Below are positions 1-64,000 of a DNA stretch of 64,000 bases, piece by piece. This stretch comes from Methylophaga sp. Lineage in GTDB: Bacteria > Pseudomonadota > Gammaproteobacteria > Nitrosococcales > Methylophagaceae. Position 1 is the first letter of the stretch. Every line of letters starts with the position of its first letter. Position numbers and translations under genes: made by a program. The notes beneath the pieces are model-generated. The model ran no database searches and was not told the origin of the DNA. It worked only from the letters and a program-made list of their open reading frames with translations. Location: positions 310,001 to 374,000 of the forward strand of contig PAJP01000021.1 in NCBI GenBank assembly GCA_002706095.1. Direction: 5' to 3'.

Positions 1-1
1 T

Positions 2-265
2 GTGCAGGCAAAAGTCTGTGCCGCTGCAGTCATTGCTCTATTACACGAACAGGAAGTTGAACCTGAACCGGTGTTTGGCAATACCTGTTATAGTTTTACT
101 GACGGCGAAAAAGCAGGCTATGTCGCGGCCGTATTCAGATATGATCCAAAGACGGAAAAAATGGCGGTGATGCCCGGCGGAGGAATAACCACCACCCCAA
201 CACTGCTGCAAGGGGAGTTTGCTGATGCCTGGGCACACAATATCTGGTCAGATATCTTGAGATAA
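2..265 (+). CDS. Flavocytochrome c sulfide dehydrogenase flavoprotein, C-terminal fragment
   Basis: This is the last 87 residues of a protein whose beginning lies left of the window; reading frame is open at base 2. The sequence NTCYSF, VAAVFRY and NIWSDIL matches the C-terminal FCSD flavin-binding domain of FccB/SoxF-type proteins, where the Cys of NTCYS lies in the flavin region. The family works in the periplasm and oxidises sulfide with electrons passed to a cytochrome c partner. The catalytic core and Rossmann folds are outside the window, so only the family call is supported. The first Met-like codon seen is not the start. The gene ends 110 bp before citrate synthase. Confidence 0.75.
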   Translation: MQAKVCAAAVIALLHEQEVEPEPVFGNTCYSFTDGEKAGYVAAVFRYDPKTEKMAVMPGGGITTTPTLLQGEFADAWAHNIWSDILR

Positions 266-320
266 CTCCATAAAATCAGTAGCTAATAACATCGGAGATG
301 CTGCTCTACCTGCAATGCAG

Positions 321-326
321 TATAAT
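321..326 (+). promoter_or_regulatory. Candidate -10 box for citrate synthase gene
   Basis: A perfect TATAAT lies 50 bp before the citrate synthase start. No convincing -35 hexamer sits 16-18 bp upstream, so this is only a candidate promoter. Confidence 0.35.
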
Positions 327-375
327 GCCAGCTTTTCCGATAATCTCCACCATCAAGATAATTATGAGGTTGTAG

Positions 376-1533
376 ATGAGTGATTTTTTACCAGGCCTGG
401 AAGGTGTACCCGCAACAAAGTCAGCCATTTCATTTATTGATGGTGAAAAAGGCATACTGAGTTATCGAGGTTATCCTCTCGAAACTCTTGCTGAAAACAG
501 TACATTCGAAGAGACCACACTGCTTTTGTTAGACGGTGAGTTACCGACTAAGAAAGCCTTAAATGATTTTTCCCAACAGTTAAAAGACAACTACCGCATC
601 AAATATCATATTCGTCAGATGATGCGTCATTTCCCCCATACCGGTCATCCCATGGATATGCTGCAAACAGCGGTATCCAGTCTGGGCATGTTCTACCCGG
701 GTACGGAGTGTCTGACAGACGCCAATAGCTGTGAAGACCTCGATTATGTGCGTAATATGACGGTGAATATCATTGCGCAAATGGCACCGCTGGTGGCAAT
801 GTGGGAACACATCCGCAATGGTTGGGACCCTATCAATCCAAAACATGATCTGTCGGTCGCGGAAAACCTGTTGTACATGTTTAACGGTGAAGAACCGGAT
901 CCTCTCATGGCTAAGATCATGGATGTGTGTTTGATTTTGCATGCAGAACACACCTTGAATGCTTCAACGTTTGCAGCATTGGTCGCGGGTTCGACACTGG
1001 CCACACCTTATAGCGTGATTTCCGCTGCCATCGGTACCTTATCTGGCCCGTTACATGGTGGTGCAAATCAACGCGTCGTAGGTATGTTGCAAGAGATTGG
1101 TTCTCCGAAAAATGTCGAAAGCTGGGTTGACCAGAAACTAAAAAATAAAGAAGTTATCTGGGGAATGGGGCATCGCGAGTACAAGGTTAAAGACCCTCGT
1201 GCCACTATTTTGCACAAACTGGTAGAACAGTTAGTTGCGGAACGTGGTGGTCATCTGGATGATATGTTCGATACCGCCCTAAAACTGGAAGAAGTCTGTG
1301 CTGATCGCCTAGGCCATAAAGGCGTTTACCCGAATGTTGATTTCTATTCCGGCATTCTCTACAGCGAAATGGGTATTCCTGAAGATGAGTTCACCGCGTT
1401 GTTTGCTGTAGCTCGTTCAGCGGGTTGGTTAGCGCATTGGCGTGAACAAATTTGTGATAATCGCATTTACAGACCAACACAAATCTATGTCGGTAGCGAT
1501 ATGCGTGACTACACACCGATTGATCAACGTTAA
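376..1533 (+). CDS. gltA: Citrate synthase
   Basis: Condenses acetyl-CoA and oxaloacetate to citrate in the cytoplasm, the entry step of the TCA cycle. The 385 aa length fits the shorter citrate synthase/methylcitrate synthase group rather than the ~430 aa allosteric E. coli type. The three catalytic regions are visible: LHGGAN (His), MGHREYKVKDPRA (second His) and NVDFYSG (Asp). The ATG is preceded by GAGG at a suitable distance. A 2-methylcitrate synthase role cannot be excluded from sequence, but no prp genes are nearby. The stop codon is directly adjacent to the stop of the convergent epmB gene, with no intergenic base. Confidence 0.93.
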   Translation: MSDFLPGLEGVPATKSAISFIDGEKGILSYRGYPLETLAENSTFEETTLLLLDGELPTKKALNDFSQQLKDNYRIKYHIRQMMRHFPHTGHPMDMLQTAVSSLGMFYPGTECLTDANSCEDLDYVRNMTVNIIAQMAPLVAMWEHIRNGWDPINPKHDLSVAENLLYMFNGEEPDPLMAKIMDVCLILHAEHTLNASTFAALVAGSTLATPYSVISAAIGTLSGPLHGGANQRVVGMLQEIGSPKNVESWVDQKLKNKEVIWGMGHREYKVKDPRATILHKLVEQLVAERGGHLDDMFDTALKLEEVCADRLGHKGVYPNVDFYSGILYSEMGIPEDEFTALFAVARSAGWLAHWREQICDNRIYRPTQIYVGSDMRDYTPIDQR

Positions 1534-2541
1534 TTAGCTGATTACCGTTTTACTGGCTTCACCTTGTAGCTCACGTACTAGACGGGGCACAAGGTAGCCA
1601 GGCAATTGTTGTCTCAAGTTTTCAATCAAACTCACAGCAAGTTCTTCTTCCACATCAAAGTGATGCGCTCCGGCCACCTTGTCCAATAAATGCAGGTAAT
1701 AAGGCTGTACATCCACTTCATTTAAACGCTCACTTAAACCCACAAGTGCGTCTACAGAATCGTTAATCCCTTTTAACAAAACGGTTTGATTCAGTAACTG
1801 CACACCAGCTTGCCTTAAGTCATTCAGCACCTGTGCAGCTTCTTCATCAATTTCATTGGCGTGATTAGCATGAATCACCATCACCACTTTCAGATGGGTA
1901 TTTTGCAGACAGGCCAATAGTGAGCCGGTGATACGTTCTGGCAATACCACTGGCAGTCGGGTATGAATTCGCAATCGTTTTAAATGTGTTATCTGATTAA
2001 GATCTTCAATAGCATTCGCCAGTTTCTCATCATTGAGGGATAAGGGATCTCCGCCGCTGAGAATAACTTCAGTAATGGATTGATCAGCGTTTAAAGCATC
2101 AAGTGACTGCTGCCATTGACCGGCGAGTGGATTACTTTCTGAATAAGGGAAGTGACGACGAAAACAATATCGGCAATGAATAGCACAGGCACCTGTCATT
2201 AATAACAGTGCTCGTCCTTGATATTTTTGTAAGATACCGGGCGACTTAATGGCTAAATGATCACCTACCGGATCAGCCTTATATCCATCGACTCTAAAAC
2301 CCTCGTCAATGAGAGGAAATACCTGACGAAGCAGCGGATCTGAAGCATCGCCATAGCGCATTTTTTTAATGTAACTGCGTGGGACACGCACCGGAAACTG
2401 ACGTATTTGTGCTTTATCGATTGCAGCTAACTGACCGGAAAGTCCCAGTAAAGCTAATAATTCATCGGCACTATTTATAGCGTTGGCTAATGCGTGTTGC
2501 CAGTTTTGTTTTGTCTTTAGGTTAGTGGTTTGCGGTATCAT
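1534..2541 (-). CDS. epmB: EF-P beta-lysylation protein EpmB (lysine 2,3-aminomutase)
   Basis: Radical SAM/PLP enzyme that converts (S)-alpha-lysine to (R)-beta-lysine, the substrate EpmA attaches to EF-P. The radical SAM motif CAIHCRYCF (CxxxCxxC, Fe-S binding) and the following RRHFPY are visible in the first half. The reading frame extends upstream to 2700, but those residues overlap efp and are unlike the family. The ATG at 2541, giving [10 protein letters not shown] and 335 aa, matches the normal family length. It is divergent from efp with 51 bp between starts, so the enzyme and its target share a promoter region. Confidence 0.92.
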
Positions 2542-2592
2542 AGTGGCTTTTATTTTGAAGCAAGCGAAGATCGTCCCCCAAAAGAGGTTAAG

Positions 2593-3162
2593 ATGGCAAG
2601 TTATAGTACAAATGAATTCAAATCCGGCCTGAAGTTTATGCTTGATGGTGACCCATGCAGCATCATCGAAAATGAGTTTGTTAAACCGGGTAAAGGCCAA
2701 GCATTTAATCGTGTTAAGTTCCGTAACTTGAAAACTGGCCGAGTGAATGAGCGGACGTTTAAATCTGGTGATACGGTTGAAAGCGCTGACGTTATCGAAA
2801 CCGATCTGGAATATTCATATACCGATGGTGAGTTTTGGTATTTCATGGATCCAACTTCGTTTGAACAATATGGTGCCGATGCCAATGCCATCAGCGAAAG
2901 TAAAGATTGGCTGAAAGAGCAATATGTTTACACGGTGACATTATGGAATGGCACACCGTTATTGGTGACTCCGCCTAACTTCGTTAATCTGGCAGTGGTT
3001 GAAACCGATCCGGGTGTACGTGGTGATACTTCAGGTGGTGGTGGTAAACCAGCCACACTGGAAACAGGTGCGGTTGTTCGTGTTCCTCTGTTTATTGAAA
3101 TCGGTGAAGTCCTGAGAGTCGATACCCGCTCTTCATCCTATGTTGAACGCGCAAAAGACTAA
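2593..3162 (+). CDS. efp: Translation elongation factor P
   Basis: EF-P binds ribosomes stalled at polyproline stretches and promotes peptide bond formation. At 189 aa it has the normal three-domain length: KOW-like N-terminal domain, OB domain and C-terminal OB domain. The modified lysine is K34 in PGKGQ, the same position as in E. coli, so EpmA/EpmB beta-lysylation is expected. The start at 2593 ([10 protein letters not shown]) follows a purine-rich AAAGAGG; a TTG further upstream would add residues foreign to the family. epmA begins 8 bp after the stop, and a terminator for this transcript appears to lie inside epmA. Confidence 0.96.
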
Positions 3163-3170
3163 AACCCACT

Positions 3171-4151
3171 ATGTACGATAAAGACTGGCAACCCTCTGCA
3201 AGTCTGGAAAATCTAAAACGACGGGCTCAGTTTCTGACTGAGATCCGTCGTTTTTTTTATCAGCGAGAGGTGCTGGAAGTCGACACACCCATTCTTTCTC
3301 ATGCGGCCCCTACAGCACCTTACCTTGATAGCTTTACCACTGATTATATTGCTGCTGGTGGGCAGAAAAGCCCCTGTTATTTGCACACTTCACCCGAGTT
3401 TGCGATGAAACGTCTGTTAGCTGCTGGTCTGGGGGATATGTATCAGATAGCAAAAGTATTTCGTAATGGTGAACAGGGCAGGCATCATTCTCCTGAGTTT
3501 ACGATGCTGGAATGGTATCGCCCCAGCCTGAGTTATCATCAGCTTATGACGGAAGTGGATGATTTATTACAAACCGTGGTTGGCTTATCTCCCGCGGTCA
3601 AGATGAGCTATCAAACACTGTTTTCACAGTACTTGTCGATTGATGTCACAGATGTTGAGCAAGATGAACTCAAACAATATGCGCTGTCCAGAATAAAAAG
3701 CCTCCCTCAAGACTGGCAAACAGACAAAGACGGTTGGCTGGAGCTATTGATGAGTGAGTTAATTGAACCGCAATTAGCCTTGTCTGCTCACCCATATATT
3801 ATTTATGATTTTCCTGCCTCGCAGGCACAACTGGCAAAACTGCATCGTTCAGAGGAAGGCCATATTGTCGCTGCCAGATTTGAGGTCTATGCTCAAGGAC
3901 TTGAACTGGCAAATGGTTATGATGAATGCCTTGATGCAGATGAGTTAAGTCAACGGTTTGTAGAAGATAATCTTATCCGACACCAGCAAGGTAAGTCTGC
4001 CATGCCGGTTGATAAACATTTACTGGCGGCCATGCAAGCTGGTTTGCCTGCCTGTTGCGGCGTAGCAATTGGGGTAGATAGATTACTGATGTTAAAACTC
4101 AGTGTGCAGCATATTGATGCTGTAAAAAGTTTTACATTTGAGCAGAGTTAA
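3171..4151 (+). CDS. epmA: EF-P--(R)-beta-lysine ligase EpmA
   Basis: A class II lysyl-tRNA synthetase paralogue without anticodon-binding domain that adenylates beta-lysine and transfers it to K34 of EF-P. Motif 2 (FRNGEQGRHHSPEFTMLEWYR region, about residues 98-118) and motif 3 (GVAIGVDRLLML, near the C-terminus) are present. The 326 aa length is typical of EpmA/PoxA/GenX and far below LysRS. It lies 8 bp after efp. Codons ~15-30 contain a strong intrinsic terminator (separate entry), so expression is probably much lower than that of efp. Confidence 0.94.
   Translation: MYDKDWQPSASLENLKRRAQFLTEIRRFFYQREVLEVDTPILSHAAPTAPYLDSFTTDYIAAGGQKSPCYLHTSPEFAMKRLLAAGLGDMYQIAKVFRNGEQGRHHSPEFTMLEWYRPSLSYHQLMTEVDDLLQTVVGLSPAVKMSYQTLFSQYLSIDVTDVEQDELKQYALSRIKSLPQDWQTDKDGWLELLMSELIEPQLALSAHPYIIYDFPASQAQLAKLHRSEEGHIVAARFEVYAQGLELANGYDECLDADELSQRFVEDNLIRHQQGKSAMPVDKHLLAAMQAGLPACCGVAIGVDRLLMLKLSVQHIDAVKSFTFEQS
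3215..3258 (+). terminator. Intrinsic terminator inside the epmA coding sequence
   Basis: AAAACGACGG (3215-3224) pairs with CCGTCGTTTT (3245-3254), and CTCAGT (3226-3231) pairs with ACTGAG (3237-3242). The loop is 5 nt, and T continues to 3258. This is a textbook GC-rich hairpin with a T8 tract, located about 50 bp downstream of the efp stop and within epmA codons 15-30. It would terminate efp transcripts unless ribosomes translating epmA melt it. Confidence 0.7.
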
Positions 4152-4215
4152 TGCATGAATGTGAGTAATCTCATACTCAGGAATTAAACCCATTTTCGTA
4201 TAGAGGGTCATTGAA

Positions 4216-5151
4216 ATGGCTGACGATAGAATGACATCCCAAGATTCTGATGTGTATAAAACATTATTAGAATCGACTAAAGCTATTCCCTGGCGTATTG
4301 ACTGGAAAACGATGTGTTTTACTTACATCGGCCCACAAATCGAGAAGTTATTGGGGTGGTCGGTAGAAAGCTGGCAAACAGTTAATGAGTGGGCTGAAAG
4401 AATGCATCCAGAAGATCAGCAATGGGTGGTTGATTTCTGTGTGGCGCAATCCAAAGCTGGTGTTGATCACGAAGCTGATTACCGGGCACTGACAAAAGAT
4501 GGTCACTATGTATGGATTCGAGATGTGGTACATGTCATTAGAGATCAACAAGGTGAAGTCGAAGCGCTAATCGGTTTTATGTTCGATATTACTGAACGTA
4601 AAGAAACTGAACAAAAGTTACTGGATTTGCAAAAAGAGCTGGAAGAGCTTTCTTTTAAAGATGGTCTGACAGGTGTACCTAACCGACGCATGTTAGACAA
4701 AGTATTCGAAGAAGAATGGATGACGGCCAGACGCCATCAGCTACCGCTTTCTTTGCTGGTCATGGATATTGATTTTTTTAAACAATACAACGACTGCTAT
4801 GGTCATATTCAGGGAGATGATTGTTTAAAACAGGTCGCCCAGGCACTCTCCTCGGCGGCAACGCGTTCTAGAGACTTTTTTGCTCGTTTTGGCGGTGAGG
4901 AATTTGTGATGTTACTGCCAGAAACAGACGCTAGTGCCGCAATAAAAATTGCTGAACGCTGCCAGCAATTAATGATGAAATTACAAATCAGCCATCAGGA
5001 ATCTGAGGTTTCACAACTGCTGACTATCAGTATAGGCCTAGGAACGATTGTTCCCAGCCCTAAAGATGAAATTGTCGACTTTGTAGAGCAAGTCGATCAG
5101 GCGCTTTATCGTGCAAAAGAGTGTGGTCGTAACCGTGTAAAGACAGCTTAA
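4216..5151 (+). CDS. PAS domain diguanylate cyclase
   Basis: Predicted soluble enzyme making cyclic di-GMP from two GTP. Residues ~15-135 form a PAS_3/PAC domain (WRIDW...YIGPQ; VWIRDVVHVIRD; GFMFDITERK), followed by a short coiled coil (~135-150) and a GGDEF domain (~150-310). The active site is GGEEF, and an RSRD inhibitory I-site lies five residues before it, so product feedback is expected. There are no membrane segments. The start has an AGAGGG ribosome site. It stands alone, 64 bp after epmA. The PAS ligand is unknown. Confidence 0.9.
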   Translation: MADDRMTSQDSDVYKTLLESTKAIPWRIDWKTMCFTYIGPQIEKLLGWSVESWQTVNEWAERMHPEDQQWVVDFCVAQSKAGVDHEADYRALTKDGHYVWIRDVVHVIRDQQGEVEALIGFMFDITERKETEQKLLDLQKELEELSFKDGLTGVPNRRMLDKVFEEEWMTARRHQLPLSLLVMDIDFFKQYNDCYGHIQGDDCLKQVAQALSSAATRSRDFFARFGGEEFVMLLPETDASAAIKIAERCQQLMMKLQISHQESEVSQLLTISIGLGTIVPSPKDEIVDFVEQVDQALYRAKECGRNRVKTA

Positions 5152-5184
5152 ACAGATTTGGATTCTCTAACTCAAACCTGTTTA
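5149..5184. terminator. Weak hairpin between convergent genes
   Basis: TAAACAG (5149-5155) and TTTG pair with CAAA and CTGTTTA (5178-5184), overlapping the stop of the cyclase. There is no clear U-tract on either strand, so terminator function is a guess. Confidence 0.35.
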
Positions 5185-5202
5185 GGCTGTTCAGGGTTAT
5201 GT

Positions 5203-7338
5203 TTACAAAGTGGTTTTAAATGATAAGGTGATTAGGCGCGGATCACCTGGATAAATTTTGGTATCGTTTGAGCCACCTGTGTAATAAGTTTCATCAAACA
5301 GATTTTCAATATTTAAAGCAAAGCGATATTGTTTGATATCGTAATAAAATCCTAGATCTACACGGCTATGGCTTGGTAGTTCAACGCGTTTTTCTTTATC
5401 GGAACTGGTGTTTTGAGCCGATTGATAGTTGATGCCTAGTGAGGTGCCGACCTTTCCTCCCCAAACAGGTTTTGGAATATTATAACGAGTCCAGATAAAG
5501 CCATTGTGTTTAGGGGCAAAAGCATTTCTGTTGCCAACTGTATCGCTGTTAAGGCTATGCGATATGAATGAGTCGACGTTGGCATAGCCTATTCTAATTT
5601 GCCAGTTGTCGATTGGTAATGCTTGTAGCTCGAACTCTGTTCCTTTGCTTTCCAGCTCACCAACTAATATGTTATCGCCACTAATGGGATCGCTTTCGGT
5701 AATATTGGTTTTTACGATTTTGAAACTAGAGGCAGTCAAATTCAGCCTGTCATCTAATAACGCGGCTTTGATACCAAACTCATTTTGTTTACCTAATTCC
5801 GGATCTAAGCTTTCACCGTCAGCATTACGACTTTCAATACTGTTTGGATTAAATGATTCAGAGTGACTCAAGTAGAGTGAGATCTCATCTGTTGCTCTGA
5901 AAACAAGGGCCGCTTGAGGCAAGAACTTTTTGGTATTTTGTTTTTCAAATTCATCCGACTGACCTACATTTTTCTCCACAAAGCGTGTTCGCTGTGTATC
6001 AAAGCGTCCACCAAGCATCACAGAGATATAATCATTCAGATCTACCGTATCTTGTGCGTACAAACCCAGATTGTAATTATCGGTAATTCGGTGATTGCCA
6101 GATTGGATGACTCCGGGCTGACCAGAGTCAGGAATTGGATTAAAAACATTCAGGTTTGGGGATATTGCTGCTCCAAAACGTTTTCTATCAAAATCTGCAC
6201 GCTCAAAACCGCCATTAATACCAATCAGCGTGTTATGGAATAACTCACCTGTCTCAAATTTATGAGACAGATTGGCATCAAAGAAATGGTACTGACGCTT
6301 ATTGACCTGGTAGCGGTCACGTCTTCTTAAAGTTGAATCAGTTATATCGCTGGCATCATTAACTCTATTGTTTTCATAAAGTTCACGCTCATCTTTATGA
6401 TAAACACTTCTCAGGTTGAGACGGAATACGGTGCTGTCATTAATTTGATTTTCCAGTCGACCAAATAACGCCAGACCGTCATCATTATCCGAATCGCTGT
6501 GTCTTTGATAGCGAGTCGACAATGAAGCTGTTTGATCAATATCGTTATTGGCGGCGACCAGGCCATCATCGGCATCACGACGTTCACGAATATACTCCAT
6601 GCCAATGGTGGCATTCATATCCGAATTAATCTGATAAGAAAGGGTGGGGTAGAGATAGAGATTATTATCATTGACACCATCACGGAAGGAATCAATGTTT
6701 TCGACACTGCCAATAAAACGGTAGAGTAAATCTTTATCCTCAGTGAGCGCACCGGTAGAGTCGTAGGTAAAGGTACCGCCGACATCTGAACCGAACCCTG
6801 AGTCACTTGATGCATAACTGCGACCACTCACACTGAGACTGGTTTGTGCCTCTGCCTGTGGCTTTTTAGTGACAATATTGACCAGGCCACCCGGTTCCAT
6901 CAAACCATAAAGCACTGAAGCCGGTCCTTTGAGGACTTCGACGCGTTCAATATTGGCTGTGGAGGGAGAACCAAAGCGGGAGGCAAGGCCCGGTAAGCCA
7001 TCAATCTGTACATTCTGTAAGCTCGACGATAAGCCCCTCAAGGTAAAACTATTCGCATTTGTGCCTGATTGACTTAGCCCGACAATATAGGGATAGACAT
7101 CGGCCAGCGTTTCAGCTTGTAAATCCTGAATAAAGCTCTGGTTAACAATATTGACACTAAATGGTGTGTCTAATAAATCCTGATCGGTTTTGGTCGCTGT
7201 TTCCGAGAGTCGAATATAGGGTGTTTGTTGACCTGTTACCACGAGGGTTGATAATGAGGTGGTATTGTCGTCGGCCATGACTGGATGAAAAGGCAATAGG
7301 CCGCAGCTCAGGCAAATTAAGGGAGTAATTGGTTTCAT
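5203..7338 (-). CDS. TonB-dependent siderophore receptor
   Basis: Outer-membrane 22-strand barrel importing ferric siderophore with TonB energy. A signal peptide ends near VMADD (residue ~23). It is followed by the plug domain (~45-150; ETATKTDQDLLDTPFSVNIV, FTLRGLSSS, VEVLKGPASVLYG, GGLVNIVTKKP) and the barrel to residue 711. The C-terminus (PGDPRLITLSFKTTL) is close to FhuA/FcuA-type hydroxamate receptors. Ligand cannot be read from sequence. A Fur box lies 14 bp before the start, so iron repression is likely. No siderophore biosynthesis or ABC importer genes are adjacent. Confidence 0.92.
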   Translation of the reverse strand: MKPITPLICLSCGLLPFHPVMADDNTTSLSTLVVTGQQTPYIRLSETATKTDQDLLDTPFSVNIVNQSFIQDLQAETLADVYPYIVGLSQSGTNANSFTLRGLSSSLQNVQIDGLPGLASRFGSPSTANIERVEVLKGPASVLYGLMEPGGLVNIVTKKPQAEAQTSLSVSGRSYASSDSGFGSDVGGTFTYDSTGALTEDKDLLYRFIGSVENIDSFRDGVNDNNLYLYPTLSYQINSDMNATIGMEYIRERRDADDGLVAANNDIDQTASLSTRYQRHSDSDNDDGLALFGRLENQINDSTVFRLNLRSVYHKDERELYENNRVNDASDITDSTLRRRDRYQVNKRQYHFFDANLSHKFETGELFHNTLIGINGGFERADFDRKRFGAAISPNLNVFNPIPDSGQPGVIQSGNHRITDNYNLGLYAQDTVDLNDYISVMLGGRFDTQRTRFVEKNVGQSDEFEKQNTKKFLPQAALVFRATDEISLYLSHSESFNPNSIESRNADGESLDPELGKQNEFGIKAALLDDRLNLTASSFKIVKTNITESDPISGDNILVGELESKGTEFELQALPIDNWQIRIGYANVDSFISHSLNSDTVGNRNAFAPKHNGFIWTRYNIPKPVWGGKVGTSLGINYQSAQNTSSDKEKRVELPSHSRVDLGFYYDIKQYRFALNIENLFDETYYTGGSNDTKIYPGDPRLITLSFKTTL

Positions 7339-7351
7339 TTTTAATCTAAAT

Positions 7352-7370
7352 GTTAATGGTTATTATTAAC
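7352..7370 (-). promoter_or_regulatory. Fur box before siderophore receptor
   Basis: Read on the minus strand, GTTAATAATAACCATTAAC matches the 19-bp Fur consensus GATAATGATAATCATTATC at 15 of 19 positions. It sits just upstream of the receptor ATG. Confidence 0.7.
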
Positions 7371-7502
7371 GATATAGAATAGGTATTTTAATCTAACTTT
7401 ACAATTTAAATCTTGATATCCAATTATTGGTGAGTGAGCTTTAGCCCATATATGCAAGCTGGTGCAAAGCTGGAGAAGAAAACTCCAGCACGGCAATAAG
7501 CT

Positions 7503-8810
7503 TTACTTCGACATGAGATCGGGCAACAACAGGCTAATTTGCGGAAAGGCAATGATTAAGCCTAAAACAATCACTTGTATCGCGACAAATGGCACGATAC
7601 CGCGATAGATGGATTCCAGTTTTAATGTGGGTGGTGCGCTGGCTTTCAAGTAAAACAGTGAAAAGCCGAATGGCGGTGTTAAAAATGAGGTTTGTAAGTT
7701 CAATGCTATCAATAAAGCAAACCACAATGGATCAATGCCCATGTGTATGGCAACGGGAGCAATGACCGGTACGACGATAAAACAAATTTCAATAAAGTCC
7801 AGAAAAAAGCCTAAGAAGAAGATAAGCAACATGCTGACTACAAGAAAGGTCCATTTCCCACCCGGTAACGCAGTAAAGAGGTCGAGAATGAGCTTATCGC
7901 CACCCATACCGACAAAGACCAGGCCGAATGCGGTCGCGCCAATAAAAATAATAAATACCATGCTGGTTAGGCGAGTCGTGCGTTGAAGTGCTTCGCGTAA
8001 GTTATTCAGGTTCATACGTCTATGGATAGCGGCCAGCACAATCGCGCCTAACGCACCCACAGCAGCGGACTCAGTCGGCGATGCAATACCAAAAAAAATA
8101 GAGCCCAGCACGGCTAGAATTAATAATAGTGGTGGTACAAGGCTTTTAATAACGCTGAAAAGTAAGTCTGGTGATTGATTAGCGAGGCTTTTGACGGCGG
8201 GCGCAGTTTCAGGGTGGCGCCAGGCTGTCCAGACAACATAAAGAATGTAGGCCAAGATCAGCATCGCTCCCGGTGCAGCCGCTGCCATAAATAGTTCACC
8301 TTCAGGGACACCGACAACATCACCTAACAGGATAAGAATAATACTGGGAGGAATAATCTGACCTAAGGTGCCAGAAGCGGCAATAGTGCCACTGGCGAGC
8401 TCTGGTGAATAACCACGTTTAAGCATGGATGGTAAAGCAATAACCGTCATGGTGACGACCGAAGCGCCCACCACGCCAGTGGTGGCTGCAAGCAAAGCAC
8501 CGACCACAACCACCGAAATAGCCAGACCACCACGCAAGCTGCCAAATAATCTGCCCATAGTGTCCAGTAATTCTTCTGCTATACCTGACTTTTCCAGGAT
8601 AACGCCCATGAATACGAATAACGGAACAGCCAATAAAGTGAAGTTCGTCATGATGCCCCAGATGCGGAGCGGTAGCAGGCTGAAAAATTCGATACCCAGA
8701 AAAACCGTACCAAACCCAAGTGCAATGGCACCCAAAGTAAAAGCAACCGGGTAGCCGATTAACAGCAGTAAAAATAAAACCAGAAACATGGCCAGAGCCC
8801 AATACTCCAT
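7503..8810 (-). CDS. dctM: TRAP transporter large permease DctM
   Basis: Large membrane subunit of a tripartite ATP-independent periplasmic transporter, driving Na+/H+-coupled uptake of organic acids or similar anions. It is 435 aa and almost entirely hydrophobic, with about 12 membrane segments. The DctM signature GYPVAFTLG (~20-28) is present, as are the repeated GTLGQIIPPS and SFLTPPFGFSLF loops. The start codon shares one base with the stop of dctQ, indicating translational coupling. No DctP binding protein is present on either side in this window, so the substrate is unknown and the partner must be elsewhere. Confidence 0.92.
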   Translation of the reverse strand: MEYWALAMFLVLFLLLLIGYPVAFTLGAIALGFGTVFLGIEFFSLLPLRIWGIMTNFTLLAVPLFVFMGVILEKSGIAEELLDTMGRLFGSLRGGLAISVVVVGALLAATTGVVGASVVTMTVIALPSMLKRGYSPELASGTIAASGTLGQIIPPSIILILLGDVVGVPEGELFMAAAAPGAMLILAYILYVVWTAWRHPETAPAVKSLANQSPDLLFSVIKSLVPPLLLILAVLGSIFFGIASPTESAAVGALGAIVLAAIHRRMNLNNLREALQRTTRLTSMVFIIFIGATAFGLVFVGMGGDKLILDLFTALPGGKWTFLVVSMLLIFFLGFFLDFIEICFIVVPVIAPVAIHMGIDPLWFALLIALNLQTSFLTPPFGFSLFYLKASAPPTLKLESIYRGIVPFVAIQVIVLGLIIAFPQISLLLPDLMSK

Positions 8811-9334
8811 TATTTAGACTCCTTAAAGCAGATAAACTGTAGATTTTTCAATATTTCTGCAAGGCCTTGCAGCATAATCAAGACAAACGCGGCTAATATC
8901 GCGCCTTTTAAAATAAACCGATAGGGTAGCCCTCCCGGGTCTGGAGAACCTTCATTGTAAAAAAATGCATTTTCAGCAAAGGGCCATGCTGTCATCACTA
9001 TCATAATGCTGAAGGGAAACAAAAATAGTAGGGTGCCGAGTAATGATATCCAAGCGCGGCCAGTGTCACTGACAAACCGGCTATGATAAAGAATATCGAC
9101 GCGGACATGGGCGTCATGGCGAAGGGTATATGCACCACCCAGTAAAAAAACCAGAGCAAACAGATGCCACTCCAATTCTTGCAGTGCGACAGAGCCATAG
9201 TTGAATAAATAGCGCATGGCGACGTCATAACAGATAAGAATGACCATAGCTAACACCAGCCAAGAAACCATCCGGCCGGTCAGATCAATAAAGTTTTCAA
9301 TCGCGTTAATGACGGGCTCAATGAGTGTCTTCAT
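8810..9334 (-). CDS. dctQ: TRAP transporter small permease DctQ
   Basis: Small four-helix membrane subunit pairing with DctM. I chose the ATG at 9334 (MKTLIEPVINAIENF), giving 174 aa, because DctQ proteins begin close to the first amphipathic helix. A start at 9427 would add 31 polar residues. Helices lie around residues 18-40, 50-75, 92-118 and 138-160; the conserved ELEWHLF and RVDIL patterns are visible. It has a one-base overlap with dctM. Confidence 0.88.
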   Translation of the reverse strand: MKTLIEPVINAIENFIDLTGRMVSWLVLAMVILICYDVAMRYLFNYGSVALQELEWHLFALVFLLGGAYTLRHDAHVRVDILYHSRFVSDTGRAWISLLGTLLFLFPFSIMIVMTAWPFAENAFFYNEGSPDPGGLPYRFILKGAILAAFVLIMLQGLAEILKNLQFICFKESK

Positions 9335-9482
9335 GTTGATTTTATCTATCTTTGCCACAATTAAATAAGTGTCCCATAAATCACGATTGAGCTCTAGTTG
9401 TCTCTGACAATGTGAAAATGCATTCACCAGATAAAAGCGGAAGTGATAAAGTTAAATATGAACTGATACAAGGAGAGAAGAT

Positions 9483-9803
9483 ATGGATAATGAACAACTT
9501 AAAGAAAATATGAGTAACAAAAATCAATGGACACGCATCATTTACATGGTGCTGTTTGCCATTATTTTGTATTTAAGCATGATGGTTGTCTGGCTTGTTG
9601 TGCTGGTTCAGTTACTGTTTGCCCTCATCACAGGTAAGCCGAATCCGGATATCGCTGATTTTGCAGCTGATCTATCTCAATATGTGTATCGTGTGGTGGC
9701 ATTTCTAACCTACACGAGTGAACGCCGTCCTTTTCCATTTAATGACTGGAAAAGTAATACGTTTCAACCTGAGGTGAGACCTGATAAAGATGACACCCTC
9801 TAA
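9483..9803 (+). CDS. DUF4389 membrane protein
   Basis: Small 106 aa protein of the DUF4389 family, function unknown. Two hydrophobic helices (~18-50) are followed by LITGKPN, YVYRVVAFLTY and a C-terminal RRPFPF motif, all typical of this family. A GGAGAG ribosome site precedes the ATG. It is divergent from the TRAP genes and 47 bp ahead of yaaA, so it may be cotranscribed with it. Confidence 0.8.
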   Translation: MDNEQLKENMSNKNQWTRIIYMVLFAIILYLSMMVVWLVVLVQLLFALITGKPNPDIADFAADLSQYVYRVVAFLTYTSERRPFPFNDWKSNTFQPEVRPDKDDTL

Positions 9804-9850
9804 CTCGCTGACATTTTTAACTTAATTATTTGAATTGATCAGGAAAATTT

Positions 9851-10621
9851 ATGCTGACCGTTATTTCTCCGGCAAAAACCTTAGATTTTGATACGCCACC
9901 CACAACACAAGAACACTCACAACCCCGATTTTTATCTCAGTCACAAGAATTGATTGACACCTTGCGTCAAATGAGCACAGCAGATATTGCCAGTCTGATG
10001 AAACTCAGTGATAAGTTAGCCGGGTTGAATGTAGCAAGATATGAGACCTGGCAAACGCCTTTTAATCTTGATAATGCAAAACAAGCCGTATTGGCTTTTC
10101 AAGGGGATGTTTATACAGGTCTCGATGCAGAAACGCTTAATGAAAAGCAGCTGACATTTGCACAAAAGCATCTCAGAATTTTGTCTGGTTTATACGGTGT
10201 ATTGAAACCTTTGGACCTGATTCAGCCTTATCGTCTTGAGATGGGGACTAAATTAGACAATGCCAAAGGTAAAGATCTCTATGCTTTTTGGGGTAGTGAC
10301 ATTCGCCAATCATTACAAGCTGAAGATGCCATGCAGGATGAGGTGCTGATTAATCTCGCTTCGAATGAATACTTTAAAGCAGTTGAAGCAAAAAAATTAA
10401 AGGCTCGAATCATTACACCCGTGTTTAAAGACTGGAAAAATGGTCAGTACAAAATGATCAGTTTTTATGCAAAAAAAGCACGAGGTATGATGAGTCGTTA
10501 CATCATTGAGCATGAGTTACAAGATCCTGATAGAATTAAGGATTTTGACACTGATGGCTATCGTTTCAGTGCCGATATGTCAAAAAAAGATGAATGGGTA
10601 TTTATTCGACACCAAGAATAA
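9851..10621 (+). CDS. yaaA: Peroxide stress protein YaaA
   Basis: UPF0246 family, 256 aa. In E. coli YaaA is OxyR-induced and lowers free intracellular iron during peroxide stress, and it binds DNA. Family landmarks visible are SPAKTLDF at the N-terminus, [19 protein letters not shown] in the middle, [11 protein letters not shown], and [15 protein letters not shown] near the C-terminus. The start is supported by AGGA seven bases before the ATG. I see no obvious OxyR site in the short upstream gap. Confidence 0.92.
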
Positions 10622-10662
10622 ATTGACATGTGAGTTAAATGATAGCGTCAAGGAAGATAAAA

Positions 10663-12066
10663 ATGCGCTTGCAGTATGTATTGTTATTTGGGTGTTTCAT
10701 ATTACTGCAGGCGCCGGTTAATGCTCAGTCTGAACTCACATTAACGCAGACTGAGCAGAATTTTATTGACTCAATAGATGAAATTCATCTGTGCACCGAC
10801 CCCGACTGGATGCCTTATGAGGGGATCGATAAAAACGGCCAGTACACAGGCATCATGTCCAGCTTTCATGAATTATGGTCTCAAATGATGGGCAAACCCG
10901 TTGTTTTGATTCACACAGATAGCTGGGAACAATCCCTCGCGTTTATTAAACAAAAAAAGTGTGATGTTTTATCCAGCGCCCAGGACTTGGCTGAAAGACG
11001 CGACTATCTAACCGTTACTAAACCCCATATTCAGTATTCTCTAGCTCTAGCCACTCATCCTGATATTCCTTTCATCATTAACCTTGCTCAGGTCAAAGAC
11101 AAAAAATTTGTCATGGTGAAAGATTATGCAGCGATTAAATTAATCGAAAATAATTATCCAGACTTGACTATTATTGAAGTCAATAATGCAGGTGAGGGGC
11201 TTAAATTAGTTGAGAAAGGTATGGCGTTTGCCTTTATCGATACTGTACCGAGTATCAATTATCAAATGCTGGCTCACGGCGTTTCACATTTAAAAATAAG
11301 TGGTGTGCTTGATGAGCACTACGATATGTCGGTGGGAATAAGACGCGATTTACCTGAACTGTTATCCATTTATAACAAAGCCATTGACGCAACAAATGAG
11401 TCTCAGCGTCAGCAGATTATGAATCAATGGTTATCTGTGACGGTGCAATATGACTCTGATTATAGTTTGGTGTGGAAGCTACTCGCTGGCTTGCTGATTA
11501 TTCTGGCACTGTCCTTGTATCGCTACCGCGTCATTCACCGTCATAATCACGAGCTTCAAGCCGTAAATAAAAAACTGGTCCGTATGTCACAAAATGACCA
11601 GTTAACTGGCTTACCTAACCGATACTATTTACACGAAGCATTTGAAAAAGCCCTACAAACATATCACCGCTATCAGCATCAATTTTCTGTGATCATCATA
11701 GATATCGATCATTTCAAAAAAGTGAATGACACATATGGGCATACTGTTGGCGATGAAGTTATCAAGAAGATTGCTGATATGTTGTCTGATAATTTAAGAG
11801 ATACTGATATTGTTGGCCGGTGGGGCGGTGAGGAATTTTTAATTGTCTGTCCTGAAACCGATAATGTGGGGGCAAGAGCGGTAGCCGAGCATATGAGAGA
11901 GTTTATTGCGGGTACCGACTTTGGTTTGGAGGCTATACACATCACGGCAAGCTTCGGTGTCACTGAATATAATGAAAATGAAGCAGTTGATGAATGTATT
12001 AAACGTGCCGATATGGCTTTATATCGAGCAAAAGAGCAAGGCAGAAATCAAACCATTGTGTTTTGA
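10663..12066 (+). CDS. Diguanylate cyclase with periplasmic SBP_bac_3 sensor domain
   Basis: Membrane-anchored cyclic-di-GMP synthase. The start at 10663 (MRLQYVLLFG) has AAGGAAG six bases upstream and begins a clean signal peptide (to ~VNAQS); an in-frame ATG at 10639 lacks these. Residues ~35-260 form a periplasmic amino-acid-type solute-binding domain (LCTDPDWMPYEGID, DVLSSAQDLAERRDYL). A membrane helix follows at ~270-290, then a GGDEF domain (~310-467) with GGEEF and an RDTD I-site five residues before it. The ligand is unknown; such domains usually bind small polar metabolites. Confidence 0.9.
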   Translation: MRLQYVLLFGCFILLQAPVNAQSELTLTQTEQNFIDSIDEIHLCTDPDWMPYEGIDKNGQYTGIMSSFHELWSQMMGKPVVLIHTDSWEQSLAFIKQKKCDVLSSAQDLAERRDYLTVTKPHIQYSLALATHPDIPFIINLAQVKDKKFVMVKDYAAIKLIENNYPDLTIIEVNNAGEGLKLVEKGMAFAFIDTVPSINYQMLAHGVSHLKISGVLDEHYDMSVGIRRDLPELLSIYNKAIDATNESQRQQIMNQWLSVTVQYDSDYSLVWKLLAGLLIILALSLYRYRVIHRHNHELQAVNKKLVRMSQNDQLTGLPNRYYLHEAFEKALQTYHRYQHQFSVIIIDIDHFKKVNDTYGHTVGDEVIKKIADMLSDNLRDTDIVGRWGGEEFLIVCPETDNVGARAVAEHMREFIAGTDFGLEAIHITASFGVTEYNENEAVDECIKRADMALYRAKEQGRNQTIVF

Positions 12067-12076
12067 TTGAACAATA

Positions 12077-12592
12077 GTGCGACGTTTATTTTTTGCATTA
12101 TGGCCAGATGAGCTCACCAGAACGAGACTCAAGTTGTTATCTCAACAGTGTGATCAGCTTGGGTTGAGAAAATTAAAGCCAAGTAATTTTCACATGACAT
12201 TGTTTTTTATTGGCAATGTCGAAGAACGACTTGTCACCATTTTGCTTGAGCGAGCCAAAAATATTCGAGTAACGCCAATATCACTTGAGTTTAACGAGCT
12301 GGATTATTGGCCGAAACCAAAAGTATTGTGCCTGACCTGTCAAAGACAACCCATGTCTTTATATAACTTGGTGAATGCATTAAATCTGATGATGGCAGAT
12401 CTACCTATAAGACAGGAAGCTCGTCCATTTCGTGCCCACATCACGCTAGCAAGAAAAGCAAAAAAACGGCCTCGCATCACATTTAAACCCGTGTCATTAG
12501 CAGCTGAATCTTTTGCACTGGTTGAGTCTATATCCACTGAAGATGGTATCCAGTATCAGGTTATAGAGAGTTGGCCACTTCGTGAGGGATAA
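12077..12592 (+). CDS. thpR: RNA 2',3'-cyclic phosphodiesterase
   Basis: LigT/2H phosphoesterase of 171 aa that opens 2',3'-cyclic phosphates to 2'-phosphates. Both catalytic HxTx motifs are present: HMTL (~residue 40) and HITL (~125). The start is GTG (MRRLFFALWP), matching the usual RLFFALWP opening. It lies 10 bp after the cyclase, so the two are likely cotranscribed. Its stop is only two bases from the stop of the convergent TetR gene. Confidence 0.92.
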   Translation: MRRLFFALWPDELTRTRLKLLSQQCDQLGLRKLKPSNFHMTLFFIGNVEERLVTILLERAKNIRVTPISLEFNELDYWPKPKVLCLTCQRQPMSLYNLVNALNLMMADLPIRQEARPFRAHITLARKAKKRPRITFKPVSLAAESFALVESISTEDGIQYQVIESWPLREG

Positions 12593-12594
12593 TT

Positions 12595-13242
12595 TTATTT
12601 ACTTAATGTCGGCTCAGATTGCCAGGTAGCCGATTCAGCAAACCAGAATTCTTCTTTCACCCCAAGTAAACGATACAAGCCCTCAGGCAGATCTTTTCTC
12701 ACGGTCGAGATATCAGGCTGAAGATGAGAAAAACTCATCACACCGTGAATGTAGTTATACATCATCCGGCCTAAGCTTTCTGGTTCTGTTTTATAGTGTA
12801 AATAACCCGCAGAGTCCAGTGCTCTAACAAGTGCAATATCATAGTTAATAGCGGTTTGTGATAGAGAGCGTAACGCCTCTAACACCATTTCATCATCTGT
12901 ACCAATTTGAGCGCCCGCATTAAAAAATGGGCAGCCTGGTATGCGTTTGTTTGGGGTATTGATTTTAGATTTAAAAACGAATTCGATGAGATTTTCGAGT
13001 TGTTGAAGTGGGGTGTGTAGCGGCGAAAAAACCGAGTCCAGATCAGCTCTTATCACTTGCCAGTAATAACTCGCTGCTTCACAAAACAAAGAGGCTTTAG
13101 ACTCGAAGTGGTGATAGAACGCACCTTTAGTGACGCCTGCCTGACGACAGATATGATTGACGCCCACGCAGTTATAATTGCTTTGCCAGATCAGCTCCAG
13201 TGCTGTGGCTAATAGTCTTTCTCGAGTCTCTGTAACAGACAT
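12595..13242 (-). CDS. TetR family repressor of the RND efflux operon
   Basis: 215 aa regulator. The N-terminal HTH (~8-55) shows ICRQAGVTKGAFYHHFESK, typical of TetR proteins. The C-terminal ligand-binding part (~60-215) is TetR_C-like. I chose the ATG at 13242 (MSVTETRERL); an earlier in-frame codon at 13338 would add 32 residues not seen in the family. It is divergent from the adaptor/pump operon, with a matching palindrome inside that operon's promoter, so local repression of efflux genes is the likely job. Confidence 0.9.
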   Translation of the reverse strand: MSVTETRERLLATALELIWQSNYNCVGVNHICRQAGVTKGAFYHHFESKASLFCEAASYYWQVIRADLDSVFSPLHTPLQQLENLIEFVFKSKINTPNKRIPGCPFFNAGAQIGTDDEMVLEALRSLSQTAINYDIALVRALDSAGYLHYKTEPESLGRMMYNYIHGVMSFSHLQPDISTVRKDLPEGLYRLLGVKEEFWFAESATWQSEPTLSK

Positions 13243-13424
13243 ATATGTATAAACCGTTCGTTTAATTGGATAGTATAAATACCGCTTGGTTTGTGTGACA
13301 AGAAAAATGGCTGAATAAATCCCTCCTGTTTTTGTCATCAGACATATTACATCTACCTTTTTAAGGGGTATATGGTTGTTTTATATAAAACTTAGTGAAA
13401 AGTTGACTATTTTTATCAGCCATA

Positions 13425-13454
13425 TTGACTAGCATACCGGTCGGTATGTATTCT
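13425..13454 (+). promoter_or_regulatory. Promoter with TetR-type operator between -35 and -10
   Basis: TTGACT (13425-13430) and TATTCT (13449-13454) are separated by 18 bp. The spacer holds the inverted repeat CATACCG-gt-CGGTATG (13433-13448). This places a repressor directly over the promoter of the RND operon. Confidence 0.7.
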
Positions 13455-13525
13455 ATTGCGATTTATCCTGCCAAGGATAGTTTTTATAGGGACCTGCCAG
13501 AGCTGTCTGGCTCACGGAGATTTTC

Positions 13526-14716
13526 ATGTCTGAATTATCATCAAATCATCAAAACCGTGGCTGGTTAAAGCTGATTCTGTTTATTTTTGTTTGTATTGCT
13601 GCTGGCGCAGCGTATATGTCTTATGCAAATGAAGGTGAAGAGCCGGCTCAAGCAGCAGCGCCCAACACGCCGCCGCCACCTGTCGCAGAGGTCATTACAC
13701 TTCAACCGGAAGAAGTCCGTATCTGGACTCGCTTCTCAGGTCGTCTCAGTGCGGTAGATAAAGCGGATATCAAACCTTTGGTTGGTGGCGAACTTCAAAA
13801 AGTCTTGTTTGATGATGGTCAATTAGTGGAGAAGAATGAACTGCTGTTTGTTATCGACCCACGTCCATACAAAGCCGCTTTAGCCAGCGCTGAGGCACAA
13901 CTGGCATCAGCTAAATCAAGAGCGACATTAGCGAAAGATGAGTTAGTCCGTGCGGAAAGATTAGTTAAAGATAAATTAGTCTCAGACAGCGTGTTTGACG
14001 CAGCAAAAAATGAGAATCAGGTCTCTGTGGCTGCCATACGTGAAGCCGAAAGTGCTGTCTCACAAGCAAAGCTTAATCTGAACTATTGTTATATCCGCGC
14101 TCCTTTTGCCGGGCGAGTCAGCCGCGCAGAATTAACGGTAGGTAACATTATTGAAACTACACCAAGTGCGCCTGTATTAACCACTCTCGTGGCGAATGAT
14201 CGTTTTTATGCTGAGTTTGATATAGATGAGCAAACCTATATCAAAATGATGAGAAATAATCATGCCGAGCAGAAAATGCCAGTCGATATGACATTGGCAG
14301 CAGATGAAAGTGTGGTCTATCACGGTGAAATCCATTCTTTAGATAACCAGTTAGATATTGCTAGCGGCACTATCCGAGCACGCGCCATTTTTGATAACAA
14401 AGATGGGGCATTAACACCTGGAATGTACGCCAATGTCAGAGTCGGGGCTGCTGAGAAACAACAGGCTTTATTGATCCCAAATCGGGCTATTGGCACTAAC
14501 CAAGATAAGAAGTTTGTTTTTGTTATCAACGCTGAAAATCAGGCTGTGTATAAGGAAGTACAGTTAGGCGGACATCATCAAGGTAAACGTCTGGTTTTAT
14601 CTGGATTAAACACGGGTGACCGAGTCGTAGTGAATGGCTTGTCTCATATCCGTGCGAATATGGTGGTGTCGCCTAAATCAGTGGCTGAAACAGATGAACC
14701 CGCCACGACAGAATAA
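13526..14716 (+). CDS. RND efflux periplasmic adaptor subunit
   Basis: Membrane fusion protein linking the inner-membrane pump to an outer-membrane channel, 396 aa. An N-terminal membrane anchor (~12-32) has no lipobox, and a proline-rich linker (PPPPVAEV) follows. Next come the lipoyl/barrel-sandwich halves, a coiled-coil hairpin rich in Ala (~110-180), the beta-barrel and the membrane-proximal domain. It is of the MexE/AcrA type and is followed 46 bp later by its pump gene. No outer-membrane factor gene is present in the operon. Confidence 0.92.
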   Translation: MSELSSNHQNRGWLKLILFIFVCIAAGAAYMSYANEGEEPAQAAAPNTPPPPVAEVITLQPEEVRIWTRFSGRLSAVDKADIKPLVGGELQKVLFDDGQLVEKNELLFVIDPRPYKAALASAEAQLASAKSRATLAKDELVRAERLVKDKLVSDSVFDAAKNENQVSVAAIREAESAVSQAKLNLNYCYIRAPFAGRVSRAELTVGNIIETTPSAPVLTTLVANDRFYAEFDIDEQTYIKMMRNNHAEQKMPVDMTLAADESVVYHGEIHSLDNQLDIASGTIRARAIFDNKDGALTPGMYANVRVGAAEKQQALLIPNRAIGTNQDKKFVFVINAENQAVYKEVQLGGHHQGKRLVLSGLNTGDRVVVNGLSHIRANMVVSPKSVAETDEPATTE

Positions 14717-14762
14717 TGATGGCAATCAGTTAAATCGCTTTGTAGCGTAACGAAGGAACGCG

Positions 14763-17700
14763 ATGAATATCTCAAAGTTTTTTGTGGACAGACCCATTTT
14801 CGCGGGTGTTTTATCCATTCTTATTTTTATTGCCGGTTTACTGTCAATGTTTCAGTTACCGATATCAGAATATCCGGAAGTCTCACCGCCATCTGTTGTC
14901 GTTAATGCTCAGTTCCCAGGTGCTAACCCAAAAGTCATCGCTGAAACCGTGGCTCGTCCATTGGAAGAACAGCTGAGTGGTGTAGAAAACATGATTTATA
15001 TGTTTTCTCAGGCTACCTCAGATGGTCGTATGACACTCACGGTCACGTTCAAAATTGGTACCGATCCTGATCTTGCTCAACAGATGGTGCAAAACCGCGT
15101 CACTCAGGCAACACCAAGGCTGCCCGAAGTCACGCGTCAGCTTGGTGTAACGGTAGTGAAAAGTGCACCTGACCTGACGATGGTGGTGCATTTAACTTCT
15201 CCAGATAAGCAGTATGATGAGTTATATCTGCGTAACTATGCCGTGCTACATGTCAAAGATGAATTAGCCAAAGTAGAAGGTGTGGGGCAGGTACGTCTGT
15301 TTGGTTCAGGTGACTACGCGATGCGTATCTGGCTTAATCCTGAAAAAGTGGCCGAACGTGGTCTGACAGCCATGGATGTGATTGCTGCGATCAGAGAACA
15401 AAACGTTCAGGTTGCAGCAGGTATCATTGGTGGTTCACCGATGACGGAGCCGGTTGATGTGCAATTGCCTATCAATGCCAAAGGCCGGCTGGAGTCACCT
15501 GAAGAATTCGAAAATATTATTATCCGAGCGGGTAGCGATGGTCAGGTGACGCGTTTAAAAGATGTCGCGCGAGTGGAGCTGCAAGCGGCTGAATTCAGCC
15601 TGAATTCAATGCTGGATAACCAACCTGCCGTCGCGATTCCTATTTTCCAATCACCTGGCGCAAACGCGATTAATATCTCTGATAATATTCGCAGCACCAT
15701 GGCGAAGTTAAAAAATAACTTCCCGGAAGGTGTTGATTACAGCGTTGTCTATGACCCGACAGTGTTTGTTCGTGATTCGATTAAGGCGGTTATTAAAACC
15801 TTATTGGAAGCGCTTGTTTTAGTTGTTATCGTGGTGGTGGTGTTCTTACAGACCTGGCGTGCATCTTTAATTCCGCTGTTGGCTGTACCGGTATCGATTA
15901 TCGGCACATTTGCCTTAATGCATGTGTTTGGTTTTTCAATTAATACGTTGTCTTTATTTGGACTGGTTCTAGCGATTGGTATCGTGGTGGATGACGCCAT
16001 CGTGGTAGTGGAAAACGTGGAGCGGAACATTGAAAATGGCTTGTCACCGTTAGAAGCCAGTTATCAGGCTATGCGCGAGGTCAGCGGGCCGATTGTAGCG
16101 ATATCCCTGACCTTGGTGGCCGTGTTCGTGCCAATCGCTTTTGTCAGTGGTTTAACCGGGCAGTTTTATCAGCAGTTCGCTTTAACGATCGCTATTTCAA
16201 CCGTCATTTCTGCTGTTAACTCTTTAACATTGAGCCCGGCATTATCGGCACTGTTACTGAAAGGGCATGATGCACCGAAAGATAAGCTGACACGAATAAT
16301 GGATTTTCTGTTTGGCTGGTTCTTTAATATCTTTAATAAGACCTTTAAAAAAGCGTCGAATGGCTACTCGAGCTCAGTTGGTGGCCTGCTTAAACATAAA
16401 GTCTTAATGTCATTTTTGTATATCATCCTGTTGGGGATGACAGTTTACGGACTAAATGGTTTACCCAAAGGCTTTGTCCCTGCACAGGATAAGCAATATT
16501 TAATCAGTTTTGCCCAGCTGCCCGATGGCGCTTCTTTAGCTCGTACTCAGGAAGTGATCAAGGAGATGGGACGACTGGCACTGGAAGAACCAGGCGTACA
16601 GAGCGCCGTTCAGTTTCCTGGGCTTTCGGTAAATGGTTTTACCAATAGTCCAAGTGCTGGGATTGTGTTTGTGACATTGGAGTCATTTGATAAACGGCAT
16701 TCACCTGATTTATCTGCTGCTGCGATTGCAGGCCGCTTGCAGGCAAAATATGCGCAGGTGGAAGAGGCCTTTATCGCCATATTCCCACCACCACCTGTAC
16801 GTGGTCTAGGGACGACGGGTGGCTTCAAGCTACAGATTGAGGATCGTGCTGATTTGGGCTATGAGAAACTGGCTGAAGTCGTTGGGCAAGTCCAAGGTCA
16901 AGCCTGGCAGAGTCCGGCGCTGACCAGTGTGTACTCAAACTATAAAATCAATGTGCCACAGCTTTATGCTGATTTGGACAGAACAAAAGCGAAACAGCTC
17001 GGCTTAAACATCAAAGATATTTTTGACACCATGCAGATTTATCTGGGGTCGCTTTATATCAATGACTTTAACCAGTTTGGTCGTACCTATCAGGTTATTG
17101 CTCAGGCTGATTCAGATTATCGTAATGCGCCCGATGATGCGTTGAATTTAAAAGTACGTAATAGCAATGGTGATATGGTGCCATTAGGAAGCGTGCTTGA
17201 GATGAAAGAGAGTTATGGGCCGGAAAGTGCCGCTCACTACAATGGTTATCTCGCGGCAGATTTAAATGGTAATGCGGCGCCTGGCTATTCCAGTGGACAA
17301 GCACAGGATGCCATTAGCGAAATTCTGGAGAAAACCCTACCTTCAGGCATGGAGTTTGAATGGACTGACTTAACCTATCAACAAGTCATTAGTGGGAATA
17401 CTGCCTTATTTATTTTCCCATTGTGTTTGTTACTGGTGTTCTTAGTTTTAGCGGCACAATATGAGAGTTTAATCTTGCCATTGGTCGTTATCACCATTGT
17501 GCCATTATCGATTCTGGCTGCAGTAACGGGTGTCTGGTTAACCGATGGGGATAGTAATATCTTCACCCAGATCAGTTTCTTTGTGTTGGCGGGGCTGGCC
17601 AGTAAAAATGCCATATTGATTGTTGAGTTTGCCCGAGAGCTTGAAATCGATGGCATGGAAACGGTAAAAGCGGCTATCAAAGCCAGCCGTATGCGTTTAA

Positions 17701-17927
17701 GACCAATTTTAATGACATCATTCGCCTTCATTATGGGCGTGGTACCGATGGTTTTATCTACCGGTGCCGGTTCCGAAATGCGTAATGATATTGGTGTCAC
17801 TGTATTCTCAGGCATGCTCGGGGTCACATTCTTCGGCTTGTTCTTTACCCCGGTTTTCTATGTGATGTTAAGAAAACTGGAAGGTAAACGCCGTTACCAT
17901 AGTCACAATCATGTGGTAATGAAATAA
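14763..17927 (+). CDS. RND multidrug efflux pump, HAE1 family permease
   Basis: 1054 aa proton-driven inner-membrane pump with the full AcrB/MexF architecture: helix 1 at the N-terminus (FFVDRPIFAGVLS), large periplasmic loops at ~35-335 and ~560-865, and twelve helices. The proton-relay pair DD in GIVVDDAIVVVENVER (TM4) is present, as is GLASKNAILIVEFARE in TM10-11. Closest in feel to MexF/OqxB pumps, but substrates cannot be inferred. It is cotranscribed with the adaptor and probably uses a TolC/OprM protein encoded elsewhere. Confidence 0.94.
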   Translation: MNISKFFVDRPIFAGVLSILIFIAGLLSMFQLPISEYPEVSPPSVVVNAQFPGANPKVIAETVARPLEEQLSGVENMIYMFSQATSDGRMTLTVTFKIGTDPDLAQQMVQNRVTQATPRLPEVTRQLGVTVVKSAPDLTMVVHLTSPDKQYDELYLRNYAVLHVKDELAKVEGVGQVRLFGSGDYAMRIWLNPEKVAERGLTAMDVIAAIREQNVQVAAGIIGGSPMTEPVDVQLPINAKGRLESPEEFENIIIRAGSDGQVTRLKDVARVELQAAEFSLNSMLDNQPAVAIPIFQSPGANAINISDNIRSTMAKLKNNFPEGVDYSVVYDPTVFVRDSIKAVIKTLLEALVLVVIVVVVFLQTWRASLIPLLAVPVSIIGTFALMHVFGFSINTLSLFGLVLAIGIVVDDAIVVVENVERNIENGLSPLEASYQAMREVSGPIVAISLTLVAVFVPIAFVSGLTGQFYQQFALTIAISTVISAVNSLTLSPALSALLLKGHDAPKDKLTRIMDFLFGWFFNIFNKTFKKASNGYSSSVGGLLKHKVLMSFLYIILLGMTVYGLNGLPKGFVPAQDKQYLISFAQLPDGASLARTQEVIKEMGRLALEEPGVQSAVQFPGLSVNGFTNSPSAGIVFVTLESFDKRHSPDLSAAAIAGRLQAKYAQVEEAFIAIFPPPPVRGLGTTGGFKLQIEDRADLGYEKLAEVVGQVQGQAWQSPALTSVYSNYKINVPQLYADLDRTKAKQLGLNIKDIFDTMQIYLGSLYINDFNQFGRTYQVIAQADSDYRNAPDDALNLKVRNSNGDMVPLGSVLEMKESYGPESAAHYNGYLAADLNGNAAPGYSSGQAQDAISEILEKTLPSGMEFEWTDLTYQQVISGNTALFIFPLCLLLVFLVLAAQYESLILPLVVITIVPLSILAAVTGVWLTDGDSNIFTQISFFVLAGLASKNAILIVEFARELEIDGMETVKAAIKASRMRLRPILMTSFAFIMGVVPMVLSTGAGSEMRNDIGVTVFSGMLGVTFFGLFFTPVFYVMLRKLEGKRRYHSHNHVVMK

Positions 17928-17939
17928 AGCCCGGCTTTA

Positions 17940-19244
17940 TCAGCGACGGGCGGTAATCGTCCGCCCGTCTGCTGTTTTCAAGACTAGTGCACCATTAATG
18001 CTGATATCCAGCGACTCAACATCGGCTAAGGTCGTCAAAAATACCTTTTCCTGATTCATGATGGCCACTGGACAGACTTTCTGCGTAGTGATGGCAGAAG
18101 CAACGTCCAGCCGTTCATTGAACTCATAAGCTGTGCTGTACTGATTACAAGAGGTAAAGCCTGATAAGCGGCCTTGATCATCGAAGGTCATGGTCAGACG
18201 TGAAAAATCAATAATGCCTTGCTGATTGATATCCTGAACAATCCACTCCTGTCCAACCAATAAGTCACGGCTGTGCCCTCCACATCCCTGAAAATCGAGA
18301 TTATCTAAACGGACATTGACCTGATACGGGTAGGGTAATCCCGACATATCGTCACGGCATAGCGTTGCTAAGGTTTCAACTTTGATATAACGAGTGTCTG
18401 AATAGGCTTTCAATTCAAAACCAGCATGGTAAATATGCAATTCAGTTTCGCCGAGGACGCTCTGTTTCTGTCCACCATCCCATGTCATGATGACCTGGTC
18501 GTATGTGGCTGAAAGAGACCATTCTGGTTCGTGTCCCTGAGCGCGAAATGGGAGTTGTTCGACTTGATCCTGGTTCACAGCAGTGCAGTGACTCCAACTC
18601 ATATCAGCAATCGTCAAAATGCCCTGATGGCCTTTATTCCAGAAGTTGACCAATTTATCTTTAGACTGGTACTTGCTTCCTGAGGCACTGGGTACTTGAA
18701 ACAGCATATACAAATCATCATTCATTTTGAGCTGCATGGATTCATTCTCAATAACGGTGGTGATCTGCTGCTCGCCACATTGAAACATGACCGTATGACT
18801 GTTTTGATGTTCAGGTGGCTGGAAAGAGATCAAATTGAGCACACCCAGTGATACTTCATGCGTGTCAGTGGGAATCAGATTCAGCTCATCTGTGGTCCAG
18901 ATTAATTCCCCTTCTTTATTCTGAATAGAAGCACGAAGTGCATAATTTTCATCAGCATTGAGTTGGTCTTTGAACACCTGCAGCTGAAAATCAATAGGCA
19001 CTTGGCGGTTGCCGAGAGAGATAGTTTTTTCAGCTACCACTTCCCCATTTTTTTGGGCGCTGGTGATGTTTTCGAGTTTAATGATGAGTTTGGAATGCTT
19101 GGGTAACGCGATACGTTCGCGATAGCTTATTTTGCCACTGATCGTGAGCTGTTGTTGTTTGAGTGTTTGTTGAGCAGAGTCTGAATCACATCCGAGTAAT
19201 ATCAGACTCATCAACACCAATATGAACAAACGGTACAAGGGCAT
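17940..19244 (-). CDS. Multidomain lipoprotein (YbaY, MliC-like, COG3650 and META domains)
   Basis: 434 aa protein with a lipobox ending LILLGC (Cys19), so it is lipid-anchored in the envelope. Four parts can be distinguished. First is a YbaY-like beta domain (~35-135, LTISGKISYRERIALP). Second is an MliC-like lysozyme-inhibitor domain (~150-205, with FQCGEQQ, SASGSKYQS and FWNKGHQG). Third is a COG3650-type segment (~225-320, RAQGHEPEWSL, CGGHSRDLL). Fourth is a META/HslJ-like domain (~325-430, TFDDQGRLSGFTSCNQY, CPVAIMNQE). Lysozyme inhibition is inferred from the second domain only. It stands alone on the minus strand. Confidence 0.78.
   Translation of the reverse strand: MPLYRLFILVLMSLILLGCDSDSAQQTLKQQQLTISGKISYRERIALPKHSKLIIKLENITSAQKNGEVVAEKTISLGNRQVPIDFQLQVFKDQLNADENYALRASIQNKEGELIWTTDELNLIPTDTHEVSLGVLNLISFQPPEHQNSHTVMFQCGEQQITTVIENESMQLKMNDDLYMLFQVPSASGSKYQSKDKLVNFWNKGHQGILTIADMSWSHCTAVNQDQVEQLPFRAQGHEPEWSLSATYDQVIMTWDGGQKQSVLGETELHIYHAGFELKAYSDTRYIKVETLATLCRDDMSGLPYPYQVNVRLDNLDFQGCGGHSRDLLVGQEWIVQDINQQGIIDFSRLTMTFDDQGRLSGFTSCNQYSTAYEFNERLDVASAITTQKVCPVAIMNQEKVFLTTLADVESLDISINGALVLKTADGRTITARR
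17945..17977 (+). terminator. Possible terminator of RND operon
   Basis: GACGGGCGG and CCGCCCGTC form a 9-bp stem with a 7-nt loop, followed by TGCTGTTTT. It lies inside the 3' end of the convergent lipoprotein gene. The U-tract is imperfect. Confidence 0.4.
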
Positions 19245-19342
19245 AATATGTCATCCTGAATCTAGTCCTGAGTATGCATCATAAATGTAACCTGTACAGC
19301 CAAGCTATCACATCAAGTCGTCATCCATGACGTATCTTAGAT

Positions 19343-21217
19343 TCAGACTTTGAACTGAGTGATGAGTTTTTGCAAGTCTGCCGCTAATCCGGCAAGGCCC
19401 TGACTGGTTTCCGTTGTTTGTGAAGTGCTTTCTGCATTTTCTTCTGCTACTTGGGCGATATGATTCACATTGCGGTTGATGTCTTCAGCCACAGCGCTTT
19501 GCTCTTCAGCTGCGCTGGCAATATGCGTATTCATATCCATAATAGAGCGGACTTTTTCAGAGATGGTGGTCAGGCTTTCACCCGCCGCTCCCACTTTGGT
19601 GACAGTGGCTTCGACATACTCTTTACCCTTCAAGGTAGCAGCAACACACTGATTTGCTTCATTTTGCAGACGTTCAATAATGGTTTTAATTTCTTCAGTA
19701 GACTCTTTACTACGTTGAGCAAGGGTTCTGACTTCATCAGCAACAACAGCAAAACCTCGGCCAGATTCACCGGCGCGGGCAGCTTCAATGGCGGCATTCA
19801 AGGCTAATAAATTAGTTTGTTCAGCAATACCCTGTATAACGGTCAGGACCGTGCCAATGTTTTCACTTTCAGCTTGTAAGTTTTTAATTGCATCGGCATT
19901 GGTTGAGCTTTGGTCGGCTAACTGCTTGATAGAGCTGATGGTGTCTTTAACTAACAATTGACCCTGACTGGTTTCACTATCTGAGCTTTTAGATAAATTC
20001 GCCGCTTCTGCAGCGTATCGAGCCACTTCTTGAACAGTTGCCGTCATTTCATTCATGGCCGTGGCCACTTGTTCACTACTGCTTTGTTGATTGATAACAC
20101 CTTTTTTGGTCTGTTCAGCGACCACGGATAGTTCTTCTGCTGCGGCACTTACAGTGAGAGCAGAAGTCATGACTTGTTGGATCAATTTTTGAAAGGATGC
20201 GGTCATCAGATTGAATGAACGTGCCATTTCAGCAATTTCATCTTTGCCGCTATCATCAACACGTAAACTTAAATCACGATTTTTTTCGACTTCCTGCATG
20301 GTTTCAGAAAGCTGATGAAGCGGAATAATAATACTTTGGCTTATTAGTCTGATGAGCCATAGAATCAGGGCAGCCAGTGTCAAAGCAATCACAAACACAG
20401 TAATTTTTGCATTTTTAACAGCAGTGGGTATTTCATTATTGATATGTTGCTCAAGCGTATCAAGTGCGCTTTCACTTTGATGAATCGTGCTACGCAACTC
20501 ACCCAGTAAGCCTGACTCAGCATTCATGCCACGCGTTTCGTAGCCTTTCACTAAAGACAGAAAATCAGCACGATACGATTCTATTTCACTACGGACTTGT
20601 TTTTTTACACTACTACTCAGGTAACTGGTTTCCAGACGACGATTGAAGTCGATAAACCCATCTTCAAATTTACTGACATATTTTTTATCAGAGCGAAGCA
20701 TAAAGTCTTTTTCATGTCTTCTGAGCATTAACATGGCAGCTAATAAACTATCGTCATCGTATGTGTTGATGGTTTCTTCAACCTGATGCACGGCACTACG
20801 TAACTTACCATAAAGGCCATCAGTCGGTGTTAAGCCAATGGTTTGTTCAATATTCACTATTTGGTCAAATTTATCACCATATTTAACAAGCACATCATGA
20901 AGTTGATTTTCTGATTCATGTGACTGATTCAGTGCGTCGAGACGCTGTCCAAGCTGATCGAGGTTGGTAAGGAAGAGCTGATGAGATTGATGGAACTCAT
21001 CTTGATATTTCAGCTCATGTCGGTTAAGAAAATCTTTCTCATGGCGGCGCAACATCAGCATATTCGTTTCTAGCTTCACTGCCTGAATCGAAGCTTCTTC
21101 CAGTCGAATAATTTTAGACAGGAATATCTGGCCCAAGATAATCATCAGTAAGATTGTCATTCCAACGAGGACCGACAATACAAAGAGTTTCTTTTTCACA
21201 GTGAGTTGATTGAGCAT
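19343..21217 (-). CDS. Methyl-accepting chemotaxis protein with duplicated helical sensor modules
   Basis: 624 aa transmembrane chemoreceptor. The ATG at 21217 ([10 protein letters not shown]) has AAGGA seven bases upstream. TM1 is at ~10-32 and the periplasmic domain at ~35-275. TM2 follows at ~280-300, then HAMP (~300-355) and an MCP signalling domain with the hairpin tip [19 protein letters not shown]. The sensor carries two copies of [11 protein letters not shown] (~53-63 and 162-172), each followed by a GLxGxLRSxxHQxE helix. This is the hallmark of the helical bimodular (HBM) class, some of which sense TCA-cycle acids; the ligand here is unknown. No che genes are nearby. Confidence 0.9.
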
Positions 21218-21318
21218 GGGGTTTTCCTTGAAAAAACATGAACAGGTCATGTTGATTGACAACGCTAACCAACTTAGCGGTCAGACACTTCATTTCCTTA
21301 GCCTTTTTCACTGTTTTT

Positions 21319-22200
21319 TTATATGATTTTTTTCTTAACTTGGCAGAGTTGCCAATTCGTTAAAGCCCAGTGCCAGACATGGGCTATCGGCATAGCTGAA
21401 GATAGGGCTGACGCATCCAAGCCAAGGAAAAAAAGAGCATTAATGAGTTGTTCAGAGGCATCATGGATGGCGATAGCTGGCGCAGCAGTTTGCTTGCTCA
21501 ATTTCTCACCATGCGTATTTGTTACCAGAGGAATATGAGCATAGCTCGGTGATATCGCCTCTATTTGTTGCTGTAGATAAACCTGACGGCTGGTAGAGTT
21601 TAATAAATCGGCACCACGAACAATGTGATTGATACCTTGTTCTGCATCATCAACAACCACGGCCAGTTGATAAGCAAAAAGACCATCAGCACGTTTTAAA
21701 ACAAAGTCACCAAAATCTGTTTGTAAATGATGCTGAATATCACCATACACTCGGTCATTAAACATCAGATTGTCGCTATCCACGCGTAGCCGCCAGGCTA
21801 TCTGTGTGCGATTTGATGATAGGCCATGTCGGCAAGAGCCAGGGTAAACCGGGCCTTCTATGCCAGCGTGTGCAATATCTGCTACTTCGCGACGACTACA
21901 GTTACAGGGGTAAACACATTGTTTATCTTTTAGCTTTTCAAGATAGGATTGATACAGCTCACTGCGTTCACTTTGGTATATGACCTCACCATCCCATTCA
22001 AAGCCATAACCGTCGAGCGTGCTTAATATATCATCTGCTGCGCCTGGCATTTCTCTGGGTTTATCCAGATCTTCCATGCGTAATAACCACTTGCCAGACT
22101 GCGTTTTGGCATCAAGATAGCTTGCGACAGCGGTTACCAGTGAACCAAAGTGTAATGGCCCGGTAGGAGAGGGGGCATAGCGTCCTATGTAGTCAGTCAT
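21319..22200 (-). CDS. gluQ: Glutamyl-Q tRNA(Asp) synthetase
   Basis: Charges glutamate onto queuosine at the wobble base of tRNA(Asp). A GluRS paralogue lacking the anticodon domain, 293 aa. Visible elements are YAPSPTGPLHFGS (HIGH motif) at the N-terminus, the zinc-site cysteines in CNCSRRE and GSCRHG (~100-125), and KLSKQ (KMSKS motif) near residue 235. The dksA gene often found beside it is absent here. The next upstream gene is the MCP, 100 bp away. Confidence 0.93.
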   Translation of the reverse strand: MTDYIGRYAPSPTGPLHFGSLVTAVASYLDAKTQSGKWLLRMEDLDKPREMPGAADDILSTLDGYGFEWDGEVIYQSERSELYQSYLEKLKDKQCVYPCNCSRREVADIAHAGIEGPVYPGSCRHGLSSNRTQIAWRLRVDSDNLMFNDRVYGDIQHHLQTDFGDFVLKRADGLFAYQLAVVVDDAEQGINHIVRGADLLNSTSRQVYLQQQIEAISPSYAHIPLVTNTHGEKLSKQTAAPAIAIHDASEQLINALFFLGLDASALSSAMPIAHVWHWALTNWQLCQVKKKII

Positions 22201-22225
22201 GATGATCGTAATGATTGTCGAATTA

Positions 22226-22504
22226 CTATTTTTGCCACTCAGATTCAGGTATACGTTGCAGGTGAATATGTGAGGCTAAACGTAAAGTCGGACGCAATAG
22301 AAATTGAAAACTCCCAATAATAAACAGCCATATCGCAGTTTTTTCATAGACGGGATACAAAAATAAAATACTACCAATCAAAAACCAGATAGCAATCAGA
22401 AAGTCATTAAGAATACTGAGCACTTCATAGCGTCGACGAATCTGTAATTGTTCGTGACCTATTGTGAATGTTAATGGACTATCGAGTTTTTTTGACTCAG
22501 ACAT
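22226..22504 (-). CDS. YrhK-like two-helix membrane protein
   Basis: 92 aa protein. RRRYEVLSILNDFLIAIWFLIGS and WLFIIGSFQFLLRP form two hydrophobic helices and match the YrhK-like domain family, whose function is unknown. The ATG at 22504 has GAGGTGA just upstream and is preferred over the in-frame GTG at 22510. It ends 25 bp before the gluQ start and is likely cotranscribed. Confidence 0.72.
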   Translation of the reverse strand: MSESKKLDSPLTFTIGHEQLQIRRRYEVLSILNDFLIAIWFLIGSILFLYPVYEKTAIWLFIIGSFQFLLRPTLRLASHIHLQRIPESEWQK

Positions 22505-22612
22505 GTTCACCTCAGATATAGACGGACTTTTCAGATGACATTACACACGGCTTGTGTAACTCAAAGCAGTACATTAAATGAAAATTACTTTATCTCTGCA
22601 AGTAAGCAGAGC

Positions 22613-23008
22613 TTAGACACTGCCTGTGAAGGTGAGCCAAATAAGATAAATAAGCCAAGCCGTCAGCACACACCACAACAAGATAATTGCCCACATGACC
22701 CAACGGTTTTCTGGAAGCTGAATAGGGTTTTCCTTCGCTTTTAGCTTGCAATCGAACCAAACCTCATCAGAAATAAATTGGATAGCCAGCCAGCAGCCAA
22801 TGGGTAACAGCAGCAGTTCATCTAACCATCCCAATACAGGAATAAAGTCCGGAATCAGATCGATTGGGCTAACGGCATAAGCAATGACAAGACTAATAAT
22901 CATTTTACTGATGAGTGGTACATCAGGGCGCTGATAGGCGATATATAAAGCCGATATTTGAGTTTTTAGTGCCTTTGCCCAATCTTTGAGCTGCCCAAAA
23001 ATGTTCAT
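22613..23008 (-). CDS. DUF1232 (YkvA-type) membrane protein
   Basis: 131 aa. The core SPIDLIPDFIPVLGWLDELLLLP (~47-69) is the diagnostic DUF1232 pattern, flanked by hydrophobic helices, with another helix at the C-terminus. Function of the family is unknown. It ends 18 bp after the EEP gene on the same strand, suggesting an operon. Confidence 0.82.
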   Translation of the reverse strand: MNIFGQLKDWAKALKTQISALYIAYQRPDVPLISKMIISLVIAYAVSPIDLIPDFIPVLGWLDELLLLPIGCWLAIQFISDEVWFDCKLKAKENPIQLPENRWVMWAIILLWCVLTAWLIYLIWLTFTGSV

Positions 23009-23026
23009 TCGCGGAGCTATGAGTAG

Positions 23027-23782
23027 TCAGGGTAGATCAAAAGCAGCAATAAGCGGGGCATGATCAGACAGCTGATTCCATGATGAATGAGGTGGTCTAC
23101 CGCACAACGTTGGCTCCATGCCCCGATAATAAATGCGATCCATTTTTAACATAGGCATCCATGAGGGCCAGGTGCGTGCATAACGGTTATGCAAAGTGCG
23201 GTACGCTTCTTTTAGATGTAAACTCTGTGCCAGACGTTTTTCAGCTTGCCCGGTCCAATCATTAAAGTCACCAGCAACAATCAGTAGTGCACTGTCCGGT
23301 ACATGTGCCTGAATGCGATCACACAACAAACTAAATTGTTTGCGTCGCTCAATGCCGGTGAGTCCAAGGTGTATACAAATGATATGCAAAATATCGTCTG
23401 ACCAGGGCAATTGTACTTCACCATGCAACAGGCTACGGCTGGCCCAGGTGAAAGGAGACACATTGATATTTTCCCAGCTGACAAGTGGGAATTTACTCAG
23501 AATGGCATTGCCATGATGACCCACTTCGTAAATCGCATTTTTGCCATAGGCATGATGCGGCCAGACATCTTTGGCTAAAAATTCAGAATGCAGACCTTCC
23601 GGCCAGGTGTCATGAATCAAACCATGCTTGCTGTGCTCGCCCTGAATTTCCTGCAATAGCATGATATCGGCATTGGTCTCCACCAAGGCATCTCGAATGG
23701 GATGCAACGTGAATTGGCGATTGCTGGTGTTAAAGCCTTTATGCAGATTGTAGGTCAGAATGCGGAGCTGGTTTTTCGACAT
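23027..23782 (-). CDS. Endonuclease/exonuclease/phosphatase family protein
   Basis: 251 aa enzyme of the metal-dependent EEP fold. Conserved active-site motifs are visible: TYNLHKG (Asn), LLQEIQGE (Glu), VAGDFNDW (Asp-x-Asn) and LSDHAPL (Asp-His) at the end. There is no signal peptide, so it is cytoplasmic. The family includes nucleases, sphingomyelinases and phosphoinositide phosphatases; the substrate cannot be assigned. Confidence 0.85.
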   Translation of the reverse strand: MSKNQLRILTYNLHKGFNTSNRQFTLHPIRDALVETNADIMLLQEIQGEHSKHGLIHDTWPEGLHSEFLAKDVWPHHAYGKNAIYEVGHHGNAILSKFPLVSWENINVSPFTWASRSLLHGEVQLPWSDDILHIICIHLGLTGIERRKQFSLLCDRIQAHVPDSALLIVAGDFNDWTGQAEKRLAQSLHLKEAYRTLHNRYARTWPSWMPMLKMDRIYYRGMEPTLCGRPPHSSWNQLSDHAPLIAAFDLP

Positions 23783-23896
23783 GTATTTAAATCCAATGTA
23801 CTTGTGTCAACCGAGCACTATCCGGCTTGAGAAAATGAATCTCTATTATGGTTGGCCTGAAAGAAAAATCCAAGTCACAGTTATTGATGGTTTGCT

Positions 23897-23925
23897 CTTG
23901 ATTTTAAAAAGCGCCGTCCCCATCT
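23897..23925 (+). promoter_or_regulatory. Sigma-32 heat-shock promoter of htpG
   Basis: CTTGATT (23897-23903) and CCCCATCT (23918-23925) are separated by 14 bp. This closely matches the sigma-32 consensus CTTGAAA-N13-15-CCCCATnT. It lies 45 bp before the htpG start. Confidence 0.78.
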
Positions 23926-23969
23926 GCTTTCCATGTTCAAACAAATAGCCATACGGAGGCATTTTTTCA

Positions 23970-25877
23970 ATGAGTGTTGATGCACATAAGGAAACGCTAG
24001 GTTTTCAAACTGAAGTCAAACAACTATTGAATCTGATGATTCACTCTTTGTACTCCAACAAAGAGATCTTTTTACGTGAATTAGTTTCAAACGCAGCTGA
24101 CGCAGCTGATAAATTACGTTTTGAAGCGTTATCAGATGATGCACTTTATGAAGATGACGCGGAATTAAAGATTCGTGTTGAGTTTGATAAAGACAAAAAT
24201 ACCGTCACGATCAGTGATAACGGTATTGGTATGACACGTGAAGAAGTAATCGAAAACATCGGTACCATTGCACGCAGTGGTACACGTAAGTTTTTTGACA
24301 ACTTAACCGGTGACCAAACCAAAGACTCACAATTAATCGGCCAGTTTGGTGTCGGTTTCTACTCTGCCTTTATTGTGGCTGACAAAGTGACATTGAAAAC
24401 ACGTCGTGCTGGTTTGACGGCTGAGCATGGCGTGCAGTGGGAATCGGCCGGCGAAGGTGAGTTCACTATTGAAACCATCGAAAAACCTCAACGCGGTACA
24501 GAAATCATCCTACATTTACGTGAAGGCGAAGAAGAATTCGCTGATGGTTGGCGCCTACGTAACATCATCACTAAATACTCTGATCACATCAATCTACCGA
24601 TTCTGATGGCAAAAGAGCCATTGCCAAATGAAAATGGCGAAATTGATGAAGCTGATAAAGGTGATGAAACCATCAATAAAGCCACCGCTTTATGGACCCT
24701 GTCAAAAAACGACATCACTGAAGATCAGTACAAAGAATTCTATAAACAAATTGCCCACGACTACCAAGACCCCATGCTGTGGAGTCACAACAAAGTCGAA
24801 GGCAATATTGAATATACCTCTCTGCTGTATATTCCATCTAAAGCGCCGTTTGATATGTGGGATCGCGACCGCATGCACGGTATCAAGCTGTATGTAAAAC
24901 GTGTCTTTATCATGGAAGACAGCGAACAATTAATGCCACGTTATCTGCGTTTCGTTCGTGGTGTGATTGATACCAATGATTTACCACTGAATGTATCACG
25001 TGAAATTCTGCAAAGCAGCAAAACGATTGATACCATTCGTGCGGCATCAGTAAAAAAAGTGCTGAGTGAAATCAGTAAACTGGCGAAAAATGAGCCTGAA
25101 CAATATGCTGAGTTCTGGAAAGAGTTTGGTCAGGTCTTAAAAGAAGGCCCAGGCGAAGACTTTGCTAACAAAGAAACATTAGCAAAACTGTTCCGTTTTG
25201 CTACCACAGAATCTGGCTCGTCAGACCAAACCGTGTCTCTGGAAGACTACGTCAGCCGGATGAAAGACAAGCAAGAGAAGATTTACTACATCACCGCAGA
25301 AAGCTATGCCGCGGCGAAAAACAGCCCACACCTGGAAGTCTTCCGTAAGAAAGGTATCGAAGTCTTATTGCTGACTGACCGTGTCGATGAATGGCTAGTA
25401 AATTCTCTGACTGAGTTTGATGATAAACACCTACAATCTGTCGCTAAAGGTGACTTAGACTTAGGTGAGTTGGAAGACGAAGAAGAGAAAAAAGCACAGG
25501 AAGAAACCGATAAAAACTTCGAAGACTTAGTAGAAAGAGTCAAAAAATCATTGGATGACAAAGTCAAAGACGTGCGTATCACGCATCGTTTAACAGACTC
25601 TCCAGCCTGTTTAGTCGCCGATAACTACGATATGAGTATGAATCTTGAGCGTATGTTAAAAGCGGCCGGCCAGGATGTGGCAGGGACTAAACCGATTATG
25701 GAGCTGAACCCTGAGCATCCAATGGTGGTAAAACTGAAAGATGAATCAGATGAAAGTCGCTTTACCGACTGGACATCGATTCTGTTTGACCAGGCACTAC
25801 TGGCAGAAGGTGGACAACTGGAAGACCCAGCCACTTATGTCAAACGTATCAACGAAATTTTGTTGAAGATTGCTTAG
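23970..25877 (+). CDS. htpG: Molecular chaperone HtpG (Hsp90)
   Basis: 635 aa ATP-dependent dimeric chaperone. The N-terminal GHKL ATPase domain (~1-220) shows [22 protein letters not shown] and [11 protein letters not shown]; the middle domain contains [18 protein letters not shown]; the C-terminal dimerisation domain follows. Length is standard. GGAGG lies upstream of the ATG. A sigma-32-type promoter precedes it and a clear terminator follows, so it is a single-gene heat-shock unit. Confidence 0.97.
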
Positions 25878-25903
25878 TTAAAACACGCATATGCGATAGA
25901 ATA

Positions 25904-25931
25904 GCCGGGCAAGTAGTTGTCCGGCTTTTTT
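25904..25931 (+). terminator. Intrinsic terminator of htpG
   Basis: GCCGGGCAA pairs with TTGTCCGGC around a 4-nt loop and is followed by TTTTTT. Confidence 0.88.
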
Positions 25932-26019
25932 ATTGGGTGAAAGAAATGTGGTGATTTCTTATCTCCTGATTTGCTAAAAAACGCTCACTCCCAAACTCAA
26001 AGAAATAGGTATCACAGCA

Positions 26020-26907
26020 GTGAAATCAGATTGTTTACAACGGTTTATTTTTGATAATGCAGCGATTCGTGGTGAATGGGTCAATTTGCAAGAAAGTTGG
26101 CAAGAAGTCCTAAAGCGTCGTGACTACCCTCAAGCCTTACGCAATGTCTTAGGTGAAATGATGGGCGCGGCAGCATTGTTAGCAGCCACAGTCAAAATTA
26201 CTGGCAGACTGGTTTTACAAGTGCGTTCTGAAGGTCCGGTTTCTCTAATGATGGTGGAATGCACCAGCCAAAATACCTTACGTGGTCTGGCTCAGTGGGA
26301 TGGGGATATCGCCGATGATGCCAGTCTGACTGACATGATGGGTGGCGGTACCTTAGCCATCACCATTGAACAAGAAGGCGCAAAACAACCTTACCAGGGC
26401 GTGGTTAGTTTACATGGTGACAATCTGTCAGAAACGCTGGAAAGCTATTTTGAAAACTCAGAACAATTAGCCACCAAAATCTGGCTTTCAGCTAATGAAC
26501 ATAATGTGGCTGGCTTATTCTTACAGCAATTACCCAGCGAAGAAAACCAACGAGAAGATGCCCAGGAAGACTGGTTCCGTATCAGCCAACTGGCAGGCAC
26601 CATTACCGATGAAGAATTGCTGACCTTAGAGTCAGAAACGCTGTTACATCGCCTGTTTCATGAAGAACAAGTCAGATTGTTTGAGCCAACAGATTTACGT
26701 TTTTCCTGCACCTGCTCACGTCAGCGCGTTGAAGAAACCATTGCCATGTTAGGGCAGGAAGAGGCCGATGACATTATCGCTACCGAAGGTGAAATCGAAG
26801 TCGCTTGTGAGTTCTGTAATCAGCATTACACCTTCGATAAAGTTGATGTCGCCAAGTTGTTTAATGACACCGTTGCTTCAGCAAGCGATCCAAATACCTT
26901 GCATTAA
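26020..26907 (+). CDS. hslO: Redox-regulated chaperone Hsp33
   Basis: 295 aa holdase activated by oxidation. The C-terminal zinc switch is intact: CTC and CEFC (CxC...CxxC) at ~231-269. The N-terminal substrate-binding domain starts RFIFDNAAIRGEW, typical of HslO. The start codon is GTG. No heat-shock promoter was found in the 88 bp after the htpG terminator; it may use a vegetative promoter there. Confidence 0.95.
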   Translation: MKSDCLQRFIFDNAAIRGEWVNLQESWQEVLKRRDYPQALRNVLGEMMGAAALLAATVKITGRLVLQVRSEGPVSLMMVECTSQNTLRGLAQWDGDIADDASLTDMMGGGTLAITIEQEGAKQPYQGVVSLHGDNLSETLESYFENSEQLATKIWLSANEHNVAGLFLQQLPSEENQREDAQEDWFRISQLAGTITDEELLTLESETLLHRLFHEEQVRLFEPTDLRFSCTCSRQRVEETIAMLGQEEADDIIATEGEIEVACEFCNQHYTFDKVDVAKLFNDTVASASDPNTLH

Positions 26908-26933
26908 CAATAACAATTAGTAGAAATAAAAGA

Positions 26934-26965
26934 GGGGGAGTTAGCGGATGCTGACTCCCTTTTTT
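26934..26965 (+). terminator. Intrinsic terminator of hslO
   Basis: GGGAGTTAGC pairs with GCTGACTCCC (one G-U) around GGAT, followed by TTTTTT. It may also stop the convergent cold-shock gene, since A-rich sequence lies on its other side. Confidence 0.85.
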
Positions 26966-26967
26966 GT

Positions 26968-27585
26968 TTACACGCCTAGACTCTGTAAAAATACGCTTCC
27001 TGATGAAGTATGAAGCCAAAATAAACCAGCAACATTCAAGATGACGGTTAACCAAAAGACCATACGAAAAGCTTTCTTTTTGGACTTATGCCGTAATGTC
27101 ATTTGGCCCAAAATAGCGCCGGGCCAGCCACCGATTAAAGCCATGAGATGTAATGTGCTCTCTTGCGTTCGCCAACGTCCTTTTTCAGCCGCCGACTTAT
27201 CAATAGCATAAGCAATAAAGGTGATTATACTCATCACTACATAAGCAATGGCTATGGTGAAAGGCATTTTTCCTGTTAAAACTGATATCACGAGTCCAAT
27301 ACTGAACAAGAGTATCAATATGCTTCCAAATGATCGGTTTTTCTTGCTAGCTTGTGGTTTGTTTTTTTGTCTTGAATCACGAGCAAAACGAATATTTTCA
27401 GCTCGATAGCGCTTGTCTTTATCTTGCACTAACTCATAGATGATAATGTCACCATACATTGGCCGACGTGTTCTGAGATTGAATGCTTTGATATGAACAA
27501 AGGCGCGATCACCACCGCCATTGGGTTCAACAAAACCAAAGCCTTTATCATCATTCCAGTTTGAGATTTTGCCTTGAAACTTCAT
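26968..27585 (-). CDS. Cold-shock domain plus DUF1294 membrane protein
   Basis: 205 aa fusion. Residues 1-65 form a cold-shock/OB domain with the RNA-binding motifs KGFGFV and AFVHI. Residues ~85-205 contain three to four hydrophobic helices with the DUF1294 signature (DKSAAEKGRWRTQESTLH, GGWPGAILGQ, RHKSKK). This architecture is widespread in proteobacteria, but its role is unknown; an RNA-binding head on a membrane tail suggests membrane-localised RNA contact (inference). Confidence 0.88.
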   Translation of the reverse strand: MKFQGKISNWNDDKGFGFVEPNGGGDRAFVHIKAFNLRTRRPMYGDIIIYELVQDKDKRYRAENIRFARDSRQKNKPQASKKNRSFGSILILLFSIGLVISVLTGKMPFTIAIAYVVMSIITFIAYAIDKSAAEKGRWRTQESTLHLMALIGGWPGAILGQMTLRHKSKKKAFRMVFWLTVILNVAGLFWLHTSSGSVFLQSLGV

Positions 27586-27607
27586 TTTCTTCCTTGATTT
27601 CTTCTCA

Positions 27608-27973
27608 TTAGTTTTTTGATTCTCTTGATTTAATCTCTCTGATTAAATCCCTTGTTGTCCACCATTTAACAACTAAAATCAGCCAAAAAATATTCAACAA
27701 TAGATTTAAGGGCAGCTTCAATAGATAGAATTTATTCCAACTGTTTATTTTCATTTCCCATAGAAACGTCGAAAGAACTGACAGAAAAAATAAAATGAAA
27801 AGATTCATCAGTCCATCTATACCAACTTGAGAAAGCACAGCTACAACTCCAATGAGAGTAGAGAGTACCCCGATAATTGTTTGTTTATTCAACGCTGGTA
27901 AACTCACTTTTAGTACGATAGGTTGGAGTAAGGAACGAAAGCCAACGGATAGTTTCTTGATTGTAAACCACAC
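27608..27973 (-). CDS. Hypothetical three-helix membrane protein
   Basis: A 121 aa frame beginning with GTG, with three predicted helices (about 33-52, 55-76, 86-103) and no family I recognise. The first ~20 residues lie in sequence that looks continuous with the repeat-like DNA to the right, so the true start may be internal or the 5' end may have been altered. AT-rich. It is 22 bp downstream of no obvious partner and lies between the cold-shock gene and the inverted repeat. Whether it is translated is uncertain. Confidence 0.45.
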   Translation of the reverse strand: MWFTIKKLSVGFRSLLQPIVLKVSLPALNKQTIIGVLSTLIGVVAVLSQVGIDGLMNLFILFFLSVLSTFLWEMKINSWNKFYLLKLPLNLLLNIFWLILVVKWWTTRDLIREIKSRESKN

Positions 27974-28040
27974 GCTGCCGCGAGGCGTTCATTTATTTTG
28001 CATGCCCAAAATAAACGAACCAAACAAAAGGGCACCCGAT

Positions 28041-28150
28041 ATTGCCTTTGATCCAAAAATTAGCCTTGTTTGATGGCGTGGTCGATAACTCCCTTCGGTC
28101 AGACACTCGACCACTTAATCCATCAACCAAACCTAATTTTTGGCGGCAAT
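28041..28150. repeat. Long imperfect inverted repeat (about 110 bp)
   Basis: CCAAAAATTAG (28053) pairs with CTAATTTTTGG (ending 28143). TTTGATGG pairs with CCATCAA, GTGGTCGA pairs exactly with TCGACCAC, and outer ATTGCC pairs with GGCAAT. The loop is about 21 nt. The element lies in a non-coding gap and resembles a dispersed palindromic repeat or small MITE-like unit, but no second copy is in the window. Confidence 0.65.
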
Positions 28151-28243
28151 AAACGGGAGAATGGAAGCTTTTCATATCCTCGTTTGTGCTGATAAGTACA
28201 TTGCCATTTTCATATTGTCCAGATAAAAAATTTCATAAAACGA

Positions 28244-28272
28244 CTTGAAATCTGCTGAGTCAAACCTTATTA
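28244..28272 (+). promoter_or_regulatory. Probable sigma-32 promoter of the Hsp20 gene
   Basis: A perfect CTTGAAA (28244-28250) is followed after 14 bp by CCTTATTA (28265-28272), a partial match to the CCCCATnT -10 element. Confidence 0.6.
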
Positions 28273-28280
28273 AAAATAAC

Positions 28281-28357
28281 GTGAGAGGTTGTCATGAAGG
28301 GGCCCTCACCATTGATTGTTTTTGTTTTATATTGCTTCTAACGGAGGATATACCATG
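28281..28357 (+). promoter_or_regulatory. ROSE-like RNA thermometer in Hsp20 leader
   Basis: A first hairpin pairs GTGAG (28281) with CTCAC (28305-28309). The last hairpin (28332-28348) contains TTGCT facing AGGA of the Shine-Dalgarno: U33-A48, G34 opposite G47, C35-G46, U36-A45 (last two digits of 283xx). This extends through U37-G44 and C38-G43 around a UAAC loop. It is exactly the UYGCU/AGGA arrangement of ROSE elements, which hide the ribosome site at low temperature. Confidence 0.72.
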
Positions 28358-28837
28358 AATGCAATTGACCTAACCCCTCTTTATCGTAGTAGTGTTGGTT
28401 TTGATCGTTTGGGATCACTGATTAACCATGCACTTACTGCAGACTCCACTTCCAGTGGATACCCTCCCTACAATATTGAGCTCATCGAGGACAACCGCTA
28501 TGCCATCACGCTAGCCGTTGCCGGCTTCACCCAAGAGGAGCTTGATATTCAGGTTGAAAATGGTGTGCTGACTGTACGAGGTGAAAAAGCGGCTAAAGAA
28601 GAGCGTAAATACCTCCATCAAGGCATTGCTTATCGTTCATTTGAACGTAAGTTCAATCTTGCTGATTACGTCGAAGTGACTGGCGCCGATCTTTCCAACG
28701 GCTTACTGACTATCAGCCTTGTGAAAGAAATTCCTGAAGCGATGAAGCCTAAATCGATTCCGATTAGCCAAACGGTTAACAAAGCTTTGGAACATGATGT
28801 GGAAGATAAAAACGCTGACACTTCTAAAGCAGCCTAA
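28355..28837 (+). CDS. Small heat-shock protein, Hsp20/IbpA family
   Basis: 160 aa ATP-independent chaperone binding unfolding proteins. The start at 28355 (MNAIDLTPLYRSSVGFDRL) follows GGAGG and matches the IbpA opening. The alpha-crystallin domain (~35-130) includes YNIELIEDNRYAITLAVAGF, LTVRGEK and the late GLLTISLVKEIPE containing the conserved beta-strand. An in-frame ATG further upstream lies inside the thermometer hairpin region and is rejected. Control is probably dual: sigma-32 transcription and thermometer-gated translation. Confidence 0.94.
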   Translation: MNAIDLTPLYRSSVGFDRLGSLINHALTADSTSSGYPPYNIELIEDNRYAITLAVAGFTQEELDIQVENGVLTVRGEKAAKEERKYLHQGIAYRSFERKFNLADYVEVTGADLSNGLLTISLVKEIPEAMKPKSIPISQTVNKALEHDVEDKNADTSKAA

Positions 28838-28845
28838 GTCATCCG

Positions 28846-28872
28846 GGGTGCGCGCAAGCGCACCCTTATTTT
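28846..28872 (+). terminator. Intrinsic terminator of Hsp20 gene
   Basis: GGGTGCGC and GCGCACCC form a perfect 8-bp stem around GCAA, followed by TTATTTTAT. Confidence 0.82.
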
Positions 28873-28903
28873 ATCTGAAAAAATATCAAGTTGACTTACG
28901 GCT

Positions 28904-29911
28904 TTATTCTAACTTACTAAAAAAACTGGATATTGTTTCTGTGTCACCTATGTAACACACTTTAGTTTTATAAGTTTCGTCGAACTTGTGCTGATTTAAA
29001 AAGGTTCTCCAATGTTTATCAGTAATAAATAAATCAACGTAAGGAAGCATCATCGATGCATGCTCTATATCCATAGGATCTCCAGACTTGATTTCTTGTG
29101 GATCTACCATGATTTTTGCATACATATGTGCGCTTATGTTGTTATAAGGAAGGCATGTATTAAATTCAGACTTATAAAAATCAGTTAAATCAGAAATGTC
29201 AGTTTTCATACCTTTAAGCTGAGCCAATTCTTTAATTTGCTTTATTAGCTCATATTGGGCAAACAAATCACTTATTTCTCCATCAGTATCTTTATTAGTC
29301 TGACCTTTCAACACTTTATTTGCAGATATAATTAGTGCCTCAAGCTCTCCGGTTTGTTCTTTTTTTAATTGGTCAGAGAATTTGACTTTGTTTTTAACAT
29401 TACGGAGCCGCTGATTATTTAGTTTTTTTAACAGTACTGTCTTTTTTGATTTTTGATATTCCTGTCCTCTAAATACACCATGTTTTACAGTTACAAAAAG
29501 AGACTGATTTTGTAATTCTTTTGTTTTTTCTACTGGGTCAGACTCAAACATATCCGTATAGGATAGAATTACTTTTTCTTTTCCCGAGGAATAGGCTTCC
29601 ATTGCTGCTTTTATCTGAGCATCTTGTATATTTTTGCTGCAGTTACAAGTAATACCTAACCCAAGATCATGGATAGTATTCATCCACTCGTCTCTGTTAA
29701 TCCAGACCTCTTGCTCTTGACTAGATAGTGGACAAATAACTTTACCTTCTCTAGTAGCAAATTTAATATCGTTATAAAGCGTTCTAATACGTTTTAATTG
29801 ACGTTGATCTAATTGTTTAGGGTTAACTCTAGCAATGGTCATATTCGTTATTATTGAAGTATCTATCCAAACAATTGGAATTGCAGATTTTTTAATAACA
29901 AATGACACCAT
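28904..29911 (-). CDS. Putative PIN-like nuclease, orphan
   Basis: 335 aa protein. The ATG at 29911 has AAGGTGA six bases upstream. The N-terminus IPIVWIDTSIITNM resembles the first strand and Asp of PIN domains. The C-terminal part has GDPMDIEHASMMLPYVDLFITDKHW, where D-x-E-H and Y-x-D-x-x-x-x-D fit the later acidic residues of a PIN fold. The middle (~60-230) is lysine-rich and helical. It is clearly more AT-rich than its neighbours, suggesting transfer. No antitoxin-like small gene or known defence gene is adjacent. The PIN call rests on motif pattern only; RNase activity is inferred. Confidence 0.6.
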   Translation of the reverse strand: MVSFVIKKSAIPIVWIDTSIITNMTIARVNPKQLDQRQLKRIRTLYNDIKFATREGKVICPLSSQEQEVWINRDEWMNTIHDLGLGITCNCSKNIQDAQIKAAMEAYSSGKEKVILSYTDMFESDPVEKTKELQNQSLFVTVKHGVFRGQEYQKSKKTVLLKKLNNQRLRNVKNKVKFSDQLKKEQTGELEALIISANKVLKGQTNKDTDGEISDLFAQYELIKQIKELAQLKGMKTDISDLTDFYKSEFNTCLPYNNISAHMYAKIMVDPQEIKSGDPMDIEHASMMLPYVDLFITDKHWRTFLNQHKFDETYKTKVCYIGDTETISSFFSKLE

Positions 29912-30029
29912 CAAAAATCACCTTTTGCAGCTAACAGAAAAATTAATCTGGTCAGAATGTTTGATTTTGTTTCTTTATTTTCAAGCTTCTCTTTTCAGAA
30001 ACTATCTCTATTCTTCCACTAGTAACACA

Positions 30030-31205
30030 TCAGGTTTCTGTATCGGCATTTTCTGGATGAAAATTTTCGCTACCGCGTGCCGAGAGAAAAGTACCGAATG
30101 CCTGCAAGCTGGGGATATGTTCACAAAAGGTGCGAACAGCGACCAACAACGGTACTGCGACAAGCATACCCACAATCGACCAGAGCCAGGCCCATAATGC
30201 GACCGAGAGGAAAATCACGACGGGGTTCATTTCTAAACGCCGACCAACGAAATAAGGCGTGGCAAGCTGTCCTTCAATAATCGTTAGCGTCAAATAGGCT
30301 AAGGCCGGCAGCAGCGCGGCAACGGTATGGTCAAAGGTAAGCAAACCTACGAGGGCCGCGATCACAACGCCAACAATAGCGCCAAGATACGGCACAAAGT
30401 TAAAGGCGAACGCTAACACACCAAAGAGGATGGCATTTGGCATGCCCAGCAGCCACATTGATACGCCAACCGCTATACCAAGCACAGCATTAATAAGGGT
30501 GATCGTGAATAAGTAATTCGACAACTTGCGTTCGATGTCATAGCTAATTCTGACTGCGTTACGCTTATCTTTAAACGTCGGCATAATGTGAACTAGCTTT
30601 TCGTAAAACATATCACCTGAAGCCAGCAGAAAGAACAGCAATACTAGGGTGAATACCATTTGCGCCAGAATTTCAGGCACCGAAGTAGCGAGTTTGACAA
30701 GCACTCCTGGCTCGCGTGGTGAGACCTTTTGTACTTGCTCTGTCTCGTTTTCCAGAGAGGCGATCTGCTCAATCTGCTTACCGGCATCAATGACCTCTTT
30801 CGCTGACTGGTTGGCACCACGCAATTTCTGTTCAATTTTAAAGCCGATGGTGGGGGCTTCTTTAATCCAACTCTGTACAGGATCAGCGAGCGTACTTAAG
30901 CCCAAGCCTATTAGTGTCATCAGTCCACTGACAATAATAAATGCGGAGACAGCTGGTGGTAGTCGACGGCGCTCAAGGAAACGGCGCACCGGACTAAACA
31001 CTAGTGCCAGTAACACGCCAAGCGCTACCGGCACGAGAAAATCACGAGCGTGAGCAACACTGCCCAGTAATAGCAGTAAAAATATACCGACTATTGCCCA
31101 GTGTGAACTTGACTTAAATATGTTGGTGGCAGGTATATTGTTTGACACTAACTCGGGGCTGGCATCTGCTGGCATGGTGTGGTTATTTTGTATATCGTCT
31201 GACAT
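30030..31205 (-). CDS. AI-2E family transporter (TqsA/PerM type)
   Basis: 391 aa membrane protein with about eight helices in the typical order: paired N-terminal helices (~33-70), a third (~82-105), a polar stretch (~115-165), then helices through ~350. Family motifs include LALVFSPV near residue 85, FNFVPYLGAIVG, and the Pro- and Gly-rich VGRRLEMNPVVIFLS. Proteins of this family export AI-2 or other small molecules, or act as Na+/H+ antiporters, so the substrate is open. Base composition is visibly more GC-rich than the PIN-like gene next to it. Confidence 0.9.
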   Translation of the reverse strand: MSDDIQNNHTMPADASPELVSNNIPATNIFKSSSHWAIVGIFLLLLLGSVAHARDFLVPVALGVLLALVFSPVRRFLERRRLPPAVSAFIIVSGLMTLIGLGLSTLADPVQSWIKEAPTIGFKIEQKLRGANQSAKEVIDAGKQIEQIASLENETEQVQKVSPREPGVLVKLATSVPEILAQMVFTLVLLFFLLASGDMFYEKLVHIMPTFKDKRNAVRISYDIERKLSNYLFTITLINAVLGIAVGVSMWLLGMPNAILFGVLAFAFNFVPYLGAIVGVVIAALVGLLTFDHTVAALLPALAYLTLTIIEGQLATPYFVGRRLEMNPVVIFLSVALWAWLWSIVGMLVAVPLLVAVRTFCEHIPSLQAFGTFLSARGSENFHPENADTET

Positions 31206-31518
31206 CTCAGCCTTGCCTCAAGTCGAAACCAATTGGGTCATTGTGTTTGATATTTTGTCTAGATTTCATATAACTCTTTTCTGTTCAATATTTCTATTTT
31301 TAGTTGATACGTAGCATGCCAGATTTTTAAATGTATTTGGAAAAAATAGAATCACTCTTTTCATCTCAGGAAACTCTCAAACTTACTCACTTGATTGAAT
31401 TAGGAGACTGAATGCCAGTGTTTTCATATTAGTTATTAAATAATAATGATTTGTGTTTAGATTTTATGATCTGTAAAGTGCTGTCATTTTTTAAATAACA
31501 AATCATGAGATAAGACAT
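31206..31518. other. Intergenic region between AI-2E gene and siderophore receptor
   Basis: A 313-bp AT-rich gap separating divergent genes. It must hold both promoters. The stretch AATAATGAT near 31442-31450 matches only half of a Fur box. No hairpin or small gene stands out. Confidence 0.5.
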
Positions 31519-33606
31519 ATGAAACGGAGCACACGATATGCCATTAGCTTGTCATTGGTCTCGCTGTATGGTGGTTTAGCGAATGCAGAACCAGCTCAAC
31601 AAACGTTAGAGTCTAGCGAAACAATTAGTCTGGATTCATTGCGCATTTATGGCGAACCAGAGGAAACCAAATCAGCAACAAAACTGGATTTAACCATCTT
31701 TGAAACGCCTCAGATTGTCTCGGTTATTTCACAAGATCAGATTGAAGATTTTGCCTTAAATGAGGTGAATGACTTACTGAAATATGTGCCGGGTGTGACG
31801 GTGGAGCAGGTAGAAACGGGTCGAACGTACTACACCGCACGTGGTTTTGATATCGTTAACTTTCAGTATGACGGCATTGGTGTGCCTTTTTCATATGGTT
31901 TGACACAAGGTCACGATGACACCGCGATGTATGAAAAAGTGGAGGTCATTAAAGGGGCGAGTGGTCTGATTACTGGTTTAGCTAATCCTTCGGCCACCAT
32001 CAATTTTGTGCGTAAACGCCCCACTGATGAATTTCAGGCATCAGCTAAAGCCTCTTATGGTTCATGGAATACTCGTCGTGTTGATGCCGATATTTCCGGG
32101 CCTATTAATGATCGCGTTCGTGGTCGCTTAGTCGTTGCCAAAGAAAAAGGAGATTCATACCTTGATCGCTACTCCACAGACCGTGATGTCTTTTACGGCA
32201 TTGTTTCAGCAGATCTGACGGACAGCACTGAGCTAACTTTTTCTCACAGTGTGAACGACCATCATAGTGATGGTAACTCATCAGGAGCATTACCACTTTT
32301 CTATAGTGATGGCACATTGACCGATTACGATGAGTCAACCAATACGGCGCCTAGCTGGGCTCAGCAAGATGTGAAACAAACTCGAAGTTTCATCGAGTTG
32401 GAACAAAGAATAGGTGATGATTGGGCAATCAAAGCCATGTACACCCAAAACAAACAAGAAAAGCAATGGAACTCACTGTATTTAGCCGGCAATCCTGATC
32501 CAATTACAGAGTCAGGTTTGACTGCTCAGGCCAGTGATTACAAAGCGCAGGACAAAGAAAAAATATTTGATTTATATGTGAGCGGTAAGTTTGAGTTAGC
32601 TGGCAGAGAGCAAGAAGTGGTTGCAGGGATTAATGTCGCAGATATCCAGCTGACTGGACGTTCAGTTTATTCAAGTACATGGAATTATGATCCCATTGGT
32701 GGCAACTGGTCAGCTGGGTTGACACCAAAACCAGTATTTGATGTTTATGATGCCTCCCAACAATCTACCGATATCGATCAAGAACAAGATTCCGCTTACT
32801 TTTCAACTCGCCTGCGACCAACTGACAGACTGTCTGTATTGCTAGGAGCACGCACCGTGAAGATTGATCAGGATGGGATAAGTTATGGTGCACCTCAAAA
32901 AGTGTCCGATACTGAAACCGTGCCTTATGCGGGTTTAACGTATGAAGTGATTGACGGCACGATGCTTTATGGCAGCTACAGTGAAGTATTTAAAGCACAA
33001 ACTTGGGTTGATGCCAGTCTGGCACCACTGGGTCCTGTAAAAGGGGAAAGCCGTGAGTTTGGTATCAAGCAGGAGTTTAATGATGGCAATGCTGTATTGA
33101 CCCTTGCACGCTTTGAATCTGAACAAGAAAACTTTGGTGAATATGTGACACGTAACGTGGCAACAGGCCTGAATATTTATCGTGGTATTGAGTTACAGAG
33201 TAAAGGTTATGAGATCGAGTTATCTGGAGAGGTTCTCGACCGCCTGAATATGAGTGCAGGTTATACCTATCTTGATATGGAAGATGAAAACGGCGATGAC
33301 ACGCGCGTCTTTATTCCAACCAAGCAATTTAAGTTAGCAGCTAGCTATCAAGTTCCTTACTTTAACGGATTAAATGTGGGCGGTGGTGTTCGTTGGCAGA
33401 ATGAAATTTACTATGGTGATACCGAAGTTCAGGGAAGTTATGCTTTAGTCGACTTATTTGCTCAATATCAGCTAAATAAAAATGTCTCTGTAGCACTGAA
33501 CTTATATAACGTCGGTGATGAAAAGTACCTGGAAAGTCCTCAATGGGGACAGGCTAATTACGGAGCGCCAAGAAGTGCCATCGGTTCAGTCACTTGGACG
33601 TATTAA
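31519..33606 (+). CDS. TonB-dependent siderophore receptor (FhuE/FoxA-like)
   Basis: 695 aa outer-membrane receptor. A signal peptide ends at ANAEP (~24). The plug domain (~45-165) contains FETPQIVSVISQDQI, YTARGFDIVNFQYDGIG, VEVIKGASGLITG and PSATINFVRKRP. The barrel follows and ends in SVTWTY, an aromatic C-terminus suited to BAM-dependent insertion. Sequence style is that of ferric-coprogen/ferrioxamine/pyoverdine receptors; the ligand is unassigned. Monocistronic, with a strong hairpin after the stop. Confidence 0.92.
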   Translation: MKRSTRYAISLSLVSLYGGLANAEPAQQTLESSETISLDSLRIYGEPEETKSATKLDLTIFETPQIVSVISQDQIEDFALNEVNDLLKYVPGVTVEQVETGRTYYTARGFDIVNFQYDGIGVPFSYGLTQGHDDTAMYEKVEVIKGASGLITGLANPSATINFVRKRPTDEFQASAKASYGSWNTRRVDADISGPINDRVRGRLVVAKEKGDSYLDRYSTDRDVFYGIVSADLTDSTELTFSHSVNDHHSDGNSSGALPLFYSDGTLTDYDESTNTAPSWAQQDVKQTRSFIELEQRIGDDWAIKAMYTQNKQEKQWNSLYLAGNPDPITESGLTAQASDYKAQDKEKIFDLYVSGKFELAGREQEVVAGINVADIQLTGRSVYSSTWNYDPIGGNWSAGLTPKPVFDVYDASQQSTDIDQEQDSAYFSTRLRPTDRLSVLLGARTVKIDQDGISYGAPQKVSDTETVPYAGLTYEVIDGTMLYGSYSEVFKAQTWVDASLAPLGPVKGESREFGIKQEFNDGNAVLTLARFESEQENFGEYVTRNVATGLNIYRGIELQSKGYEIELSGEVLDRLNMSAGYTYLDMEDENGDDTRVFIPTKQFKLAASYQVPYFNGLNVGGGVRWQNEIYYGDTEVQGSYALVDLFAQYQLNKNVSVALNLYNVGDEKYLESPQWGQANYGAPRSAIGSVTWTY

Positions 33607-33611
33607 TCTTT

Positions 33612-33645
33612 AAAAACAGGGCATCATTTGATGCCCTGATTTATT
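33612..33645. terminator. Bidirectional intrinsic terminator
   Basis: CAGGGCATCA pairs perfectly with TGATGCCCTG (33617-33638), with AAAAA on the left and TTTATT on the right. It serves the receptor gene and probably the convergent msr gene. Confidence 0.75.
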
Positions 33646-33653
33646 AAGATGGT

Positions 33654-34622
33654 TTATTTTTTCAACTTCCAGTCTTTACGAATCCAATGACAGGTATAAC
33701 CATTGGGGTAATGCTGTAAATAGTCCTGATGTTCGGGTTCGGCTTCGTAAAATGGACCGGCTTTAGTGACTTCGGTGGTGATAGGGCCGGGGAGAATGCC
33801 GCTGGCATCAAGTTCTTTTATTAATTCATCGGCGACTTTGGCTTGTTCACTGTTTTCCACAAAAATAGCCGAGCGATAACTGTCACCGATATCATTCCCC
33901 TGACGGTTTTTGGTGGTGGCGTCATGCACCATAAAGAAAAACTCCAGGATGTCACGGTAGCTGGTTTGTGAAGAATCAAACATCACTTCAATCGCTTCAG
34001 CATGACCAGTGTCGCCTTGTTTTACATCTTTATAAGTGACATCAGGCACATGGCCGCCAGTGTAGCCAACACGGGTATTAATCACGCCGGGTTGGTGACG
34101 GAACAGTTCTTCCATTCCCCAGAAGCAGCCACCGGCCAAGATAGCTGTTTCAATCGTGTCGGTATCCGTTGATTCGTCATTGTCAAACAAGGGCAGGTAG
34201 TCAGCGTAACCTTCAGCAGCTAATTGGTCTTGGGGGATGAAGCGTAAGCTGGCCGAGTTAATACAGTAACGCAAGCCACCATGTTCTTCTGGCCCATCAG
34301 GGAAGACATGACCCAGATGCGAGTCACCGTATTTCGAACGCACTTCGGTTCTGACCATACCTAGTGTGTCATCACTATGCTCAGTGATATTGTTGGCGTC
34401 GAGTGGACGGGTAAAACTAGGCCAGCCAGACATCGAGTCGTATTTATCTAACGAGGTAAATAAAGGCTCGCCAGACACTACATCTACATATAAACCTGGC
34501 TCTTTGTTATCCCAGTAAGCATTGTTAAAAGGCGGTTCGGTACCACATTGCTGAGTAACATGATATTGCAGTTCATCAAGCTCAGAAATGGCCGCGTCAT
34601 TTTTATGGTATATCTTCGTCAT
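33654..34622 (-). CDS. msrAB: MsrB-MsrA fusion, peptide methionine sulfoxide reductase
   Basis: 322 aa bifunctional repair enzyme reducing both methionine sulfoxide epimers. The N-terminal MsrB domain (~10-135) has SGWPSF and catalytic [11 protein letters not shown]. The two CxxC zinc pairs usual in MsrB are missing, with [13 protein letters not shown] where the first pair normally lies. The C-terminal MsrA domain (~155-320) has GCFWGMEE with its catalytic Cys. No signal peptide, so cytoplasmic. The ATG at 34622 is best spaced from AAAGGA; an ATG two codons earlier is possible. Confidence 0.92.
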
Positions 34623-34692
34623 ATTCATCCTTTGATTGTTATGCTCTGCGTGTATTGACACATAAATGTTGTGAAAGTGGCATAAACAAAAT

Positions 34693-35520
34693 TTACTTGA
34701 ACGTGTTTATTTCCATTAACAACTCCGGCCAGTGTTCCGCCCAGCAACAGTGATGAGTCATGCCAGTAATCACTCTGACTTCAGGCTGTTGCGCGTCAGG
34801 AAAATGTTGCTGATACGATCTGGCAATTGCCTCAGGCATGATCTTGTCTTCACTACCAACAAAGTGAATTTGTGGAACATCAGTGAGTTTTTGCCATGCA
34901 TCTGCCGGGTTAAGTGAGTCTGTTAACGCTGAAATATGCTGCATTTCTGTCCAGGCTGTTGTATCAAGATTACCTGTCACGGTGACCAATTGGTCGACAT
35001 CATTTCGTTCAGAGGCTAATAGAGTAGCGATGGCACCACCACCTGAGTAACCAATTAGGCGTAGCGATGAAGCCTGAAACTGATTTTTGAGTTCAGTCAC
35101 AGCTTGATTCATGGATTCTACAACCTCGGTTGAAAATCGGGCTGAGGTCCATAGCTTTTTGTCACAACTGTCTGACTTCACATACTGACAAGGGCGAGCC
35201 AGATAGACCGCTTGTTTATCTTGAACTGCGAGTTTGAGTACCAGCGGATCGACCGGGGTGGGATCAGAAGATATTTTTCGACGGCTTAACCAGGCTAAAC
35301 CATCACCTTCAATATAAATTGTTAAACGTTTTGATGGTTTGCTATTTTTAGGAACAAAGCTTTGCAAATGAAATGAAGACGTGGTGAGGATTTGTGATTG
35401 CCAGCCCTGGCTGTTAGCCAAGTGTAATGCAGTATCCGAGCGGTTTTGTGTCGTCGGTATCGAGGAACATGCCTGAAGCAGCAATAAAAAAGTGAACCAA
35501 ACAATATGTCGAGAATTCAA
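34693..35520 (-). CDS. Lipoprotein alpha/beta hydrolase
   Basis: 275 aa. A signal peptide with lipobox LLLLQAC (Cys18) predicts lipid anchoring. The alpha/beta hydrolase core shows the oxyanion-region IYIEGDG, nucleophile elbow GYSGGGA (~residue 156-162), acid in VGSEDKIMP and catalytic His in MTHHCCW. Substrate unknown; esterase activity on a small ester or lipid is plausible. It lies 70 bp upstream of the msr fusion on the same strand. Confidence 0.82.
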
Positions 35521-35620
35521 AACTGGCCTCTTTCTGACACTGAAATAATGAGTGAGACACTAACATACCTAATCAGAATGGTGGTTGCCTTAACAAGCGT
35601 TTTTTCGGCTTAAAAATAAT

Positions 35621-35668
35621 TTAGGGCCAGTGCAAACACGCCATATTAAGTGTTTACACTGACCCTAA
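35621..35668 (-). terminator. Long terminator-like hairpin after VPLPA-CTERM gene
   Basis: TTAGGGCCAGTGCAAACAC (35621-35639) pairs with GTGTTTACACTGACCCTAA (35650-35668): 19 bp with two G-U type positions and a 10-nt loop. The minus strand continues into a T-rich stretch. Confidence 0.7.
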
Positions 35669-35693
35669 CTCAGGTCTCTAAATGACAACCAAA

Positions 35694-37178
35694 TTAGGCT
35701 GCTTTAGCCCCTCTCAGACGTGAACGGCCAGCCCACATACCTACTAAACCAAAAGCAAACAGAGGCAGTGCTGCTGGTAATGGTACAGCGCTTGGGTTAG
35801 AGAACTGGCTAGCAAGATACTCAGTAGAGAACATGCCATCACCACCGAAGCCCCATGATGAGAAGTTTTTGAACTTACCTGATAACAGTTCGCCACTATC
35901 CACACCTAATGATAAGTAGACGAGGGCATCAGAAATCTCAAATGACAAAATATCTGACAGCTCGAAATCATTGAAGAAAATGCTGTTGATACCTTCACCA
36001 CCGTCAAAAATGCCTGTGCTTAATAAGCCTGATGTGGACGTCAGTCCATCAACAACGACTTTATCGTCACCACCACCAAATATCACATCGCCCGCAATTT
36101 CACTGTTGCCAGTCAGTGTCAGGCTGCTGTTGCCTTGGTTAGGCGCAAATTGAATAGCGGTGCCTGAGCGGCCGACTAAAGTGCCACTGTTCGTTACCGT
36201 CACTTCAGATGTAGCGGCTTCGTCTGCACCAATGGCATGGACACCCTCGATGTAACCTTCATTAACAATAGTCAGGGGACCTGCGACACGGTCATCACCT
36301 TTGGTCGGTTCGAATAAAGGATCGATGTCGATACCATTACCACCATTGAGTGAGTCACTGGTTGTGCCGGTAGAAACGATGACGCCTGTAGCATGGTTAT
36401 GTACTTTACCTTCGTCAATATCAATACCGTCGTCCGTGCCTAGAATGACACCGTAGTTATCTGCTGTACCGCCGGCAAATTGCACACCGTCTTCATCATC
36501 GGTCGCGCCAGCATTTGTCCATGTTTGAGTGCCTGCATCCCATGACAAACCATTCAAAGCGATAGTGCCGTGATTTTCAAGTGTGAAGTCTTCACGTGCT
36601 TCGATGACTTCTTCATCACCACGTAAAGTGCCGTAGTTCACGACTGTTGTGCCTGGGCCGCGGCTTTGAATAGCACGTCCCTTTTCACTTTCAATAAGGC
36701 CGTAATTGGTGATGCTGGCATTTTCCAATTCGGCATCGTTATCTAATCTGACGGCCTGATTCTCAGCTGAAATGATGCCTGTTTCACGGTTAATTAACGT
36801 GAAGTTGTCAGCATCGTCCTGCAGACGAACGCCACGGTCACCACCAATAATGGTGCCTGAGTTATCAACGGTCAGGTTGTTGCCTTTACCGCGAATCGCA
36901 TCATCATCGCCGCTTTCGATAAGGCCATAGTTGACGATAGATTGGTTTGCACCTTCCAGTTGCACTGGACGATCATTGGCATCAACCAGCTCTGCACCGT
37001 TTTCAACGGTCACAGATAAATTGTCGCGGTCGTCATCAATATTATTGCTGTCTGTCGCAGTACATAGCAGAGTGGGTGAGCCGCTTGTGCCACCTTCAAC
37101 ACAATCCGCCGCCATAGCCGGTGCATTGTAGAGTGCTGCTAGCATCGAAACAAAAAGTAGTTTGTGTGTGTTTTTCAC
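35694..37178 (-). CDS. VPLPA-CTERM surface protein with beta-helix-type repeats
   Basis: 494 aa. The signal peptide ends near AMAAD (~24). The body has repeated glycine/asparagine units such as VNYGLIES, VDNSGTI, ITNYGLIES, VNYGTLRG, LENHGTI and VNEGYIEG, which suggests a right-handed beta-helix. It is very acidic (many Asp), as in calcium-binding or surface-layer proteins. The C-terminus has VPLPAALPLFAFGLVGMW followed by RSRLRG, a VPLPA-type exosortase sorting signal. Export, then processing by an exosortase and attachment to or release at the surface, is inferred. No exosortase gene lies in this window. Confidence 0.82.
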   Translation of the reverse strand: MKNTHKLLFVSMLAALYNAPAMAADCVEGGTSGSPTLLCTATDSNNIDDDRDNLSVTVENGAELVDANDRPVQLEGANQSIVNYGLIESGDDDAIRGKGNNLTVDNSGTIIGGDRGVRLQDDADNFTLINRETGIISAENQAVRLDNDAELENASITNYGLIESEKGRAIQSRGPGTTVVNYGTLRGDEEVIEAREDFTLENHGTIALNGLSWDAGTQTWTNAGATDDEDGVQFAGGTADNYGVILGTDDGIDIDEGKVHNHATGVIVSTGTTSDSLNGGNGIDIDPLFEPTKGDDRVAGPLTIVNEGYIEGVHAIGADEAATSEVTVTNSGTLVGRSGTAIQFAPNQGNSSLTLTGNSEIAGDVIFGGGDDKVVVDGLTSTSGLLSTGIFDGGEGINSIFFNDFELSDILSFEISDALVYLSLGVDSGELLSGKFKNFSSWGFGGDGMFSTEYLASQFSNPSAVPLPAALPLFAFGLVGMWAGRSRLRGAKAA

Positions 37179-37439
37179 GTTACCTCCAGGTCAGATAATG
37201 GATATCGATGGCTAGAGTAGTGATGCTTTATGACAATGTTATGAATTTTGGAATTAATGTGAGTTATGACACAAATGAGAAAAATAAAATATGCTAGCGA
37301 ATATAAATTTTAAGTGTGTATCAATGATGCTTTTGTCGAAAACAATTCGATGAGACCAAGTTAAGCAAAGAATCAGAAAAGCAGTTTGTTTCAACCGCTA
37401 CATCCCGTAATATGTGGCTTTTGACGTGAAGGAATCCAC

Positions 37440-40400
37440 ATGCTGAAGATTGTGTACAGTAATGACAGCAGACAACTTGCTGCCTGGCTTGCTGAACAGC
37501 TTCAGTCTGAACCGCTCAGTCCGTTTGAGCAGGAAAATATTATTGTGCAAAGTAACGAGCTGGCGCGCTGGTTGTCGTTATTTATCGCCAATGAACAAGG
37601 CATTGCTGCCAATACCGAGTTCCCTTTTCCTTCGGCCTATATCTGGCGTTTGTTTCGGCAAATCTGGCCCGATATTCCTTTACATTCTCCCTATGCTAAA
37701 GCGCCGATTAGCTGGCGTTTATTTGCCATGCTGCCTGAGTTAGCCAATGAGCCCGAGTTTGAGGCGATTGCAGCGTACTTAGGTGAACAAGCCGATGAGT
37801 TAAAGCGTTTCCAGTTAGCCGAACGGCTGGCCGATACCTATGACCAATATCTGATGTATCGACCGGACTGGATAGCTGAGTGGGAGCAGGGAGAAAGCGC
37901 AAACTGGCAAGGGCATCTATGGCAGAAAATAACGGCTGACGATGCTGAACCCATGCACCGGGCCAGATTGTTAAACCAGCTCAATCAGCTTTTACAAACA
38001 GCCACAGAAAAGCCTGCAGGTCTGCCAGAACGACTCAGTATTTTTGGTATTTCTTCGCTGCCACCTGTCTATTTACAGACCTTTGCCCTGATGGCGAAGT
38101 TTGTCGATATCACCTTGTTTTATTTATCACCCAGTCAGCATTATTGGGGGGATTTGATCGACCCCAAACAGCAACAACGTCAGCAGTTGGAATTGATGCT
38201 GGACGATCCCGAACCAGAATTGAATGCGGATGTGGGTCACCCTTTATTGGCAAGCTTAGGCAAACAAGGTCAGGAGTTTTTTCGCCAATGTCAGGACTTG
38301 CCTCATGAAGCTGAGACCTGTTTTGTTGAGCCCATACCAGACACCATGCTTGGCATGTTGAAAAGCGATATGTTTGAGCTGGAGGTCGGTGAGCAGCAAG
38401 TGGCGAGTGCTGACGATAATTCTATTCTGATTCAGGTCTGTCATAGCCCGATGCGGGAAATGGAAATTTTGCAGGATCAATTGCTGGCTTTATTTGAACA
38501 GCACCCTGATTTATCACCCACCGATATTGTGGTGATGACGCCGGATATTGATGTGTATGCACCGTGGATTGAAGCTGTATTCGGAGCAGCTGATCCTGCC
38601 CACGCTATTCCCTTTAGTATTGCTGATAGCAGCGGCCAGCAGGAAAGTATTTTGCTCAATGCCTGGTTCAGTATTCTGGCTTTGCCACAGTCACGGTTTG
38701 ATGTGGAAAGTGTGCTGGCATTACTGGAATGTCCGGCCATCCAGCAACGTTTCCAGCTTGATGAAAACGCTTTGTTATGGCTACGCGAATGGTGTCAGCA
38801 AACCCGGATTCGGTGGGGCCATGATGGCAAAGATAAAATGGCATTAGATTTACCTGCTAATGACGCCAATACCTGGCGTGCCGGATTAGATCGTTTGTTA
38901 CTGGGCTATGCGATGCCACTGACAGAGCAGGGCGAGCCATGGCGTTTGTTTGATGGCCAACTGGCGATGGATGGCATTAGTGGCGATAAAGCCAGAATTG
39001 TGGCATCAGTTTCGCAGTTTATTGCGGCACTGGATAACTGGCGACAATGGTTAGCTCAGCCTCGTACACCACAGGATTGGCAACAGCAGCTTAATCTGTG
39101 CCTGGATAGTTTTTTTGATGCCGAGCATCTGGATGATCCACTGGCAGAACGCGAGCTGATTTCTATTCGTACCCAGCTCGATCGTATGATTGAAAGTACT
39201 GAACTGGCCGGATTTGATGAACCACTTGGCATTGACGTGATCTTAAGCTGGCAGCAATCTCACCTGGAACCGTTGGATAACAGTCATCGTTTTATGGGGC
39301 ATGGTGTCACCTTCTGCGGCATGGTGCCGATGCGGAGCATACCTTTTGATGTGGTATGCCTGATTGGAATGAACGATGATGTTTTCCCACGCCGCCAACC
39401 GAGTTTAGGCTTTGATTTGCTGGCACACCATCATCGTGAAGGTGATCGTTCTCGCCGTGATGATGATCGGTATCTGTTCCTCGAAGCCTTATTATCAGCT
39501 CAGCAAACACTTTATATCAGTTATATCGGTGCCAGCATTACCGATAATGCCGAGATCCCACCGTCTGTGTTGATTAGTGATTTACTGGATTATCTAGGTG
39601 AGAGATTTATCGATGAGCAAGGCCAGTCGGTAATAAACCAGCTGGTGACACATCATCCATTACAGGCATTTAGCCGTCGTTATTTTGATCAGCAACATAA
39701 CAAACTGTTTAGTTTTAATGCTCTGCAATGTCCGGTTTCATCTGAAGATAGCCAGTCACAATTGTGGTTTGCAGAGCCATTGCCAGAAGCGGATGACGCA
39801 TGGCGTGATATCAATTTGATGCAACTGAATCAGTTCTTTATGCATCCGGCCCGGTTTCTTTGTCGTGAACGATTGGGAGTCAGATTGGAACTGGATGAAG
39901 ATGAACTCAGCAGCCGAGAACCCTTTGAATTAAACGGGCTGGAAGCCTGGCAACTGCGGCAGTGGTTATTAGAAAACAAACTGAGTGATACGCCGGATCT
40001 GAATATTTCTGAGCTGGTGCAGGCGACGGGCATGTTACCGCAAGGTGAGTTTGGTGATGAATGGCTGCAACAGGAGAGTCAGAAAGTCGAAGCGTTTATT
40101 GATACCTTAACGCCATATTTAACTGAGCAGCGTCTTCCTGCTGTGCCATTTGAATTAGAAATTGGTAAATTCACGCTGAGTGGTCAGCTTGATAAGCTGA
40201 GTGCATCAGGATTATTGAGATATCGTTTATCTCGTAAAAAAGGACGAGATCTGATCAACGGCTGGTTAGAGCATTTGATTCTTAATATTCTTAAACCCGA
40301 GGGCGTCACGCTGGAAACACAATTGGTGTTTGAAGATGAAGAGATCACCTTCACCCCAGTCATCGACGCTCAGTTTTTATTAGAACATTATCTGAACTTA

Positions 40401-40667
40401 TATTGGCAAGGCTGTCAGCAACCACTGCCTTTGTTTGATAAAACCAGTCTGGCTTATGCCAAACAAGCCTTGAGTGATAAACCAGAAAAAGCCCAGCAAG
40501 CTGCTGAACGCACCTGGGCCCCAGCCGGTGAATTTGTGATGGCTGAGCAGGATGATGCCTATTACCAATGCTGTTTTCCTGCTAATCCTCTGGATGAACG
40601 CTTTGCCGACATTGCTTTGCAAGTGTACGAGCCGATTCAACAACACATTGAGGGAGGGCAATTATGA
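37440..40667 (+). CDS. recC: Exodeoxyribonuclease V gamma subunit RecC
   Basis: 1075 aa subunit that recognises Chi and splits the DNA strands in the RecBCD complex. N-terminal IVYSNDSRQLAAWLAEQL and NIIVQSNELARWL, the inactivated helicase region (VVCLIGMNDDVFPRRQ, GDRSRRDDDRYLFLEALLSA) and length match RecC. First gene of recC-recB-recD; the recB start overlaps its stop by four bases (ATGA). The gene for PtrA seen between recC and recB in E. coli is absent. Confidence 0.96.
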   Translation: MLKIVYSNDSRQLAAWLAEQLQSEPLSPFEQENIIVQSNELARWLSLFIANEQGIAANTEFPFPSAYIWRLFRQIWPDIPLHSPYAKAPISWRLFAMLPELANEPEFEAIAAYLGEQADELKRFQLAERLADTYDQYLMYRPDWIAEWEQGESANWQGHLWQKITADDAEPMHRARLLNQLNQLLQTATEKPAGLPERLSIFGISSLPPVYLQTFALMAKFVDITLFYLSPSQHYWGDLIDPKQQQRQQLELMLDDPEPELNADVGHPLLASLGKQGQEFFRQCQDLPHEAETCFVEPIPDTMLGMLKSDMFELEVGEQQVASADDNSILIQVCHSPMREMEILQDQLLALFEQHPDLSPTDIVVMTPDIDVYAPWIEAVFGAADPAHAIPFSIADSSGQQESILLNAWFSILALPQSRFDVESVLALLECPAIQQRFQLDENALLWLREWCQQTRIRWGHDGKDKMALDLPANDANTWRAGLDRLLLGYAMPLTEQGEPWRLFDGQLAMDGISGDKARIVASVSQFIAALDNWRQWLAQPRTPQDWQQQLNLCLDSFFDAEHLDDPLAERELISIRTQLDRMIESTELAGFDEPLGIDVILSWQQSHLEPLDNSHRFMGHGVTFCGMVPMRSIPFDVVCLIGMNDDVFPRRQPSLGFDLLAHHHREGDRSRRDDDRYLFLEALLSAQQTLYISYIGASITDNAEIPPSVLISDLLDYLGERFIDEQGQSVINQLVTHHPLQAFSRRYFDQQHNKLFSFNALQCPVSSEDSQSQLWFAEPLPEADDAWRDINLMQLNQFFMHPARFLCRERLGVRLELDEDELSSREPFELNGLEAWQLRQWLLENKLSDTPDLNISELVQATGMLPQGEFGDEWLQQESQKVEAFIDTLTPYLTEQRLPAVPFELEIGKFTLSGQLDKLSASGLLRYRLSRKKGRDLINGWLEHLILNILKPEGVTLETQLVFEDEEITFTPVIDAQFLLEHYLNLYWQGCQQPLPLFDKTSLAYAKQALSDKPEKAQQAAERTWAPAGEFVMAEQDDAYYQCCFPANPLDERFADIALQVYEPIQQHIEGGQL

Positions 40668-43600
40668 GCGCCCAATTTGATGTGAATACGGTTGAGCTCA
40701 AAGGCATTAATCTGATTGAAGCCAGTGCTGGTACTGGCAAAACGTTTACGCTGGCAGAGCTTTATTGCCGACTGGTGGTAGAACAAAAACTGGAGGTCAG
40801 CCAGATTTTGGTAGTGACCTATACCCGTGCAGCGACCGAAGAGTTACGAGGACGTTTACGGGCAAGATTGGTGAGTGAGCGTAAACAGCTTAGCCAACAA
40901 CAGCAGGCGGACCCTCAGGCGATTAAACGTTTGCAACTGGCGATTCAAAGTTTTGACGAAGCCGCTATCTACACCATTCACGGTTTTTGTCAGCGAGCCC
41001 TACAAGATTTTGCATTTGAGAGCGGCCATTTTTTTGATATGGAAATGGTGGCTGACGAACAAGAACTTCGACAAGCGGTAGCTGATGATTTCTGGCGTCG
41101 CCATATTAGCTCGGCTGATAAAGCCTTTGCTCGATATTTATTACAAAAACACCAAAATCCGGAAAGCTTATTGCAGTCGGTGAGCAGTGTGATCGGCAAG
41201 CCTTATCTTGAAGTCATCCCATTACCTGAGATGGCAACCGAACCATTACAAAGTTTATTTAATGAGCAATTCGATCACGTTCAGTCGCTGTGGTGGCTAC
41301 AGCGTGAACAAGCTATTGCTGTATTGCAGGACAAAAATTTACTTAACGGTAATAAATATCGTACTGCCAGTGTCAGCAGCTGGATTGCTGAAATGGATAA
41401 TCTGATGCAGGCCGGAAAACAGGCGGGCTTGTTTGAGAAGTTTGCCAAGTTTGGTCAGGCTGAACTGACTCAGGCATTAAAAAAAGGTCAGGAGTTACCT
41501 GAACTCGATTTATGGCGGGCTTGTGATGCTTTGCTTGATACTGAGCAACAATTGCAAACAGCCCGATCATTACAGCTGCAACAACTACGTCAGCAGTTGG
41601 CGGAATATCTGGCGAGTGAGCTACCAAAACGCAAGCAGCAATTAAAACTGCAGGCTTTTGATGATCTGCTGCTTAATCTGCAACAGGCGCTTCACGGACC
41701 GCAGGCAGATAAGCTGATTGCTAAAATTCGTGAACAGTTTCAAGCAGCATTGATTGATGAGTTTCAGGATACCGATCCAATTCAATACGATTGTTTTCAC
41801 ACGATTTTTGCTAATACGCAGCAGCCCGTGTTTTTTGTCGGCGATCCTAAACAGGCGATTTATAGCTTTCGTGGCGCTGATATTTTTACCTATCTGCAAG
41901 CCAAACATGCTGCTAGCAATGAGTTTAATCTGGATACTAATTGGCGATCACATCCACGTTTAGTGCAGGCCGTTAATCATCTGTTCGAACGCGTGCCGCA
42001 GCCATTTTTATATGAAGATATTCCGTTTCTAGCGGTCAAGGCTGCACGTCCTGACGAGGCGTGTTTAACCATCACTGGACAAGCCGTGTCGACCTTATCG
42101 TGGGTATGGATGGCAGATGACAAGCCATTTAATGTCAGTGATATGATGCAAAACGCCGCAGATATTACAGCTGATCAGATAGCTGATTTATTAAATCAAT
42201 CTACTGCTGGTGAGGTCATACTGACCGATAAAGAGGGCAGCCAGCGTGGCTTGAATGGTGGTGATATTGCGATCTTAGTCAGAAGTCACAAACAAGCAAC
42301 AACGATTCAACAGGCTTTACGGGCTCGTGGTGTGAACAGTGTGCAACAGTCGCGTGACAGTGTGTTTGAAACCCCTCAAGCAGTGATGTTGGAGCGGGTC
42401 TTAATGGCGATTGCTCAACCAAGCAATGACAGCTTGATTGCCACAGCTTTAGCCACGCCACTATTTGCCAAAACGGCGTTGGATATCTACCAGTTACAAC
42501 AAGACGAACAGCTTTGGTTACAACAAACTGACTTTTTTGTTTCTCTGCACGAGCAGTGGCAGCAGGCCGGATTTATTGTGATGTTTCGTGCCTTAATTGC
42601 TGCACTGGATGTGCAGCGTCGCTGGTTAGCTTTTGCTGATGGTGAACGGCAATTAACTAACTTATTGCATTTAGCCGAACTGATTCAGGCACATGCGACC
42701 CGCCGCAATAATACGACGGAAGCCATTTTGATGTGGTTAGCTTCACAGCGTCAGGCGGCCGATAAAAGTGGCGATGCAGCTCAGATCCGTCTGGAAAGTG
42801 ATGAGCAACTGGTCAAAGTCATTACCATCCACACCAGTAAGGGGCTGGAATACCCGATTGTGTTTTGTCCTTTCCTTTGGCATCAGAGCCAGTTTAATCA
42901 ATCACCTACCGTGATGACCTTTCATCGTGAAGACGATAATCAAGCCTGTGTGGCATTTGGTGAACCTGGTTTTTCTGAAGCTCAGCCGATTGTGGCTGAA
43001 GAACAGCAAGCCGAGGATTTACGTTTACTCTATGTGGCATTGACCCGTGCTCGTGAGCGCTGTGTGATTGTCTGGGCACCGGTGAAAAATGTGCAGCAGA
43101 GTGCGTTGTTTCAGCTACTTCATCCCGAGTTAGAGAGTGTTGATGCGGGTCAGATGCAGCAAGATTTGCAGGAGATGGTCAATGCACAAAACACGAATAT
43201 GGATACGGTGAACTGGGACCTGGAAGCAGCACCTATTGTCAAACAAGCTGAAACGACAGCAGAGACATTACAGGCCCGAGAGTTTCAGGGGCTGATTCAG
43301 ACACCATGGCATATCGGCAGCTTTACTGGCCTCAGTCATGGCCAGCATATGGAGTTGCCAGACCATGACGCACCATTGCTGCCAGTCGAAACGCCTAACA
43401 GTGAACCACGCCAGGATCGTTTTGGTTTTCCAAAAGGCGCTAATGCGGGTACCTGTTTACATAGCTTATTTGAGCATTGGGATTTCCAGCAGCAGAATGA
43501 AGAACTCAGCTTACTGGTGGATAAAACATTGAGCCAATTTGGCATTGATACAGAATGGTCTGCCACCGTGTCATCGTGGTTAGAGGCCGTTGTCACCACG

Positions 43601-44149
43601 TCATTAGATAAGCAAAGCGGATTGACCTTACGTGATATTCAGCCACATCAGCGTTTAGATGAAATGGCATTTTTCTTTCCAGTGACGCATCTAACAACAA
43701 AACATTTAAAAGACACCTTACTGCCATTTGTGGCTGATTATCCGATTCTCAATCCTATAGTGAAGTCATTACATTTCGCCGATTTGAGTGGCTTTATGAA
43801 AGGCTTTATTGATCTGGTCTTTGAGCAGGATGGTCGCTTTTATATTGCTGACTATAAATCCAATTGGTTAGGGACTCAGGCAGAAAACTATCAACAAGCG
43901 CTATTGGATGAGGCGATGGTGGCACATAGTTATCCATTGCAATATCTGATTTACAGCCTGGCTTTGCATCGTTATTTAAAAACACGATTGCCTGACTATG
44001 ACCCTGAACAGCATTTTGGTGGGGTCTATTACTTATTCATTCGTGGCATGCATCCTGATTGGGGACAATCGGGTGTGTATTTTGAGCGGCCATCGCCAGC
44101 ATTACTTGAGGCACTTGATTTGTGCATGTCTGAGGTAGGCGATGTCTGA
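40664..44149 (+). CDS. recB: Exodeoxyribonuclease V beta subunit RecB
   Basis: 1161 aa 3'-5' helicase and nuclease. UvrD-like motif I EASAGTGKTFTLAEL (~18-32), motif II IDEFQDTDPIQYD and later QRGLNGGDIAILVRSH and VALTRARERC mark the helicase. The C-terminal RecB nuclease domain has GFIDLVFEQDGRFYIADYK with catalytic Asp and Asp-x-Lys. The motor repairs double-strand breaks and degrades linear DNA. Coupled to recC by a four-base and to recD by an eight-base overlap. Confidence 0.97.
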   Translation: MSAQFDVNTVELKGINLIEASAGTGKTFTLAELYCRLVVEQKLEVSQILVVTYTRAATEELRGRLRARLVSERKQLSQQQQADPQAIKRLQLAIQSFDEAAIYTIHGFCQRALQDFAFESGHFFDMEMVADEQELRQAVADDFWRRHISSADKAFARYLLQKHQNPESLLQSVSSVIGKPYLEVIPLPEMATEPLQSLFNEQFDHVQSLWWLQREQAIAVLQDKNLLNGNKYRTASVSSWIAEMDNLMQAGKQAGLFEKFAKFGQAELTQALKKGQELPELDLWRACDALLDTEQQLQTARSLQLQQLRQQLAEYLASELPKRKQQLKLQAFDDLLLNLQQALHGPQADKLIAKIREQFQAALIDEFQDTDPIQYDCFHTIFANTQQPVFFVGDPKQAIYSFRGADIFTYLQAKHAASNEFNLDTNWRSHPRLVQAVNHLFERVPQPFLYEDIPFLAVKAARPDEACLTITGQAVSTLSWVWMADDKPFNVSDMMQNAADITADQIADLLNQSTAGEVILTDKEGSQRGLNGGDIAILVRSHKQATTIQQALRARGVNSVQQSRDSVFETPQAVMLERVLMAIAQPSNDSLIATALATPLFAKTALDIYQLQQDEQLWLQQTDFFVSLHEQWQQAGFIVMFRALIAALDVQRRWLAFADGERQLTNLLHLAELIQAHATRRNNTTEAILMWLASQRQAADKSGDAAQIRLESDEQLVKVITIHTSKGLEYPIVFCPFLWHQSQFNQSPTVMTFHREDDNQACVAFGEPGFSEAQPIVAEEQQAEDLRLLYVALTRARERCVIVWAPVKNVQQSALFQLLHPELESVDAGQMQQDLQEMVNAQNTNMDTVNWDLEAAPIVKQAETTAETLQAREFQGLIQTPWHIGSFTGLSHGQHMELPDHDAPLLPVETPNSEPRQDRFGFPKGANAGTCLHSLFEHWDFQQQNEELSLLVDKTLSQFGIDTEWSATVSSWLEAVVTTSLDKQSGLTLRDIQPHQRLDEMAFFFPVTHLTTKHLKDTLLPFVADYPILNPIVKSLHFADLSGFMKGFIDLVFEQDGRFYIADYKSNWLGTQAENYQQALLDEAMVAHSYPLQYLIYSLALHRYLKTRLPDYDPEQHFGGVYYLFIRGMHPDWGQSGVYFERPSPALLEALDLCMSEVGDV

Positions 44150-45890
44150 TTTGCTGAAGTTATTACAGCAGCACGGTTTAAGCGAATTAGCTTGCCAGTT
44201 TGCCGCTTATATTGATCGTAAAGAGCAGGGCATGCGCCCAGTAGTGAGTATCACGGCAGCATTATTGTCTGAAGCGATTGCGGAAGGTCATGTTTGTCTG
44301 AATTTGCAGCAATTACCGACATTTTGTCAGCCACTGAAATCGGTATTACCTGAAATCGTTGATGACTGGATGGAAATCTTGTCATTAGCCAAAACAGTCG
44401 GGCAACCCGGCGATTACACACCGCTGATTTTGACAGAACAAGGTTTGCTTTACCTTTATCGTTATTATCGTGATGAGCAGGATGTTGCCAGTCTGATTCA
44501 ACAACGTTTACAGCCTGTGAATGATATTGATCTTGAACAGCTCAATGAGGATTTAGGCCGATGGACCAGTGTGATTGAAGGGCCAGACTGGCAAAAAATC
44601 GCTGTGGCGGTGGCATTGAGCAGACAGTTCGCCGTTATTTCCGGTGGTCCTGGCACGGGCAAAACCACGATAGTATTAAGCATGCTCAATAGTTTGCAGC
44701 AGCAATCTCCCGAGCTGCATATTGGTTTGGCTGCACCGACAGGTAAAGCGGCTGCCAGATTGCAGCAATCCATTAGTACGCAGCATGCTTATGAGGTTAA
44801 AACGCTGCACCGTTTATTGGGTATTACCGAGCATAACGATCAGGGCAGTTACCATGCTGAACGACCGCTGCCTTTAGATGTGTTAATTATCGATGAAGCC
44901 TCAATGATCGATATCAGTTTGATGGCCAAATTAATGCGAGCTTTATCGCCGTCAGCCAGACTGATTTTATTAGGTGATAGTCAGCAACTAGCTTCAGTTG
45001 AGTCGGGTGCAGTGCTGGCAAATTTAAGTGAAGGTAAACAAGGGCAGTTCACCGCTGAATTTAGTGAGCAGTTTCCTGAGCTGGAGATTCCAGTGACCGA
45101 AACATCAGCGCCATCCACTTTGCTCAATAGCTTTGTGCGTCTGCAACACAGTTACCGCTTTGATAAAGACAGTACTATCGGACAATTAGCTAAACAGGTG
45201 AATGATGGTGATGTGTTAGCGTCACTCGCGTTATTGAATCCAGCAGCCAGTGACATCTGGTATGACACGGATGAAAAGCAACAGCAATCACGGTTTCTAA
45301 AGGGGTACCAAGCCTTTATCGACGCGGTTGAGTCTAAACAAACCCCGCAAACGGTGGTAGAAGCGTTTGATTCATTCAGAATTTTGGCCGCCTTAAAACA
45401 AGGGCCACAATCGGTGTTATCGGTTAACCGCTTGTTGATGCGTTTATTAGCACAACGCGGCTGGCGAACCAGCTTACCGTTTTATGCTGGCAGACCAATC
45501 ATGATCACCCAAAACGATTATCGGCAACGGCTGTTTAATGGCGATACCGGTATTATTTTGTATGACGATAGCGGCCAGCTCCGCGCCTGTTTTTGTTTTG
45601 ATGAGGAGGTACGTTGGGTACCGATTAACCGGCTTCCCGCTCATGAAACCGCCTTTGCCATGACGGTGCATAAAAGCCAGGGCTCAGAGTTTGATAGCGT
45701 CAGTATTTTATTACCGGATGAAATCAGCCCTATTCTTAATCGTGAACTGCTGTACACCGCGATTACCCGAGCCAAACAACAGGTGTTTATTCTGAGTAAA
45801 GAAGGCACGCTGCGTCACACCATTCAAACCCGACATCAACGTGAAAGTGGTTTAAATAAACAGTTAAAGCAAGCTGATGATGGTGTTTAG
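44142..45890 (+). CDS. recD: Exodeoxyribonuclease V alpha subunit RecD
   Basis: 582 aa 5'-3' helicase of the SF1B group. Walker A SGGPGTGKTT (~167-176), Walker B VLIIDEASMID, and motif VI region FAMTVHKSQGSEFDSV near the C-terminus are intact. Length is typical of gammaproteobacterial RecD, not the longer RecD2. Last gene of the recCBD operon, overlapping recB by eight bases. The complex should be fully functional. Confidence 0.96.
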   Translation: MSDLLKLLQQHGLSELACQFAAYIDRKEQGMRPVVSITAALLSEAIAEGHVCLNLQQLPTFCQPLKSVLPEIVDDWMEILSLAKTVGQPGDYTPLILTEQGLLYLYRYYRDEQDVASLIQQRLQPVNDIDLEQLNEDLGRWTSVIEGPDWQKIAVAVALSRQFAVISGGPGTGKTTIVLSMLNSLQQQSPELHIGLAAPTGKAAARLQQSISTQHAYEVKTLHRLLGITEHNDQGSYHAERPLPLDVLIIDEASMIDISLMAKLMRALSPSARLILLGDSQQLASVESGAVLANLSEGKQGQFTAEFSEQFPELEIPVTETSAPSTLLNSFVRLQHSYRFDKDSTIGQLAKQVNDGDVLASLALLNPAASDIWYDTDEKQQQSRFLKGYQAFIDAVESKQTPQTVVEAFDSFRILAALKQGPQSVLSVNRLLMRLLAQRGWRTSLPFYAGRPIMITQNDYRQRLFNGDTGIILYDDSGQLRACFCFDEEVRWVPINRLPAHETAFAMTVHKSQGSEFDSVSILLPDEISPILNRELLYTAITRAKQQVFILSKEGTLRHTIQTRHQRESGLNKQLKQADDGV

Positions 45891-45931
45891 AAAATCCGTG
45901 CTTAAAGTCTGTTCTGATTGGCGTTAGATGC

Positions 45932-46660
45932 TTAATTCCACTCAGCTAACGTTTCCAGATAGCCACTATCAAAACTGGACAATTTTATCAGTCCATCAAG
46001 ATCATTTATCACTATATGACCCTGTTTATTATCAATTAATCCTAAATCACGTAAGTGTTTTAAGGTACGGCTGACATGAACAGAGGAGATCCCGAGCGTG
46101 TCACCAATCAGGCTTTGATTAATGGGCAGATGAAAATCACAAGCACATGATCCCAGGCGCATTTTCATTTCTACCAGAAAATGAGCTAGTCGCTCAGGCG
46201 CATTTCGCCTGCTGATGTTGACAATTCTCTCAATTAACATAGCTTGCTCTCTGGCCATGATGGTGAAGAAAATTTTAGCCAGCTTAGGAGATTGTTCAAA
46301 AATTTTCGTTAGTGATTGTTTAGGAAATGGATGCGCTTTCAGCCTCGTTAACGCACGAAACTCTGTGAATGAGTTTTTCAATCCAATTTCTTGTAAGCCG
46401 ATAATTTGTCCTGGCAGGAAAATATCCAACACCTGTCTTTGGCCATCAGCCAGAGTTTTGATGGCACATGCCAGACCTGACTGGAGTGTATAGAAATAAT
46501 TGTTGTACTTACCTTTACGTGTCAGTTCTTCACCGACTTGAAATTCACGTTCATTATTTTCTAGAGTCATCAGTAAGTTGACTTCATCTTCCGTTAAATC
46601 AACCACCCGTTCAATTTGATGAACGATACAACTCCGTACATTACCAAAAGCTAGATCCAT
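45932..46660 (-). CDS. Crp/Fnr family transcription regulator
   Basis: 242 aa. Cyclic-nucleotide-binding beta-roll (~25-130, GEELTRKGKYNNYFYTLQSG, GQIIGLQEIGL), long dimer helix (~130-160) and a winged helix at ~165-230 with SLIGDTLGISSVHVSRTLKHL. The N-terminus lacks the clustered cysteines of true FNR, so it is not an oxygen-sensing Fe-S protein of that type. The CRP cAMP-binding Arg-Ser pattern is not obvious either. It faces away from the FecR gene; target unknown. Confidence 0.87.
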   Translation of the reverse strand: MDLAFGNVRSCIVHQIERVVDLTEDEVNLLMTLENNEREFQVGEELTRKGKYNNYFYTLQSGLACAIKTLADGQRQVLDIFLPGQIIGLQEIGLKNSFTEFRALTRLKAHPFPKQSLTKIFEQSPKLAKIFFTIMAREQAMLIERIVNISRRNAPERLAHFLVEMKMRLGSCACDFHLPINQSLIGDTLGISSVHVSRTLKHLRDLGLIDNKQGHIVINDLDGLIKLSSFDSGYLETLAEWN

Positions 46661-47107
46661 TAAAACTCACATGAAAAATGTTAAATGAAAGCGCTACTTC
46701 CCTCGGAAATGGGGGAAAGCATGTCTCCGATAATCATCATTCATAAATTGCTGAGCGTTTTAGATGAACGATGAAATAAATATCAATCATCAAAAATTCA
46801 CACCAACCTTGGGATAAAGTGACTGTTGATCATCAAGGACGCCAAGATATGGCTATTTGAATGCTCCGTCTTTAACAATTGTTAAATTGATAGAAAATTG
46901 TTGAAAAAATCGGAAATTATCTGTGAGAGGCAGGGCATTTTATCTTCACAGACAGAGATGAGACTCAGTCACACAAAGGTCTATGCATAGTTCATCATCT
47001 CGTTTTATAAGACACACCTGATTTTTTAGGAAAACAGTGTTTTTGTATTTAAGCAGAGTGCTAGTATATAGTTCGAAAGACAAATCTATTTGAACGTGGG
47101 ACCGTCA
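46661..47107. other. Divergent intergenic region with perfect palindrome
   Basis: A 447-bp AT-rich gap. It contains the perfect 16-bp palindrome TTTAACAATTGTTAAA (46871-46886), a candidate regulator site. A possible promoter TTGTAT (47043-47048), 18-bp gap, TATAGT (47067-47072) lies before the LysM-FecR gene. No small gene was recognised. Confidence 0.45.
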
Positions 47108-48760
47108 ATGAAACAGTCATGTCTTAGTGTTTACCGGTTTATCTGTTTAGCTATTATCTGGTTGCTGTGTTCGAGTAGTGTTTATGCCCAGGATTGGATT
47201 TATACCGTTGTTGACGGAGACAATCTCTGGAATCTAAGCGAACAACATCTTGATAAAGTCACCCGGTTTGAACAGTTACGTAAACTGAATAATATTGAGA
47301 ATCCCAAACGTTTACAGCCTGGCACCAGAATCCGTGTGCCACTAGCCTGGATTCGCAGCAATCCGGTTGCTGCAAAAATTATCTCCATTACCGGTATCGC
47401 TGAAATTCAACGTGCCAGAAGCTCGACAACGGAGCCAGCAAAAGTCGGATCGTTAATGCAGCTTGGTGATCAGCTATCGACAGAGGATGACAGTAGTGTG
47501 GCTATCGAGTTTGCCGATAAGTCAGTGTTGTCACTTCATGAGAATAGTCTTGTGCATTTTGACCATTTAAGTGCTCATGGTGTCACCGGCATGGTCGACT
47601 CCAGACTGAACTTGTTAAAAGGCCGTATGGACACAAAAGTCACGCCTGCTGTGGGTCCTGGTTCACGATTTGAAATTGAAACACCCTCTGCTATAAGTGC
47701 TGTTCGAGGTACGGTTTACCGAGCATTGGTGATGGATAATGGCGATAAGTCGAATATAGAAGTCTTACACGGGAAGGTCGCTGTTTCAGGCGCCAACAAG
47801 CAATTACTGGTGAACAAAGGTTATGGAACCCAAGTGGCCACTGGTCAACCACCTTTGCCACCAAAAGCACTTTTGCCTGCCCCCATTTTTGAGCCAATTC
47901 CTGACACCATCACTGAAATCAATTGGCGATTAGCCTGGTCAGAAGTTGCTGGGGCAAAAGCCTATCGAGTTGAAGTAGCGACAGAAAATGATTTTGACAC
48001 CTTGGTTTGGGAAGGCATCACTGAATACAATCGTGCTGCTTTTCCCGATCTGCTCGATGGCCACTACGCTGTCCGCGTTCGTGCCATTGACTCACTGGGG
48101 CTTGAGGGCATTAATCAGCAGGCCATGATTCAGCTTAATGCTCAGCCGCAACCACCGATTGCATTGAAACCGGTAGATCAGCAGGTTTTCCGTGAGCAGT
48201 CGCCCAGCTTACAATGGACAGCAGCGGATAATGCTAAAGCCTATCGCCTTGAAATCGCAGCTGATGACAAGTTCACCCTGCCGCTATTGGACAAAACGCT
48301 CAGTGATTCAGAATTTGATACTGCCTCTTTATCAGCATTGGGATATTACTACTGGCGTTTATCCAGTATTGCTAGTGACGGTGAAGTTGGGCCTGTCGGA
48401 CCAGCACGTTCGTATCAAATCAAACCGATTCCTGAGAAAGTTGAAGCGGCTGTCTCGGCAGAAGAGAGTGGTCAGTTAGTCGCTAGCTGGAATGTTGGGA
48501 TGGGCCAACCCAATTATCGTGTGCAAATTGCAAATGATAAGGCATTCAATGACATCATTATTGATGAAACAATTGATAAAGCTGAATATGCATTTGAACC
48601 GTTTAAGGGGGATGAACGCTATCTTCGTGTCAAGAGTATTGAGCAGGATGGCTACGAAGGACCATGGGGTTCGACACAAACTATCCAGCCTCTGCCTGAA
48701 GAACCAGTGAACTACTGGCCTTTGGGTTTGTGGACTATCTTTACCATTATTCTTATCTAA
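47108..48760 (+). CDS. LysM and FecR domain protein
   Basis: 550 aa exported protein. The ATG at 47108 (MKQSCLSVYR) begins a signal peptide ending near VYAQD. A LysM domain (~30-80, YTVVDGDNLWNLSEQ, LQPGTRIRVP) predicts peptidoglycan binding. A FecR domain follows (~105-215, FADKSVLSLHENS, RFEIETPSAISAVRGTVYR), then about three fibronectin-III-like repeats (each with AKAYRVEVA/AKAYRLEIA/NYRVQIA). The C-terminus is hydrophobic. This FecR architecture is not the iron-citrate regulator. It ends four bases before the CHASE2 gene, so the two likely form a sensing pair. Confidence 0.88.
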   Translation: MKQSCLSVYRFICLAIIWLLCSSSVYAQDWIYTVVDGDNLWNLSEQHLDKVTRFEQLRKLNNIENPKRLQPGTRIRVPLAWIRSNPVAAKIISITGIAEIQRARSSTTEPAKVGSLMQLGDQLSTEDDSSVAIEFADKSVLSLHENSLVHFDHLSAHGVTGMVDSRLNLLKGRMDTKVTPAVGPGSRFEIETPSAISAVRGTVYRALVMDNGDKSNIEVLHGKVAVSGANKQLLVNKGYGTQVATGQPPLPPKALLPAPIFEPIPDTITEINWRLAWSEVAGAKAYRVEVATENDFDTLVWEGITEYNRAAFPDLLDGHYAVRVRAIDSLGLEGINQQAMIQLNAQPQPPIALKPVDQQVFREQSPSLQWTAADNAKAYRLEIAADDKFTLPLLDKTLSDSEFDTASLSALGYYYWRLSSIASDGEVGPVGPARSYQIKPIPEKVEAAVSAEESGQLVASWNVGMGQPNYRVQIANDKAFNDIIIDETIDKAEYAFEPFKGDERYLRVKSIEQDGYEGPWGSTQTIQPLPEEPVNYWPLGLWTIFTIILI

Positions 48761-48764
48761 TACT

Positions 48765-51224
48765 GTGAGGCTTTCTGACTCTCATCGTAGTTGGATTATT
48801 GGCTCATTTTTAGTTCTTTTTTTTGTTGCAGCAGGGTTTTTCTTATCTGAGAAAAAAACACTGCAACGATTAGACTTGCTGATTTACGACGTGATGCTGC
48901 CTTTGCATTCACCGAAAATGAGTGAGCAAATTGTGATTATTGCTATTGATGATGCCAGCATACGGGCATTAGGAAGGTGGCCTTGGTCGCGTCACCAGCA
49001 TGCGAAATTACTCCAAGAACTTCAAAAAATGTCGCCAAAAGCTATTGGCATTGATTTGATCTTTTCTGAGCCTGAAATCAACAGTAATGCTGATCAGTCT
49101 CTCGCTCAGGCTATGCTTCAGAATCAACACACGGTGCTAGTGGTGGCGCCCATCAAAGAAACCTCTGATTCTCTGATTGTTGAACGTTTACCCATTCCCT
49201 TATTAGCGTCAGCCGCAGCGGCTCTGGGGCATGTTGATGTGGAATTGGATATTGACGGTACTAATCGTCATTTTTATCTATATACAGGACTGGGTAATCC
49301 CCACTGGCCTAATGTTGCGTTGGCTATGCTTAAAGTAGGGGAGGATGCGGGTGATTATGGTTCACCAAGTCAGCCCCTGAGTGAGTACTCGGTAGCAGGT
49401 TGGGTACGAAGCCATAAAATGATGTTGTCATTTACTTCCGCTGACAATCTCGCCAAACGTATTTCTTTCAAAGATGTGCTGGAGGGGCGTGTCGACTCAG
49501 AGCTTATCAGGGACAAGTATGTATTAATTGGCGCAACATCAGCAGGCATCGGTGACATGATTTCAACACCAGCCAGTCGCTCTCATCAACGTATGCCAGG
49601 GGTTGAGATTATTTCTCAGGAGATGAATACGCTTTTACAAGATTCACACTTGTATGAGTTATCGCCGTCCATGCAGTCCGGCTTAACCATACTGCTGATT
49701 ATAGTAAGTGTGGGTGCTATCGTCCTGTCACCACTGCGATATTCATTGATAACAGCCGTTTGTAGCCTCATCTTTATTCTCAGTTGTTCGTTGTTTTTAT
49801 TGTTGGTTTACAAACTATGGTTTGCTCCAGCGACAGCATTCATTTTGACAGCCATCGCCTGGCCGTTATGGACTGTCTGGCAAAACCGTATGTCGGATCG
49901 TTTTATTGAAAAACTGATTGTTCAGTTAGATGCACAAGCTAGACAGCATATTATTACTGGCTTACCCAATCACATTACGTTGCAGGAAGAGCTATACAAA
50001 CTAGGCACACTCGACCAACCGGCCAAATTAACCGCTTTGATCATTATTCATGTGAATAAGCATGAATCAGCGATAAGTGTGATTCACCGTGCAATTGGTG
50101 ACTCCTTACTGGTAGTAATAGCCAACCGTATTAAAGCGGCTGTAGGAGATGAGGTCTTTGTCGCGCATTTAGAAGAAGACGATTTTGCAATTTTACTCTC
50201 TGGACAAAGCGATCTTGCCTCTATTCAACAATCAGCGAATGCTTTATTGGCTCAAATTCAAACCCCTTTTCATTACCTGGATGAAGAAATTGTGCTGTCG
50301 CCGAATATGGGTATCAGTGTCTGGCCAATGGATAGCAGAGATAGCTCGGAATTACTTCGCAAAGCCTTCACCGCGATGTTTAAATCCAGAATGGATGAGT
50401 CCTTACCGATTTGTCTCTACACGGCCGATATCGGTGAAGAAATACAAGCCCGAGTCGAGCTGGAAAAAGCGATGACAGGGGCATTAGAGAGGAACGAATT
50501 CCAACTCTGCTATCAACCTCAAGTGGAAGCCAGCTCAGGAAAGATAATCGGAGCAGAAGCCTTACTACGCTGGCATAGTCCAGACTTAGGATCAATTGGA
50601 CCAGAGACTTTTATACCGGTTGCAGAACAGTCAGGATTGATTAACTCTCTGGGTGAGTTCGTCCTTAGAAAAGCGTGTGACGATCTTAAACTGATGAAAG
50701 AAGCCGGACTGGAACATATTCGCATTGCTGTGAATTTATCACCATTACAGTTTGCCAATATGTCGCTTGCTGATGATATTGCCGAGATATTAAAAAGCAG
50801 CCATATTGATCCATCAAGACTGGAGCTTGAAGTTACTGAAAGCACGCTGATGCGAAATATGAATACCGCCGTTGAAGCGATGATGAATATTAAAAAACAT
50901 GGTATGAGTTTGGCGATTGATGACTTTGGTACAGGTTACTCGTCACTCAAACACCTACAACTGTTTCCACTGGACTGCTTGAAAATCGACAAGTGTTTCA
51001 CTCGTGATATTGAAGATAAAAGTTCACTTGAAATTACCTTGTCGGTTATTGACCTGGCTAAACGACTCAATCTTCGTATTATTGCTGAAGGGGTTGAGAC
51101 AGATGCACAGGCAAAATTCTTCCGTCTGCATCGCTGTGATGAGTTGCAAGGCTATTTATTCAGTAAACCGATTCCGGCGCAAGCGTTGATTGAACTGATG
51201 AAAGAGCAAGCTGAGGTTGCTTAG
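48765..51224 (+). CDS. CHASE2-GGDEF-EAL cyclic-di-GMP phosphodiesterase
   Basis: 819 aa membrane protein starting at GTG. Helix 1 (~10-28) is followed by a periplasmic CHASE2 domain (~30-300, IDDASIRALGRWPWSR, AIGIDLIFSEPE, YVLIGATSAGI) and three helices (~305-380). The GGDEF domain (~395-550) is degenerate: LEEDDF replaces GGDEF. The EAL domain (~565-810) is intact with EALLRW, NLSPLQF, ELEVTES, DDFGTGYSS, LKIDK and AEGVET. Expected to hydrolyse c-di-GMP, with the dead GGDEF possibly a GTP sensor. It is coupled to the LysM-FecR gene. Confidence 0.92.
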   Translation: MRLSDSHRSWIIGSFLVLFFVAAGFFLSEKKTLQRLDLLIYDVMLPLHSPKMSEQIVIIAIDDASIRALGRWPWSRHQHAKLLQELQKMSPKAIGIDLIFSEPEINSNADQSLAQAMLQNQHTVLVVAPIKETSDSLIVERLPIPLLASAAAALGHVDVELDIDGTNRHFYLYTGLGNPHWPNVALAMLKVGEDAGDYGSPSQPLSEYSVAGWVRSHKMMLSFTSADNLAKRISFKDVLEGRVDSELIRDKYVLIGATSAGIGDMISTPASRSHQRMPGVEIISQEMNTLLQDSHLYELSPSMQSGLTILLIIVSVGAIVLSPLRYSLITAVCSLIFILSCSLFLLLVYKLWFAPATAFILTAIAWPLWTVWQNRMSDRFIEKLIVQLDAQARQHIITGLPNHITLQEELYKLGTLDQPAKLTALIIIHVNKHESAISVIHRAIGDSLLVVIANRIKAAVGDEVFVAHLEEDDFAILLSGQSDLASIQQSANALLAQIQTPFHYLDEEIVLSPNMGISVWPMDSRDSSELLRKAFTAMFKSRMDESLPICLYTADIGEEIQARVELEKAMTGALERNEFQLCYQPQVEASSGKIIGAEALLRWHSPDLGSIGPETFIPVAEQSGLINSLGEFVLRKACDDLKLMKEAGLEHIRIAVNLSPLQFANMSLADDIAEILKSSHIDPSRLELEVTESTLMRNMNTAVEAMMNIKKHGMSLAIDDFGTGYSSLKHLQLFPLDCLKIDKCFTRDIEDKSSLEITLSVIDLAKRLNLRIIAEGVETDAQAKFFRLHRCDELQGYLFSKPIPAQALIELMKEQAEVA

Positions 51225-51490
51225 TCAGACAGATGTTTTAAGCGACTCCATATGTTTTGTAGTCCATGATTTTATGGATATGTTCGGCGTTTGTTTTGAT
51301 TTCTATGCTCACTTCTTTTTTCCTCTGAACCATTCTGATTTCTTCCTGTCACTTAACTGATTGTGCTAATACAAGCATTTTGGCACTATCTAATAGGTTG
51401 AATATAAAGCTGAAACACAAAACTGTTTTAGCTTTATTTCAATTCAAGAGAGAGAAATTTTATTAACTATAACAAGAGGAAAAGTGTTGC

Positions 51491-52042
51491 ATGTCTAATG
51501 AAAACAACAAGACTTCACTGCCACACTGGGCAAGTATCCTCGGTGTTGTCGCGATTATGCTCGGTGTCTTTCTGACGGCTGTGCATGGTAATGAGGCGAT
51601 GAAACAGGCCGTGGTGACCAGCAATATGCCAGCAGATGGTGTGATGCCGGCAGCTGACTGTCCAGAGGAAGAGCTGGAAGAGGAGGGGATTACCATCGCT
51701 GAATGTGAATACCTCATTGAGCATGTCAAAGGCGTGGCTTTAGCAGCGCCAGACTGGTTCCCGAATGTGCAAATGACACTGGCTGGTATTGGGGCTGTGT
51801 TGGCATTTATTTCTGTCATCATCGGTGGCGCCTTAGTGAATTACACGCCATGGGCATCGAAAGCGGCGATGGTCGTCTTTAGTGGTCTCGCAGCCGTTGA
51901 TTTATTGCAGTTTGCTGCTGTAGTCAATACAGGACCAACGCTACGTGAAGTGTATCTGGGCGGTATTTTGCTCTGGTTCATTCTGCATTTAATGTTAGTC
52001 GTGGGTACATTAGCTGGCAGACACAGTGAAGCCAATGCTTAA
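51491..52042 (+). CDS. Four-helix membrane protein of unknown function
   Basis: 183 aa. Helices at about 14-32, 95-118, 127-148 and 155-173, with a periplasmic-sized loop between the first two. The loop carries two cysteines and an acidic patch (CPEEELEEEGITIAEC). I do not recognise the family. An AAGAGGA ribosome site supports the start. It lies 38 bp before a cytochrome b561 gene and is probably cotranscribed, so a redox-related role is possible but unproven. Confidence 0.7.
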   Translation: MSNENNKTSLPHWASILGVVAIMLGVFLTAVHGNEAMKQAVVTSNMPADGVMPAADCPEEELEEEGITIAECEYLIEHVKGVALAAPDWFPNVQMTLAGIGAVLAFISVIIGGALVNYTPWASKAAMVVFSGLAAVDLLQFAAVVNTGPTLREVYLGGILLWFILHLMLVVGTLAGRHSEANA

Positions 52043-52080
52043 TCTCCCACATTTGCAACGAAATATAAACGGAAGCTGTT

Positions 52081-52623
52081 ATGCAAAGACAAGGTTTTAG
52101 TAGAACGGCGGTAATCCTGCATTGGTTGCTGGCTGTTTCAATTTTCTTTTTATTTATCTCAAGCTGGTGGATGATGGGCTTACCTTTGCCCTCACCGGAA
52201 TTACAATTCCGGGCATTTCCATTTCAGTTACATAAAAACATTGGTATCACATTAGTGATCATTATTCTGATGTTGCTGTATGTCCGTCTCAGGCACCGAC
52301 CTACACCACCAGACTCAACGGATATGGCACCCTGGATGCACTGGTCTGCTATTGCTGCACATGTGGCAATATATGGTTTAGTGCTTGCGGTCTGTTTGAC
52401 TGGCTATCTGTCATCAGCCCATACCCGTTGGGACACCGTGTTCTGGTGGTCGATTGAGTTCCCTCGCATTGCTGCACCTGATGAGGAAATGAACGAGTTC
52501 TGGGGTGAGCTGCATATGTGGACGGCATGGGCACTGCTGGGCATTATTGCCGTGCATGTCAGTGGCGCGATTTATCATGCCTTCCGTAATGATGGCATTG
52601 TGAGACGTATGATGCGTTGGTAG
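52081..52623 (+). CDS. Cytochrome b561 family protein
   Basis: 180 aa, four helices, di-heme inner-membrane electron carrier. Heme-ligand candidates are His in ILHWLLA (helix 1), QLHKNIG (helix 2), AAHVAIYG and the pair ELHMW/AVHVSGAIYH in the last helices. RHRP, following helix 2, is typical. It may oxidise quinol or release electrons to a periplasmic partner; the preceding membrane protein is a candidate partner. Confidence 0.9.
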   Translation: MQRQGFSRTAVILHWLLAVSIFFLFISSWWMMGLPLPSPELQFRAFPFQLHKNIGITLVIIILMLLYVRLRHRPTPPDSTDMAPWMHWSAIAAHVAIYGLVLAVCLTGYLSSAHTRWDTVFWWSIEFPRIAAPDEEMNEFWGELHMWTAWALLGIIAVHVSGAIYHAFRNDGIVRRMMRW

Positions 52624-52650
52624 AAGTAATAACGTATTTCAATAAACGAA

Positions 52651-52676
52651 ATGGGGCCTTACTGGCCCCATTTTAT
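52651..52676. terminator. Bidirectional intrinsic terminator
   Basis: ATGGGGCC and GGCCCCAT form an 8-bp stem around TTACT, followed by TTTTATT and preceded by A-rich sequence, between convergent genes. Confidence 0.82.
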
Positions 52677-52683
52677 TGTGGTG

Positions 52684-53355
52684 TTAAAAAGTCCCTTTTA
52701 GCCAGACAAAGCCGAGTAAAGCTGTTGCCAGTCCTAAAATCCCTTTGGCATAACGGAACAGCGTTTCACTTCGGTCATACAAAAGTGATTGAGCAAATCC
52801 TAATAGTAAACCAAAACACAACATGCTCAGTAATACCCCGATTGAAAACAGGACGACATATAAAATACCAAGACTGGAAGACTTGGCAATGAGTGCTGGC
52901 AAAATGGCCAATAATGGACCACTACCGGCAACCCCATGCACAATGCCAACCGATACCGGCAAGTGAGAGCGATGAGGCTTGGAGACTTCAACAATATGAG
53001 TATGTTTGGTGCCATCGGCATGCTGATGAGTTGTTATCTTCAATCCAGCGTTCGGATGAATAAAACGATAAGCCAAAAATAAACCAACAGAGAGTAATAA
53101 CACGCCAATAAATCGCTCAGCCCAGAGACTGGCCTGTTCACTCAGATGCCAGTCAAAAGCAATAAATAAAATCGCCAGTATCATCACGGTTGCCCCATGG
53201 CCCAATGCCCAGCGTCCACAAAAGAAGGCTATTTGGCGAGGTGAGGATCGTTTCGCTGAAAGGCTGGTCACAGCCATAATATGATCCGCATCAAAGGCAT
53301 GTAACATGCCTAAACTGAGGCCGGTAAACATAAGTGTTAGAGTAGAAATATCCAT
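52684..53355 (-). CDS. NicO/UreH-type nickel permease
   Basis: 223 aa membrane protein with six helices. HAFDADHIMAV (~19-29) is the nickel/cobalt transporter signature, and a cytoplasmic loop (~112-135) has the metal-binding pattern THQHADGTKHTH. The family includes UreH and RcnA/NicO proteins. Third gene after the AmiC-like sensor and ANTAR gene on the minus strand (64 bp after the ANTAR stop). With the urease operon nearby, supply of nickel for urease is the likely job; efflux of nickel/cobalt is the alternative. Confidence 0.82.
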   Translation of the reverse strand: MDISTLTLMFTGLSLGMLHAFDADHIMAVTSLSAKRSSPRQIAFFCGRWALGHGATVMILAILFIAFDWHLSEQASLWAERFIGVLLLSVGLFLAYRFIHPNAGLKITTHQHADGTKHTHIVEVSKPHRSHLPVSVGIVHGVAGSGPLLAILPALIAKSSSLGILYVVLFSIGVLLSMLCFGLLLGFAQSLLYDRSETLFRYAKGILGLATALLGFVWLKGTF

Positions 53356-53419
53356 TAATTTTTACCTATGATGTTTGACTAAAATCAAACTGAAATAAGA
53401 GAAGCCTGTTAATAGCTGT

Positions 53420-54052
53420 TTATGTTTTTTCATTGGAAAATGACTGTTTTGCAATAATTTCTTTTGCTAACTCACCTACTGGCATACGTTGTTCCATCGC
53501 CTGTTTTCGCAATAATTTATAGGCTGCTTCAAGACTAATATTTTGTTTTTCACTGATAAAATGCTTGGCGTTTTCAATATGTTGACTGGCATTGAGTTTG
53601 GATTCTAAGTTACGAATCGTCTTGACCATAGAGCGAGTTTGTTTAAACTCTTGCAAACTCAGCAGTAAGTTACTGAGTACACCCAAAGGGTGAAATGGAA
53701 GACCAATAATCGCTTGCGCATTCAAACTTAATGAATATTGCAAAACCAGTGGGTTTTCATAGTCCACCACCAACACTAAAGCGGCCGGTGGGTTGCTGAT
53801 ATCCCAGTGAAAGTCATAATCATTCTCAATGATAGGGGTAAGCCCCAGCATCACGACCTGATAATTGGATGAAAAGTCCTCAGGTGGTGGCCATTCTGTT
53901 TTTAGTGGAAAGCCAATGCGTCGGATCTGTTGTTCGATTTTTTTACGATTCTCACCTTCTGGCATGATCAGCAAGATTTCATGCTGGCGTAAGTTTTTAA
54001 CTAAGGTGGAGAGCTCCAGAGGCTGCTGAACAGCAGTTAAGCGCTTACTCAT
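53420..54052 (-). CDS. ANTAR-domain antiterminator, AmiR type
   Basis: 210 aa RNA-binding regulator. Residues ~20-135 form a receiver-like domain without the canonical phosphorylated Asp pattern, as in AmiR. A coiled coil follows (~135-155, SMVKTIRNLESKLNASQ), and then an ANTAR domain (~155-205, ISLEAAYKLLRKQAMEQRMPVGELAKEII). It overlaps the AmiC-like gene by four bases (ATGA), so sensor and effector are made together. The leader of the divergent urt operon has tandem hairpins and a terminator, its likely RNA target. Confidence 0.9.
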   Translation of the reverse strand: MSKRLTAVQQPLELSTLVKNLRQHEILLIMPEGENRKKIEQQIRRIGFPLKTEWPPPEDFSSNYQVVMLGLTPIIENDYDFHWDISNPPAALVLVVDYENPLVLQYSLSLNAQAIIGLPFHPLGVLSNLLLSLQEFKQTRSMVKTIRNLESKLNASQHIENAKHFISEKQNISLEAAYKLLRKQAMEQRMPVGELAKEIIAKQSFSNEKT

Positions 54053-55200
54053 AACGACTCTCTGCTGGCTGTTTCCAGAGGGCTCGTCGAATATGAGACT
54101 AAGTAGGGATCAGGTTTCAACGCCGTGTCGGAAGTCACTAATATATCGAATTGACCTTCTTGATTGACTCGACCTATGCGTGACCATAAAAAACAATGAT
54201 TATTATCAGGATCAATTTTTACCGGACCCTGTGGTGCCGAATGTCGAATATCGGCTATTTTTTCCATCACCTTATCAGCATGGAATGACTCGGCCAGTTT
54301 GACGGCTTTGATAGCCAGATGTACTTGGAAATAGGCGGCTTCCCAGCACATTGTCGTCACCTCATCCTGACCATAGGTGGCCTTATATTCCTTGACGATT
54401 TCCTGGTTTATCGGGGTTTCAACTGACTGGAAATAAGGCGCGGCGGTGTAGTGTCCAAAACCTGCCTTAATTCCCATCGCCTGAATTTCTGTTTCGGTCG
54501 TTGTCAGGCTGGCAATGGGAATAGGTTTATCGGCATTTAATTCCAGCATGGCTTGATAAAAATACTCGATGCTTTTGCCGACAAAGTTAGAGAAGACAAA
54601 CTCGGGATGTTTTGAGCTGACCCGCCTGGCAACCTCATAGACAGCTTCTTTGTTGGTTTCTAATGGCAGAAACATTTCTGATATGACGTCACCATCTGAT
54701 GTTTCGATGAGTTCACGCATGATGCGGTTAATCTCACGAGGCCAGATATAATCGGAGCCAACCATGCAGACGCGTTTACCGACGTTTTGAAGCATGTATT
54801 GGGCAAGTTGAACACAACCTTGATTTGGTGCCGCACCGGTATAAACGACATTCGGTGCATACTCAAATCCCTCATATTGCGTTGGGTAAAAAAGTAAAAC
54901 ATCGTAACGCCCGATAATCGGTAGCATGGCTTTGCGGCTAGCGGATGTATAGCCCCCGAAGATAAGTTTGACGTTATCTTCAACAATCAGCTTTTGTGCA
55001 AGTGGGCCATAATTTTCTGGAACAGATTGGGGATCAACACAAATAGGATGGAGTTGTTGACCATTGATGCCGCCCTGACGATTGATCCTATCAATTGCCA
55101 GCAGGGTTGCCCTGAGCATGGTCTGTTCTGGATTAGCTGTGACACCTGTCTGAGAAAAAATGACACCAACAGGGATTTCAGCGGGGTACGTATTCGACAT
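54049..55200 (-). CDS. Cytoplasmic urea/amide-sensing binding protein, AmiC type
   Basis: 383 aa type I periplasmic-binding-protein fold. The ATG at 55200 (MSNTYPAEIPVGVIF) has GAGG well placed; there is no signal peptide, so it stays in the cytoplasm. It shares FGGYTSASRKAMLP, LLFYPT-YEG and VYTG--PNQ with UrtA of the divergent operon, indicating a common origin and probably the same or a similar ligand. In the Pseudomonas amidase system AmiC holds AmiR inactive until amide binds. Here the inducer is inferred to be urea or a short amide. Confidence 0.88.
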   Translation of the reverse strand: MSNTYPAEIPVGVIFSQTGVTANPEQTMLRATLLAIDRINRQGGINGQQLHPICVDPQSVPENYGPLAQKLIVEDNVKLIFGGYTSASRKAMLPIIGRYDVLLFYPTQYEGFEYAPNVVYTGAAPNQGCVQLAQYMLQNVGKRVCMVGSDYIWPREINRIMRELIETSDGDVISEMFLPLETNKEAVYEVARRVSSKHPEFVFSNFVGKSIEYFYQAMLELNADKPIPIASLTTTETEIQAMGIKAGFGHYTAAPYFQSVETPINQEIVKEYKATYGQDEVTTMCWEAAYFQVHLAIKAVKLAESFHADKVMEKIADIRHSAPQGPVKIDPDNNHCFLWSRIGRVNQEGQFDILVTSDTALKPDPYLVSYSTSPLETASRESL

Positions 55201-55389
55201 TAAAAACCTCATGTAATACCAGGCATAGAGCCATAAATGTTATTCATTCTGCGTTTTTGCAGAATCTGTACCCAGAATTCGGGTAGATAAACAGCAATTG
55301 ATAATGAGTTTCTAAATGTCTATTTCAGTGGACCATACCGCTTTGTTGTTGTCAATTCGCTTCTGAATATAAAACAAACGATTCGGATG

Positions 55390-55437
55390 ACACGCAAAAA
55401 TGGTGCGATGTTTATGAGCTTTGCACCAAAATTAAAC
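55390..55437 (+). promoter_or_regulatory. Two NtrC-like enhancer sites
   Basis: ACACGCAAAAATGGTGC (55390-55406) and TTGCACCAAAATTAAAC (55421-55437) each contain one strong half of the NtrC site (GCACC-N5-GGTGC). Their centres are about 31 bp apart, three helical turns, and lie about 100-130 bp before the predicted start of transcription. Confidence 0.5.
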
Positions 55438-55501
55438 AATCTTTTTACAAAAATAAAAGTCAATTTTTGTAACTTGTTGTTTATTTTGTGATATTTGTCT
55501 T

Positions 55502-55517
55502 TGGCATAAATTGTGCC
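55502..55517 (+). promoter_or_regulatory. Sigma-54-type promoter of urt operon
   Basis: TGGCATAAATTGTGCC has the -24 TGGCA and -12 GC elements with the exact 10-bp GG-to-GC spacing of RpoN promoters. No good sigma-70 promoter competes. Confidence 0.65.
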
Positions 55518-55555
55518 TAAACCCTAAGTGAGGATTGATAGTTATTCTGCATGAG

Positions 55556-55629
55556 ATAACTGCCCGCAAAAGCGCGTTCAGTTATATATTCATCATCCAG
55601 AATCTCCAAAAGCGGAGTGTGATTATCTG
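55556..55629 (+). ncRNA. Tandem-hairpin leader RNA, candidate ANTAR target
   Basis: Hairpin 1: ATAACTG and CAGTTAT enclose a 2x2 mismatch, then CGC-[AAAAGC]-GCG (55556-55585). Hairpin 2: CTCC-[AAAAGC]-GGAG (55604-55617), with outer CAGA/TCTG pairs to 55629. Both have the same six-base loop and are 12 nt apart, the layout of ANTAR antiterminators. The G is at loop position 5 rather than the position 4 I recall for the consensus. Confidence 0.62.
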
Positions 55630-55655
55630 TCTCTAAATGTCATGTTATTTTTCGA

Positions 55656-55695
55656 GCGAAAGGGCTCCCTAATTTATTAGGGGGCCCTTTTTGCG
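55656..55695 (+). terminator. Leader terminator before urtA
   Basis: AAAGGGC-T-CCCTAA (55659-55672) pairs with TTAGGG-G-GCCCTTT (55677-55690) around a 4-nt loop, followed by TT. It lies 18 bp before urtA and not after any gene, so it is an attenuator. Confidence 0.85.
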
Positions 55696-55713
55696 TTTTA
55701 AGGGGAAGCATTA

Positions 55714-56946
55714 ATGAAATTACTAAAAAATCTTAAGGCAACTATTGCGGTTGTTGCCTTTAGTTTACCGTTTATCGGGCAAGCGAGTGCGGCCGATGAA
55801 ATTAAAGTGGGCGTACTTTTTTCACTAACGGGTGGCTTGTCTATTGTAGAAAAGTCTCTGTCTGATGCCACCTTAATGGCAATTGATGAAATCAATGCCA
55901 ATGGTGGTGTTGACGGTAAGATGATCAAACCTATCGTAGAAGATGGCGCGAGTGATCCTAAAACATTTAATGAAAAAACAAGCAAACTGGTGATTCGTGA
56001 TCGTGTCGTTACCGTCTTTGGTGGTTACACTTCAGCTAGTCGTAAAGCGATGCTACCTGTTATCGAAAAACGTAAAAACCTATTGTTTTACCCTACTTTT
56101 TACGAAGGATATGAGTGCTCAAAAAATGTCATTTATACCGGCTCTGTTCCTAACCAGCAGTTGAATAATTACATTCCTTATTTGGTTAATAAGTTAGGTA
56201 AGAAGAAGTTCTTCATTGTTGGCTCTAACTACTTATTTCCAAAAGAAATGGCAAAAGTGGCTAAAAAGTTAATTGAAGAGAATGGTGCTGAATGGGTGGC
56301 AGACGAATATCTGGAGTTAGGCCATTCTGAATGGGGCTCAATGGTCAAAAAAATCAAAGACAGCGGTGCTGATGTTGTGCTGTCGAACGTGGTAGGTGAC
56401 TCTGTCATTTCTTTCTATCGTGAATATTTCAACCAGGGTATTTCACAAAAAGATATTCCTATTGCCTCAACTGTGACCTCTGAAATTGAGGTGGCGGCAT
56501 TAGGTGGTAAATATGCTGCCGGTAGTTATACCTCATTCCCTTATTTCCAAGCTATTGATACCAAAGAAAATCACGACTTCATCAAACGTTATCGTGCTTA
56601 TGTTAACGATCCGAATGCTGTCACACACGTCACTATGGTTGCAGCATATGAGAGTGTTTACGAGTGGGCTAAAGCGGTAGAAAAATCGGGTAAAACCAAA
56701 CCACGAGACATCATGGAAGCGGCAAAAGGGGTATCTATAGATGGACCTATGGGCGTGATGACAGTAAGTCCTGAAAACCTTCATAACTCGATGACGCCTC
56801 GTATTGCTCAATGGCAAGAAGATGGTCAGGGCAAAATCGTCGATGAATATGATGTGCCATTACAACCATTACCTTATTCCGCCTACGGTGAAACAGCTGA
56901 CAATCTGTTCTGCACCGTGTCCGGTTTGGACAGTTCTAAATTGTAA
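55714..56946 (+). CDS. urtA: Urea ABC transporter substrate-binding protein
   Basis: 410 aa periplasmic protein. The signal peptide ends at QASAAD (~27). The type I PBP fold has GVLFSLTGGLSIVEKSL, VFGGYTSASRKAMLPV, LLFYPTFYEGYE and YTGSVPNQQ, the UrtA/FmdD signature region that binds urea. A good AAGGGG ribosome site precedes the ATG. First gene of urtABCDE-ureEF-ureAB-ureC, with 63 bp before urtB. Confidence 0.94.
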   Translation: MKLLKNLKATIAVVAFSLPFIGQASAADEIKVGVLFSLTGGLSIVEKSLSDATLMAIDEINANGGVDGKMIKPIVEDGASDPKTFNEKTSKLVIRDRVVTVFGGYTSASRKAMLPVIEKRKNLLFYPTFYEGYECSKNVIYTGSVPNQQLNNYIPYLVNKLGKKKFFIVGSNYLFPKEMAKVAKKLIEENGAEWVADEYLELGHSEWGSMVKKIKDSGADVVLSNVVGDSVISFYREYFNQGISQKDIPIASTVTSEIEVAALGGKYAAGSYTSFPYFQAIDTKENHDFIKRYRAYVNDPNAVTHVTMVAAYESVYEWAKAVEKSGKTKPRDIMEAAKGVSIDGPMGVMTVSPENLHNSMTPRIAQWQEDGQGKIVDEYDVPLQPLPYSAYGETADNLFCTVSGLDSSKL

Positions 56947-57009
56947 TTATTTATATCCTTACGGCCTGTCACCTCAAGGTGAACAGGCCGGTAAGAGGAG
57001 AATTTTAAT

Positions 57010-57903
57010 ATGTTAGATACTGTATTCATTGGGCTAAGTATTGGCTCTATCTTGCTATTGGTCGCATTGGGTTTATCCATAGTCTATGGCTCGATGGGGG
57101 TCATTAATATGGCTCATGGTGAATTAGTCATGATGGGTGCCTATACCACCGTACTGGCTCAAACCTATTTAGGTTTTAATCTGTTTGCAGCTATTCCTTT
57201 AGCTTTTCTCGTCTGTGCTGGTTTGGGGTTACTCATTGAAAAGCTGGTGATTCGTCGCTTATATAACCGGCTGTTTGATACTTTGCTGGCGACATGGGGG
57301 GTGGCTATTTTACTACAGCAAGCTATTCGTCTTGAATTTGGTTTGTCTTTTTTCGGCATCCATATCGATGGCCTTGGACCAGGGCTACAGTCTGTGACTC
57401 TGCCCGAGATCATGACAGAGTCATTTACTGTAGGTGAGTTTGTTATTCAGCCTTATAGAACATTTATCATTTTAGTGTCTGCACTGTTGGCATTGTTGAC
57501 GTGGTTTGTGATGTATCGCACCCGAATAGGTCAACAAGTAAGAGCAATCATGCGTAATCCTGATATGGCAGCGGCCTGTGGCATCGATGTCAAAAAAGTG
57601 AATGCCTTAACCTTTGCTTATGGTGCCGGATTGGCTGGTGTCGCTGGTGTCATGATGTCTGGGTTTAAAACCGTTATGCCTGATATGGGCAGCTCACTGG
57701 TTGTCGATGGCTTTTTAGTGGTTGTTGTTGGCGGTGTTGGCAGCTTAGTGGGGTCGATTGTCGCCTCTGGCATTCTTGGTCAGTTAAACGGCGTGGTTGC
57801 TTTCTTTAGTAACGATATTATTGCTAGGGCAGTTGTTTTTGCGGCTGTTATCGCCATCATTATCTGGCGTCCCCGTGGCTTATTTAACTACAAGGGGCGT
57901 TAA
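57010..57903 (+). CDS. urtB: Urea ABC transporter permease UrtB
   Basis: 297 aa LivH-type inner-membrane permease, about eight helices. It opens with FIGLSIGSILLLVALGLSI and YGSMGVINMAHGE, typical of the family, and contains the conserved RTRIGQQVRAIMRNPDMA cytoplasmic loop. This short form lacks the long N-terminal extension of some UrtB proteins. Its stop overlaps the urtC start. GAGGAG ribosome site. Confidence 0.94.
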   Translation: MLDTVFIGLSIGSILLLVALGLSIVYGSMGVINMAHGELVMMGAYTTVLAQTYLGFNLFAAIPLAFLVCAGLGLLIEKLVIRRLYNRLFDTLLATWGVAILLQQAIRLEFGLSFFGIHIDGLGPGLQSVTLPEIMTESFTVGEFVIQPYRTFIILVSALLALLTWFVMYRTRIGQQVRAIMRNPDMAAACGIDVKKVNALTFAYGAGLAGVAGVMMSGFKTVMPDMGSSLVVDGFLVVVVGGVGSLVGSIVASGILGQLNGVVAFFSNDIIARAVVFAAVIAIIIWRPRGLFNYKGR

Positions 57904-59009
57904 TGATGAAATTGACATATTCACACCTGAAAATAATGGTTTACGCCATATTTATCGCGATCATCCTGTCTCTGCCTTTATTTTTAGATGAGTTCTGGCT
58001 AAACCGCACAGCAAAATATTTAATTTACGGCATGTTAGGTGTCGCTATTTCATTGAGTTGGGGCTATGCCGGCATTTTGAATTTAGGGCAGGGCCTGTTC
58101 TTTGGCGCTGGGGCATACATGTTAGGCATGAGTCTGAAGTTAGCCAGTCCCACCAGTATGGAACAAGGTGGGCAGACACCAATTCCTGACTTTATGATGT
58201 GGAATGCGGAGCCTGATGCGGTGATTGATCTCTGCTGCATCAATGATGTCTCATTCTTATGGATGCCATTTCAATCACAAAGCTTTGGCATCTTTATGGC
58301 TATCGCCTTACCTGTCCTTGTTGCCTGGCTGATAGGCACGATCATTTTCCGTAAAGGCATTGCGGGTGTTTTCATTTCGATTATTACATTAGCCATGGTG
58401 TTATTGGCTCGCCTGTTAGTCGTTGATGCACAGTCTTTTACCGGCGGTTTTAACGGCTTAACGGATCTGGCCTGGTTTAAGATAAATGGTTATGAGTTTG
58501 ATCCCTATACGGTCGGTACTTATTACCTGGTTGCCATCTCACTAGTGATTGTCTTGCTTATCACTCGAGTATTAATCAATAGTCGGGCAGGCTTGATATT
58601 ACAAGCTATTCGCGACGATCAGAATCGAGCTAAATACCTGGGTTTTGATGCTGCATCGTATCAGACCTTTTTCTTCTGCGTGTCAGCGGCTATCTCTGGA
58701 TTTGCAGGGATGTTGTATGTCATTACCGCAGAGTTTGCATCACCTACATTTATGGATTTGTCCTTCAGTATCGCCATTGTGATCTGGGCAGCAGTGGGTG
58801 GACGTGCTTCTATCTTAGGTGCCTGTATAGGTGCCATTTCTATCTCGATGTTAGGGGCCTCGGTGAGTGAAAGCGAGCTGTTTGTTGAATCGTGGCAAGC
58901 CATTCTGGGGTTATTCTTTGTTTTGGTGGTGTTGTATATGCCAAAAGGCTTGGCCGGTATTGCTCATGGGATTTGTAGAAAACTAACTGTAAACCGGGGG
59001 GAAGGCTGA
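57903..59009 (+). CDS. urtC: Urea ABC transporter permease UrtC
   Basis: 368 aa LivM-type permease with about nine helices. YAGILNLGQGLFFGAGAY (~55-72) and SRAGLILQAIRDDQNRAKYLG are the conserved elements. A polar insertion (~85-120, including CCINDV) characteristic of UrtC separates early helices. It starts on the TAATG overlap with urtB; a second ATG directly follows. The urtD ATG overlaps its stop. Confidence 0.94.
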   Translation: MMKLTYSHLKIMVYAIFIAIILSLPLFLDEFWLNRTAKYLIYGMLGVAISLSWGYAGILNLGQGLFFGAGAYMLGMSLKLASPTSMEQGGQTPIPDFMMWNAEPDAVIDLCCINDVSFLWMPFQSQSFGIFMAIALPVLVAWLIGTIIFRKGIAGVFISIITLAMVLLARLLVVDAQSFTGGFNGLTDLAWFKINGYEFDPYTVGTYYLVAISLVIVLLITRVLINSRAGLILQAIRDDQNRAKYLGFDAASYQTFFFCVSAAISGFAGMLYVITAEFASPTFMDLSFSIAIVIWAAVGGRASILGACIGAISISMLGASVSESELFVESWQAILGLFFVLVVLYMPKGLAGIAHGICRKLTVNRGEG

Positions 59010-59764
59010 TGAAAGCTGAAAATCGTGATCTTTATATCGATGGCTTAGGAGTTAACTTCAGTGGCTTCCAGGCAGTAAATAATTTCAGCATGGTCGTAAA
59101 ACACGGTGAAATGCGTGTGCTTTTAGGCGCTAATGGTGCGGGTAAAACGACATTGATGGATATGATTTGCGGTAAAACCCAGTCAACGGCGGGCAGAATT
59201 TTTCTTGGTGATAAGGAGATCACCAATAAACCACCACATTTAATTGCTCGTTTGGGGATAGGGCGTAAATTTCAGATCCCCAGCGTTTTTAAAGAGCTTT
59301 CTGTGTTGCAGAATCTGTCAGTGGCAGCAATGCAGGAAAGTACAGTACTTGCCAATTTAGGCTCAATGAAACGACGAGTTGATCATGAGCGTATGAACGA
59401 GGTGATGTCGATGACTAATCTCGAAAACAAAGCACATGAGCTGGCCGAAAATCTCTCCCATGGTGAAACGCAATGGCTTGAACTTGCCATGCTGATTATT
59501 CGTAAGCCTCAAGTGATCTTACTTGATGAGCCCACAGCCGGTATGACTGCGGATGAAACACTTAAAACCTCTCAAATTATGAATAATCTGAAAGGCCAAC
59601 ATACGATTATTGCTGTTGAGCATGATATGGCATTCGTTCGTGAAATTGCCGACAAAATTACTGTGATGCATCAAGGAGAGTTTTTGGCTGAAGGCCACAT
59701 CAGCGATATAGAAAATAACCAGGCAGTGAAAGATGCTTACCTGGGAAGTGGGGGCATTCACTAA
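59009..59764 (+). CDS. urtD: Urea ABC transporter ATPase UrtD
   Basis: 251 aa cytoplasmic ATPase of the LivG type. Walker A GANGAGKTT (~43-51), signature LSHGETQWLELAM (in place of LSGGQ, as is normal in UrtD), Walker B VILLDEPTAGM, switch His in VEHDM. It overlaps both neighbours by one base. Confidence 0.94.
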   Translation: MKAENRDLYIDGLGVNFSGFQAVNNFSMVVKHGEMRVLLGANGAGKTTLMDMICGKTQSTAGRIFLGDKEITNKPPHLIARLGIGRKFQIPSVFKELSVLQNLSVAAMQESTVLANLGSMKRRVDHERMNEVMSMTNLENKAHELAENLSHGETQWLELAMLIIRKPQVILLDEPTAGMTADETLKTSQIMNNLKGQHTIIAVEHDMAFVREIADKITVMHQGEFLAEGHISDIENNQAVKDAYLGSGGIH

Positions 59765-60459
59765 TGTTGACGTTGCAATCAGTAAACAGTTTTTATGGTG
59801 GCAGCCATATTTTGCACGATATTAATTTCAGCCTGGAAACGGGCAAGATTTTATCGGTATTAGGCCGTAACGGGGTAGGCAAGAGTACCTTGCTAAAAAC
59901 ACTGATGGGATTGACCAGCTCCATGACAGGGAGTTTGACACTCAATGAGCTTGAGCTTGGTGATCAGACAACCTTCTATCGGGCACGTTCAGGGATGGGA
60001 TATGTACCTCAAGGTCGTGAAATCATTCCAGACTTTTCGGTGAAAGAAAATATTTTGATGGGACGATTTGCTGACCAATCCAGTAAGGCAGAGATTCCGG
60101 ATATTGTGCCAGAGCTATTCCCTTATTTAATGGATAACCTGGATAGGGCGGGTGGATTGTTATCTGGCGGCCAGCAGCAGCAATTAGCTATTGCCAGAGC
60201 CATAGCTACCAATCCTCAGGTGCTATTACTGGACGAGCCTACCGAGGGTATTCAACCCAATATCGTTGAGCAAATAGAAGACTGCATTCTCAGACTGAAT
60301 AAGGAGCTGGACTTAACTATTATTCTTGTCGAGCAGAATATCCGTTTCGCGAAGAGGGCTTCTGATGAGTTTCTTATTCTGGATAACGGACGCCTTGTTT
60401 GTCAGGGAAGCGGTAATGAACTGACCGATGATCTGGCTAATCAGTATTTGACCATCTAA
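59764..60459 (+). CDS. urtE: Urea ABC transporter ATPase UrtE
   Basis: 231 aa LivF-type ATPase. Walker A GRNGVGKST (~36-44), signature LSGGQQQQLAIARA, Walker B VLLLDEPTEGIQP, switch region VEQNI. It completes a two-permease, two-ATPase urea importer. A 21-bp gap separates it from ureE, so transport and hydrolysis genes probably share one transcript. Confidence 0.94.
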   Translation: MLTLQSVNSFYGGSHILHDINFSLETGKILSVLGRNGVGKSTLLKTLMGLTSSMTGSLTLNELELGDQTTFYRARSGMGYVPQGREIIPDFSVKENILMGRFADQSSKAEIPDIVPELFPYLMDNLDRAGGLLSGGQQQQLAIARAIATNPQVLLLDEPTEGIQPNIVEQIEDCILRLNKELDLTIILVEQNIRFAKRASDEFLILDNGRLVCQGSGNELTDDLANQYLTI

Positions 60460-60480
60460 GACGAATATGAGGATAAATAA

Positions 60481-60927
60481 ATGCTTGTCTTAAACGACAT
60501 TATCGGCAGTGTGAACGACGAAGACATTGCTGAGAAACTTCATCATCACGGACATCATGACCGTATTGAATTCATTCGAATGAATGTAGCTGATACCGCA
60601 CGTAGTCGGCAGAAAGTTGTGACGGATAAAGGCACTGAATATGGGATAGCCCTATCCCGTGATAAGCGCTTATATAACGGTGCGGTATTGCTCATGGATG
60701 AGCAGCGGGCTGTGGTGATACGGGTCAATGAAGAAGAATGGCTTCGATTATCTCCTGTCAGTGCCGATGCCGCATTAGAGCTTGGTTACAACGCAGGTAA
60801 TTTGCACTGGCGTATACGGTTTGATGGTGCTGATCTGCTGGTGGCTCTGGAAGGGCCTGCACAACGTTATATCGACAGGCTTAGCGGGCTGATTGATGCC
60901 AATCGTGTGACTGTCGTTCAACCTTGA
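60481..60927 (+). CDS. ureE: Urease accessory protein UreE
   Basis: 148 aa nickel metallochaperone. The C-terminal domain keeps LELGYNAGNLHWRIRF, equivalent to the LGNRHWP-type nickel-site motif, but there is no His-rich C-terminal tail. Instead a histidine cluster HHHGHH sits at residues 21-26. It overlaps or abuts ureF. It precedes the structural genes, unlike the common ureABCEFG order. Confidence 0.85.
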   Translation: MLVLNDIIGSVNDEDIAEKLHHHGHHDRIEFIRMNVADTARSRQKVVTDKGTEYGIALSRDKRLYNGAVLLMDEQRAVVIRVNEEEWLRLSPVSADAALELGYNAGNLHWRIRFDGADLLVALEGPAQRYIDRLSGLIDANRVTVVQP

Positions 60928-60947
60928 CTACGACTGTACCAGAAGAA

Positions 60948-61631
60948 ATGACCTCTTCAGCATTAGCCATGTTGAGCATGATGCAGTTTGGAGATAGCCA
61001 ATTTCCAAGTGGCAGCTTTGCTTTCTCAAATGGCCTGGAGACCTTATTCAACGACAATAAGATCAAAGGTCCAGAACAAATATATGACTTGATTACAGTG
61101 CAGCTTAAGGGGCGTTGGAACAGTTTGGATCGTGTCGCCTTATGCCATGTCTATCGGCAAGCAGAGAATCTGGATGCTATCAACGCGATTGATAATGAAG
61201 TTGAAGCCTTAAGCCTTTCTGCTGGATTAAGAACAGGATCGAAACGGAATGGCGCTGCATTATTAGGTATCCATGCACGGTTAGGCACACCCTTGAGTGC
61301 GGAATATCGGCAACGTGTTATGGAAAAAAAAGCACCCGGACATATTCCTGTCGTCCAGGGTTTAATGTTTCGTCATTGTGGATTAACGGAGCTGCAGGCA
61401 CAGATAGCAAGTGCCCATGGCTTATGCAATGACATGCTGGGTGCCTGCATGCGGCTGGGCAAACTAGGTCATATTCATGCTCAGTTGATACGTCAAAAAC
61501 TGTCTTCTTTTATTGCCTCACTTCTCGAACAGCCTGTTTCAGATGAACAACTTATGCATAGCTATGTGCCATTAACTGAAATTGCGGCAATGCGTCATGA
61601 AATCAGTGACCAACGGCTATTTGCCAATTAA
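60948..61631 (+). CDS. ureF: Urease accessory protein UreF
   Basis: 227 aa chaperone that with UreD and UreG loads nickel into apo-urease. The family core QFGDSQFPSGSFAFSNGLET (~14-33) corresponds to LASPALPIGAFSYSQGLE of better-known UreF. The ATG at 60948 is chosen; a TTG at 60924, overlapping the ureE stop, would add eight residues and cannot be excluded. ureG and ureD are not in the window and are expected to the right. Confidence 0.88.
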   Translation: MTSSALAMLSMMQFGDSQFPSGSFAFSNGLETLFNDNKIKGPEQIYDLITVQLKGRWNSLDRVALCHVYRQAENLDAINAIDNEVEALSLSAGLRTGSKRNGAALLGIHARLGTPLSAEYRQRVMEKKAPGHIPVVQGLMFRHCGLTELQAQIASAHGLCNDMLGACMRLGKLGHIHAQLIRQKLSSFIASLLEQPVSDEQLMHSYVPLTEIAAMRHEISDQRLFAN

Positions 61632-61648
61632 CTATTTAAGGAGAAATT

Positions 61649-62344
61649 ATGTATTTAACTCCATCAGAACTTGAACGTTTAACCATCTATACCGCAGCAA
61701 AACTTGCACAAGAGCGGCGTGAGAGAGGGTTAAAACTGAATTACCCAGAGGCCACAGCACTGATCGTTAATGAAGTGCTTGAAGGTGCACGGGATGGTCG
61801 TACTGTGGCAGAGCTGATTAGTTTTGGCAGCACCATTCTGAGTACTGATGATGTGTTACCAGGGGTCAGTGACATGATGCACATATTGCAAGTGGAAGGT
61901 GTTTTTCCAGATGGTTCTAAATTAGTCACCATACATGATCCTATCCGTTCAGGAGAGCAAGAGGTCCCTGACTACCCTATTCCTGGCGAGCTATTTCCAG
62001 CAGAAGGCGAAATTGAACTGAATGCAAAGCGTGAAAAACGCACTCTTCGGGTGGCGAATACCGGTGACAGACCGGTACAGATTGGCAGTCATTACCATTT
62101 TTTTGAGGCGAATAAAGCCTTGGAATTCGATCGTGAAGCCGCATTTGGAATGCGTTTGGATATTCCTGCCGGCACAGCAGTAAGGTTTGAGCCAGGCCAG
62201 GAAAAAGAATGCATTTTATGTGAGTTTGGTGGCGAAAAAGCACTGTATGGCCTTAATGGACTGACCAATGGTTTAGCTGATGATGAGGCGGTGAAACAAG
62301 CGGCACTGAACAAAGCCAAGCAAGAAAATTATTTAGGAGCATAA
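61649..62344 (+). CDS. ureAB: Urease gamma-beta fusion subunit
   Basis: 231 aa. Residues 1-100 are the gamma subunit ([63 protein letters not shown]). Residues ~110-215 are the beta subunit ([53 protein letters not shown]). Such fusions are known from Helicobacter UreA and some actinobacterial and proteobacterial ureases. AAGGAG ribosome site. Forms the cytoplasmic urease with UreC. Confidence 0.94.
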
Positions 62345-62346
62345 CG

Positions 62347-64000
62347 ATGGCAATAATGAGTCGTAAAGAATATGCAGAAATGTATGGACCAACCACCGGT
62401 GATGGTATTCGCCTTGGTGATACCAATTTAATCGCTGAGGTGGAGTACGATTTCACCGTGTATGGTGATGAGTGCCTTCATGGTGGTGGTAAAACACTGC
62501 GAGATGGCATGGGAATGACCTCAGGGCTGGGAAGTGAAGACGGTACATTAGATATGCTGTTATGTAATGCTCTGGTAATCGATCCTGTCATTGGCATTGT
62601 GAAAGGCGATGTTGGTATTAAAGATGGCAAGATAGTGGGCATTGGTAAAGCCGGTAATCCAGCCACTATGGATGGAGTAGATCACAACTTATTAGTGGGG
62701 CAATCGACCACAGTAAGAGATGCCGAAGGGCTAATTGCCACACCGGGTGGCATTGATGTGCACGTCCATTTTGATAGTGCTCAGTTATGTGACCATGCCA
62801 TTGCTGCAGGCATTACCACCTTGTTCGGTGGATCGTTGGGACCTATCACCGTAGGGATTGATTGTGGCGGGGTATTTAATGTAGGAAAAATGTTACAGGC
62901 GGCCGAAGATTTCCCTGTTAATTTTGGTTTTCTGGGAAGAGGTAACTCATGTAAACCTGAGTCTTTATATGAGCAGATTGAAGGCGGTTGTGTTGGTCTG
63001 AAAATCCATGAAGACTGGGGCGCCATGCCTGCTGTTATTGATACCTGTCTTAATGTCGCTGATGAACTGGACTTTCAGGTTCAAATCCACACCGATACCT
63101 TGAATGAAAGTGGCTTTTTAGAAAATACATTGGCGTCTATTAAAGGGCGAACTATCCATATGTATCACACTGAAGGCGCTGGCGGAGGTCATGCTCCGGA
63201 TATTATTTCTGTTGCAGGTGAGGCCAATTGTTTGCCTTCATCAACTAACCCAACAAATCCGTTTACCCGTAATACGTTTGATGAACATCTGGATATGACT
63301 ATGGTCTGCCATCATCTTAGCCCGGCTATTCCAGAGGATGTCGCCTTTGCCGAAAGTCGGATTCGTGCTCAAACCATTGCTGCTGAAGATATTCTGCATG
63401 ACATTGGCGCCATCTCCATGCTCGGGTCAGATAGTCAGGGAATGGGACGTATTAATGAAGTGATAACCCGAACCTGGCAATTAGCCAGCAAAATGAAAGA
63501 TCAACGCGGCAGGCTGGAGACAGAAAAATCACGTATTGGTGATAACGAACGCATCAAACGCTATATCGCTAAATATACGATTAATGCAGCGAAAAGCTTT
63601 GGTGTGGCTGAGCATATTGGCTCATTGGAACCAGGCAAAATGGCGGATGTTGTTCTTTGGCGACCAGCCATGTTTGGGGTTAAACCTGAAATCATCGTGA
63701 AAGGTGGTTTTATTGCTTATGGTGCAATGGGTGACAGTGCGGCGTCATTAATGACCTGTGAACCAATCATAATGCGTCCTCAATGGGGTGCTTTTGGTGT
63801 TGCCAAACAAAAACTGAGTGCTAATTTTGTGAATCCATTGGCGATTGAAAAAGGATTAGCTGAGAAGCTGGAGTTGAAAAAAACCTTACTGCCGGCCACG
63901 GGGACTCGAAATCTCACCAAAAAAGACATGTTACATAACGATGCCTGTCCTGAGATGTCTGTTGACCCACAGACTTTTGATGTTCATATCAATGGTGAGC
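62347..64000 (+). CDS. ureC: Urease alpha subunit, cut by window end
   Basis: The first 551 residues of the nickel enzyme hydrolysing urea to ammonia and carbamate; about 20 residues are missing. Active-site residues are all present: H139 and H141 (HVH), carbamylated K219 (GLKIHEDW), H248 ([11 protein letters not shown]), H274 ([13 protein letters not shown]), flap C321-H322 (MVCHHL) and D362 (SDSQGMGR). Between residues ~141 and 185 it departs from classical UreC ([15 protein letters not shown]; a shortened [15 protein letters not shown] stretch). It belongs to a divergent urease branch. AGGAGC precedes the ATG. Confidence 0.95.

Follow-up and report, generated by a model that had tools for sequence, protein, structure and literature searches.

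Joint control of one operon by general nitrogen status and by its own substrate is already known from nasFEDCBA of Klebsiella oxytoca, where nitrogen control through NtrA, NtrB and NtrC is combined with antitermination by the ANTAR protein NasR at a leader terminator (PMC5424462, PMC3369936). The inducer of nasF is nitrate or nitrite, which NasR itself detects through its NIT domain. In the amidase operon of Pseudomonas aeruginosa (amiE leader), the sensor AmiC, the ANTAR protein AmiR and a leader with a terminator form a related arrangement (PMC3369936). For urea genes, the accessible part of a study of Pseudomonas stutzeri A1501 reports that an ntrC mutant did not grow on urea, that ureE transcription fell and that a putative NtrC site is present at ureE; attenuation is unmentioned in that part (PMC8443478). 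A 2025 survey predicted sigma-54 promoters for the genes of ANTAR proteins (PMC12316311). Our literature search found no paper on the control of the corresponding operon in Methylophaga.

The DNA at the head of urtA in Methylophaga is very probably a further case of combined Ntr and ANTAR control. Like nasF, it would combine general Ntr control with ANTAR antitermination that responds to the substrate and acts on a terminator in the leader; unlike nasF, it has a separate AmiC-like sensor and AmiR-like protein, its target is urea transport and urease, and its hexaloops are AAAAGC rather than of the A1/G4 type. The sensor, the ANTAR protein and the terminator leader resemble those of the P. aeruginosa amidase operon, whereas in Methylophaga a -24/-12 promoter element precedes the leader. 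To our knowledge, NtrC and sigma-54 do not drive the amidase operon. With the ureE operon of P. stutzeri A1501, as described in the accessible part of that account, the locus would share urea genes placed under NtrC.

Gene context

The window, a 64-kb stretch of Methylophaga DNA, was compared with the relatives M. sulfidovorans, M. aminisulfidivorans and M. muralis. The elements, their spacing, their conservation and the genes were read directly from the sequence and from this comparison. The regulatory stretch is the intergenic DNA between the AmiC-like sensor gene and the divergently oriented urtA, which is followed by urtBCDE and then by the urease genes in one gene string; the sensor and the ANTAR protein are both encoded near the leader (Table 1).

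Table 1. Coordinates of the genes and regulatory features at the head of the urtABCDE-ure operon, numbered from the first nucleotide of the window.
Feature	Position	Strand	Remarks
AmiR-like ANTAR antiterminator protein	53420..54052	-	AmiR_N and ANTAR domains
AmiC-like ligand sensor	54049..55212	-	best solved match P. aeruginosa AmiC (1pea)
NtrC-like element 1	55391..55407	.	centre 55399; right half GGTGC intact
NtrC-like element 2	55422..55438	.	centre 55430; left half TGCACC intact
sigma-54 (-24/-12) element, TGGCATAAATTGTGC	55502..55516	+	predicted start near 55528
hairpin P1, CGC[AAAAGC]GCG hexaloop	55565..55576	+	kept in M. muralis
hairpin P2, CTCC[AAAAGC]GGAG hexaloop	55604..55617	+	M. 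muralis: GGGC[AAAAGC]GCTC
candidate antiterminator hairpin, GAGC[GAAAGG]GCTC	55654..55667	+	overlaps terminator 5' arm
intrinsic terminator, strong	55658..55691	+	just before urtA; near-identical in M. muralis
urtA-like ABC transporter binding protein	55714..56946	+	first gene of the urtABCDE-ure operon

The -24/-12 element and its conservation

An earlier note on this DNA had claimed a TGGCA-N8-TGC element with exact RpoN spacing. The N8 motif is absent at the site, and a search of the window for it returned three unrelated matches only; the real sequence is TGGCA-N7-TGC, that is, GG-N10-GC, which is the canonical -24/-12 spacing, so the spacing claim was right despite the miscount. Against the consensus TGGCAYR-N4-TTGCW, TGGCATAAATTGTGC scores 10/12 in the window strain, and its -12 part is weak (GTGCC instead of TTGCW). 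The bare motif was dropped as evidence for a promoter, since its seven occurrences in the 64-kb window, against 4.1 expected, are not above chance. A match of at least 10/12 within the relevant 50 nt has a chance probability of about 0.004 per species.

M. muralis encodes a UrtA that is 78% identical, and its intergenic DNA has largely diverged. It carries TGGCATACCCTATGC (11/12) at the place matching the -24/-12 element of the window, and both TGGCATA-N5-TGC and the half-site motif GGTGC-N16-GCACC are kept there at nearly the same positions. The GG/GC conservation on which the earlier note had staked its promoter was found in all Methylophaga orthologues, in the form of GG-N10-GC, the diverged M. 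muralis included.

For a wider comparison, 79 loci that encode the sensor or a relative were retrieved, and the 28 in which the sensor gene and a UrtA-like gene are divergently oriented, with a gap of 150-1200 nt between them, were used (three of them from Methylophaga). A sigma-54 match of at least 11/12 pointed towards the transporter in 20 of the 28 loci and in the reverse direction in one, whereas Markov-shuffled gaps averaged 0.19 such loci, with two at most. Outside Methylophaga, 19 of the 25 divergent sensor/antiterminator and ABC-transporter loci had such a site at the position corresponding to that of the element in the window; as several of these loci are closely related, they do not amount to 19 independent cases. 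Typically, the transporter gene begins about 185-225 nt downstream of the site, with start codons estimated by homology. No convincing sigma-54 site was found in the Bradyrhizobium, Aminobacter and Roseivivax-type loci, and since the Bradyrhizobium loci have the same genes, the coupling of sigma-54 to the sensor pair is not universal. Alongside P. stutzeri A1501, the related S. kunmingensis locus has amiCR divergent from ureE, an NtrC palindrome and an A1/G4 hexaloop, with no good sigma-54 match (no GG-N10-GC site reaches 10/12). A wider sample of Gammaproteobacteria added four AmiC-like matches in three genomes, which were uninformative for sigma-54.

It is very improbable, on these data, that sigma-70 drives urtA, that the -24/-12 match is due to chance and that regulation is all attenuation, as at P. 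aeruginosa amiE. The near-chance frequency of TGGCA-N7-TGC in the window and the loci with the same genes but without a sigma-54 site would agree with such a reading, but M. muralis and most of the distant loci retain the element at its place, and the sigma-70 promoter that the earlier note had named as the alternative did not appear: the + strand ahead of the urtA leader yielded no sigma-70 consensus match.

NtrC-like elements upstream of the promoter

The same note had placed two half-site-rich NtrC elements about 31 bp apart at enhancer distance. Read as 17-bp sites, the elements have centres at exactly this spacing. The predicted start lies about 129 and 98 bp downstream of these centres, and the -24 element 103 and 72 bp downstream (105 and 74 bp in M. 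muralis). This geometry agrees with the paired sites on one face of the DNA, about 100-140 bp upstream, that are expected of an NtrC-activated promoter. GGTGC (55402-55406) and GCACC (55423-55427) are present, and each element has only one good half-site. Against the consensus TGCACY-N5-RGTGCA, element 1 scored 7/12 in the window strain, 8/12 in M. aminisulfidivorans and 9/12 in M. muralis, and element 2 scored 8/12 in the window strain and 9/12 in M. muralis. Neither element of the window strain is a full palindrome, unlike the sites at glnA or ntrB.

Weak NtrC-like site pairs 31 bp apart occur six times in the 64 kb. GGTGC-N16-GCACC occurs just once in the window (0.03 expected), with a chance probability of about 5e-5 in 300 nt, and its internal spacing is unchanged in M. 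muralis; the second half-site reads TTTGCACCAAAA in the window and has a counterpart in M. muralis. As a stand-alone NtrC signature the motif was rejected because it is not specific, with 1-7 copies per Methylophaga genome; further analysis covered the copies at urtA. In the distant loci, the NtrC core palindrome GCAC-N7-GTGC was found 60-220 nt upstream in 15 of the 19 non-Methylophaga loci that bear a sigma-54 site (shuffled control: mean 0.29, maximum three). Judged by conservation in M. muralis and in the distant loci, the predicted urtA promoter and its NtrC-like features are clearly beyond chance.

The genome encodes RpoN (TIGR02395, 506 bits, above cut-off) and, just downstream of glnA, NtrBC. 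Pairs of NtrC-like elements with the same 31-bp spacing are found in front of glnA (-92/-61) and of a narX-like gene (-171/-140), and a nirB-like gene has an 11/12 NtrC-like site at -102; the promoters of all three have sigma-54 matches of 10-11/12 (the names narX-like and nirB-like are our reading of the translations). The urtA head therefore has the geometry of the other presumed Ntr promoters of the genome, with individual NtrC-like sites that are weaker than theirs. The nirB-like gene (contig C10, about 479239-479365), with 11/12 for both its sigma-54 and its NtrC-like site, is likely a further Ntr target.

We considered whether a real sigma-54 promoter might be served by an activator other than NtrC, with GGTGC and GCACC as half-sites for that protein. 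The two intact half-sites, 21 bp apart, have an everted arrangement and do not form one NtrC palindrome, and about six other sigma-54 activator-type proteins encoded in the genome could supply the activator. Against this, the half-sites fit the NtrC half-consensus, the glnA and narX-like pairs have the same 31-bp distance between centres, element 1 is nearer to the NtrC consensus in M. muralis, and fuller palindromes stand at the same kind of place in the distant loci, which leaves another activator improbable.

The divergent sensor gene has a weak sigma-70-like promoter match at 55366-55393 (minus strand). Its -35 overlaps NtrC-like element 1, and NtrC could therefore also affect the sensor promoter.

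The leader and its attenuator

The predicted fold of the leader is much more stable than that of shuffled sequence (z -4.64). Neither P1 nor P2 overlaps the terminator, and in M. muralis the stem sequence of P2 has changed while its pairing and loop are kept. The GAGC-N6-GCTC hairpin is the best candidate for the antiterminator; its M. muralis counterpart, GAGC[ATAAGG]GCTC, likewise overlaps the 5' arm of the terminator. Published ANTAR hexaloops need A1 and G4. In the AAAAGC loops of P1 and P2, A1 is present and the G is at position 5 rather than 4, so the leader conforms only partly to the standard ANTAR definition, and an Rfam search gave no ANTAR leader match. An attenuator downstream of the predicted urtA promoter is credible.

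In most distant loci an A1/G4 hexaloop (AAAGGC or AAAGAC, with G4 present) lies about 80-90 nt downstream of the sigma-54 site. The comparison of loci suggests that the pairing of promoter and leader is common in Betaproteobacteria, and combined Ntr and ANTAR control of urea or amide transporters appears to be broadly distributed; we found no description of it. Whether Ntr/sigma-54 and AmiC/AmiR form a conserved module of organic-nitrogen ABC transporters in Gamma- and Betaproteobacteria, with a constrained distance between promoter and hairpin, is evenly balanced in our judgement. Methylophaga would then have a variant leader, with G5 instead of G4 in the hexaloops and a third hexaloop hairpin that overlaps the terminator.

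Probable inducer

Gln144 is essential for urea binding in the UrtA of Prochlorococcus (PMC10392092). The Methylophaga UrtA-like protein reads YPTFYEG at this place, with Phe replacing Gln144, and the AmiC-like sensor reads YPTQYEG. A variant of the proposed control, which does not exclude the rest of it, keeps the promoter as described and makes a short-chain amide or another compound, not urea, the inducer of the leader. The Phe in the UrtA-like protein would suit such a ligand, as would the score of this protein below the UrtA family cut-off (398 vs 492.75) and the better score of the sensor against amide-binding AmiC (283 bits) than against UrtA structures (221 bits). We hold this variant to be rather unlikely: the urease genes stand in the same gene string, UrtB passes its family cut-off, and the Gln at the Gln144-equivalent position of the sensor is absent from P. 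aeruginosa AmiC. Because of the urt-ure operon context and this Gln, and notwithstanding the Phe in UrtA, urea is the likely inducer.

Proposed control of urtABCDE-ure

The claim of the earlier note that nitrogen control is stacked on an attenuator leader is supported, at the level of sequence, by the conserved elements, by rpoN and ntrBC and by the matching 31-bp pairs elsewhere in the genome. Very probably, phosphorylated NtrC and sigma-54 control the initiation of urtABCDE-ure transcription, and AmiC/AmiR-type antitermination controls its elongation. From these features we infer the protein binding, the start site, the ligand and the logic of the two steps as follows. Under nitrogen limitation, phosphorylated NtrC would bind the paired elements (55391-55438) and activate sigma-54 RNA polymerase at the -24/-12 element, with transcription from the predicted start. 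The transcript would begin with a leader bearing the hexaloop hairpins and the intrinsic terminator, at which most transcripts would stop when the inducer is absent. On binding its ligand, probably urea and possibly a short amide, the AmiC-like sensor would free the AmiR-like ANTAR protein, which would bind the hairpins and favour a structure that excludes the terminator, so that readthrough into urtA follows. The sensor, of a urea/amide type, probably releases an RNA brake placed before the urea-uptake genes. Initiation by nitrogen limitation and elongation by inducer would together act as an AND gate.

Such an arrangement would mean that the two-key design of nitrate assimilation (nasF) also serves the uptake of urea or amides in marine methylotrophs. 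It makes the concrete prediction that urea use is gated by nitrogen status and substrate together.

Additional sequence features

The sequence TCTAAATGTC occurs exactly twice in the window, both times on one strand: at 55311-55320, ahead of the NtrC-like elements, and at 55632-55641, within the leader and ahead of the terminator. Two copies appeared in none of 100 shuffles, and both are kept in M. muralis. If a minus-strand amiC transcript spanned the upstream copy, it would be complementary to the one in the leader. Within the urease genes, an antisense Rfam match to the 5' ureB small RNA family (62506-62787, minus strand; 45.4 bits, gathering threshold 40) may only reflect conserved urease coding sequence.

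The amiC strand has a leader hairpin of its own, ATTCTGC-AAAAAC-GCAGAAT (55246-55265, minus strand), and in M. muralis a terminator-like AAGCCC...GGGCTTTTTT lies directly before the sensor gene. These structures hint at possible attenuation of the sensor genes as well.
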